From Fragilaria crotonensis (lineage: Eukaryota > Bacillariophyta > Fragilariophyceae > Fragilariales > Fragilariaceae), in assembly GCA_022925895.1 (NCBI GenBank), contig JAKSYS010000487.1:1-48920 (forward strand): a stretch of DNA of 48,920 nt, read 5' to 3'. Below the pieces are notes generated by a model. The model ran no database searches, was not told where the DNA came from, and saw only the letters and a list, made by a program, of their open reading frames with translations. A program made the translations under genes and the position numbers. Position 1 is the first letter of the stretch; the number at the start of each line of letters is the position of its first letter. This document shows, piece by piece, positions 1 through 48,920 of the stretch.

Positions 1-296
1 TTGCGTCGTGAAGTTGTATTATTGGTGGTCATTGCACAGTACTGTACGCTGGCTGTACTGTAGTCCCTGTTACGACTCTACATTGTACTCCAGTACCTCA
101 TACACTCACTCACTATAAGATGTACTCAAGTACTGTACAGTATGGTACTGTACGCTGTACTGTAGACTCCAGTACCTCATACACCTACAGTAATTGTACC
201 GCTCACATAATTCCTTGCTTCCAATTCTTTCCAATCAGCATATAACCATTATGTCACACCCAAGTAAACATTCACTATCAACAAAGCCAGCTGCCA
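1..296. other. GTAC-rich intergenic DNA
   Basis: No coding signal is seen. The stretch is dense in GTAC words and holds a short direct repeat: the 19-mer actccagtacctcatacac occurs at about 87 and again at about 166. The 5' end of the downstream Helitron cannot be placed, because its only expected mark is a TC dinucleotide. Confidence 0.6.
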
Positions 297-1760
297 TTGC
301 AGCAAGGAAAAGGCGCCAAACTTCGCAACCTGTCCCAAGAAGAAGGTGGTGACCCTGTAGCTGCCACACAGATGGCCGCCATCACCACCAGGAACCGTGA
401 GCAGAAGAGACAAACACGCCTGGAGCGCCTCCAGAGATCTCAAGAAGGTGACCCTGTTGCTGTCACACAGATGGCCACCATCACCAGGAACCGTGAGCAG
501 AAGAGACAAACACGCCTGGAGCGCCTCCAGAGATCTCAAGAAGGTGACCCTGTTGCTGTCACACAGATGGCTGCCATCACCACTCAGCACCAAGAGCAGA
601 TGAGACAAACACGCCTGGAGCGCCTCCAGAGATCTCAAGAAGGTGACCCTGTTGCTGCCACACAGATGGCTGCCATCACCACTCAGCACCAAGAGCAGAT
701 GAGACAAACACGTCTGGAGCGCCTCCAGAGATCTCAAGAAGGTGACCCTGTTGCTGCCACACAGATGGCTGCCATCACCACTCAGCACCAAGAGCAGATG
801 AGACAAACACGTCTGGAGCGCCTCCAGAGATCTCAAGAAGGTGACCCTGTAGCTGCCACACAGATGGCTGCCATCACCACTAGGAACCAAGAGCACATGA
901 GACAAACACGCCAAAGTTGCCAACGCACCAATGGCGCAGCCTATTCATCTGCTCCTGCTCCAGCACGTCATGTCCTTGGCCCATGCACAGTTGAATGTCA
1001 GGGCTGCTCTGCACTGCATTTTCCAAATGAATCAAGGTCTGAAAGGGGCTACTTTTCATCTTGCTGTGCCAAGGGCAAGGTATCTCTCCTCCCTCTTGAT
1101 CCCACACCAAATGTGTTGATGGATCTTTTCATGCACATGAATTGTTCATGCCACACATCCGTGCCTACAACTCTGCCTTGAGTTTTGCCTCAATAGGCGC
1201 TAATGTGGATGATGCTTTGATTGATAGGAGTTGTGGAATTTATACTTTCGCATTCATGGCTCAATGTACCACCGGTTAGGATCATTGCTCCCAGAACCTG
1301 GACAGCATCCTGCTTTTGCACAACTCTATTTCTATGACACTAACCATGAGGTGGACAATCGTTTACATCATTTGAATACCTTGGACAGGAATACTTTGGT
1401 TTTATTGCAGCAAATGATTCAGAATCAAAACCGGCTGTATGGATTATTCAAGCAAGCTCTTGATGAGGAAACCTTGGCCAGTAATACTGATGGTAATCAT
1501 GATGTTGAATTGCCTGGCCACAATGTTGCAATGCATATCCTGGATCAACCTGAATTGGACAACAGACGGTACAATGCACCAAGTTCCAGTGAGGTAGCTG
1601 TGATTCTTCCTGACGAAGGTTCAGGTAACCGTGATATTCGAGTATTGCTTGTGCTGGAGCAATTCAGTCAATCTCAGAGCTCCATCCCGACTATTCTCCA
1701 CTGGCATATGTACTCCTTTTTCCAACAGGCTCCCCAGGAGGCTGGCATCCTGGCATGATG
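297..1760 (+). pseudogene. Helitron N-terminal region before Rep
   Basis: The first open frame, 297-1181, runs through the tandem repeats into a Cys motif (CQGC, then ALHF, then CC and GKV, about 991-1080) of the kind found upstream of the Rep domain in eukaryotic Helitrons. From about 1145 the protein continues in another frame with the conserved stretch FMPHIRAYNSALSFASIGA. It then continues from about 1231 in a third frame with YFRIHGSMYHRLGSLLPEPG and FAQLYFYD, which is the classic Helitron_like_N sequence. At least two indels therefore break this part. No intron with good splice sites explains the switches. Confidence 0.85.
342..907 (+). repeat. Tandem repeat, about 99 bp, nearly six copies
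   Basis: Copies begin with agacaaacac at 408, 504, 603, 702, 801 and 900. The period is 99 bp, except 96 bp once where a single codon is missing, and a partial copy lies upstream. The period keeps frame and encodes a 33-residue unit starting RQTRLERLQRSQEGDPVAA and ending in ATQMAAITT plus a Gln-rich stretch. The unit is rich in Arg and Gln and probably helical. It sits where Helitron proteins have their basic N-terminal region. Confidence 0.95.
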
Positions 1761-3355
1761 CAAACTGGTCCAAATGCTACGACTCCACATTTGACAAGAT
1801 TAACTTGCCTCATGCATGCTGCATTTCGGCTTTTTACGACCTGCTGCTCAGTTCTCCAATCACCTTCACTTTGCAGGAAGCTGTTTCACCAATACATTGT
1901 GGACTGCTATGCCCAAGTGGAACAAGGCCGTCTTAATTTCATCCGTCTTAATCAACCAAGATTGCGTGCTGAACTTTATCAAGGCATTGCAGATGCTGTT
2001 GCTGGTGAGGATGTGACAAACACTCGACAGCTGGGGCGACGAATCATTCTGCCTTCATCTCACATTGAAGTGCAAGAAACATGCACCAGCTTTGCCAGGA
2101 TGCATTGGCAATTGTGCGCCGAATGGGCAAGCCAGACCTCTTTATTACAATGACAACCAATCCGCAGTGGCCAGAAGTTGTTGAAAACCTTCTTCCTGGC
2201 CAAACTGTAAATGACAGACCAGATTTGGTGGCACGAGTGTTCCATCTCAAATTTACAGAGATGATGATTGACCTCCAGAAGCGGCAAGTGCTTGGAAGGG
2301 TTGTGGCTGCTATCTACACCATCGAATTTCAGAAGCGAGGATTGCCGCATGCACATGTACTGGTCATTTTGGCAGAGAATGACAAACCGCGCACAGAATC
2401 TGACATTGACCATATTGTTTCAGCTGAGATCCCAGATGCATTGATAGATCCTGAACTTTTTGCAACTGTGAAGAGGTGTATGTTGCATGGGCCCTGTGGC
2501 ACCAAAGTTTCCCCCAATCGATGGAAAAATTTGAAGTGTTGTAATAGTTCTACAAAGCCAGCAGGTGAATGCAAGGACAAGTATCCCCGGCCCTTTCAAG
2601 ATGAGACAACACTCAATGATGATGGATTCCTCAATATCATCGACGTGATGATGGAAGGACTGTAACTGTTCGAGGAGCTGAGTTGGACAACCGCTGGGTT
2701 GTGCCATATAATTGCCATCTTACCAAGAAGTATGATTGTCATATCAATGTTGAGGTGTGCAATTCAGTGCAGGCCGTCAAGTACCTCTACAAGTATGTAT
2801 ACAAGGGACACGACCGTGCTGCAGTCCAGATGGGGGGAAGATGTTGATGAGATCAAGCTCTATCTTGATGGACGTTATGTCTCTGCATCAGAGGCATGCT
2901 GGCGCCTCTTCAGCCTTCGTCTACATTCAGAGAAGCCCAATGTGATGCGCCTAATGTTCCATCTTCCCAATCAGCAATCAGTGGTTTTTGAGGAAAATGA
3001 AAATGTTGCTCAAGTGCTTGCAAGAGGACCACCCTGTACACAATTGACTGCCTGGTTGGACCTCAATCGGCATGATCAGTATGCTCGCCAGTTCCTTTAT
3101 CATGACATCCCACAACACTACACATGGAAAAGTGCTGGTGTCGAGAAGTGCTGGGTACGACGCTCCAATCACCGGCAGACATTCCCCACTGTGTCTCGCC
3201 TCTACAGTGCTTCCCCTTCTTCTGGTGAGAGATACTTCCTGCGAAGGATGTTGACTGTAGTGAAAGGTGCAACAAGCTTTGAAGCTCTACACGAACCGTT
3301 GATGATGTACTTTGTCCAACATTTCAAGATGCCTGTCGTACATTGGGTCTTCTAG
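1755..3355 (+). pseudogene. Helitron Rep (HUH endonuclease) region
   Basis: The frame 1755-2153 holds YIVDCYAQVEQGRLNFIRLN and RRIILPSSH. The frame 2081-2665 continues with LFITMTTNPQWPEV and FQKRGLPHAHVLVIL. The HAH pair in the last string (about 2347-2355) is the metal-binding HUH motif of rolling-circle nucleases. The frame 2699-3355 has LYLDGRYVSASEACWRLFSL, HLPNQQSVVF and GERYFLRRML, which belong to the region between Rep and helicase. Rep would nick and rejoin DNA at the element ends. Frame changes near 2080 and 2660-2800 show that this copy cannot make one continuous protein. Confidence 0.88.
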
Positions 3356-5174
3356 ATGATGATACTGAGTGGCATCGAGCCATGCAGGAAGCCACACAGA
3401 CACTCTCCCCAGCAAGGCTCAGAAGACTTTTTGCAATCATCCTCTTCAACTGTGATGTCTCTGACCCAAGGTCACTCTATGACTCTCACTGGGCTGCCCT
3501 GTCAGAAGACTATGCACACCGTCAACCCAGCCTTAGTGAACAACACCTGCAGGACCTCCTTGTGCGTAAACTTGATGCCCTTCTGGGGATAATGCACAGC
3601 CGTTCTGTATTCGAATGGATACCATCCCTCCGCACACTTCTGGTTGAGGAGCATGGGAGTGCCATGGACAACAATTCAGTCAACCATTTGTTAGAATTGC
3701 AGCTGTCATCATCCAACACTGATATTCAACAGCAGCTGGATCGCCTCCCTCTCCTGAATCTTGAACAGCGTGCTATTTTTGATGCTGTACTTGCTTCTGT
3801 GAACAACAATGCTGGTACTGAAAATCAGAAAAATGTTTATTTTGTTGATGGACCTGCAGGCTCAGGTAAGACGGAGTTGTTCAGGATGATCCTTGCCAAG
3901 GTGCGCAGTGAAGGGAAGGTTGCCTTGCAACGGCCATATCAGGCATTGCTGCCTCAAACTTTGCCCCTTTGGGCCGTACTCTGCACTATATATCCGGGCT
4001 TCCAATTCAATTATATGAAACATCCATGTGCAACCTATCAAAAGAGAAGGCAGAAGTTATGAAGGTTGCAAAGATTTTGATCATTGATGAGATCACAATG
4101 CTTAAGGGTGTTGGTCTTGATGTTCTTTCACAGTCTCTTTGTGATTTACTTGAACGTAATGATGCTCCTTTGGTGGCTTGGTTGTCGTCATGGGTGGTGA
4201 CTTTCGTCAAGTGCTTCCCATACTACGCCATGCTGGAAGAGCTACCACTGTGCATTCAACTGTCCTACAATCCAAAGTCTGGCAAACATCATCTGTGAAT
4301 GTAATGCAACTCTCTGAAAATATGCGATTGCGAATGGACTTACAGAACACAAATGCTAACCCAGAGTTCCAAGAAGTACTTTCCCATTTTGCATCTTTCC
4401 TGTTGAGGATCGGCGAGGATATGGAGCCTTCCCAATAAATCTACCATCTTATATATTCCAGCCTCAGGATACAAACGAACTGGTTGAGCATGTGTTTGAT
4501 GATTTTTCTTCCAATGAACCAGCCTATTGGTCTGAACGTGCTATTCTATGTCCTAAAACAAAGATGTTCAAAGAATCAATGATATGGTAACCTCAAGGCT
4601 ACCTCATGATGAACATGTGTTTCTCAGTATTGACAACATCATATCTGAGGAACCTAATGATCCTGCACATACCCTCTATCCTCCTGAATTCCTGAACTCT
4701 TTGGAGCTATCTGGCCTTCCACCACATTGCCTCACTCTGAAAAAGGCATGTTGGTCATGCTGCTCGAAACCTATCAAGCACACTCAGCAATGGCACCCGC
4801 CTCATTGTTCGCGTATCTCACAGTCTGTCCTCCAGTGTTTGATTCCTACCACTGCAGAAATTGTGGACATACCACGGATTGCTCTCCTATCACCTCAAGA
4901 TGAGCTGCCATTTGTCTTCAAACGACGTCAGTTTCCAGTTCAACCAGCATATGCAATGACGATCAACAAGAGTCAAGGTCAAACATTGCGAAGAGTTGGC
5001 ATTTTCTTGCCACAAGGTGTATTTGCACATGGCCAGCTTTACGTTGCTCTCTCAAGAGTTCGTAACCCACATGATCTTTTCATATTTACTGATGGTCATC
5101 TTCTGCACAACATTGTTTATAAGGAGGTCCTGATATCAAAACTGTGCCCTCAGTATCATCAACAGGATTTGTAA
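3343..5174 (+). pseudogene. Helitron Pif1-like helicase region
   Basis: Helicase motifs occur in order but in several frames. Walker A is FVDGPAGSGKTELF (about 3841-3882). Walker B is ILIIDEITML (about 4075-4104). Motif III is MGGDFRQVLPI (about 4190-4222), followed by QLSENMRLR. The C-terminal motifs are AMTINKSQGQTLRRVGIFLP and LYVALSRVR (about 4953-5063). This is the superfamily 1 Pif1/RecD-like helicase that drives Helitron strand displacement. Frame breaks fall near 3930, 4010, 4175, 4430 and 4580, so the domain is not translatable as it stands. The last frame ends at a normal stop at 5172-5174. Confidence 0.88.
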
Positions 5175-5313
5175 ACAACTTCAATACTGTGTATTTTGGC
5201 AATCTAAATTAGCAAATTTCTATGAATTTGTCACTTTTTTCCTCATCTAATTGTGTTGTAAAACACATCATTTGCAGCACGCTTGCCACTACACACAACC
5301 GTGCACAACCCAT

Positions 5314-5409
5314 ACCGTACATGTATTCCAAAAGTCCGACCAATTGGGAGGCGTGGGTTTTTTCGTTTTTACCGTACACGTATTCCAAAAGTCCGACCAA
5401 TTGGGAGGC
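5314..5409. repeat. 39-bp direct repeat, 57-bp period
   Basis: Two 39-nt copies (5314-5352 and 5371-5409) differ at one base. Each begins accgtaca and ends ccaattgggaggc. They lie between the helicase stop and the MITE. The second copy is followed at once by cacccactag|t, which resembles the CTAG|T end of a Helitron, but I see no convincing hairpin just before it. Confidence 0.85.
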
Positions 5410-5428
5410 ACCCACTAGTCATAAATAA

Positions 5429-6090
5429 GAGCATGTCTTATCATGGGGTTACGTGAGTCCCGAATCGAAAAAAAATCAAAAAAGCAAGTCTTATGGGAGG
5501 GTATAAGTCATTTTTTAGGATCTTGAATTTGACCCCCTGGGGTCTATTTTTTAATCCCGGGTCTAAATTCAGCGAATTTGACCCCAGGGTCAAAGTTTAG
5601 ACCCCTCGGGGTCTAAATCATCTACGCGTTTCCTACGCCATGTATATACCACTATCCCCTTTTTTTTCGGCACGAATTCTGCTCGTCAAGGCACGGCGTC
5701 GATGTCACACATCAATACATATGCATACGACTATTACTACTACTGCATACACAACAATGTCACCTCCATAACGCATTCTCAGGAGCAGAGATGTGAGCAC
5801 TTCTGTTGATTTTGTTCCATTGTCTTTCCACAATGCTCACCCCATGGTCATCAGTCTCCTGTGGGTGTGATTTGCTTCAAATTTGCCGTGGCAATGTTGT
5901 CGTTGTTGACGAGTGACGAGTATAGAAGGGGAGCTCGATTCTTGATTTTACCATACTGTTCTTCAAAAGGGTTTGAGTTATCAAGTTAAAAATGATAAGA
6001 CTTGCTTTTTTTCGTTCGACGTGGAGGATCTAAAATTTAGACCCCAGGGGTTAAAATGTCAAAAATTTAACCCTATGATAAGACTTGCTC
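5429..6090. mobile_element. MITE with 23-bp TIRs and TAA target duplication
   Basis: The 662-bp element starts gagcatgtcttatcat and ends with the inverted copy. The terminal inverted repeats match at 21 of 23 positions. TAA flanks both sides (5426-5428 and 6091-6093). A 3-bp T(A/T)A duplication is the mark of PIF/Harbinger-type transposases, so this is probably a non-autonomous member of that superfamily. Several near-palindromes of the form GACCCC-NN-GGGGTC lie inside both ends (about 5530-5620 and 6030-6060). No transposase ORF is present. Confidence 0.9.
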
Positions 6091-6093
6091 TAA

Positions 6094-6834
6094 TAACAGA
6101 CACACACCCCTACGCGGATCGCGGATTTGGTTTAGTTTTGACGAATGTATGCTGTACTGTACTCGAGTGCTCGAGTACCGTATTACCTTCGGCTGAGTAG
6201 CACTGGAGTATTGTACTAGCTGCATACATACAGATACCAGGAACAATGTTCGAAGTTCGAAGGATCCATGAAATACAGTACCAGGTACGCGTATAGTACG
6301 TCGTATGTGCCTAACTGGTACTTGTACCTTGTACTCCCGGTACAAGTAGTACTACTAAATGTACATGTATGAGTACTCATAATTAAAGAGGTTCTTCAGA
6401 AGTACGGTAGCACGTCATGCTACTGGAGTACAGTTTACTGGCATAGACACATTCCGTCGCATCTCGCTTGCTGGCCTAATACTCGTTGTAGTACTCCGAG
6501 TACAAGTACTTGATTCTACCACTCACTGTGTGCAGTAATCCGCCAACTCCGACTACTCTTTATCCCCACTCTCACTCCAACTCTTTATCACCTCTTTCAC
6601 ACCAACGACAGGCTGTTCATCACGTCTGTCATCACTCGTCCATCCGAACACAATTCCAAATCAGAGGTCGCATTCCACAGTCCGCATTAAGGACAAGGAC
6701 GCCACAGTACGCCATACCTTACGTATACGTACTTCGAGCATCTGTTGACTGTTGAGTACTCCAGTGGTAGTATTCCATTGAAACGCTAGATTAAGTGGCT
6801 TACAAGTCGTTTCATTCTCATCGCTCATCCAACC
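6094..6834. other. Intergenic DNA upstream of the LYR gene
   Basis: No gene is seen. The stretch is GTAC-rich and holds one copy of the dispersed 11-mer GTACCAGGTAC (6278-6288). The last 300 bp are rich in C, T and A without GTAC words. They probably form the promoter and 5' UTR of the gene starting at 6835. Confidence 0.5.
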
Positions 6835-7307
6835 ATGTCTGTTCCATCCGGTGTTCAACGCACTTCACTTCAGGTATGTGCTTTCATTGCAAATCTCACG
6901 AACGACACTCATCATGACCTTTTGTCTGACAATTAGATTTTCTTCTCGTCTCATGAATCCGACGGACGTGGTTGCCGTTGTCATTATCGTTTGTTTCTTT
7001 TTCGGTAAAGCTCTTCCGCGATTGCCTTCGACTTGTCCGACACGTGGCTCCCGGTCGTTCCGCAAAAAGTCTGGCGCTTCGAACCACCGTTCGGACACAA
7101 TTTGAACTTGGTCGACGCGAGACGGACCCTCACGCCATTGAGGTACTGAAGGCCAACGCAATTAGAGCTCTCAGCAATTACATGCTCTATGAGAGTGGAT
7201 CAAGAGATGCTACTATGAAAAAGGCAATGGACAAATATCATCATACAGCGGTATCGAAAGCGAAACAAGCGAATAGTGATGAGCGCGACAGCGCAGGCGA
7301 AGTATGA
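6835..7307 (+). CDS. LYR-motif (complex 1 LYR family) protein, two exons
   Basis: Exon 1 is only 39 nt (6835-6873) and encodes MSVPSGVQRTSLQ. It is followed by a GTATGT donor. The intron is 6874-7010 (137 nt, ending GTAAAG) and exon 2 is 7011-7307. Splicing is in phase and gives 111 residues. The join brings SLQ next to LFRDCLRLVR, the LYR signature, followed by an Arg-rich helix, DPHAIEVL and the conserved tail LYESGSRDATMKKAMDKYH. LYR proteins are small mitochondrial factors that bind acyl-carrier protein and help assemble respiratory complexes or Fe-S clusters. The sequence does not show which one this is. Exon 1 was found by reading the DNA; the alternative is an unspliced start near 6972 at a non-ATG codon. 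Confidence 0.78.
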
Positions 7308-7653
7308 AACAAAAGCGTCGCGCCGCCCTACCTGATGCGACAGCACTCCCTTGGCATTTGCTCATACAATGGAAGGCATCGGAGCATCTCAACAAACCCT
7401 GAGGCGTGTCCCTCCCTAACGTGTATCATTACGAGATGGGATAATGAGCGCGCTTCTGCCACACGAACGCGATGTGTAACTTCTTCCAGACATTGCTTGT
7501 CTAGTGCCCTTCGTGGTACGGTAGACCAAGTTGACTGTCTGTCCGGTTTCTTGACTTTCGGTTAAGTTCTCTAGGTATCATCCTATTACGCTCAGTCGTT
7601 TACATATTGCCGCTGCTGAAAACCATGTCTATGTTAGAAATCGAGAGTGTTGG
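7308..7653. other. Intergenic, 346 bp
   Basis: This is the 3' region shared by the convergent LYR and TPR genes. I see no ORF or RNA gene that I can support. Confidence 0.5.
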
Positions 7654-10600
7654 CTAATTACGTTGAGTGTCGTCCAAAAAGGCTTCAGCCATGTTGATGT
7701 TTCCGATAGTGACTGCCACTAGATGATCTTCATCGCTGAATCCTGCCTCTCTGTATGACACAACTGCTCGTCTCCAATGTTCCAATGCAGATTCAAAGTC
7801 TTGCTGTTTGCCCAAGACAGTGCCCATGTTGTGCAGGGTCTGAGCAACTTCCACCGACGCTTCACCCAAGTGTTGCGCCCTGATCTGGTGTGATACCCGG
7901 TAACATTCCATGGCCTTGTCCAACTCGTTGGTTTCGCTGAATATCACGCCCATGGCGAAGAGAGATGTGCCCACGTCAATGTGATCCTTGCCTAACTTGA
8001 GGGTACGGATCCTCAAGACTTCCTTTATACTTTGCAATGCCTTTTCCAGATTTGGCAGGTTCATGTACAGGCTGCAAATTTTGTCAAGAGATTGAGCCAC
8101 ACTCAAATCGTCCGGTCCCAACAGCCGACGGCGTAATCGGAATGCCTCCTTGTGGTACTTCATTGACTCTTGGTATGCATGTTTAGCGCCGTACGCGACA
8201 CCCAAAAGGTACAGAGCGTTGGCCACCGGCACTTGGTCTTCCCCCAATAACGCTCGATATAAAATCAGGGCGGATGACAAATTTGATAGCGCGGAATCGA
8301 ACCGACCCAACTCGTGTTCGGCAGTTCCAATTTCTAAAAGAATGTCGCACACCACCTCATCGTCGCCGACAGATGTTCGACGCGCGCGAAGGTAGGATTG
8401 GAAGGCCTGCAAGGCTTCTTCGTATTCATTCTTCACTGCATGGCATCGACCAATCTCAAGGTCGATTTCCTGTACTTCCAGATGATTGTCGCCCAAATGA
8501 TGTTGTTTGGTCAATCGAGCTTGTTCAAAGTACATGGTTGCCTCGTCGGGACTGTTGAGTTTATTGCAGGTACGTCCCAAGGACAAGACTGCATTGGCCA
8601 CATCGAGATGGTTCTCGCCCAACTGAGCTACCATGACTTCAACACTTTCACGGAAATAGTCCTCCGCTCGGCGATAATCACCTCGTGCAAAATAAATCTC
8701 ACCGAGACCGTGATTCACCTTCGCCACATCCAAATCATTGCCATCGTGGCGTGACTTGTGTGCCTTGAGACATCTTTCGTAGTGATCCTGCGCCTTATCA
8801 AATTCAAGTGTCAACGTATAAACCCTACCAAGGTGTTGATGGGCATCAGCACACAACATGCCAAAGTCCCCAGCGTTGTCTTGGAAAATGCTCAAAGCGT
8901 CCTGGAACACGCCAATGGCTTCGGCGTACATCTTCTTCTCGACAAGAATATTTCCGTTCAAAACCAAACACTCACCAATCTTCTCATGCCGTGGGTCTAA
9001 CACGAGACTACGTATTCTCAACGCTTCGCCAAAACACTTCTCGGCAACATCTACCTGTCCCAATCTGATTTGAAGAACACCAGCATCAATCAAGATATCG
9101 GCTATCACCAAGTCATCACGTCCAGTACTCTTTTTCCGAATCTTGGTGGCCGCTTGGAACGACGCGAGTGCCTCATGATAAGACTTTTGATCGCGTTGCA
9201 GCTTTCCAATGCGATAGTGCATGTCGGCAACCGATTCATGCTCGGCTCCAAAGAATCGTGCTCGAACTTTCAACGATCGATTGAAGTAGTCCAGCGCCTT
9301 GGTGATGCATTGCTTTCGTTCGCATTTAAGACCGAGCTGTTCGTATATATGGGCTATCTTGACACCCTCGCCACGTCTGGTCTTGTAGATGTTAAGAGCC
9401 GCATTAAGGCAGAGAGCACCTTCTTCTTCTTCACCAATGTGCATGTAGATCGATCCGAGCTGTTCCAGCGTTTCAGCAATCGACGGATGGTGTTTGTGCA
9501 ACCTCAGGCGCTTTATTCGAAGTGAGGCATCGAAGTTTTCCCGAGCCGAGGCAATATCATGCTGATTGCGATTGATTTTTGCAATGCAATGTAGCGAGTA
9601 TGCAACTTCGACACTGTCACAACCGAGTGCATTTTTACGGAGAGCCAGAGCCTCCTTGTAACTCTTCATTGCTCCATCATTACTGCCCTGTGCCACAAGC
9701 ACGTTACCAATGTTGTGGAGCGTTTGAGCGACGGATACATCGTTCTTCCAAAGCTGCATTCGCTTGATGCGAAGGGCCTCATCGTAATACGTCCGTGCTT
9801 CATTAAAATCGCCAGATTTGGCTGAGCAGTTTCCCATATTGTGTAAGGTTTCGGCGACATCAACATGACCCTCACCGAGACACTTCTTTCTCATTTCAAG
9901 AGCTTGCTCAAACGCTGCCATGGAGTCGCCATACTTCTGCCTCTTCGCGAAGGAAATACCCATCAAATTCAGAACCTGGCCAGCTTTGACATCATCTCCA
10001 GATGAGTTTCTTATTTCAAGGGCCTTGTCAAAACACCTATCACACTTTGAATAAATATGGATTGTATCGTATAGGTGCCCCATTTTCAAGAGGATTGACG
10101 AGATTTCATCTTTCTCCACTTCAGGAGTGTTCGACGTCTTGAGCTGAATACGCAGAATGTCGAGGATATCTTCATACGATCGAATCAGAGTCATAGTTTG
10201 CTCTTTGTTCAATGGGGACGCTTTGACAGCTGACGATCGAAGGTCGTTAGATCGGCGGAAGACTTTCAGCGCTGTCGCAACGTCGCCCATCGACTTGTAT
10301 ACGTTTCCAATACAGGAAATGGTATCGCAAACATCTGCGTGCTGGTCACCAAGAGCAGCGCGTCGAATCTTCAGACATTTTCGGTAGTAACGCAGACTGC
10401 GCTCGAAGTCGTGCCCATCGTCATGGAGGACAGCAATATTGTGAAGAATTTCCGCAACTTCAAGAGAGTCTGGGCCAAATATCTCTTCTTTGGCATCACG
10501 GGCAGTGTCAAAGTATTTCTTGGCCTTCCCTGGCTGATCGCGCTCTCGATACACCTTCCCTATCCAACACAGGGTTTCAGCTGTTTTTTCATCATAATTC

Positions 10601-12348
10601 TCATTCATTCCGTTCGCCTGCTTAATCTTCAACGATGTCTTGAAAATTTCCATTGAGGCGTCGAATTCGCCCCGTTCGCAGTATATGACGCCCACATGAT
10701 GAAAAGCTTGAGCAACTTTGTTAGAATTTGCGCCCAGAAGACTTCGGTAGATATCTAGGGCTTCTTCGTAGCAGCGAAGTGCCGCGTCAAAGTCGCCTTG
10801 GCCAAGATGGCAATGACCCATACTGAGCAGAGTATCTGCAACGCACTCCGTAGAACGGCATCCGATTTCAAGCAATACTTTCATTATCTTCCCGTACAGT
10901 TGCATTTCCATCTCCCAGTCACCCCATTCACCGACAGCAGTACCGACAAGTCGCAGCGCATCTGCTAGCTCAATCATCTGATTCGCCGGAGCCTTTGACT
11001 TCGACAATACTTGACCTTGCCTATACAAGCAAGTAGCTAGTTGTAGACAAGCGTCGAGTGCAATATTGTGACCAACATCGTCAACGATTTCAACTTCGAA
11101 TTCGTCACTTCTAAATTTTCTGTCCTTGACTTTTTGTCTCTTGGCTTGGATGTAATTCCGGGAATCGAGAACATGGCGTCGAGTACCAGTAACAATTCCG
11201 ATGACGTCCAATCGACTCTGTACAAAGTCCATATCACGCAAGATTGACTTAGCCTTCGCTTGATCATCTCCCCCAGCAATTGCAATTGTTGGAAGCGCAT
11301 ATCGTCCATACCAGAATTGCTCATCTCCAGCAAGCGCAATTGCCAGCTTACGCATCCACTCTGATTGTTGCGCAATCGAAATCGGAAGTGCAAAACCAAG
11401 CAAGACCATCTTCTCTTTTCTTACGCGCACCCACGTATTATGCGGCAAACTCTCGTTCTCCGCCCTGTCCAGAATCTCAAGGTATTGAGATTCAACAAGA
11501 ACGTCGTACAACTTGGAGCAAACATACGCAACCCTAGTAGCATCAGGGAACTCCTCCGAGGAAAGAACCAGATTCCATAAACCTTGAACGAGTTCCAATG
11601 GAAGCCAAGACCTCTTCGACCGGTTTTTGAACGACTGTCTATTTCCCTTGTTGGTTGGCGGAAAAAGTCCAAACTCCTCCGTTGGAAGGTCGGCACATAC
11701 CACTGAGAGGGTGCAAAGAGAGCCCCAACAAGCTTCGTACTCGACCAACAGCGAATTCCGCTTCATTTGCTCGTTCAATTTAAACCAATCAGAATGCGCG
11801 TGAACAGAAGAATAATTTGGATCATCTGTTGCACCATAGTCAAGTTCACGATGTCCCGCGTCCAAGATTTGCTCTGGAATAGACCTGTCGTCAGCAACTG
11901 GCTGGCCGCGTTTATTGTTCATCTCCGAAAAAACCGAGTCTCCATCTGTATCGAGCTCTTTAACATTTTCAGCTGCCACAGCAAGATCTGTCTGAGGAGG
12001 TACCTGCTCCTCCAAGCATCTTGCAAGGACGCTAGTCATCTCCTTTTCCAAGTCGTCACCAGACGGAGATTTCGGCATTTGCGACCTCAATGGGAGGTCG
12101 CCATCGGAATCGAGAAACGGAGCGTCGAAGCGACCGAAGAAATCGCCAAATCCATCAGGAACTGTGGAGATATCTGGGGAATTGCCAGGTCTCAAACCCT
12201 GCGTATGTTCAAATGCATCATACGTTTGAAATGTTTGCAAGCCTTGAGCTTGTGTCCCACATTCGATAGTGTCAATGTTGGAGGCGTATGCCGTCGGCGA
12301 GGAAATCAAAAGCTCTTTAAATTCATCCTCGATCGACATTTTCTTCAT
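7654..12348 (-). CDS. Large TPR-repeat protein (kinesin light chain-like TPRs)
   Basis: This 1564-residue ORF has no internal break. Residues from about 440 to 1540 form about 25 tandem TPR units, most of 42 residues, with the pattern A.TLHN.G....G....A...Y..AL.I+...LG..H..VA. Such arrays are superhelical scaffolds that bind peptides. The first 430 residues are not TPR: they are acidic and Ser-rich, then a helical region around residues 200-400 (for example RSWLPLELVQGLWNLVLSSE). The first ATG (12348-12346) overlaps the stop of the upstream PUB ORF as ATGA. The acidic D/E-L motifs before the TPRs resemble those in that ORF, so the two are probably one gene split by a frameshift or an unrecognised short intron. 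A separate protein starting here is possible but would be odd in a eukaryote. Confidence 0.85.
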   Translation of the reverse strand: MKKMSIEDEFKELLISSPTAYASNIDTIECGTQAQGLQTFQTYDAFEHTQGLRPGNSPDISTVPDGFGDFFGRFDAPFLDSDGDLPLRSQMPKSPSGDDLEKEMTSVLARCLEEQVPPQTDLAVAAENVKELDTDGDSVFSEMNNKRGQPVADDRSIPEQILDAGHRELDYGATDDPNYSSVHAHSDWFKLNEQMKRNSLLVEYEACWGSLCTLSVVCADLPTEEFGLFPPTNKGNRQSFKNRSKRSWLPLELVQGLWNLVLSSEEFPDATRVAYVCSKLYDVLVESQYLEILDRAENESLPHNTWVRVRKEKMVLLGFALPISIAQQSEWMRKLAIALAGDEQFWYGRYALPTIAIAGGDDQAKAKSILRDMDFVQSRLDVIGIVTGTRRHVLDSRNYIQAKRQKVKDRKFRSDEFEVEIVDDVGHNIALDACLQLATCLYRQGQVLSKSKAPANQMIELADALRLVGTAVGEWGDWEMEMQLYGKIMKVLLEIGCRSTECVADTLLSMGHCHLGQGDFDAALRCYEEALDIYRSLLGANSNKVAQAFHHVGVIYCERGEFDASMEIFKTSLKIKQANGMNENYDEKTAETLCWIGKVYRERDQPGKAKKYFDTARDAKEEIFGPDSLEVAEILHNIAVLHDDGHDFERSLRYYRKCLKIRRAALGDQHADVCDTISCIGNVYKSMGDVATALKVFRRSNDLRSSAVKASPLNKEQTMTLIRSYEDILDILRIQLKTSNTPEVEKDEISSILLKMGHLYDTIHIYSKCDRCFDKALEIRNSSGDDVKAGQVLNLMGISFAKRQKYGDSMAAFEQALEMRKKCLGEGHVDVAETLHNMGNCSAKSGDFNEARTYYDEALRIKRMQLWKNDVSVAQTLHNIGNVLVAQGSNDGAMKSYKEALALRKNALGCDSVEVAYSLHCIAKINRNQHDIASARENFDASLRIKRLRLHKHHPSIAETLEQLGSIYMHIGEEEEGALCLNAALNIYKTRRGEGVKIAHIYEQLGLKCERKQCITKALDYFNRSLKVRARFFGAEHESVADMHYRIGKLQRDQKSYHEALASFQAATKIRKKSTGRDDLVIADILIDAGVLQIRLGQVDVAEKCFGEALRIRSLVLDPRHEKIGECLVLNGNILVEKKMYAEAIGVFQDALSIFQDNAGDFGMLCADAHQHLGRVYTLTLEFDKAQDHYERCLKAHKSRHDGNDLDVAKVNHGLGEIYFARGDYRRAEDYFRESVEVMVAQLGENHLDVANAVLSLGRTCNKLNSPDEATMYFEQARLTKQHHLGDNHLEVQEIDLEIGRCHAVKNEYEEALQAFQSYLRARRTSVGDDEVVCDILLEIGTAEHELGRFDSALSNLSSALILYRALLGEDQVPVANALYLLGVAYGAKHAYQESMKYHKEAFRLRRRLLGPDDLSVAQSLDKICSLYMNLPNLEKALQSIKEVLRIRTLKLGKDHIDVGTSLFAMGVIFSETNELDKAMECYRVSHQIRAQHLGEASVEVAQTLHNMGTVLGKQQDFESALEHWRRAVVSYREAGFSDEDHLVAVTIGNINMAEAFLDDTQRN

Positions 12349-14120
12349 TGGTGCCGTCCCTTTTTCAGAGAGACCGACTCAACTTCCTCATTCTTAACTG
12401 TCGAAGGTTTGCCTCCCTCAGGCGAGTGAACGAGACACTGCGAGGACTCTACGCCATGATACACAGCCTTCTTTCGAACGGCTGTGAAGGAGTTCACATC
12501 GATTTCCGAGTCAGCAAGATGCTCTGTGGTCAGCGTTGGGCACGGAACAGACATCGGTTGACGTTCAACATTGACATTGTGGCTTACGACGGCATTGCTG
12601 AGACTATGATACTGGTTGGGTTGAGAAGTCACTGCGGAAATCGATACCTGAGAGTCACCAGTCGAACCAGTAGTTGCTTTGTCTTCAGACACTAGGTTGA
12701 CAGTCTGCGGAGAAGGCGAATTTGAAAATTCTTTTTCCTTTGAACACGTGAAGATATTTTGAATTTCCTTCTCGACATCGTCTGAAATCGGGAGGCATTG
12801 AGTATCGCTTAGTTCAGCTTTCATTTTTTGAAGCAAGCAATCGTCCGTCATACCAAAGTCTATCTCGCCAGCAATGATTGGAACCGTTAAGCTTCCTTCA
12901 GTTGGAACTACTTTTGCAGGCTTGGGGTCAGCGTCCTCTGACGAAAGCATTAGCTGAGCTTCTCGCTGACTATCACAACGTGATTTGGACACGTTTATGT
13001 TCCCTTCGATCGACATCCCAGCATCGGTTCCTACGTCAGTGTCTGGCTCGTCGAGAAAAGCGCCATCCTCTGCCCAACCATCTTCCATTAACGCGTCCTC
13101 CATTTCCTTCAGCAATGAGTCGTCTGGAGGAAGTGGATCAGATTTCGGCGCGAACGTAACGGGCTGCGTCTTTGGCTGATGTGGCAACGATCTAATCGCA
13201 GATAGCGCTTCCTCGGTGTCCTCCAGAAATGAAGCATTCCCTGTGGAAACTTGAGGAAGTGACAGTGGCACGTGTTGCGTCCGCTCACCCTTTCGATCCG
13301 CCAACAACTGCGATCTGTCGTCCGGTGAAATTGCATATCGTCTCGTATTGTTTTGCTGTAGATCGACTGCCGGCGCACGGCCAGGTAGTAGCGCCTCTTG
13401 AAACTCCTTCTGTAAAGCGTCGGTCTCCCGCCTCTTCTTTTGGGATTCGTCCTCGCAAGATTTGGACGACAACCGAGGCGCAAGCGGCGGTTTCGTTGAA
13501 GAAAGTATTGTTGGGGACTTTGGCAACTCGGGGACCCCCAGCGGCATTCTACCCGGCGAATCGTTCGCCAGCTGAACTGGAGGTGAAATAGTCGGGATTC
13601 CGAACGATGGAAACGAGGTCTGGTATGGCACAGTTGATACCGGTGAATCCTCCAACTCTTTGGAGATTTCCAAATCGAGGTCATCTATTGTAGCAATAGT
13701 TGATGTTTCGTAAAGAGAAGTCGTCTCGAAGCTATCGTGGCTAACTGGCGCAACGTTCTTCGGCTTGGGCGGCATTTTGGACAAAGCAAAACCTAAGTAG
13801 TCAGCCCTCTCTTGCAACGCTCGCCTCGCATTCCAAATGACCATTTTGCTTTCGTGTTCTTTCAGGAGCTGCAGAGTCTGTCCCTTTTTGGAAAATTGAC
13901 ACGCAATCAACACTTCCAGTCCGCCGGAGTGACGAACCACTCGTCGCTTGAAGGTTTCATTTGATAGTTTGAACTTGCGCGTTTTCTTTTCGTACTTTTC
14001 TTCCGTCAAGATATTATCTAGCACTTTCGCCAAAGTTACAACACATTCCTCTGCAGTGAGAAGGACAAGGGCGTCTTCGATGGTCGGCATCTCTTGTTTC
14101 ACGGATGTCAAGACTTCCAT
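12345..14120 (-). CDS. PUB-domain protein, probably the N-terminal part of the TPR gene
   Basis: The ORF is 591 residues. Residues about 13-105 look like a PUB (PUG) domain: AEECVVTLAKVLDNIL, then KYEKKTRKFKLSNETFKRRV, then GGLEVLIACQFSKKGQTLQL. PUB domains in PNGase, UBXD1 and HOIP bind the C-terminal tail of Cdc48/p97 or related peptides. The remaining 480 residues are acidic, Ser/Pro-rich and probably disordered, with repeated short motifs such as DDSLLKEMEDALMEDGW and DDCLLQKMKAEL. The ORF ends GRHQ-stop, and that TGA overlaps the ATG of the TPR ORF. The minus-1 frame is open across the junction for at least 11 codons before the downstream ATG, so a one-base indel near AAAAAGGG would join the two. 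Confidence 0.72.
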   Translation of the reverse strand: MEVLTSVKQEMPTIEDALVLLTAEECVVTLAKVLDNILTEEKYEKKTRKFKLSNETFKRRVVRHSGGLEVLIACQFSKKGQTLQLLKEHESKMVIWNARRALQERADYLGFALSKMPPKPKNVAPVSHDSFETTSLYETSTIATIDDLDLEISKELEDSPVSTVPYQTSFPSFGIPTISPPVQLANDSPGRMPLGVPELPKSPTILSSTKPPLAPRLSSKSCEDESQKKRRETDALQKEFQEALLPGRAPAVDLQQNNTRRYAISPDDRSQLLADRKGERTQHVPLSLPQVSTGNASFLEDTEEALSAIRSLPHQPKTQPVTFAPKSDPLPPDDSLLKEMEDALMEDGWAEDGAFLDEPDTDVGTDAGMSIEGNINVSKSRCDSQREAQLMLSSEDADPKPAKVVPTEGSLTVPIIAGEIDFGMTDDCLLQKMKAELSDTQCLPISDDVEKEIQNIFTCSKEKEFSNSPSPQTVNLVSEDKATTGSTGDSQVSISAVTSQPNQYHSLSNAVVSHNVNVERQPMSVPCPTLTTEHLADSEIDVNSFTAVRKKAVYHGVESSQCLVHSPEGGKPSTVKNEEVESVSLKKGRHQ

Positions 14121-14668
14121 GCCATGTCAAGCAAACAACCGTCAAGCGCAAGCGTTTGTTACCTCCATTTGCAATGTTAAATTCGTCGTTGTTGATGACC
14201 TGAAGTCATCCTGGCATAGTGCCAGGGTGCTACGACAAGGTGCCATGACCTCGCACCAATGGTACATCGCACCGGTTCCTCAATACTGTACTACAGTACC
14301 CTGGAACACATACTGCACATACTCGGATCTCGGACTATACGGAATGCATACTGTCGAGTTGAGTACCGGGAGTACCAGGTCTACGAGAACTATGGAAGGA
14401 AAACCGTGTGTCGTATGTTCATACTCCCAGGATGTCATAGAGAGTCATCGTGTCATCGTATTCGAAGTACGATGGGACATGGCGACATGGCACACAACAG
14501 ACATTCGATACCACATACTTGCACCTTCCAACTTCCAAGCATATGACATCGTTGGTGGTTCTGACGTTATGACTACTATCGTACTCGAGTACCATTCTGT
14601 ACAAAGTACTAGTACCATGGAACTATAAACTCCCAATTCCCAACGCCGCATCGTATGCGGTACTCTTA
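14121..14668. other. Promoter-side intergenic region of the PUB/TPR gene
   Basis: No gene is seen. GTAC words are frequent from about 14280 to 14620. The region ends at the TTA target duplication of the next MITE (14666-14668). Confidence 0.5.
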
Positions 14669-15398
14669 GAGCATGCGCACCGGTAACGCTATTTTCTGAT
14701 TTCGGTCAGATCTGACCGAAAAATTGTAAAATTATAACCACCGGTTGGGCCCGATACGCTACATTGTAACTTTTGCGACGCAATTTTCTGACCAAACGCT
14801 ATTCCAACGTCTACATGTAGACGTTGGAATAGCGTTTGGTCACCAAATGTCAGATTGTAGCGTGTCGAAATATGTCCTATTCGATCAGTTCGATTGCAGT
14901 ATTTCCTCTATTTGATCACTTCGATTGACTTGCTTCCATCGATCGTGCGATCGTGCGCTGTATGTGATATCTTGGGAAGGAAACAAAAAGCGAAATATGA
15001 CACCAATCAACATGGATGAACTTTTCCTCCTGTATATTCGACGACAATGTCTTCAGCCCTGAAGTTTGGCATAGATTTTGCGCAAACCAGGTACCCCATT
15101 GTCTTCTGCTCCTGTAGTGGTACCTGGTACAGTCGCATGATAAAGTTCGAGACAAGATGCAAGATGCGTCGAGACGGAGTGAAGTATGGATCATACTTCG
15201 TAATTAGGCGCAGGGCGCGGGTCAGACCTTCGTAATTTGGGCACGGGTCCTCGCCAGTTTTTGAATCTGACGAAAAATAGCGTTACGGGTGTGGGATAGG
15301 ACCCACACAGGACATTTCCGAAATATCCAAAATAGGTTTCTAAAGACACCTTAAGTTTCTAAAGACGCTACAAAATAGCGCTACCGGTGCGCATGCTC
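14669..15398. mobile_element. MITE with 27-bp TIRs and TTA target duplication
   Basis: The 730-bp element starts gagcatgcgcaccggtaacg. It ends in the inverted copy, with one mismatch in 27. TTA flanks both sides (14666-14668 and 15399-15401). The termini share GAGCATG with the MITE at 5429 and the duplication has the same T(A/T)A form, so the two probably used the same PIF/Harbinger-like transposase. Inside are a perfect 22-bp palindrome (14700-14721), a perfect 54-bp palindrome (14789-14842) and repeated aacgctatt motifs. No transposase is encoded. Confidence 0.92.
14789..14842. repeat. 54-bp perfect palindrome inside the MITE
   Basis: Positions 14789-14842 read the same on both strands, with the centre at catg (14814-14817). 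The unit begins tgaccaaacgctattccaac. Its aacgctatt core matches the subterminal repeats of the element, so it may be a fused pair of transposase-binding sites or a strong hairpin. Confidence 0.95.
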
Positions 15399-15935
15399 TT
15401 AGTACGTATCATACAATGAAGTTACATCGCTCGTGCTGTTCATATGTGTGATATAACGCATGTATAGTACCAGGTACCGGTACGATAATCAGTGTCATAG
15501 ATGTCATAACCCATACGCACGAACTGTCGCACCATCTTACAAAGCAAAGCTACCTTTCGTGCTTTATTGCGATGTTCACGGTGTGTGATGTCAAATCTGT
15601 GCTGGGATTGCCAGTCCACAAGTCCCATACATCAACTCCTTGGAGATTTCTTCTCAAAGCGTACTACTTCGTACTCCGAGTACCTCCTTACTCGCTAGGC
15701 GCTAGATATATGAGATGGTCTACCGGTAGAATCGTTGCAGCAGACCCAAAAGCTTAGCAAAGTTCCTAATAGAACGCACTTTCTCCGGAGCTAAGACAAG
15801 GAAATGTGACCATGGTTTAAAAAGGTTCATTCCTAGGTGCTTGATTATACCACCGCATCTTCCGTTGCTTATTTATGAATATACCTTCAGTGAGGTCCCG
15901 CTTATGCATTCATTAAGTGGGCGATGTAGTTGATT
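15399..15935. other. Intergenic between MITE and cyclin
   Basis: No gene is seen. One exact GTACCAGGTAC 11-mer lies at 15467-15477. The part next to the cyclin stop (15936) is AT-richer and probably the cyclin 3' UTR. Confidence 0.5.
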
Positions 15936-16886
15936 TTAAGCATGCGTCGTTGAGGCCGATACAGAACGTGGAGACCCCAAAAGTCCTTTGCTTGTTTGTT
16001 GCTTGCACAGCTGAACTATCTGTTGGGAGACACAGCCCGGGGATACCGAGAAAGTACTAGTTTCAAGACAACGGAACAATCGACTCTTCACATACGTACG
16101 TTCGATGTCGTTAGAACGAATGTCGGCATATCGGATGATGGTATCCAAGATTGAGTTCATTGAGGAACATGGCGGCGACGTGAATTCCAAGGCGTTCCTC
16201 AAGGCGACCAAAGCAATGGTCGATGGCTTGGATGCCAGAAAAAGGCAGTCCTTTACTGCGAGTTCTGTTTGAAATTTGCAAAGCTCAATAATCACGGACC
16301 TTTCTGAACTGGAAATTATGTTTTCAGGCACCACAAGTAAGTAATAGCGTACAAATGCGAGGGCAGTCGGAGGGTGCACTCGCCACTTCAGAGCTGCAAG
16401 GATCTTTCGTTCCATATCAATGACTTCCTGTGCCGAGAAGATGCCTCGGCTTAAACTCGACACAGCTTTGGGTTCCATTGCTTGAGGCTCGTGTATTTTT
16501 ATGGCAGTGTAGAGGCATGTCATGCACGCTAACTGAAACAAACCGCGGTCATCCCTGGTCTCACGAGAAGAAAGAGTGTATCGATCCAAATAGTTGATGG
16601 CAATTGCAACTGTCTCACGACTGAACTTGCAGAAATCGACTATCTGATAGCACCACTCGATCATCTTCGATCGACAGCTTTCATCGACTGAAGCTGCCGC
16701 ATCTGGTGAGGAGAGGAACGACAGTTGGTGCGAATGGAAGTATGCACAACCTTCACAACTATAGAATTCGTCTTCCTGTTTTCTCATTGCCTGAAGGGTG
16801 CAAACACTTTCCTCGACGGATATTCTTGATTGGAATGCCATTATCATACAATGATCTTGAGAAGTGGAGGATAGGAGAGTCGCCAT
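15936..16886 (-). CDS. Diatom-specific cyclin (dsCYC), copy 1
   Basis: The ORF is 316 residues in one exon. The cyclin box begins about residue 71 with CRSKMIEWCYQIVDFCKFSR, followed by ETVAIAINYLDRY. The Arg and Lys expected to contact a CDK lie in this stretch. FQLACMTCLYTAIKIHEP and LKWRVHPPTALAFVRYYL follow, completing the cyclin fold. The N-terminal motif VEESVCTLQAMRKQE aligns with EDAAASIEAMRMQE in copy 2. That alignment suggests that the start may be Met14 or Met16 (16847 or 16841) rather than Met1. dsCYCs are an expanded diatom family; members respond to light or nutrients and act at cell-cycle entry. The C-terminus has GSPRSVS, conserved in all three copies here. Which dsCYC this is cannot be told from the sequence alone. 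Confidence 0.85.
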   Translation of the reverse strand: MATLLSSTSQDHCMIMAFQSRISVEESVCTLQAMRKQEDEFYSCEGCAYFHSHQLSFLSSPDAAASVDESCRSKMIEWCYQIVDFCKFSRETVAIAINYLDRYTLSSRETRDDRGLFQLACMTCLYTAIKIHEPQAMEPKAVSSLSRGIFSAQEVIDMERKILAALKWRVHPPTALAFVRYYLLVVPENIISSSERSVIIELCKFQTELAVKDCLFLASKPSTIALVALRNALEFTSPPCSSMNSILDTIIRYADIRSNDIERTYVKSRLFRCLETSTFSVSPGCVSQQIVQLCKQQTSKGLLGSPRSVSASTTHA

Positions 16887-18960
16887 GGCGGAGACTGTGG
16901 ACGAATATCAATAATGAGTGAAAATGACATAAGACAGACATAAAGCATTGAAAAGGTCATAATGCATTCGCATCGCAGCAAATGCCTCAAACCAGTGGAA
17001 ATGACCCGGCTTTTCCAGCATTTCTGCATTTCGCACATATACAAAGGTTTTACACTGCACAAGTCTACTGGGAGGTGCTGATGTATGTAGCCACTTCGTG
17101 GAGTATTCCACATCACTTTCTGTTTTCTGTGCACCCCCATGAGACATGCGAACCCTGCAGGACTGGTACGAGTAGGCTGGTAGGACGAAGTTGAATAATC
17201 CGTCAACGTGCGTCGTCGTCGTCATGTCAGACTCAAGACATCAGCTGGTTGGACGAGTCCTCGGATTCAACGTGTTTCGTTACGACCGCGTTCTTTTGAT
17301 ACCATCGGATATTTCTCGACAATTCGGAGTTTGGCTGCCTGAGAAAAATCGCTCCGAGACGATTTTCGTTTCGGTTCTACAGGCGTCTCAAATAAACACT
17401 GATCGAACAATGTAGAAATGAAGTAGTACCAGTAGTACCGTAGTTGGTTCAAGTACTAATACACTGTACGTCAACGCCTTGATGGTCCATAGTATGCATA
17501 TACTCATAGTTCACAGTTAATACATGGAGTCAATCATTGTGTCTATTGTACCAAAGTCCACAGCACCATAGCACACAGTACTAATGTTGAGGCATACTAA
17601 ATATTGTGATTCAGGGAGTTCATTCTTTGCGAGATGTGTGAGCAGAGTTGGATTCTTGAGAAGGGAATCACACATCGCACGAACATCAGTCACAGTGAAA
17701 CAACAAGAAGTGCTGAGAATAAAGAGAAATCTAGACTTGGTGTCTACTGCAAACGAAAGTTTGACCATGGGTGATGAATCAACACAGAATTGGTGTCATA
17801 GACAAATGACTTCCTTGTCTTTCGAATGTTACAATCCATTATCACCAAGAATTATTTTGTCGTACCATAGGTAGCGTGCGTTCACAAAGTTCATTTGAGA
17901 AGTAAACAAATTGCTAGAAAATTATTGGAAAAGTTAACATTTAAAAATACCTACCTTTATTCCTGTTGCATCTTAATTTGAATGCAGAACTCTGAGGATT
18001 GTACCATAAGTTGTGCACACTTCTCACATTTTTTGCAAGCTTGAAACAAAATCATGTTATAGTTGTCCTCCTGTTACACTGTACACTGACCTCTCGCATG
18101 GAGTGAAAAAGGGTGTGATAAGTTGTTGTGTTAGTCCAATCTAGAAACAGACTCTTCACATTACCCTGTGTCGGGCACATAATCACACAACACAGAATAC
18201 TTTCATGACATTTCCATCCTCCTCCTTTTCTGCAACTACCAGCACTGTCAGTGACACTATTTCTTGCGTAATGTCTTACTGTGCCCTTGCAAACAGATCG
18301 TGTAATAGCCCAGTACTACAGCAGTTTTGTTTGTTTGTCAGTATTATTAGATCAGATATTGCTTGAGCCTCTGTCGAGTTGTTTGGCCAACAAATTCCAA
18401 CAACAGCAGGAAACAAAGTTGTCTACAGTGTAAATTGTGCACAAATTCCATTTATTAGAAGTGTGGGTGGTGCGGCAAAGAAGGCTATTAGGAAGGATGG
18501 ACAATGATGCTTGCTCAAACGAATCAAAAGTTGTAATTTATTGTTGTTGTGATGCATTATGCCAATACACAGCAAAAAGTATATGTATAATGCCTTGAGC
18601 CCTGAATAGTAATTGCTGCACATCTGGTCCTTGAGTAAAACTTCTGGAACAAGGTTAAGCTACTAATTAGATCAAATCATTCATATTATCGTCTCCATCA
18701 ACAGTTGCTTCTCTTATTGAAGCTTTCATTTGTGGGTTTGATCATTGCCTTCTTGAAGTTCTTCTGCAGAAGAAGCACTCATGTTGGGACCAATCTATTT
18801 TTGTCAAACTGGTATAAGGAACTCAATTTCATTGCATGCATACAACAGATTTTGTTTGTAAAGAGGTCAGAATGGAGCATGTCAAACAGGGAATGAAGGC
18901 CTTTGATTTTGAACTTTTCAAAAACTTTCATTCACTCGCAGGACTCAGGTAGAGTTAAAA
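16887..18960. other. Gene-poor intergenic DNA
   Basis: The stretch holds only short ORFs without recognisable domains. The AT-rich part from about 17880 to 18960 has a composition unlike the GTAC-rich spacers. It resembles old transposon DNA, but I found no terminal repeats or coding motifs to name an element. Confidence 0.45.
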
Positions 18961-18973
18961 AGGTGAGTTTTAA

Positions 18974-19317
18974 CTCAGATGTCATGCACTGCACTATCAT
19001 ATAGCACGATGTGCACGGATCCGATTAGAATGCAAGGAAATGACGTCGAGCCGTACCAATCAGCATGCTCTCCCTATGTTACTGTCGTACTGGAGTACTG
19101 TATAACCGTAGGTAGTACGTGAAAGGGTCAGTATTGTGACGTCATCCTTGACGTCATTTCCTTGCATTCTAATCGAAACCGCATTGCATGACATCGGGGC
19201 CGGTTAGCCACAGCCGGCCGGAAGCTTGGGCCGGCCGCGATTTTGGGCGGCTGTGGTTCATGTATTTAGGTCCCATCCGGTTAGCCGGCTGGTTCCTAGC
19301 AGTGCATGACATCTGAG
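18974..19317. repeat. Inverted-repeat element, 19-bp perfect ends
   Basis: ctcagatgtcatgcactgc (18974-18992) is repeated exactly in inverted form at 19299-19317. The 344-bp interval encloses another inverted-repeat unit (19022-19175) and the left arm of a third (19185-19273), so elements are nested. Confidence 0.85.
19022..19175. mobile_element. Small MITE-like unit with 26-bp perfect TIRs
   Basis: The 26 nt at 19022-19047 (starting cgattagaatgcaagg) are exactly inverted at 19150-19175. Total length is 154 bp, with GTAC-rich sequence in the middle. No target duplication is clear. Confidence 0.8.
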
Positions 19318-19744
19318 ATAAAAATGATACCCGAACCCGCAGCCGGCCGATTTTTCGCAGAGGATTATGGCCGCAGCCGGCCGTATGCCGATACGTTGGC
19401 CCGGCCGTACCCGTCAGCAGTCCGACAGTCCCTGCCGGCGCTGGGCCGCTGCAGGACTGTCACTGCCCGTACCCGTACCCGGCCGCAGTCGCACGGAAGT
19501 ACAGTACGTAGTAGAAACCTTGTACACAGTACTTTACTAACAGTACGTAATCACCAACCACCGTAACCGTGAAAAATGACAGGTGATCTGCCCTTGACCC
19601 GTGATGGGCCGAACCCAGTGATAGGAATCGACCGGAGCCGGCCGGAACCGGCCGGGACCTAAATACACGGACCGCAGCCGCCCGAAATCACGGCCGGCCC
19701 ACGGTTTCCGGCCGGCTGCGGCTAACGGGCCCCGATGTCATGCA
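19185..19744. repeat. Foldback element with about 89-bp inverted arms
   Basis: The left arm (19185-19273) and right arm (19655-19744) are inverted copies with small differences. Each holds tgcatgacatcggggccgg-like ends, ccggccg blocks and a ggacctaaata segment. The element is GC-rich and could fold into a long hairpin. The left end lies inside the 18974-19317 repeat. Confidence 0.85.
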
Positions 19745-20058
19745 CTGGTTCCTAGCACTTTTCGCCCCATCGCACGTCACGGGCGGAGCACTTGTCATTT
19801 TTCACGGTTACGAGTACTACCGGTAGCTCAACCCAGTACAATTACGTATGTAGTGTTAGTAGTACTGTGAACTGTGAACTATACTTGTACTATGTACTGT
19901 AGTACTGTGCGACGGCGGCCGGGTACGGGCACGGGCAGAGACTGTCGGAATGTGGACGGGTACTGTATGCATATGCGGCAGGCGGCAGGGCGCAATTATC
20001 GGCATATCAGGAATCAGGATACGGCCGGCTGCGGCCAGAAAAAGCCTCTGCGAAAAAT
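19345..20058. repeat. Interleaved inverted repeat with CCGGCCG blocks
   Basis: The left arm (19345-19494) and right arm (19907-20058) are imperfect inverted copies. Shared stretches include atttttcgcagagg, tggccgcagccggccgtat and gtacccggccgc. This pair overlaps the 19185-19744 foldback. A further 20-bp perfect inverted pair (19562-19581 and 19793-19812, cgtaaccgtgaaaaatgaca) lies between its arms. There is no ORF with coding character. Confidence 0.8.
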
Positions 20059-20065
20059 TAGGCCT

Positions 20066-20820
20066 CGGCGGCTTCGGTGTCGTTTTCATCGCACTGCTTC
20101 AGTACCAGTACTAGTACTTGTACTTGGTACTCTAGTATTACCTCGGAAATGCGACCGAGGTAGTACTTCTCTTTAGGATTCCACCGATCTTGCGGATTTA
20201 TTAGAACTGGTACTATGTTGCATAATAGGGGTACTTGATGACGTTTTTCGTGCGTTTGCGTGGGGCATATGAACTGCAAACAATGGTACCAGCATTTTGG
20301 GCTCTGCAACATCTGTTGCACCTACGGTATCTTTACGTGCTTCGTATATGGAACGAATGCAACTTTTTTCCCGAGGTACTCTTCTACGTTTTGCAATACT
20401 AGTTCTACTTGTAATGCAGTACCAGGTACCCTGACACTCTTGAGTACAAGTACTCCGGACTCCACACTCCACAGTGACACAAATAAGAACCACCTCTCAA
20501 CAGAGATGGTGATGAACCATCGACACTGCCATTGGCGGCTTCGCCGCCGGAGTCGCCTTTGGCGGGCTCCTCGTTGCCACACAGATTCCGGATAATGTTG
20601 CGCCCGCCGCTCTCCCTCCCTGATGGATCTGGGAATGCTCTTTGCAGGAGCCTCCTCGTTTGCTGGCGTCAAGTCCCCACGGCCGAAGTGGCCTCCTTGC
20701 TCAAAAGCACCTTGGGACAGGCCACCCGCGCCATTCAGACGGCCGCGATCAACGCCGCAGCCGTGGCTGTGGCAGCCCTTGTTGAACGAATTCAAGCCAT
20801 CCCATGACAAATGACGGGAT
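20066..20820. other. Intergenic, with a possible gene remnant
   Basis: The first part is GTAC-rich, with one exact GTACCAGGTAC at 20419-20429. From 20520 to 20807 the plus strand becomes GC-rich and codon-like. One frame reads EVASLLKSTLGQATRAIQTA followed by an Ala-rich helix. Adjacent frames each hold only part of the signal, so this may be a broken gene fragment. I cannot assign a function. Confidence 0.35.
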
Positions 20821-21186
20821 ATGCCAAGACGGCGAAGGTCGACGAGTACGACAAATCACGGGAGGCGAAGGTCGACGAGTACATACAACACGCACAATCG
20901 ATTCCAGATCGAGACACCCAAGGTTTTACAAGAAAAGGTGGGAGAGGAGATGACTGAGGAAATCGTGAAGATCCCGGGCAAGGCGGTGTCTCCTGCCGAA
21001 CAGCTGTTTTCATGCAAAATGGCCAATCGATTCCAGATCGAGACACCCAAGGTTTTACAAGAAAAGGTGGGAGAGGAGATGACTGAGGAAATCGTGAAGA
21101 TCCCGGGCAAGGCGGTGTCTCCTGCCGAACAGCTGTTTTCATGCAAAATGGCCGATGCCTCCGTTTGCGGTTGTGACGCCTACTAA
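20821..21186 (+). CDS. Hypothetical protein with a 43-residue tandem duplication
   Basis: The ORF is 121 residues. Residues about 26-68 (NRFQIETPKVLQEK to LFSCKMA) are repeated exactly once, ending DASVCGCDAY. The N-terminus is Arg/Ser/Thr-rich and has its own short repeat of RRRSTST. I recognise no domain. The duplicated DNA is 129 bp, so the duplication keeps frame. Because the 5' part overlaps other plausible frames, this may be a remnant of a larger gene whose upstream part lies at 20520-20810. It may not be expressed. Confidence 0.3.
   Translation: MPRRRRSTSTTNHGRRRSTSTYNTHNRFQIETPKVLQEKVGEEMTEEIVKIPGKAVSPAEQLFSCKMANRFQIETPKVLQEKVGEEMTEEIVKIPGKAVSPAEQLFSCKMADASVCGCDAY
20895..21152. repeat. 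129-bp tandem duplication
   Basis: Two adjacent copies, 20895-21023 and 21024-21152, appear identical apart from the last base or so. The unit begins caatcgattccagatcgag. Lack of divergence points to a recent event. Confidence 0.93.
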
Positions 21187-21996
21187 GCGCGGCCCCTCCT
21201 TTTTGTCCAGCAGCATGTTCTTCACGAACCCCTTCTCCACAATCTGCATGACAAAAAACTCTTTGCACAACACTAAGTTGTCTTGGCAGAATGGGACTCT
21301 CAATTGCAATCTCATGAGTTAGTTCTTCTGTTGTTCATTGTCTTAGTGCTTTTTCACTATTCACACTTCACACTGTTTTTAGTATACTTGACGTACAGTA
21401 CTCTATTTTATCACGGCGACAGCACGGTGTTTTTGCTACTTGGTACATATACCAAGGCCTACGTGGTTGCTTTATTTGTTTCATGATTTTGAGGTACATC
21501 CGTAGTACCAGGTACGCCAAGTCTGAAGACAGATTCTATGACATACGACTTGCATTCACGATTGCGTTCCCGAATCGGACAAAACGACAGTAACGGGTAA
21601 AGCACCAGTACTACGGTCAAATGTCGCGGAGACAAATGAACAGTTTTGCTCCAATAACTCCGGGAATAATTCACGAGTAGCATGGCATCCGTGTATTAAA
21701 TGGTACTAGCTATGCATAAATGTCCTATTCTTTTATACGCTTAGTAGACATCTTTACCAGGCTTAGTATGACAATTTGCATCCGACTCGGGAATTGCATT
21801 GGACGTCGTATATTCGCAAGTCATTTGGCACGGACGTAGACGCTATACCATTCTGCACACAGTCACTAATGCCAAGCCATTTCTGAATCTGAAACCGGAG
21901 GGATTGAGGAAGTGAATTATTAACATCCCTCACTTTGAGTCTCACAATAATCATTCGGGCCTTTTCGAACATTTATCTCACATTCAACGACCACTC
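21187..21996. other. Intergenic upstream of cyclin copy 2
   Basis: No gene is seen. One exact GTACCAGGTAC lies at 21505-21515. The last 200 bp before the ATG at 21997 lack GTAC words and probably hold the promoter and 5' UTR. Confidence 0.5.
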
Positions 21997-22916
21997 ATGT
22001 TCTCCACAATGCCACACATCGTCACAGCCGAAGACGCTGCTGCCTCTATCGAAGCTATGCGTATGCAAGAAGAGTCTGGATACAAAACAGACGACTACAT
22101 GTTCCAGGCTCAACCTGAGTTTCACAAGCTCAAGGTCCTCAGCAACAACCTGTTGATACTGAATGCCGCTCGAAGATGTCAGAATGGTGTTTCCAAGTTG
22201 TTGACTTCTGCAAATTCAACAGAGAGACAGTTGCAATTGCCATGAGCTACCTTGATCGATTCCTCATGACAACATCTGGAAATGATGCGATGACAGACCG
22301 AAAGGTCTTCCAGCTCGCAGCCATGACCAGCCTCTACACTGCCATCAAGATCCACGAGCCCGAAGCAATGGAGCCGAAGGTCATCGCTAGCCTCAGCCGT
22401 GGTGCATACACCGAAGATGAAGTCACTGCAATGGAACTTCGCATTATCTCAGCGATCAAGTGGCGCATGAACCCTCCAACTGCCATGGCCTTCGTTCATC
22501 ATTTCCTGTCCCTGCTGCCCAAAGGTGCCATGAAAGACAGTGAGAAAGCAAAAACGATTGAGCTAGCCAAATTTCAGACTGAGTTGGCTGTCAACGCCTA
22601 CGAATTCGTCGGTGTTAGCGCCTCCACAGTCGCGTTCGCGTCCTTGTCCAACGCCCTCAATTGCTGTAATCTGGACTGCGACGTTGAATGTGAGCTATTG
22701 AACAACATTGCAGAAGTCGCCAGTATTAACAGCCACAACGATGAAATGCGCAGCGTCCAAGATAAGCTTTATAACGCCGTTCAAGGCGCGTCATCATGTT
22801 CTGCCAATAGCGTCCTACGTCCTTCGCCGACCATCACAAAAAACATGGCATGCGATATGGGCAACAGCAGTTCCTCGATCCACACATCTCCAAGAAGTGT
22901 ATCAGCACATAATTAA
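21997..22916 (+). pseudogene. Diatom-specific cyclin (dsCYC), copy 2, with one frame break
   Basis: The frame from ATG 21997 gives MFSTMPHIVTAEDAAASIEA and continues to about residue 45. The cyclin box is in the minus-1 frame. That frame is open from 22119 and reads PVDTECRSKM, then SEWCFQVVDFCKFNRETVAI, matching copies 1 and 3. The switch must lie between 22119 and 22175, where no normal-sized intron fits. It is either a small indel or a sequence error. The rest is intact: LDRFLMTTSGND, QLAAMTSLYTAIKIHEPEAM, IKWRMNPPTAMAFVHHFL, and a C-terminal TSPRSVSAHN. Because only one shift separates it from a full cyclin of about 300 residues, I would not conclude that the gene is dead. Confidence 0.82.
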
Positions 22917-23281
22917 GTCAGTTTATTTTAAAACAAAGCTACCTCTGTCTATTACCTGGCCCTTAAACACCAACATTTGGCGACAAAGTCGCACTTCAAC
23001 TGCCTATCCGTAGAAATCGTGGACGAGGTGCTCAGCCATGCACTCAGTGCGGGGACGATCGACTCATGCTGTGTTATCAGCTAGACCTCGTCAATTCATA
23101 TCACAAAAACCACATCAGTTCTGTTAGAATCCTGTGAATAGCAAATCATTGCACGACTTCGAGACTCACTGGCGCCTACGCAGGAGGCTATTACAAGGGC
23201 TTGGATGAATACTATAATTAGGCATAGTTGAACGCAAACAAAAATGATGGTTTCTTGGTCTGGTAATACCAACGCTGCCAT
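22917..23281. other. Intergenic between convergent genes
   Basis: This is the shared 3' region of cyclin copy 2 (plus) and the Cys-rich membrane protein (minus). No further feature is seen. Confidence 0.5.
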
Positions 23282-24394
23282 CTACGACAAATCAACTTCA
23301 ACAACAAGTGGCGTGGATCTCGACGAAGAATCACTTCTCTTCTTGGCATGAATGTAGGCCGTGACAAGGCCCAGGGTAGCGACACCTCCAACGACGAACA
23401 TGAAGGCAGCCCACGTCATGGTGTTGACGCTCGCAAACTGGTAAGCCACCTGCGATTGACTCTTGACCTGAGCAATGTAAGAGCACGCACTCGTATCAGG
23501 GTAGGTAAGAGTGGTCATGTTCGCCTCGCATTTCGCCGAACTCGCGTAAGCTTCTTCGCAAAGTTTTGAAGCTGTACCGTCCTCTCCGTTTTTGTTGTTA
23601 TCATTATTGTCACTTTGTTGGTCGGTGCAAGCAATCCAGCCTTTTTCAACCATTCCTGTAGCTCCAGACGTATACTGATATGGCATGTCACTTCCTGAGA
23701 CATAGTTGTAATATGCAGCGGCACCAGGCAAAGCAGCAGTGCAGTATTGGTCCGTGAAAAGATTCAAGAAGACACCATCGCCCCCTGGTCCACAGTAAGG
23801 ACCAATGTAGTACTTGTTCTCGTTTTGTTCAAGAAACCGTCGATTGTTCTTGACCTCAAACTTCTGACATTCGCCGAGCTGTTCCTCCTTTCCCTGTTCT
23901 TGAGCACATTGACTCCAAGTCAGGTCCGAGTAGGTTTCGTAGCAGTGATAAGTGCAGTCGTCGTTGTTGCCCTCACAACCACAACTTTCTCGCATGCTCT
24001 CACACCTCTGTCGAATGTCGCTGAGATGGTACTCCATGTAAGCGTCAACGAAAATAGTCATAGGAGTCAAATATTCACCAATTTTCTTGCTGAAACACTT
24101 TCCAGAATGAACATACTTTGAGGGGCAGAGGCGGAAACGGACCACAGGGACCACTGAGTACGCATTATTGTACCACGAGGTCGTATTGTGGCATCCGTCG
24201 AAATAGATTGAGTGATCGGCAACGAAGCTTGTGTCAACCGCATCCTCAAGACGGCGACCGGAGGGATCGACAGGCAATGACGACAGAAGCAGATTCCGAG
24301 CAGCCTTTGAAGAAGCATCAAACGCTGCAAAATTCATCCCGGAGGAGGCCGCACCCACAACCAATGAGGCGAAGAGACCAAACACACGCTTCAT
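23282..24394 (-). CDS. Secreted or membrane Cys-rich protein with RXL-like motif
   Basis: I chose Met 24394 because it begins a signal peptide (MKRVFGLFASLVVGAASSG); an in-frame Met at 24457 would put 21 residues before it. The protein has 370 residues. After the signal peptide comes SSLPVDPSGRRLEDAVD, an RXL-type processing motif. Next is a lumenal part with about 15 Cys, including CESMRESCGCEG and CTYHCYE, and N-glycosylation sites (NTTS, NMT). A single transmembrane helix (WAAFMFVVGGVATLGLVTAY, about residue 330) is followed by a basic cytosolic tail of about 22 residues. Silaffins, cingulins and silicanins of diatoms also carry RXL sites, and silicanins also have one C-terminal helix. A link to silica vesicles is therefore possible but only inferred. 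I cannot name the family. Confidence 0.72.
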   Translation of the reverse strand: MKRVFGLFASLVVGAASSGMNFAAFDASSKAARNLLLSSLPVDPSGRRLEDAVDTSFVADHSIYFDGCHNTTSWYNNAYSVVPVVRFRLCPSKYVHSGKCFSKKIGEYLTPMTIFVDAYMEYHLSDIRQRCESMRESCGCEGNNDDCTYHCYETYSDLTWSQCAQEQGKEEQLGECQKFEVKNNRRFLEQNENKYYIGPYCGPGGDGVFLNLFTDQYCTAALPGAAAYYNYVSGSDMPYQYTSGATGMVEKGWIACTDQQSDNNDNNKNGEDGTASKLCEEAYASSAKCEANMTTLTYPDTSACSYIAQVKSQSQVAYQFASVNTMTWAAFMFVVGGVATLGLVTAYIHAKKRSDSSSRSTPLVVEVDLS

Positions 24395-27300
24395 TGCGGC
24401 TGTGAAATAGGAAGCTATTGAAACTCTAATAACTAAAAAGTGATGTTCACACTTCAACTGAAGAATTGGTATCTATGATACACTATAGAGTGTATAGGAG
24501 ATGGAGATGGAGATGGGGTACCCATGTTTACTTAAGTCGTCCACAATTGGCGAGGGTTTCTAACAAATTGTGCCGTGATGTTTCGATACTCGATGTTCCG
24601 CGTATCTTGAATACGCTTCTTCGTATATATTTTCTGTATCGCCGAAGGATTATACAATTTTCGAGAATGAAGGAAATATTGTTTTGAGGCGATAATCGTC
24701 GTCTACTCCGTGTACGACAACAGGGATCGTAGACACTCGCGAGGGGAAATACTTAAGGGGAAATTGAACCTAGCAGCTGGAGCTCCTACTGCCATGCTTA
24801 TATAGGCATGTATGTATGTACAGTGCACAGTTTCTGCAGAGTGTAGATGCACAATCCGGCTTGTGTGCTCGCTCCACTCGCTCTACAGTACCGTACTGGT
24901 ATTAGCAACGTCTACTTGTACTGGAAATCTGTTGACGAACCTCTGGCGCCTGGTAATGTGGTTCACGTAAAGGCAATGTAGGAAGGCCGGAGGTTTGGGA
25001 TATACGGTGGTCGTGCATAAAATCTTCTTAAAACTCATGTTACAACTCTGTATGTGGATACTACAATCGCTGTAGGAATACCCTCCATGCTTTCACCGCG
25101 TGAAGTAATTATACAGTGCACAACAACAGTACAGTAGTAGTATGAAACCTAGTTTGAGAACAGGAGGTTTGGATTAATCGTGCTTTTTTTTAAATCTCGT
25201 TTCAATCTGTTGATGATGTTGCTCACACTAGTTTGCCCACCATACACTGCATAGATTCTATCTATGCCTGAATCAGCTGTGTGACCTTCTCTGACAAGGC
25301 CATATATCCTCAAGTACCACACAATTTTCCTGCGGTGAAATTTGTGCTTGGAGCGAACGCGCAGTATGGAAAAAAGGCTTTGCACCTTTTCTCCCACCAA
25401 TACCAAATTCATACTCCTGCCAGAGGCCATGAAGACTCATGGGTGTTGGCTTGAGGGTCGCAACCTTAATTGCACGGACGCCCCCTGCATGCTGGGCAGC
25501 CAGCCACTCCCCCTTGATTTTGTTGATTTGTCGCCACCGTTGCCAGAACTGTCAAATTTCTCGTTAATCGCATAGCAAATCGTCAAACATTTCCATTCAC
25601 AATCCCGAAATTTTGTTCCATATCTAATTTTAATCCAGAATAACACTCTTCATTTCTGTACTTTCCTGTCTCAATGCCAATAGACATGATTGCATTCCCA
25701 TTAATCGATTTCAAAAGTTCACATGCAATCCCTGCATTCCAGGCAGAGCTCTACTACCTTCCCCACTACCTTCTTCACCCTGCTCCAACTCCCCAATTGT
25801 GTTGATAGTAAATACTGCACCACAACAATCTCCTGACGCCACCACTGCATGTTTTTGTTGCTGTCCTTTCTCTTTCCAAAGCCCCCTGATGTCTTTTTCA
25901 TCTTTGTGGATGCCGCAGAATGAACATATGTGCATACAAACTTACAAATACTGTGCAAGCCCAGAAACAATTTCTGTGCATTCTCTTCTTCCTCATGAAA
26001 TTTGCATCTTTTGAACATCTTTGTCATAAAGGAGGATTGAATCAGTGACTTCACCTCTTGACCTCCCTCTGGAATTTGAAAGTCATTGATAAACAAAACC
26101 CACATCAATTCAAGTCATCATGTACATCTTGTTCCTTGACTTTGAACATTGATTTTCAAATATTGCTCAATGCCTTGCCTTCCAAAAACAATGCAGCTGT
26201 ACACTATTGACCATCAGAGATATCAGGAGTGTTCCTCAGTGTTCCTTGGAAGCACCCCTCACTTCTTCCTCCTCTCACAATTGTCAAATTTTTTTCATAT
26301 TTTAGCTAGTACCACTAATGCATACCTTGTACTTACTGCAATATTTTTTGTACTGATGATGATGATTGACCATGATGCATTTTTACCTGTTGTCATCATT
26401 ATGTCACAGACACCATACCATACTGTACATGTACAATATCAGTAGACAGTACAATGGCACTCACTGCAATGACACCACCACCGCACAATGCAGCAATCAG
26501 TACAGCAGTACTTCTTGCACATCACATGTCAGCCATACTGTTAATGTGCATAGCAAGAGGCTATTGGACAGTGCCCACTATGCTTAAAACCCAAACCAAT
26601 TGCGATGCTAGTCAGTCTCTCGCACATTTATGTAGAGATATGCTGACAGATAGTACACGTATCATTCACTACATCGGTAGACTGCATGGTAGAGCTATAC
26701 TATATGTAGACACTGTGGAAGGCAGTAGTCAGTGTCGTACTGAACCGGTAGACATTCACCTACTGGGGGGCGTGCCCCGTAACGGTCAAGTCGGGGTTTC
26801 TTACTGGTACGAGTACAAGTACAGTACCACGAACCCCATGTGCTCGACCCACGCATCGACAGGGTTCGTTAACCTGAACTCTAACAACCGTTGAGGAGCT
26901 CAGTCAGACATTTCAACTTTCAACGCCTATGCTGATGCATCAACACATCAATTCAATCGTGTCAATACTTCACGGAGTCACGAGCGGGATGACAAGAGAC
27001 AGGAGACAGGAGACAGGAGAGTACGGTACTTTCACTATGTCAACACTTCTATCAACAATGACACAATGACACATAAACTCCGAGGTACCAGGTACTACTA
27101 GTAGAACCTGGTACTCGAGGTGGTAATGGTGGGGCGTGGGGTCGTCACATAGGGTATAAAATTCGATTTATACATTGTACAAAACGTATAAAAATGCACC
27201 AAATTTTGCACATTGTCGAGAGTCGAGAGTGTCGTTTCCTTCTACTCGGAGTACACTTTTTCCTACGAACGTGTACATACCTGTTTGTGATCCATATTAA

Positions 27301-27547
27301 GGAGAACTCGGCACGTTCCATACTATGGCGCTCAGGTTCACAGTATACACGACTGACATGGCATACTTCGACGGTCCTGGAATGTATGACGTCAACTTGT
27401 GCAACGGTGTGACGTCAACTACCGGCAAGGCACAAGTGAACGGGAAGTGGCCAACGGAACACACGATTCGTTCCCGCAGTTTCCCCGAGCCGTCCCGATT
27501 TCGAAACTCCACATCCTCTCACAACTCCGTCCTCACCATTCCGAGCA
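24395..27547. other. Long intergenic stretch between membrane protein and cyclin copy 3
   Basis: Small ORFs on both strands (for example 25719-26108 minus and 26454-26894 plus) lack recognisable domains or conserved blocks, so I do not call them. The part from about 25140 to 26400 is AT-richer and may be old transposon DNA. GTAC words dominate from 26400 on. One GTACCAGGTAC at 27085-27095 is paired with an imperfect inverted copy just downstream, and a short ggagaca repeat sits near 27000. The last 250 bp are the likely promoter of the cyclin. Confidence 0.45.
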
Positions 27548-27580
27548 GTGTTTGAAACTCAAATCACTCCTCAAGCCACA

Positions 27581-28495
27581 ATGTTTGCCAAGATTTGCAG
27601 CACCGAAGATGCCGCCTGTTTTATTGAGACAATGAGACACCAGGAAGTGACTGGCTATCAGACGCGTAACTATTTGCGTACCATGGAAGGTAACGATCAT
27701 GCCGACCCTTGCGTTGTTGGCTACGCCCCCCTCAACTGTGAGGATCAAGTCAACTCTGATTGCCGATCGCGCATGGTGGATTGGTGCTTTCAGGTTGTCA
27801 ACTTTTGCAAGTATGAAAGGGAGACGGTTGAAATTGCTATGAGCTCGCTCGACAGATTCCTCGGAACAGCTCAAGGTAATGACGCGTTGAATGATCGCAA
27901 AACCTTTCAGCTTGCTGCCATGACATGCCTTTACACTGCCATCAAGGTCCACGAGCCGGAGGCTATTGATCCGCAAATGATGTCGGGCTTGAGTCGAGGA
28001 GTCTACTCACCCAAGCAATTCGAGGCGATGGAGCTGAAGATCATGTCGGCCCTTCAATGGCGAGTGAACGCGCCAACTAGCATGTCATTCGTGAGGTTTT
28101 TCATGGCCTTGCTCCCGGATGCTGCAATTATGGGTGATGAGCTCGATGCTATCTCAGAGTTTGCGAAGTTCCAAACTGAAGTAGCCGTCGGGGAGAATTC
28201 GCTGGTGGGAGTCAGCGCTTCAACCATTGCGTTAGCAGCGATTGCCAATGCTCTCAATGCGCTGGACGACCAGGAGCTGAAATGCACTTGCATCGAGAGC
28301 ATTTCCGAGACGGCTAAAGTCGATATTCATTCCCATACTTTTGTTAAGACCCGAGGGCGACTCTGGAGTGCCATGGAGAAGGAGCCTCATGTCCAACGGC
28401 GTCACATGATGCCACAGTCTCCTTCCGTGGAGAAGATGGCGGAGAGATCGTCTGTAATTGACGCATCTCCTCGAGCAGTCGTTTCGACCAGATAG
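27581..28495 (+). CDS. Diatom-specific cyclin (dsCYC), copy 3
   Basis: The gene has one exon and no break. The frame opens at Met 27548, but alignment with copies 1 and 2 favours Met 27581 (MFAKICSTEDAACFIETMRH), giving 304 residues. The cyclin box reads SDCRSRMVDWCFQVVNFCKY, then ERETVEIAMSSLDRFL. It is followed by LAAMTCLYTAIKVHEPEAID and LQWRVNAPTSMSFVRFFMAL. The C-terminus ends DASPRAVVSTR, the same SPR[SA]V tail as its neighbours. It should bind a CDK in the nucleus or cytoplasm and act in cell-cycle control. Target and timing cannot be read from sequence. Confidence 0.88.
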   Translation: MFAKICSTEDAACFIETMRHQEVTGYQTRNYLRTMEGNDHADPCVVGYAPLNCEDQVNSDCRSRMVDWCFQVVNFCKYERETVEIAMSSLDRFLGTAQGNDALNDRKTFQLAAMTCLYTAIKVHEPEAIDPQMMSGLSRGVYSPKQFEAMELKIMSALQWRVNAPTSMSFVRFFMALLPDAAIMGDELDAISEFAKFQTEVAVGENSLVGVSASTIALAAIANALNALDDQELKCTCIESISETAKVDIHSHTFVKTRGRLWSAMEKEPHVQRRHMMPQSPSVEKMAERSSVIDASPRAVVSTR

Positions 28496-29299
28496 CAGTG
28501 TCATCAGCCTATGTTTTGCTAACATTAGAAATTAGATGCTAACTTCCTACAATGTCTCATCACGGTAGTTAGCACTTCGAACGCGTTAGACGACAAAGGA
28601 GGTCCAACCATCGCTCATCGTTCATTTCGTGGCTTGCACCGCCAGTCCTGGATACTACTACTACGATGCTACACAGGGGAGTGGTACGAGTACGGTACCT
28701 GTTACTAGTAATGGCAGTTGCACCTGACTCCCATTTTGATCACGGAACGACTCGTGGATGCCGAATTTGGGAAGGTGCGGGGGACTCATGACCCACGTCT
28801 CACTCGCCAGCGCCTCCCTTTCTTCTCCTTTTCATACGAAAGAACGGTAGAGTTGTCTACTGAAGTACTAGGTACTACGTGTACTACTACTCCAGCCGAG
28901 CCCAAAGACAAGCCTACTACCGGTACTGTAGCCCTGGAGTACTCCAGTACATAATACCAATACTTCAGTACTCCAGTACACCTGATACAGTCTGCTCGTC
29001 TTGTTCGTACGTATTTTATGTTTACTAGCTAGTAGTGGGTTCCTCACAACTGATCGGAGTATGTACGATACATGCTATTGTTTTACAGTATTCATAGCAT
29101 TTGCGAAGCAACCTGTTTACAGTTTACAGCAAATTCAATGAGTATTCCGTCCAGTAACTTTGAATCCGTATAGTATTTTACTTCAGTAACGTAGGACACT
29201 GTCGTTCCAACATAAATTACCGTCGATTTATGTACTGTAGACCTGTAGTACATGTGATCCACGTAACAGTACAACAGTACCTCAGAGTGGTCATACTCC

Positions 29300-29302
<3 letters not shown>
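28496..29302. other. GTAC-rich intergenic DNA
   Basis: No gene is seen. AGTACT and GTACTCC words repeat from about 28680 to 29000. The stretch ends at the (AC)n microsatellite that precedes the retrotransposon. Confidence 0.5.

Positions 29303-29350
<48 letters not shown>
29303..29350. repeat. (AC)24 microsatellite
   Basis: The run is 48 nt of uninterrupted AC dinucleotides, directly upstream of the non-LTR element. A second (AC)n in the same orientation lies at its 3' end. Confidence 0.98.
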
Positions 29351-29351
<1 letters not shown>

Positions 29352-32300
29352 ACATCGGAGTTGTCGTCAAGTCAAGCCGACGAGAGAGCCTTTGTGTAGT
29401 GTCATGAGTGTGAATGGTGCCGCGAGGGGCAACGCCCGAGGAACGGCGGCAAATGATGCCGCAACGGCGATGATCGGCGGTGTCGGTCATCGTCGCCTCA
29501 TGTTGCCCACCGCGCGCCAGGAAATTCAAAACTCCTCGACGCGTAGCGCGCTCGTACCCCACGGTACAACGCGCGAGCGTCCGTCCTCTGTCCGTCGACA
29601 GCTGGCGAGTGATGAGTCGTTACAAAACGACGACGATGGTTCCACTCGCGAACCACCGTTGCGTCGCCAGCGACAAGTCCTCCAGCGCTGCTGCGACTGC
29701 TCGAGATCATCGACCTGTGCCCTGGCACGGCCGACAGCTCGCTCACAAGCTTGTCCCTGCCGAGTTGCGAACAAGCGCTGCACTTCGTGCAGCTGCTTCA
29801 ACAACTGCCAGAACAAGCGAGCGCCGCTGCCGCCGCCGACGACAGCGACCCTCCGATGCTTCTTCACCAGTCCCGGCGCAACTGCGACCACAGAGCCCAC
29901 CCCAGCAATCGAATCCGCCCCTCCAGCTGCCGTTCCGACCGCGACCGAGATCCCCCCAGTGCCTTCCCAAACAACCCGACAACAAACCGCAACGACTGAC
30001 GTCGACGGTGACGTCGGCATGACCCCGGAGCCACTGGATCGGGCCCCCGCTCCGACGCCTGACGACGCCAATGACGACCCCTCCTTGCCCGCCCCGACGG
30101 ATACAGAGACGGCCGCCGATGCTGGCGAGGACCCGATTCCTGCTTGTCCCCCCGTGACAGTGGCAGCGGCCAATAGGGCCAACGCCACTGCACGGGACGA
30201 TCCAGAGGCGGCCCCCGGACCGGCAGTAATGCCGGACGTGGGGGCCGATCTGCCCGGCTACTTCGTAACCGCGGCCGATCGCCTTCTGGATTCCGCCTTT
30301 GGAGATCACGTCCACGACAACGACGGGACGCATCTCCACGGCGGCTTCTCCGATGACGCGCTCTGGCAGCGCCGATGGAGGCGGATGGCACAAATCGCCA
30401 CCACACGATACCAGGCCCCTGCTGGGAAAGTGGGGAGGCGATTCCTAACCATCCTCACCTCCGAATTCCGCGGCGTCCGCGAACGCCGATGGAACTCGGA
30501 ACGACCCCTGGTGTTTGTCGCAACAGTGCTGCAGACGACACCAGGAGTTCGTCGGTCCAAGGACATTCGTTCGCGCCTCGCGCAACGAATGGACTTGTGG
30601 GACCAAGGCCACTTCAAGGCCTTGGTCGACGACGCTGAGGGGGAAGTCCAGTCTCGACAACCCTCCTCCCGTCCACCCGACGAAGAGGCGCAGGCGCGTT
30701 CCTTCAACGCACGCGTCCTCTCCGGCAGACTTCGCTCTGCCGTGCGGACACTCACCGACCGCTCCGGTGGCGGCGTCCGCCAGCCAGACGACCTCTGCTC
30801 GAAGGCAGGTCGACCGGTCTGGCAGGTGCTTCAAGAGAAGCACCCTGCCCTCCGCGACCCGACTTCTGTGGGCGATACGGATGGGGCTTTCGAGCCCTAT
30901 CCCGATCTCCCTGCCCCCGTCCCTGTGTGCACTACACAGGACGACGTGGAGGCGATCGCCTCACGGCTCTCAGGTGCCGCCGGCCCCGGCGGTACTGACG
31001 CCGTCGACCTCGCCAACTGGCTTCTCCGTTTCGGACGAGAGTCCGAAGCGCTGCGAGAGGAGATGGCGGCCTGGACCAACTGGCTCGCCAACACCTCGCC
31101 GCCTTGGGCAGCCTATCGGGCAGTCATGGCGAATCGCCTGGTCGCCCTTGACAAGCAACCAGGCACTCGCCCGGTCGGCATTGGCGAAGTGTACCGTCGC
31201 CTGTGGGCCAAATGCCTGCTGAAGGCAATTGGCTCGCAGGCAACCGCCGCATGCGGCAACTACAACCTGTGTGCCGGCCTCCAGGCAGGCATCGAAGGCG
31301 CCGTACACGCCGTGCGTGACGTCTTCGCTGACCCCTCGTTGATTCCTGCACCGCCACCAGACCCGCAAGCCGACGCTGACCCCCTCACGCAGGCTCCCGA
31401 GCCACCGATGGCTGCGCCACCCTCCGTCCCCCTCGCAGAAATGACACTGGACGAGGCCTTCGAGTCCATCGCCGACGACGTAGGCCTCTCCTCGGCTGAA
31501 GCCTCGGCCGTCCTCTTGGTCGACGCGACCAACGGCTTCAACGAGCTCGGCCGCAAGGCCATGCTATGGACCGTGCGTCACACGTGGGCCAACGGGGCAC
31601 GGTTCAGTTTCAACTGCTACCGGCACTCCGCCCAACTCCTCATGCGACGGCGCGGAGGAGATTGCGAGATCATCCTCTCGCGAGAGGGGGGGTCACGCAA
31701 GGCGACCCCCTCTCCATGGTGCTCTACGGACTCGCGCTGTCGCCGCTCGCCGAGACGCTTCGAGCGCGAGTCCCCACGGTCGCCCAACCATGGTACGCGG
31801 ACGACGCGGCCATGGCCGGCCCCATCGACGACATCGCTGAGGCTCAGCGCCTCCTTCTCGACCTTGGGCCGCGCCGGGGATACTTCCCCGAGCCGGACAA
31901 GTCGATCCTCATCGTCCCGCTCGCGACCCCGCCACCTGCCCTTGCAGCCCTCGCGGAGTTCAACTTCCGACACGAGGAGGGACATCGCTACCTCGGTGGC
32001 TTCGTGGGATCGGGCGCCGCCGAGGCGGCATGGGTGGACCCTCAGGTCCAGCAATGGATCGAGGGTGTCCACCGCCTCGCGGCGGCAGCGAGGAGGTACC
32101 CACAGACCGCCTACGCCGGTCTGTCGCAGTCACTCCAGGCGGAGTGGCAGTACCTCCAGCGCGTGACGCCAGACATCGCGCCAGCCTTCGCACCGCTGGA
32201 GGCTGCCATCGCGACTGTCTTCCTGCCGGCCCTCCTCGCCACAACGGTTGAGGAGGTTGCCAAACTTCGCCCCCCTCCTTGCTCTCCCGACGCGACTGGG

Positions 32301-33515
32301 AGGCCTGGGCATCCCAGACCCGACGACCACAGGCGACTTCTGTTTCGCGGCGTCGAAGGAGAGCACGTCCCTCCTCCAGGGGTCCTTGGTGACGGGCGAC
32401 AGGCTCTGTGCTACGGAGCACCGACGTGACGCTTCCCGAGGTCGCCTCGCGGCGAAGGCGAGCCGGTCTCGCGTCCAAGCGAGCCGCTTGGACGCGATCC
32501 TTGCGAGCTCGCGTCCACTGGAGAAGCGACGCATCGTAAGGTCGGCGGCGACAGGCGCCTGGCTCTCCACCTTGCCGAGCCTGCTCAACGGCTCCGACCT
32601 CTCGGACGAAGAATTCCGAGACGGCGTCCGCCTCCGCTTCGGCCTGACGCCAACATCTCTCCCACTCCGATGCGACGGATGTGGCGAACGCTTCACGACG
32701 GAGCACGCCATGTCCTGTCGCAAGGGAGGGCTGATCCTCCACCGCCACAACGACCTCGTGGCGACGTGGGGACAGCTTTGCGGACAGGCGCACACCCCCT
32801 CCACAGTCTCTGACGAGCCCCTCATCCAAACGAGTCAGGACGTGCAGGCGGCGGGCGCCAACCGCACCGAGCCCACCCCAGAACTCCGAGGCGACATCGC
32901 TGTCCACGGCTTCTGGACCCGAGGCACCACCGCGATCTTTGATGTCCGAGTCACCGACACGGATGCCCCCTCGAATCGCAACACCGCTCCGGCGAAGGTC
33001 CTCCAGCGACACGAGGCGGAGAAGAAGGCCAAATACGGCGCCCTCTGCATTGCGCGACGCCGTACCTTCACTCCCCTTGTGTTTTCGGTGGATGGGATGC
33101 AGGGAGTGGAGGCTACCGCCGCTTCGCGGCGGCTAGCCTCCAGCCTTGCTTCCAAGTGGAGGCGATCGTACTCCGAAGTGTGTGGCTTCGTACGATCCCG
33201 CCTCGCGATCGCCCTGGTTCGCTCCGCGAGCCGCTGCCTACGCGCCGATCGCAACCCGATGCGCCGTACCCCCTTCCCGATCTGGGACTGCGGCGCGGGC
33301 CTCGGCCTCTACCGCATGTAACTGACGTGCCCCTTTGCCCCTGCCGCCGCTTCCGCTGCCGAACGACGCATCCCCATGGCGCACGCCCCGGATTCAAGAC
33401 TTTCGGATGTATAGCACTGGCGCACCGCTACGCGATGCCTACGGCACTGTTGTACCGGCCCATTCATACACACATCCCTAGTTTAGCTTAGCTACACGTA
33501 ACATACATAGCACCC

Positions 33516-33516
<1 letters not shown>
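29351..33516 (+). mobile_element. Non-LTR retrotransposon (RLE type) between (AC)n tracts
   Basis: The element is about 4.17 kb with one long reading frame: Cys-rich N-terminal domain, reverse transcriptase, and a C-terminal zinc motif plus restriction-like endonuclease. It has no LTRs. It is bounded by (AC)24 upstream and (AC)16 downstream in the same orientation, as expected if it inserted into an AC microsatellite. GC content and codon use are clearly higher than in the flanking DNA. The 3' UTR (33322-33516) has no poly(A) tail. Confidence 0.85.
29404..33321 (+). pseudogene. RLE-type retrotransposon polyprotein with two frame breaks
   Basis: ATG 29404 (MSVNGAARGNARG) is the first plausible start; the open frame upstream merely runs through the AC repeat. 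A Cys cluster (about 29685-29825: CCDCSRSSTC, ACPCRVANKRCTSCSCFNNC) resembles CXC/tesmin DNA-binding domains. A Pro/Thr-rich linker follows, then the reverse transcriptase: VDATNGFNELGR (motif A), VTQGDPLSMVLYGL (motif B) and YADD (about 31793-31804). The C-terminus has CDGCGERFTTEHAMSC and then FWTRGTTAIFDVRVTDTDA with EAEKKAKY, a PD-(D/E)XK-like nuclease. The frame changes at a G7 run (31686-31692) and a C6 run (32270-32275). Changing each run to five bases restores one frame, so the breaks may be errors. Confidence 0.85.

Positions 33517-33548
<32 letters not shown>
33517..33548. repeat. (AC)16 microsatellite
   Basis: The run is 32 nt of AC repeats at the 3' end of the non-LTR element, in the same orientation as the 5' tract. 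Confidence 0.97.
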
Positions 33549-33550
<2 letters not shown>

Positions 33551-33705
33551 CAAATTTAAAAAGGAGTAGGATATATGGTGGAACTTGTAGTTCTACGGCA
33601 TTGTACGTCGGTGCGGCACTGATCTATTGGATTACCGTGGATAATGGATCATGTTCTGGCCTTGGAATGAGTGAAGAGCGATGTGTGGAGTGTGGAGTTT
33701 GAAAA

Positions 33706-33710
33706 CTGTG
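33706..33710. repeat. Target-site duplication, left
   Basis: CTGTG precedes the left LTR and is repeated exactly after the right LTR (39998-40002). Confidence 0.93.
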
Positions 33711-34100
33711 TGTTGTAAGGTGTAGTATTGCGCAACCTATACTATGTGGCAATAAACCGAGTACTTCTCTTGTTGTGCTTACTAGAACCGAATTGATAGA
33801 ACAGTCGTGGTCAATCAAACCTTGACTTTACTAACGGGATTGTTTCGAGATAATAATCCCAAAACAATCTTATTAAACTGGGCTCCAGAAACCTTTTTCT
33901 GTGTCGACGTCGTGGACTCTGGTACGCGACGCACGACGTCGGCCCATGTGGTAACTTTCGTTTTCAGGCGTTCTAACTTCTGTGGTTCAGCTTGTACCGT
34001 CATGTTGAACCCCGTATTTTGGTTCTTCAGTGGACTACTGCCGGTGTTCATGACGCCCGTAACCGTGCCATTATGTGGGCCCATTCGTATTTCTCCAACA
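33711..34100 (-). repeat. 3' LTR of the copia element
   Basis: The LTR is 390 bp. Read on the minus strand it starts TGTTGGAGAAATACG and ends CCTTACAACA, so it has TG...CA ends with a 5-bp inverted TGTTG/CAACA. It is identical to 39608-39997. The pol frame continues through most of it and stops at 33815. Confidence 0.96.
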
Positions 34101-37100
34101 CGCTCCTCGATGGGGTCAGGTAGGGGAGCGGCAAGGGCGCTAACATGTAGATTGCCGAGCAATACGTCCCTAAATCTCTTGAAAAGGCGACCCTGTAGTG
34201 GCTTGGTAAAAAAATCCGCAAGCATTTCCAAGGTGGGGCAATGTTCCACGGTGATGGCGCCCGTCTTCAATCGATCCTTTATCCAAAAGTATCGGATGTC
34301 AATGTGTCTGGACTTCGGTCCGGCAGACATGCGTCCGTTCTTTTCGAGCTTGATGGCGCTTTCATTATCTTGGGCCAGGATATTTGACTTCATGGTGTAT
34401 CCTTGTGCCTCCAGGAAGAACTTCGTCCAAACCGTGTTTGGCAGATAATCGCTGGCGCCAACGAACTCGGCCTCCGTTGAACTCTTCGTGTTCAGTTTCT
34501 GTTTAGTGGACTTACACACGATTCCACCGAGCCCAAACGAGATCACGCCGCCCGTGTGACTTTTCATGTCCGGGTGCACGGCGAAAGCGGCGTCGACCCA
34601 GGTCATCATCCTACCCATGTCGTCGGCGCCGATTGTGTACTCGTGGTCCATGCTGCCATGGATGTATTCGAGTACTCGCTTCAGTTTGTCTCGGTCCTGC
34701 TTGGTACTTTTCGATACCCGGGTGCAGAGAAACGCGATTGCTAGTAGTAGGTCCACGCGCGCTCTGGTGGATACATACAGCAGTTTTGCCGTGACACTGT
34801 GAAACGACTCGGCCTCACTTCGTTCGAGCAGTGGGGAATTGTCGTCAACGTCGAAAAGGTCTCTTAGGGCGGGCGTTGCGACGGATCGCGTGATATTCAT
34901 GCCTGACTCGGCCAGCGCCTCCTTTAAATACTCTTTCATGGTGATGACGGCGGTACCTTCTCCTGTGTACTTGATGAGCATGCCAAGGAACACATGTTCC
35001 GAGCCCCTCTTCACGGTCATCTTTCCGAAAGTAGCCTCAATTTTTTCGATGATTGATGTGACCACATTCGGGTCGGCATGTGATATTTTTGTGTCATCAA
35101 CGTACCAAGCGATAGTGCACTGTTTGCCGTTGATGGTGCTGTTCGCGATACATGAGTCGTATGGGTTTAGTTCGAAACCCATTTTCTGCAGCGTGCCGCT
35201 AAACAGCTCGTACCACAATAGAGCGGACTTTACACACCCGTAGAGCGCCTTCACTAATCTTACGTAGAGCACCTTCGTTCCTCCTTCAGTCGCCACGTGT
35301 TTGTTGTGATCCGGGTTCATTTTACATAAGATGTCGACGGATTCCCCGGTGAACTTCATTATAACAAAATCGTCCATGAATGCCTTCAGGTAGGCTGCAA
35401 CGACGTCGGCCGTGGCAACGTCGCGGGCTTCCTTCGCATCTATCATGATAGATAGCATCAGTGCGTCCGTAGATACCGTGGGTGAAGCCGTCTGGGACTT
35501 GTCGTACATGCTGCGCTGAGGTCTGCCATCGGCGACGGTGCGTGCCCTCAGTGATCCGTCGCGCTTCTCTTTTAGGAGGTTTATGGCACGGAGGGCCTCT
35601 TTGCGTTGCTTCCTCGTAAGTGTTTTTGGGTCAATGGACTCGTAGGCGCTGAGGTCCTCAAGTTGTGCAAACTCTTTCATTAGGGCAATCTCTGCGGCCT
35701 TTCCATGTTTCCGGATGCCAGCCTTTGCGCTCATTTGGTTCATGATGAATCCGAATACGTGTTTCATGAGGGTCGTCTCGGCTGTCTTTCCGTGTCGCTT
35801 GACTTGTTCACGTATGTTTGAGGACCCGGCGAGTTGGTTCATGAGTTGTGCAAAACTGTGGTGGCCTTGCTGTAGCAGCTGGGTCGGGGGAAAATAGGAT
35901 TTGCCGTCGTGTGGTGTGTCCATGGCTTGCTTGAACGTGTTGTTCTTGCTTGCGGGCAGGCGTTGGCGGAGGTTATATGGTCGTTCTGTTGCGTCGTGCA
36001 AAACGGTATCCTCCGTTGCGTGCTGTTGCGCTCCTTCGTCTTCGTCGGCATTCTCCGTTGCGTACTGTTGCGCTCCTTCGTCTTCGTCGCGTTGCGCTCC
36101 TTCATCTTCATTGCGTTGCGCTCCTCCGTCTTCTGCTGCTTGTCGCGCTCCTTCGTGGGAAACGTTGTCGTCGTTCCCGTCGTTCGGAACGTTGTCGACG
36201 TCATCGTCGTTTGCGTCGTTCGGAACGTTGTCGTCGTTGTCGTCATCGTCGTTTGCGTTTCCATCGTCATCGTCCGACTCGTCGTTTGCGTTTCCATCGT
36301 CATCGTCCGGCTCGTCGAAATCGTGCGCCGCTCCTCCGTCGTTTGGGTCGTTGCTACTATAGTCATCGTCAGACTCCTCGTTGTCGTCCTCCGCTCCTTG
36401 GTCCGCGGCGTCGGCCAGCGGGGCATATGGGTTGTCAGCGAGGAGGTCGTTAATTTCGGCGACGTCGATGTCGTCGTAGTCGTCGGCGTCAAAAACATGT
36501 GGGGCAGCGGCGTCCGCCGGGGGAACGTAGTCGCGGTCGTATTCGGAATCGTCGATTGGCTGATCGGGGCGCCACTCGACGACTAGACCGGAGGTTTGGA
36601 GCAGTGGCTGTTTCTCGTGCAGTGCCAGAGCTTCGGTGCGGGCGATGGCAGTATCGGTCATAGGCAGCTCGGTCCATTGGTGGCGGGAAAGACGGTTGCC
36701 GGTGGCGAGCGAGAGAAAAATAGTCGCCTTGCGCGTTCCCGTGGGTGTGAGCGCGATGGCGCCGAGCGAACGTGCTCGTAAGGTGTTGGAAGGAGTTGTC
36801 TTCGAACACTTGGGCGTATGCACCAAACTCGATACGCATGCAGTTGTAGTCGGGCGTGCCGACGCCGGTGACAATGCTTGCAGGGCTCATGGTGGCAGAG
36901 ATACCGTTCGGCCAAGGGAATTGGTTGAGGCAACGAATGGTGTCGGCGACCATGTGCTGGACCAAAGGCGAGGAAGCCTCTTAAAGGGAGGCCGTGTGCG
37001 CAGGAGCGCAGGCGTTCCTTCACGGTACGGATGGACCGCTCCACTTCGCCGACGTGACTGTCGGCAGGTACGACGTTTAGGCCGATGGGACGTAGAGATT

Positions 37101-37761
37101 CGCGGATGCACCCAAATTCGTGGTCGCCATGTACGTCGCGTACGGTGAGACCACGCGCTTGGTACAGTTTGATCACGCCCCGCAAACGTCGCAAAATCGT
37201 AGGTTTGCTTCGGTCGGGGACTGGGTGCGCAGTGCGATATCCGATACCGCGAGAGATGGTGTGGAGGAATGGGAGTCCCTGGACAAAGAAAAAATCGACA
37301 CATAGGGTGACGTCTCGGTGGTGTTCAAGTATGGCGGCTGGGATGTGTTCTGCGATAAATGTGGGCGCACGCGGCGCGGCGTGGGAATGTGTCGTCTTCC
37401 CTTTTATCGTAGCTACGTCAGGTCCGTAGATGATAAGGGCTCGCTGCGCGTCACTCGGCGTGACGGGACAATTCCGGATAGCGTTGCATTTCAGTAGTTC
37501 GACAAATTCCGTCTCGGCTGGGCGCCCGATCTTTCGATATAGGTCACGCGCCTGGTCGGCGGCCCTGACTTCCCTGCGAGAAAACAATTTCTTTTGTTTA
37601 GCTACAGTGTTCACCATGGTGTAACCAGTAACACGATCACTAGTATCGTTACTCTTGTAAACATAAAGTCCGGATGGATGTTCAACAAACTTCATCACCG
37701 AACCGTCAAGTCGGTGGACGTGGAGGGCGGTTCGTCGGAGGTGTCCATCGTGACGCGGCAC
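33815..37761 (-). pseudogene. Copia pol: integrase, reverse transcriptase, RNase H
   Basis: Integrase (37761 to about 36790) has the DDE residues in VTLCVDFFFVQ, VRDVHGDHEF and HVGEVERSIRTVKERL. Frame breaks lie near 36984 (TTAAAGGG), 36965 (AAA) and 36825. From about 36800 to 33815 one frame runs on. It has an unusual acidic Asp/Asn-rich linker (36020-36560). The RT has VRLVKALYGCVKSALLWYE and WYVDDTKISH. RNase H has DAAFAVHPDMKSHTGG and NTKSSTEAEF, then DIRYFWIKDRL and MLADFFTKPLQG, typical of copia. The last 95 codons lie inside the 3' LTR. The integrase breaks make this copy unlikely to act on its own unless they are sequence errors. Confidence 0.9.
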
Positions 37762-39227
37762 ACCTTCCGAACCTCTGCAAGGGATAAAATGTTCGCAATT
37801 GACTGCTTGTTAAACCACACCTCTCCGAGGTTTGGGAAATCGCCGATCATCGTGGAGTCCTGATAGCCCCCGTTCGTGAGGGCTCGCAACACGCGCCCGC
37901 TGTGTCGGATGTTACGTAACATTTTCGCATTCCTGAAAACGGACATGGTGGATTGGGAGTCGAGGAGTATCCAATCCGGGTCGATCACATGTTCGTGCTC
38001 AGGTGCTGGTGCTGCCGACTGGGCGAGCATGAATGCGTACTGGGTCAGCGTGGTTCCAGGTGTTGTTTCGCCAGATGGGCAATTTCCGGCGTAGTGTCCG
38101 TGCTGTTGGCAGGTCCAGCATTGGATATCCTCATGCGTCAGACCGTTCGTTCCGGGGACCAAAACGCTGCTGCTGCGTTGAGCGAACGTCATTGCACTGG
38201 CCTCGGGGCTAGCGACCTGCTGAGTTCGCGTGTTCGCGTTCCTGTTCGTGGGCGCGTTGACTGGGGTCTTGTATGTCACCAGTAAACCCTTGGCGGTAAC
38301 CACGTCGGTGGGATATTCGTCCCTCCCTGAGGCGTATTGGTTTCTGAGGTCTGTGATGAGAGTGCCGTACCTAGAGCGGTCTGCGCTTCGAATGAGTGCC
38401 ATGGCCAGCGTTCGCTCGCGCGCGAGAGCTTTGCGACGTTGCACGTCTCGCGGGAGTCCGTTGTCTCCTGTCTCGGGGATCAACGTATAGTCGGCGGCAA
38501 CCGTACCGCCGTGCGTCTCGATGGTTTCGGCCCACCCGATAAGACAATCAGCGTAGTCGTCGGCGGACTGTCCGGGCAGCTGCTTGCAAGAGAGGAAACT
38601 CTGCTGTGCATCGAGCAAGGATAGTATGGCGTTCTTGCTTTCGTCAAACTGTAGAGTAATGGACTTGATTTGGCGGAGCAGCCAGAAACAGTCGTTCTTG
38701 GTCGCCTTGTCTGCGTAGTACTCGCTCGTCTTGACTCGTGCCTTCATGTTTTCGCTGCACTGTCCCCAGATGACGGCGAACACGGTAGCTATGTTACTGG
38801 CCAAGGCACGGGTTCGTTTAACATATTCCTTTACTTCTTCGGCAAAAATCATCTTCATGGTCTCTCCGGCGCCGGGGGCGAGGTCGCCAGGCAGGTCTAT
38901 GGTCGGAGTGCGCATCGTCGTTCCGAAAAGCGGTGCCAAATCGGCGGAGTAGTTGAGTTTCTTCTTAACGTAGGCATCGAGTGCCTCGATGGTCTTGGCG
39001 TACTGTCGCCTGTCAGCTTGTTCTTCATAACACTGGAAAACATTTCCGTTCATGTCTTCTGTGTCGCCCTTGAATGTGGGACGGCTAGTGGTTGTCGTTG
39101 TTCCTCCGTTCCGGGTTCGTCCAGCACGGTTTCCACGCATTGTCCTGTTCGTAGCGTTTCTGCTTCCAGCGTTGCGAGCACCGGTTGTGGTACTGCTCGT
39201 CGCGGCGTCAGGTGTTTGCTGGCTCAT
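37695..39227 (-). CDS. Copia Gag-protease
   Basis: The ORF is 510 residues with no break. The N-terminus is Thr/Arg/Asn-rich. The middle is a helical capsid-like gag region. A CCHC zinc knuckle CWTCQQHGHYAGNC lies near residue 380. The protease active-site motif WILLDSQST follows near 430, with LDSQ in place of the usual D-S/T-G. The frame ends shortly after NILSLAEVRKVCRVTMDTSD. Integrase continues in the minus-1 frame, which overlaps by 67 nt. No canonical slippery heptamer is visible there, so this may be an indel rather than programmed shifting. The product would form virus-like particles and process the polyprotein. Confidence 0.88.
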   Translation of the reverse strand: MSQQTPDAATSSTTTGARNAGSRNATNRTMRGNRAGRTRNGGTTTTTSRPTFKGDTEDMNGNVFQCYEEQADRRQYAKTIEALDAYVKKKLNYSADLAPLFGTTMRTPTIDLPGDLAPGAGETMKMIFAEEVKEYVKRTRALASNIATVFAVIWGQCSENMKARVKTSEYYADKATKNDCFWLLRQIKSITLQFDESKNAILSLLDAQQSFLSCKQLPGQSADDYADCLIGWAETIETHGGTVAADYTLIPETGDNGLPRDVQRRKALARERTLAMALIRSADRSRYGTLITDLRNQYASGRDEYPTDVVTAKGLLVTYKTPVNAPTNRNANTRTQQVASPEASAMTFAQRSSSVLVPGTNGLTHEDIQCWTCQQHGHYAGNCPSGETTPGTTLTQYAFMLAQSAAPAPEHEHVIDPDWILLDSQSTMSVFRNAKMLRNIRHSGRVLRALTNGGYQDSTMIGDFPNLGEVWFNKQSIANILSLAEVRKVCRVTMDTSDEPPSTSTDLTVR

Positions 39228-39553
39228 TTAGTTAGTCTCGCGAGGTTGTTATGCGCTCGCCACGTCTTGACGCCGTTGTCTGTTCGAAAATGCACTTGAT
39301 TCTTGTAGTTATGGGTGACCGTGGCTAGCTGTGCTGCCTCCTGATCCCACTTGGCAGTAACTGGCCAAGTCGCGGGCTTCTTCAGCTTGTTCTTGATCTT
39401 AACTCGATCACCTCGCTGGAATACTGTTGCTGCTGCCGCACTGGCGCTGCGTTCGTCTGGTTCGTGACCGATAGCTGCGGCCTCAAGCTGCGCGACTCTA
39501 ATTCTCAGGTCTCGTAGTTCCGTTGTCAGTTGATCAATATCGTCCGTTTTCAT
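39224..39553 (-). CDS. Copia ORF0: coiled coil plus SH3/chromo-like domain
   Basis: The ORF is 109 residues, between the 5' LTR and gag. Residues 1-30 (TDDIDQLTTELRDLRIRVAQ) look like a short coiled coil. Residues about 45-109 (RGDRVKIKNKLKKPATWPVT, TDNGVKTWRAHNNLARL) look like a small beta-barrel of the SH3 or chromo type. Its TGA overlaps the gag ATG as ATGA, so gag could be reached by reinitiation or a minus-1 shift. Its role may be RNA or chromatin binding; this is inferred from the fold guess only. Confidence 0.55.
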   Translation of the reverse strand: MKTDDIDQLTTELRDLRIRVAQLEAAAIGHEPDERSASAAAATVFQRGDRVKIKNKLKKPATWPVTAKWDQEAAQLATVTHNYKNQVHFRTDNGVKTWRAHNNLARLTK

Positions 39554-39593
39554 GGACTATAGAATCAAAGTACAATGTCAGAAACAAACTTCT

Positions 39594-39607
39594 TTATCTC
39601 GAAACAA
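39594..39607 (-). promoter_or_regulatory. Candidate self-complementary primer-binding site
   Basis: Directly after the 5' LTR the minus strand reads TTGTTTCGAGATAA, where the primer-binding site should be. It does not begin with TGG as a tRNA 3'-end site would, nor does it look like the initiator-Met half-tRNA site of many copia elements. The same 14-mer occurs in the opposite orientation inside the LTR (39737-39750). The RNA could therefore pair with itself, with the primer 3' end next to U5. Confidence 0.6.
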
Positions 39608-39997
39608 TGTTGTAAGGTGTAGTATTGCGCAACCTATACTATGTGGCAATAAACCGAGTACTTCTCTTGTTGTGCTTACTAGAACCGAATTGATAGAACA
39701 GTCGTGGTCAATCAAACCTTGACTTTACTAACGGGATTGTTTCGAGATAATAATCCCAAAACAATCTTATTAAACTGGGCTCCAGAAACCTTTTTCTGTG
39801 TCGACGTCGTGGACTCTGGTACGCGACGCACGACGTCGGCCCATGTGGTAACTTTCGTTTTCAGGCGTTCTAACTTCTGTGGTTCAGCTTGTACCGTCAT
39901 GTTGAACCCCGTATTTTGGTTCTTCAGTGGACTACTGCCGGTGTTCATGACGCCCGTAACCGTGCCATTATGTGGGCCCATTCGTATTTCTCCAACA
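39608..39997 (-). repeat. 5' LTR of the copia element
   Basis: This LTR is identical to 33711-34100 over all 390 bases by direct reading. Inside it, 39733-39757 can form a hairpin with a 6-bp stem (gggatt/aatccc). The segment complementary to the primer-binding site (39737-39750) lies mostly in the loop. Confidence 0.96.
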
Positions 39998-40002
39998 CTG
40001 TG
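39998..40002. repeat. Target-site duplication, right
   Basis: CTGTG matches 33706-33710. Confidence 0.93.
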
Positions 40003-40104
40003 CACAGTGCACACACACACATGCGGAGTACGCATACGATGATGCACCAAAGACACGTCGTCGCGTGAGCACTTTGTTCCACAAAACGGCGAAAGGTTTA
40101 GGGC

Positions 40105-41455
40105 ATGAAGCGACTAACATTGTTAAGTGGCTCGACTGCAGTCGTCATAATAATCTTGTGTTCAACCAATCTGGTTTTTCTTTCGAAACTGGGTTTGAAT
40201 GTCGAAAGCTCGCACACGCCTGTTGTTGACGGATCGGCGTTCCCGACTAACATTCAATTGCCAATCAATGCTACGAAAAATGTATCCCGAGAGGCGTCGG
40301 ACACTCCAAAAGAATTAATGAAATCAGGTTCTACGCGCTCTGTAATTGCCAATAATACAGCAAGAATGAAGTACTCCGACGTTTGCTTTTACGGAAGCAC
40401 GAGATTCTTCTTTGGCCAAACAACTACTAAGCAGTTTGTCATGAATTTTCTGACAGTGCTCAGGGACGTGTCGCTGCGTTCCTTCAATGAAGCTCTGATT
40501 GCGAAGAATAAAATCCGCGTGCTTTTGCCCATATCCAGCTTCAAACCTCACTTCCAATCGGTGGAAGAAGTTATAAAATTCCTCAAGCCAGTCGTTGACA
40601 CTTATACCAAACTGGAAGTTACCTTTACTCGAAACGCACACAACATTGCAAGACGTCGCTTTAAAAAAGACAAGCTGCAAATGGGTGGTTATAACCAAGC
40701 TTGACGCCGACGATGTGATCTTTCCAGGATTCCTCGACTGGATTGCCCAAAAGGTGATACCCACGTTGGACCGTGGAGCTGTGGTTGGGGGACAGTACAT
40801 GAACCGCCTTGTCATGGGGTATGACCTATGTCTGGTCAAAAGTAATGTTGGGCCCTTTCATTGGCCCGGCGAGGCCATGGCACAAACTCGAGTCATTCGA
40901 CGGGACGTGTTTCTACAATTGCGTACACCGTTTGAAGCTCCTGCGCATACTGCAGCGCTAAGTAGCCTTCGACGAGCCGTATTTCGATTGCTTTTCGAGG
41001 GTGAGCAACTTCCCATTCCCCTGGAACGAAATCCAAACGGCGCTCGTTTGAAATATTCTCAAGAGAAGTTGTGGGATGCTCAGATGGAGAATATCACTGG
41101 CATTCGCATGGTGGAACCAAGCTTAGCAAGTGACCCATTCGGTCCTCCATCAGTGTACCTTAAGTCTCCGTTGTCGTCACACTTTCTCTACGAGAACATT
41201 GGCACCATGCCTCGTTGCACGGATTCAAAGTGGGCATCCGCCTGGGACAAAGCTATGTATCACAATGCCATAAAGTCGAATATGGATTACATACATACCA
41301 CTCTTCAGCGCTTGAATTTCTCTGTCTACGACACCTGCAAAAGCCACTCATACTTTGCTGATTTTTTCGCTGGAACTTCGAATCTCGCTTGGTTCGGCAA
41401 TGCTACCACTTGCGAAGAGATGGAAGCAAGATTGCGTAAAGCCTTGAAAGCGTAG
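40105..41455 (+). pseudogene. Glycosyltransferase-like type II membrane protein, copy 1
   Basis: ATG 40105 starts MKRLTLLSGSTAVVIIILCS, a signal anchor, then a Ser/Thr-rich stem and the block YSDVCFYGSTRFFFGQTTTK. The frame breaks at an A6 run (40663-40668). With five A the protein continues as RFKKTSCKWVVITKLDADDV, as in copy 2. The DADD is a DXD-like metal/sugar-nucleotide motif of GT-A enzymes. The rest is intact: GQTRVIRRDVFLQLR, NITGIRMVEPSLASDPFGPP and a C-terminal WFGNATTCEEMEARLRKAL. Restored length is about 450 residues. It is a tandem paralogue of the gene at 42128. The copia element ends only 107 bp before this ATG, so its promoter has been moved away or replaced. Confidence 0.7.
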
Positions 41456-42127
41456 CTCAAGTTGGATATGTTTCATGTCGGATATCTGTCTGTCCTGAGA
41501 CGTACGGTGGCCTTTTTCGCTGATATGAACAGGACTTTTGTGCCGCAAACACTCGAGCACTCCACACTGTCACTGTAGAACCTGTAAACTAATAACTACT
41601 AGAAGTGGTATACATCCATGTCAGAAGGAGACTTGTGCTGTGGGAGCGTTGGGAGTCGACTCTTGGTGTATGGCCGGTCTCGTTCGGAATAGAAGAAGAA
41701 CGAATATTGAAATACTCAACTTGGCAACAAGTGATGTGGGGGTGGCTGTCCGTTAGCCAAGGTTACAGATTAGCAAAACAAGCGATGCGGAGAACCATCA
41801 TTGCTAGAGTCTGTAAATGGCATTCAATGTAATCCAGGATTGCAGGACAAGCATAGACGGTACGTGCGTGATTCACGCTATAGGCCTTGAAGGAGTAACT
41901 GTAGAACAGTGCCAGTCTGCCAGTGCACAGTAGCGCCTAACCCCTTCGAAAGGGTTTGTCCTCGTCATCACATGCCAATTTACCGAGAATAATTGCTCCT
42001 GCCGCACGCGTTCCATGTAAAAACCGATAACCATGGGTGTACACTCGATCGTTCAGAGGTTGTCAGTCACTGGAAGGTTTACAGAAGATTCCAAGACAAG
42101 ACCGTTGAACGAAGAAAGGATTTGCTG
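41456..42127. other. Spacer between the tandem glycosyltransferase-like genes
   Basis: No gene is seen. The first bases after the copy 1 stop (tagctcaagttggata) match those after copy 2 (tagctcaggttggata), so the duplication included some 3' UTR. Confidence 0.6.
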
Positions 42128-43651
42128 ATGAAGCGGCTATCATTAGGTGGCTTAGCTGCTATAGTCATTTTGGCCTTTTGTTCCTTCAATGTGATCTTTC
42201 TTGCGAAGTTGGGAGAGAGTCAGACGATTGTAAACACACTTGTTGCGAGAGATGACTTTGCGTCGTTCCGGGGGAAGCAGGCAATCAAAGTCGACTCTGA
42301 ACTCGAGTCGATATTAGTCAAGACCAGGGCACTACCTTTCGATCAACCCACGCCAAGGCAACGAGATCCAAGTCACGTTAAAGTGCCGATTATTGATGCT
42401 TCAATTATGCTATCCCAAGACGAGCATGAAGCAACGAGGGTCATGTTGGTCGCTCCAAGTGAGGTTCCACGAATACCACAAAGCACAATTCACCGAGGGG
42501 TGATTGTTCCAGATTCTGCTACGTCTACGCGCACTGTGATTGCCAACAATACTGCGAGTTTGGAGTACTCTGATGTTTGCTTTTACGGAAGCACAAGGTT
42601 CTTCTTCGACCAAAACACCACCAAGCAGTTTGTCATGAATTTTCTCACAGTACTAAGAGATGTGTCTCTGCGTTCCTTTAATGAAGCTCTGATTGCGAAG
42701 AATAAAGTCCATGTGCTTTTGCCCATATCCAGCTTCGAACCTCACTTCCAATCGGTGGATGACATTGTCAACTTTCTCAAGCCAGTCGTTGACACTTATA
42801 CCAAACTGGAAGTTACCTTTGCTCCAAACGCTCACGAGATTGCAAAACAACGTTTCACGGAAACAGATTGCGAGTGGGTGGTCCTAACCATGCTTGATGC
42901 AGATGATGTGATATTTCCAGGCTACCTCGACTGGATTGCTCAGAAGGTGATACCTACGTTGAACCGTGGAGCTGTAGTTGGGGGACAACAAATGAACCAT
43001 CTGCAGATAGGGTATGATCTTTGCATGGTCGAAACTGACATCCAACCGCGCCACTGGGCTGGCGAATCAACTGGACAAACTCGAGTCATTCGTCGCGACG
43101 TTTTCGACAGATTGGGAAATCCTTTCGAAGCGCCAACCCACACCGGAACGCTGACTGCTCTTCGGCGGAAGGTTTTTAGAATGCTATTCAAAGATGAGCC
43201 ACTTCCTGTTTCTCTTTTGCTACGCAGAAAAGCTCGTTTGAACTTCACACTTCAGAAACTGTGGGATGCTGATTTGGAAAACATTACCGGCATTCGAATG
43301 GTGGAACCGTCTTTGACAAGCGAACCATTCGGCCCGCCGTCAGTGTACTTGAAGTCTCCATTGTCCGCACACTTTTTCTATGAAAAGATTGTCAACATGT
43401 CTCGTTGCACGATTTCAGAATGGGCATCAGTCTGGGAAAAGGCGATGAATCAAAATGTCGTGAAATCGAACATGGATTATATTTACACGACCCTTCAGGG
43501 CATCAACTTCTCAATCTATGACAGTTGCAAAAGTCATTCCTACTTTTCTGAGGTTTTCGCGGGTACGTCCAATCGGGCGTGGTTCGGCAATGCAACAACT
43601 TGCGAAGAGATGGAAGCGAAGTTGCGTGAGACCTTGTTGTTGTACCAGTAG
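42128..43651 (+). CDS. Glycosyltransferase-like type II membrane protein, copy 2
   Basis: I chose Met 42128 (MKRLSLGGLAAIVILAFCSF) because it aligns with copy 1 and begins the signal anchor. The frame is open upstream to 41993. The protein has 507 residues: anchor (about 5-28), a variable stem to about 135, then YSDVCFYGSTRFFFDQNTTK. The catalytic-like core has CEWVVLTMLDADDVIFPGYL with a D-A-D-D motif, as in GT-A and putative rhamnosyltransferase-type enzymes. GQTRVIRRDVFDRLG and NITGIRMVEPSLTSEPFGPP follow. It has several N-glycosylation sites (NTT, NIT, NAT) and would sit in the Golgi membrane facing the lumen. The enzyme activity is inferred from the motif and topology; the sugar and acceptor are unknown. 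Confidence 0.7.
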   Translation: MKRLSLGGLAAIVILAFCSFNVIFLAKLGESQTIVNTLVARDDFASFRGKQAIKVDSELESILVKTRALPFDQPTPRQRDPSHVKVPIIDASIMLSQDEHEATRVMLVAPSEVPRIPQSTIHRGVIVPDSATSTRTVIANNTASLEYSDVCFYGSTRFFFDQNTTKQFVMNFLTVLRDVSLRSFNEALIAKNKVHVLLPISSFEPHFQSVDDIVNFLKPVVDTYTKLEVTFAPNAHEIAKQRFTETDCEWVVLTMLDADDVIFPGYLDWIAQKVIPTLNRGAVVGGQQMNHLQIGYDLCMVETDIQPRHWAGESTGQTRVIRRDVFDRLGNPFEAPTHTGTLTALRRKVFRMLFKDEPLPVSLLLRRKARLNFTLQKLWDADLENITGIRMVEPSLTSEPFGPPSVYLKSPLSAHFFYEKIVNMSRCTISEWASVWEKAMNQNVVKSNMDYIYTTLQGINFSIYDSCKSHSYFSEVFAGTSNRAWFGNATTCEEMEAKLRETLLLYQ

Positions 43652-45131
43652 CTCAGGTTGGATAGCTGGGCTGGTATTCGATTACAGCAACACAATGTTT
43701 AGTGCTTTGCTTCCTGTCTGCGCTGGAGAACAGGATTAAGACATGCTACAGCGGCGCACTTGCTCCGAAATCATGCTGCCTTATTCCATTTTCAAGTTTG
43801 TCCGCATGTGGCCCGGTGTTTGGATCCACGCCAAGTGTTGGCCTTAGTTCATTTATACCTTCGGCCTCTTGCTTTATGCTGCAGTACCTGGTAATTATAC
43901 AGTGAATATAATCAGTGCCAACTTCTAGACCAACTACTAATGGAACTCGTCTCAATTTTCTGTTTTCGTTCTACTCCAGTGGTTGGGGTACTTGACCAGT
44001 TAGCAGCAATATATTCATAGCAAATGGTCAGATTGTGCATGTAGCACTATCTACTCCTACTTTCTTCGTGGTACTCCGCGTACTGTACCTGGTACAGTAC
44101 TGGATTCCATAAAATTTCATGTACAGTATGTGCATACTTCGTACAACTATGAATAGATATATCATACAGTACCTGGTACGTGGCTTACAAGTAGTTTCGC
44201 TTCAGTACAAGTACTGTATTACTTGTATTGGAGTACTGGTACTACAGTACTTCGGTACTTGTACTGTATGTATTGACCATTGACTGCTACTGTATCGGGA
44301 TTGGAGACGGCATGTGCGAAAGCCCGACGAAGGTTGCCCGCGACTCAGGTGGCCCATCATTTGTTCCCACCTTTGTTCAACACCATGCGCAACACAAATC
44401 TACGTTTCACTAGTCTCATGACGTGATGAAACCTTCCACTGACAATTGACCAGCATCCAAAGACTGCGATGAGTTCATCCTGATTATAGGTAAGATCTCG
44501 ATTGGCACTACTAGCAGGTGAAAACGGGTGGATTTCTGCCGCTAAGCGAGTTTCTATCTCGAATTGTGGTTCCAAGAAGCCCAAGAAGAAAGGATGGTTT
44601 TCAAATCTAGTGGGAAGAATAGGACTCTTCCTGCCCGCATGCCTTAAACAGCTCCGTATGATCCTTTATTATCTGCGTTTGCTGTGCCTGTGTGCTACAC
44701 TTTTTCTAATTTTCTACTTGGACCCAGATTCTTTCCAAAGTGATCGTCAATGTTGAACTTGAGAACGACTAGCAGATTCTTTCGCAATGAAACAAAGATC
44801 TCCCATTAATGTCGCGGTATCTGGGTACCACTCATCAATGATGTAAGACCATTAAGAAATCTGTGGTGAGTGAATCGCAAACAAAATAGAACGAGTTGTG
44901 AACAAGGCATTCTAGCACCAATTGCTTGGTAGACACTGTGGGTGATACACATTTTAAACTTGGGGTCTACTAATTGAAAGCAGCGCAGTGGCTGTAAGGT
45001 CCAGAACATAGGGCTCGTGAAGGCTAGTTGCTTGAATTGCAGTTAACTAGATACCCAGCTGCAAATCTAAATCTATCCATCTCTGAACGAACCAAAGTTA
45101 TAGATATCATTCACAATAGAATCGATGTCGT
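43652..45131. other. Intergenic, 1.5 kb
   Basis: GTAC words dominate from 43880 to 44280, with two exact GTACCTGGTAC 11-mers (44085-44095 and 44169-44179). A short frame at 44502-44756 would encode a basic peptide with one hydrophobic helix (LYYLRLLCLCATLFLIFYL). It has no ATG start and no known relative, so I do not call it a gene. Confidence 0.45.
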
Positions 45132-47765
45132 CTAGCCAGAAACACTTTCACTTTCTGCAGCAGTAGCCGCCGTCAACTCGGAATCACTCGACTCTTCCGG
45201 TGCAGAAGTCATCTCAGCGATGTTGCGAATAGCTGGAGGTGGGATCATTCGACTGTCCTGCATCTTCTTGACGCTATTTGTGGGACTCGGACGCTTTGTT
45301 CGTCTGCGTGCACTCGAGCGAGCAGGTGAACCGTGAAAAGCACGAAGTCCACCCTGGTTGTAGGCCGCATAGTAGGCAGCTGCTTGAGCATTAGCTTGAG
45401 GCGACATCATGAACTGAGTAGCCGGAGATGGAGGCATGTAGGTCTCGCTATACATTTGCCCGTAAGGATGATAGTGAGCATTGTGGGCGAGGAGAAGAGG
45501 CTGGGCCTCGATCTCGCTGACTCTATTCTTGTCATCTTCGCCTTTCGTTGTTCGATGTGGAGTGGATGGAGCCGGTCCCTTCTGTGGAGTCATAATGCCA
45601 GCGTGCGCCAAAGTCTGTTGCATGTGATAATCCATCGGACCCCAAAACGGTGACATTTGTCCGTGTGAATAGTCGACGTGATAGGGCGTGTGCTGCTCGG
45701 CAGGGGCGACATCAACATCAGACGACACAACGTCTTGGTCAGTCGCATCCTGCGGTGATGAGGGTCCGCAAGAAGCATTCGGAGTGTTGCCGTAAACTGT
45801 GTTCGGGTCGTGTCCATACCAGCCTGAATACGCCGCCAAGGAATGTTCAGGATTGTTGTATGGATCAAAGTTCTGCGGATAAAAGGCTGCAGAAGCCGGA
45901 TGTGCTTCTGTGGTGGAGTATTCTGGTGCCTGCGGATGGTAGAATGGTATAGGGAACATTCCGTGAAAGTTTGGGTCATAATGAGACGGTGGGTAGCCAA
46001 GGAGGTAGCTGTCACCGGAAAGAGCAGAATGCACACTGGTATTTTCGTCGCATACAGCAAAATGAGGAGCCCACCCATTCCCCCACCATTGTCCATTGTG
46101 AAAGATGTAAGACGCACCCCGTGACGCCGTTGATCCATCACCCTTTGAACTTTGTGTTTGATTCGTTTGAACAGGGTGGGGTGCACCATTTGAGCGCATG
46201 CGAGTCTTGCCTCGCGGAGTTGCCAGTTGTGGCGGAATGCCTTCACCGACATATCGCTGCGAAAAAAAAAGAAATTTCAGCACATAGGCATAACATATCG
46301 AATATCACGCAAGCCAACATAGATACATTCGCAATAACGTACCTGTGGATGCAGCGGGAGGCCATGTCGAGAACTCGGCGCCGTCGCATCAGTCTCGACA
46401 CTGTGTGGCACGGCCGTGGGCTTCAACGTGTTTAGTTTCTTCACCTGTTGTGGTGTGCAACTCGACATGCTTTCGCGGGCTGCCGCCATCGCCCGCAGAA
46501 ACTGTTCATCGATTTGGCTTCGCAGCAGGGGAGAGTCCACGTCGCCAGGTTCGTTCAACGGTCTCAGTTTCAAACTTTCAATTAACTTTCGTAGCCTGGG
46601 CTCAGAGTTTGGATCTGTCCATCCTTCGAACTCAGCCAAGCACTCCATCCAGCGTTCGGAAGTGAATAAAGACACTGCCGCCAAATGATCGGACACTGCA
46701 CATACTTCCTCGCGTAGAAAAACGGCAACAGGCGATACCGACACCTTGACATCAACCCCATTTCGCTTTAATTTCTTGATGCATTTGGCGAGAAACTTGT
46801 GATAGTGAATCAATGGCCATAGGTATCTGTATATAGTAAGGATGGTCTTCATTAGCCAACAACGACAGTTTGATACAAGCTACATTCTCTACACGGAAAG
46901 AAACTTACCGCCATCGTTTATTGTGACTCTTCGGTTCAATCCAAGGATTCTTGCCCGATTTTGCTTCCCACCAACTTCTTGATGGCTTCCATAGCTGAGT
47001 GCGTGTCGATTCCAATCGGTCGTACTCACGCTCTCCTATCGCTTGGAGAAACGTCGGCGGGCATTCTGCAATCGATCGATTATCGTCCCTCGTTTCAATT
47101 GCCGACAGGATCCATTGTTCTTCGTCGATCAAAGCAGTGTCTGTCATAGACAAGGCTTGACGTGATCGAGAAGGTTTTCCATTGACAGCCACAACCAGTG
47201 GCGAGAATATTTCGTCCGCCTCATCGGTCGATTTGAGTCTCCGCAAGGACAAAAAGTCATTCTCCGCCATAGCAGTTGCTTCCTTATTGATATCATGAAT
47301 GACGCCGTAAAATGACACCCGATTGACCAGTGCTTGAGACAAGTCTCGCTTAAGCTCTGCATGCAGGTAAAAATGAGGAAGAGAGTCATCTTCCTGAGAA
47401 TCAGAAATCTGCAGATCAGCTACTCCTACAGGAGACTCTTCCTCCGATAAAAGCTGCTTCGTCGCCGGTGTGGTCGAAACTTCTGGCTCTACATGCTGTT
47501 CAAAGGCATCTGCCAAGTTTCGTCGCGGGATTGCCGAGGAAGACGAAGTGACCGTAAAAGAATCATGCATATCTTCTGGGCAAGTCAGTGATTGAATGGA
47601 AAGAATCCCCATCGTGAACCAGGTCGAATGATCACCAAATTCAGAACGCTTCTCAACCGCTGTTCCGACAGTCGATTTTGTGGGATAATTACACCAAGGA
47701 TTCATGGTGGAAGGGAAGCGAACCGAACCGATCAAATCGTGGAAGGATCGAAACAAGATGGTCAC
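45132..47765 (-). CDS. Conserved-looking protein of unknown function, three exons
   Basis: Exons are 47765-46909, 46826-46343 and 46256-45132. Introns of 82 and 86 nt have GTAAGT...CAG and GTACGT...TCGCAG ends. Both joins keep frame and give 821 residues. The first join forms NKRW-RYLWPLIHYHKFL inside an even, protein-like block that runs from SWWEAKSGKNPWIEPKSH to KRNGVDVKVSVSP. This is the most conserved-looking part (about residues 265-340). Exon 3 is Pro/Tyr/His/Ser-rich and low in complexity, with a basic patch (SARRRTKRPSP) that could be a nuclear signal and TPQK/TPHR kinase-like sites. The start could also be Met 47705 or 47612. I recognise no named domain. Confidence 0.75.
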
Positions 47766-48920
47766 GTTGACAATGGTTTTTCACAGGGGAATGCAAAAAT
47801 AAAATCAAACCATCAACGGAATAATGACATGTACGTAGAATTGTACAGGACCGTTCCATATCCGGTAAATTCAAATTTCAATCGTTGAAGGGACGACAGA
47901 CGACAACAGTTAAAGCAAAACACAACAGACCACCATATCGAAACGTAGGGAGATTCGGTCAACGAAGTCGAAGCCATCAGCAACAACAAACACATCAATA
48001 AGATGGAAGAGATAAAACAGAAGAAGGAAATGTTAGCGAAAATCGATTTTATTGCAGCCGGAAACCCGAGACAGTTGCGCCACGCCACCTTCTGCGACAA
48101 GACTCTCGTTAAACCTTCGGCCACTACAATTATGGAAACAGAAAAGGTTTGACCTTTGAATTTCGCACCATGGCCCAGGTACAAGGAGTCATGAAAAGGA
48201 CTTCATCACTTTCGCTCACACTAAGGAACGGTGTCATGTCCGCATGGGTTTGCCAACAACGTTGCCACACATTCATTTTCCCGTCGTTCGTCCAAAACCA
48301 TCATACTGACTTACACTTCTTTGATGGGATGCGTCGGTCAAGCTAAGAAACCTACTACGGCGGTGGGTTGTTGAGGAGTTGTAACGCTTCTACCTTCTTT
48401 TCGCTGATGAAGCAGAGTGTGTCCTGTGTCCTGGCTGTTCGGGACAAGTAAGAGATGGACTTCGGACTATGCTGTGGGAGTGCGCCCTGCACGTCGCAAG
48501 CCTCGCATTACCTGGAATCACTCTGAGTCGACTCGAATTTTCTGATCATTATATGAGTATACAACATATTTCCACTGTCGGGGACTGCGATAAAAATATA
48601 TAGAAAAGCATACGGGAGTCATGCGTGGTTCACTTCTGCTATACCCCCTAATTGCTAAATAGTCGATCCGTTGGCTTTGGCTTGGAGGCCGTTCGGCGGA
48701 CCCGTCGTCTATTACCGAAAACAGATTCCCGCTCCCGCCATTCGTATGAACAATTAGGACAAAATTTTGCTCCATCAACTTTCGGTGATACTCTGGAGGG
48801 CTACTTAGTGGGAACTCTACGGCATGCCGGCTTGCTGGCAGTCCTACTCGCCATACGACATCCGAAGACGCGCCGATAGATGAGCTTGCCGGCGTTGCAC
48901 AAAACGGTTCCAAATGTCTT
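47766..48920. other. Right end of the window
   Basis: No complete gene is certain. A minus-strand frame enters from the right edge (48518-48913) but has no recognisable domain. A possible small plus-strand exon at 47949-48152 is listed separately. Confidence 0.45.
47949..48152 (+). CDS. Possible last exon of a small gene
   Basis: After an AG at 47947-47948 (cgaaacgtag) the frame is open to a TGA at 48150-48152. It reads GDSVNEVEAISNNKHINKME, then EIKQKKEMLAKIDFIAAGNP and ATFCDKTLVKPSATTIMETE. The mix of residues is typical of a soluble helical protein. An internal ATG at 48003 would give 49 residues. I could not find a convincing upstream exon. It lies divergent from the three-exon gene. Function is unknown, and it may be chance. 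Confidence 0.25.
   Translation, partial: GDSVNEVEAISNNKHINKMEEIKQKKEMLAKIDFIAAGNPRQLRHATFCDKTLVKPSATTIMETEKV

Follow-up and report, generated by a model that had tools for sequence, protein, structure and literature searches.

A copia-type LTR retrotransposon of a diatom, together with its relatives in the same genome, very probably starts minus-strand DNA synthesis with its own RNA, and we consider self-priming of the Tf1 type to be the best explanation of the sequences described below. The element lies in the window, that is, the whole stretch of 48,920 nucleotides that we analysed. The potential of its primer-binding site (PBS) to pair with a segment of its own LTR, the position of this complement at the LTR edge, and its conservation by joint change were all found in related elements. 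What is new is the occurrence of a known mechanism in a diatom copia lineage, which is well supported by sequence comparison. The lineage offers strong comparative evidence of self-priming in copia elements, with joint change at 13 of 14 positions. It points to a loss of tRNA priming in copia elements outside plants, which would free the elements from the constraints of host tRNAs. Its sixteen natural primer/PBS pairs form a series for asking how primer length, cleavage, and rewriting of the PBS are set.

The RNA ends, the cleavage, and the cDNA steps are those that we infer for such a mechanism. The first base of the RNA would be the A that immediately precedes the 14-nt LTR segment, and the RNA would loop back over R-U5, so that its 5' end pairs with the 14-nt PBS. 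A cut immediately 3' of the segment, presumably made by the RNase H of the element as in Tf1, would then free a 3' end that primes DNA synthesis into U5. Plus-strand strong-stop DNA would copy the attached primer, and the daughter PBS would in this way be written from it. Such copying would keep the PBS and the LTR segment in step and would set the sharp limit of the complementarity at 14 nt.

The element and its primer-binding site

The element is inserted on the minus strand, with a 5' LTR at 39608-39997 and a 3' LTR at 33711-34100, which are identical and 390 bp long each. Read in the orientation of the element, the LTRs have the ends TG...CA, and a 5-bp target duplication, CTGTG, lies outside them (39998-40002 and 33706-33710), as expected of Ty1/copia elements. 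Three open reading frames fill the interior, all on the minus strand. The Gag frame (37695-39227, 510 aa) is nearest to the 5' LTR and has a weak zinc-knuckle match (PF00098, E 0.0037) whose 17.7 bits are below the Pfam cut-off of 20.8. An integrase-like frame (36658-37761) lies upstream of the reverse transcriptase (RT), as in copia elements; it was recognised by eye, and a Pfam search of this frame returned no match. The Pol frame (33815-36874) carries a copia-type RT (RVT_2, PF07727, E 8.3e-17, 62 bits for a cut-off of 31.6), in line with the RT of Ty1/copia elements (Pseudoviridae). Membership in the Tf1/sushi group of Ty3/gypsy elements was considered and rejected, since it requires a gypsy-type RT followed by the integrase and the RT found here is RVT_2. 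The three frames (33815-39227) overlap in different frames despite the identity of the LTRs, and the open frame around the RT reaches up to 1762 aa in some relatives versus 1023 aa in the window. Hence, this recent copy is probably frameshifted.

The earlier note on this DNA had described an exact 14-nt inverted copy adjoining the 5' LTR, and direct comparison confirmed it: positions 39594-39607 (plus strand TTATCTCGAAACAA) are the perfect reverse complement of 39737-39750 in the 5' LTR, or nt 248-261 of the LTR in element orientation. Because the element is on the minus strand, 39608-39997 is the 5' LTR and 39594-39607 occupies the position of the PBS, straight after it. The proposed self-primer segment at 39737-39750 has its 3' end paired with the first base after the LTR, and it therefore abuts U5 as the note had claimed. 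The PBS is thus complementary to a segment of its own LTR, with the 3' end of the primer at the LTR edge, the arrangement of the self-primed class. When the LTR was shuffled 3000 times by mononucleotides, no complement anchored at the first base of the PBS exceeded 11 nt, and a single shuffle attained this length, against the 14 nt observed. In all 51 elements with exact complementarity (see below), one more pair joins the terminal A of the LTR to the T that follows the segment. The helix can therefore be read as 15 bp, and the cut site can be placed only to within one base. A second copy of the segment is present in the 3' LTR (33840-33853). The Pol frame ends inside that LTR, into which it extends by about 95 codons (33815-34100), and this second copy codes for part of the Pol C-terminus. 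As a consequence, conservation of the segment itself has a second possible cause.

Joint change of the PBS and the LTR segment among relatives

The genome of the window encodes a RuBisCO large subunit that aligns along all or almost all of its length with PDB chains headed by 7yk5, 5n9z, and 5mz2, which are diatom enzymes, in agreement with the diatom origin assumed in the earlier note. We searched this genome (62 Mb, 881 contigs) by pattern, which gave 128 near matches; among the 100 listed, the flanks of many were examined. A search with the RT gave 99 matches, from which 34 RT-directed elements were examined (14 + 7 + 13); many of the other matches are fragments. Together, 59 elements including that of the window were tabulated, 30 found by pattern and 29 by RT, leaving out the pattern matches that are not beside an LTR (e.g. 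C24, C395, C91, C310, and C391).

All 14 positions of the PBS are complementary to the LTR segment in 51 of the 59 elements, some of which were recognised by the complementarity itself, and these 51 have 16 distinct PBS sequences. The first base of the segment lies 112-147 nt before the LTR edge in the exact elements. The nearest group, with RTs about 63-99% identical to that of the window, comprises nine PBS sequences (among them TTGTTTCGAGATAA, TTGTTTTGAGAGAA, TTGTTTCGCGAGAA, TTACTTCGAGAGAA, and TTGTTGCGAGAAAG), and every one of them is matched by the LTR segment of its element. Two further groups are more distant (RT identities of about 44-52% and 40%). They have wholly different PBS sequences, such as AAATTAAATTAAAG, TTTTAAATTAAATA, and GTTTTAGTAAAGTA, which are A/T-rich and unrelated to those of the nearest group, and the rule of complementarity still holds.

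The earlier note had proposed to look for compensatory changes in related elements, and these were found at 13 of the 14 positions across the 16 sequences. All 224 positions of the 16 PBS/segment pairs are paired, whereas 10,000 re-dealings gave 129 on average and never more than 192. Within the nearest group alone, 126 of 126 positions pair in the nine sequences (re-dealings: mean 105, maximum 120), and none of the 10,000 re-dealings reached the observed value. Complementarity is hence maintained by joint change, as in the self-primed class. On a tree of 41 RT sequences, the paired state must have changed 16 times or more among the exact elements, with per-position minima that sum to 36; in this tree 21 of the 36 inner branches are well supported and 8 are open, and the tool warned of long branches meeting at the deepest join.

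Two observations bear on the bias of recognition by complementarity. When the LTR edge was set independently, by alignment of the 5' and 3' LTRs, the complement was found at the edge in 10 of 10 elements (C20, C173, C685, C157, C120, C218, C110, C231, C875, and C95), over 13 nt in C685 and with alignments that overrun the CA end by 2 nt in C157 and by 1 nt in C218. The complement is also present in 29 of the 34 RT-directed elements. For the other five (C30, C44 at 252 kb, C874, C694, and C220), no 5' LTR or complement was found, including in a comparison of the 5' and 3' stretches of C874, which gave no match; these five neither support nor refute self-priming. C398 runs off its contig.

Eight of the 59 elements are not exact: seven have one to three mismatches, and one (C603) has no copy of the segment nearby. 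C242 has a single mismatch in the 5' LTR; its PBS is matched exactly by a further copy of the segment in this contig, at C242:21270, which was assigned to the 3' LTR. The PBS is changed and the segment unchanged in both LTRs of C23 (one mismatch) and C560 (two). C327 and C445, with two mismatches each, have TG for CG on one of the two sides and CA for CG on the opposite one, a pattern as would be expected of CpG decay. The match of C685 extends over 13 nt, and C229b has three mismatches, its contig also containing RT fragments interrupted by several stops. In C603, the contig has exact copies of the segment at distances of 7.3 kb and 5.7 kb. The distance from LTR segment to PBS (G000:C603:115165-122473) is 7.3 kb there versus the usual 0.14 kb or so, which suggests that some 7.1 kb were inserted into the 5' LTR.

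Search for a tRNA primer

The main rival explanation is that a host tRNA, or an internal fragment of one, primes these elements and that the match to the LTR is incidental. Drosophila copia is primed by a tRNA-Met half, and the core CTCGAAA resembles the anticodon loop of a tRNA-Ser(CGA). Priming by half-tRNAs is also described for plant copia lineages in the accessible text of PMC6317226. Several results argue against such a primer. The 14-mer was found in 16 exact copies in the assembly, every one of them within one of six elements of this kind, in the LTRs of all six and additionally in the PBS of four. None of the 89 places with at most one mismatch to the 14-mer overlaps any of the 63 listed tRNA genes, a partial set (63 of 2258 tRNA candidates scored) in which intron-bearing tRNAs could be missed. 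A search for CTCGAAA together with a T-arm-like motif gave 14 matches, only one of them tRNA-like. This candidate tRNA-Ser(CGA), at C175:100247-100291, was recognised neither by Rfam nor by ARAGORN and was discarded. Run in its bacterial mode on 48 loci, most of which came from the pattern matches, ARAGORN detected no tRNA. The note had taken a tRNA segment matching the site better as evidence against self-priming, and none was found among the 63 listed genes of the partial set and the 48 ARAGORN loci. The variety of the sites adds to this: one of the 16 PBS sequences consists of A and T only and four have a single G, which makes them hard to fit to tRNAs and a tRNA source implausible. Altogether, we regard priming by a tRNA as extremely improbable. 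With the covariation of the two 14-mers and no better tRNA match in the set covered, the self-priming reading of the earlier note is supported.

Putative RNA start and predicted folds

The bases before the segment are highly uniform. Among the 51 exact elements, the preceding dinucleotide is CA in 50 and TA in one, that of the window, and the preceding three bases are TCA in 42, GCA in 8, and TTA in one. Complementarity stops at this A in 46 of the 51, and in the other five, all of the most distant group, the A pairs with nt 15 of the PBS. An A after a pyrimidine resembles an initiator. That complementarity ends at CA or TA in most elements is as expected if the primer is the RNA 5' end, and the segment may accordingly be read as nt +2 to +15 of an RNA that would start at the preceding A, at 39751 in the window. 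In the predicted minimum-energy folds of the 5' RNA, from this A to 25 nt past the PBS, the PBS helix formed in 24 of 24 chosen representatives, with 13 or 14 of the 14 pairs and mean probabilities of 0.90-1.00.

Joint change of this kind indicates pairing or copying, not priming as such, and long-range pairings of the 5' leader exist in other retroelements. One could then suppose that the 5' end pairs after U5 for packaging, dimerisation, or control of translation, and that another primer is used. Yet the complement begins right after the terminal CA of the LTR in 51 of 51 elements, where the 3' end of a primer must lie, its abrupt end at a start-like dinucleotide agrees with a copied primer, and no other primer candidate was found. 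We therefore hold pairing for another purpose to be very unlikely, if slightly less so than priming by a tRNA, and retain self-priming.

The segment had been placed by the earlier note mostly in the loop of a small hairpin at 39733-39757. This hairpin exists in the window, but it is not conserved as drawn, its flanks not being kept in the relatives (by eye). For the 3' LTR context, the predicted fold prefers over it a 14-bp hairpin with G-U pairs at 39735-39766, on the minus strand, whose upstream arm (39753-39766) is within U3. The upstream arm of either hairpin precedes the putative RNA start, so the RNA would include it in the 3' LTR portion alone. Unlike the small hairpin, the imperfect inverted repeat that spans this start recurs in the nearest group, where 14 of 18 representatives reach 9 or more of the 14 matches. 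The mean over the 18 is 9.7 matches of 14, versus a mean of 7.2 and a maximum of 7.8 for shuffled upstream sequence. When the upstream arms were re-dealt among relatives the mean was 9.3, and the observed 9.7 was reached in 6 of 2000 cases. The arm is weak or absent in four of the 18 (C196, C111, C95, and C536, with 6-8 matches). In ten elements of the two distant groups it has 6-8 matches, no better than shuffled sequence.

These repeats bear on which copy of the segment primes. The RNA holds two copies, and sequence cannot tell priming in cis from priming in trans. As a variant of self-priming, and not exclusive of it, the segment could act in trans, supplied by a second RNA copy, by the copy in the 3' LTR, or by a short promoter-proximal RNA. 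Against this, folding predicts for the nearest group that the hairpin sequesters the 3' copy, and the sharp limit at the putative start favours the 5' end, so we think that priming in trans is unlikely. For self-priming from the 5' end, one idea is that the upstream arm could keep the 3' copy of the segment from competing. Taken further, the nearest group might possess a built-in switch that selects the primer, the start being in the loop of an inverted repeat. Transcription would split the hairpin, freeing the 5' segment to prime, while the 3' LTR copy would keep its partner arm and stay locked. With the PBS rewritten from the primer in every cycle, a lineage could drift to any primer sequence, which would give rise to sixteen PBS sequences in one genome. 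We offer this switch tentatively, as a possibility that we rate above priming in trans and still find rather doubtful.

Comparison with known self-primed elements

Biochemical proof of self-priming exists, as far as is known, for the fungal Tf1 group of gypsy elements, and in other elements it has mostly been deduced. In Tf1 the PBS pairs with the first 11 bases of the RNA, which RNase H cleaves after base 11 (PMC7175516); the same scheme has been proposed for Tj1 (PMC4600332), and PMC3601003 and PMC5006619 deal in passing with self-priming in general and with Skipper elements. Like the Tf1/sushi elements (Tf1, Tf2, Tj1, and Tcn1), the diatom elements have a PBS beside the 5' LTR that is complementary to a segment at the putative 5' end of the RNA, a segment 3' end that abuts U5, and no tRNA match within the partial tRNA set. 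They differ from these gypsy elements in being of the copia type (RVT_2), in the length of the complement (14 nt versus the 11 of Tf1; PMC7175516), and, in most of the nearest group, in the inverted repeat that spans the putative RNA start.

The earlier note knew of no self-priming in copia elements. There is in fact a precedent, as self-priming has been predicted for the TAR lineage of plant Ty1/copia elements, including Houba and Osr-1 (PMC6317226). These are likewise copia-type elements with a PBS predicted to pair with their own 5' LTR. Their hosts are plants and not diatoms, and the prediction, as given in the accessible text, is based on complementarity over 10 bp or more (PMC6317226), whereas the diatom elements show joint change across 16 sequences. 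GalEa copia elements of fungi have a conserved hairpin site in place of a tRNA PBS, and the authors of that study detected no LTR sequence complementary to it (PMC5445492). The diatom elements resemble them as copia elements for which no tRNA PBS was found in the set covered and differ from them in having the LTR complement. They also resemble the CoDi lineages, copia-type elements of diatoms with LTRs of 153-844 bp and mostly TG/CA ends (PMC2806351). The main text of that study has no mention of priming, primer binding, or tRNA, and uses "PBS" once, for a buffer. A literature search, with most subscription journals outside its reach, found no report of self-priming in diatom copia elements in the titles and passages that it covered.

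Related sequences in other records and neighbourhood of the element

A contig of 5.3 kb filed under a bacterial bin (L201, JAJTHV010000262.1) encodes an RT 43% identical to that of the window. An unguided search of the entire contig for complements of at least 12 nt, spaced 40-500 nt apart, gave one match, in the expected arrangement. The LTR edge reads TTTCTTCA and is directly followed by the PBS TTATCAGAAATTGG, and 116 nt upstream GCTCA is directly followed by the segment CTAATTTCTGATAA. The two form 13 Watson-Crick pairs and one G-U pair of 14, and TCA precedes the segment. A terminal repeat of this contig was considered as a pair of LTRs and rejected, being gag-side sequence that is present twice. 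The contig has a single LTR-like stretch, between pol and gag, so the LTR edge is not defined by two LTRs, and the layout is as in a one-LTR circle or a tandem array. A second copia locus (L202), also in a contig filed under a bacterial bin, lacks the 5' part. Both are probably eukaryotic contamination of bacterial bins. Among viral contigs, no relative was confirmed.

In the window, two neighbouring gene copies, 76-88% alike in parts, lie directly beside the insertion (40330-41341 and 42524-43531). On the other side, frames resembling the RT of non-LTR retrotransposons by eye (29230-33321) adjoin the 3' LTR and are followed by a CA repeat. Further away, also by eye, there are frames resembling a Helitron-type replication helicase (2081-5174) and three cyclin-like paralogues (15936-16886, 22176-22916, and 27548-28495).
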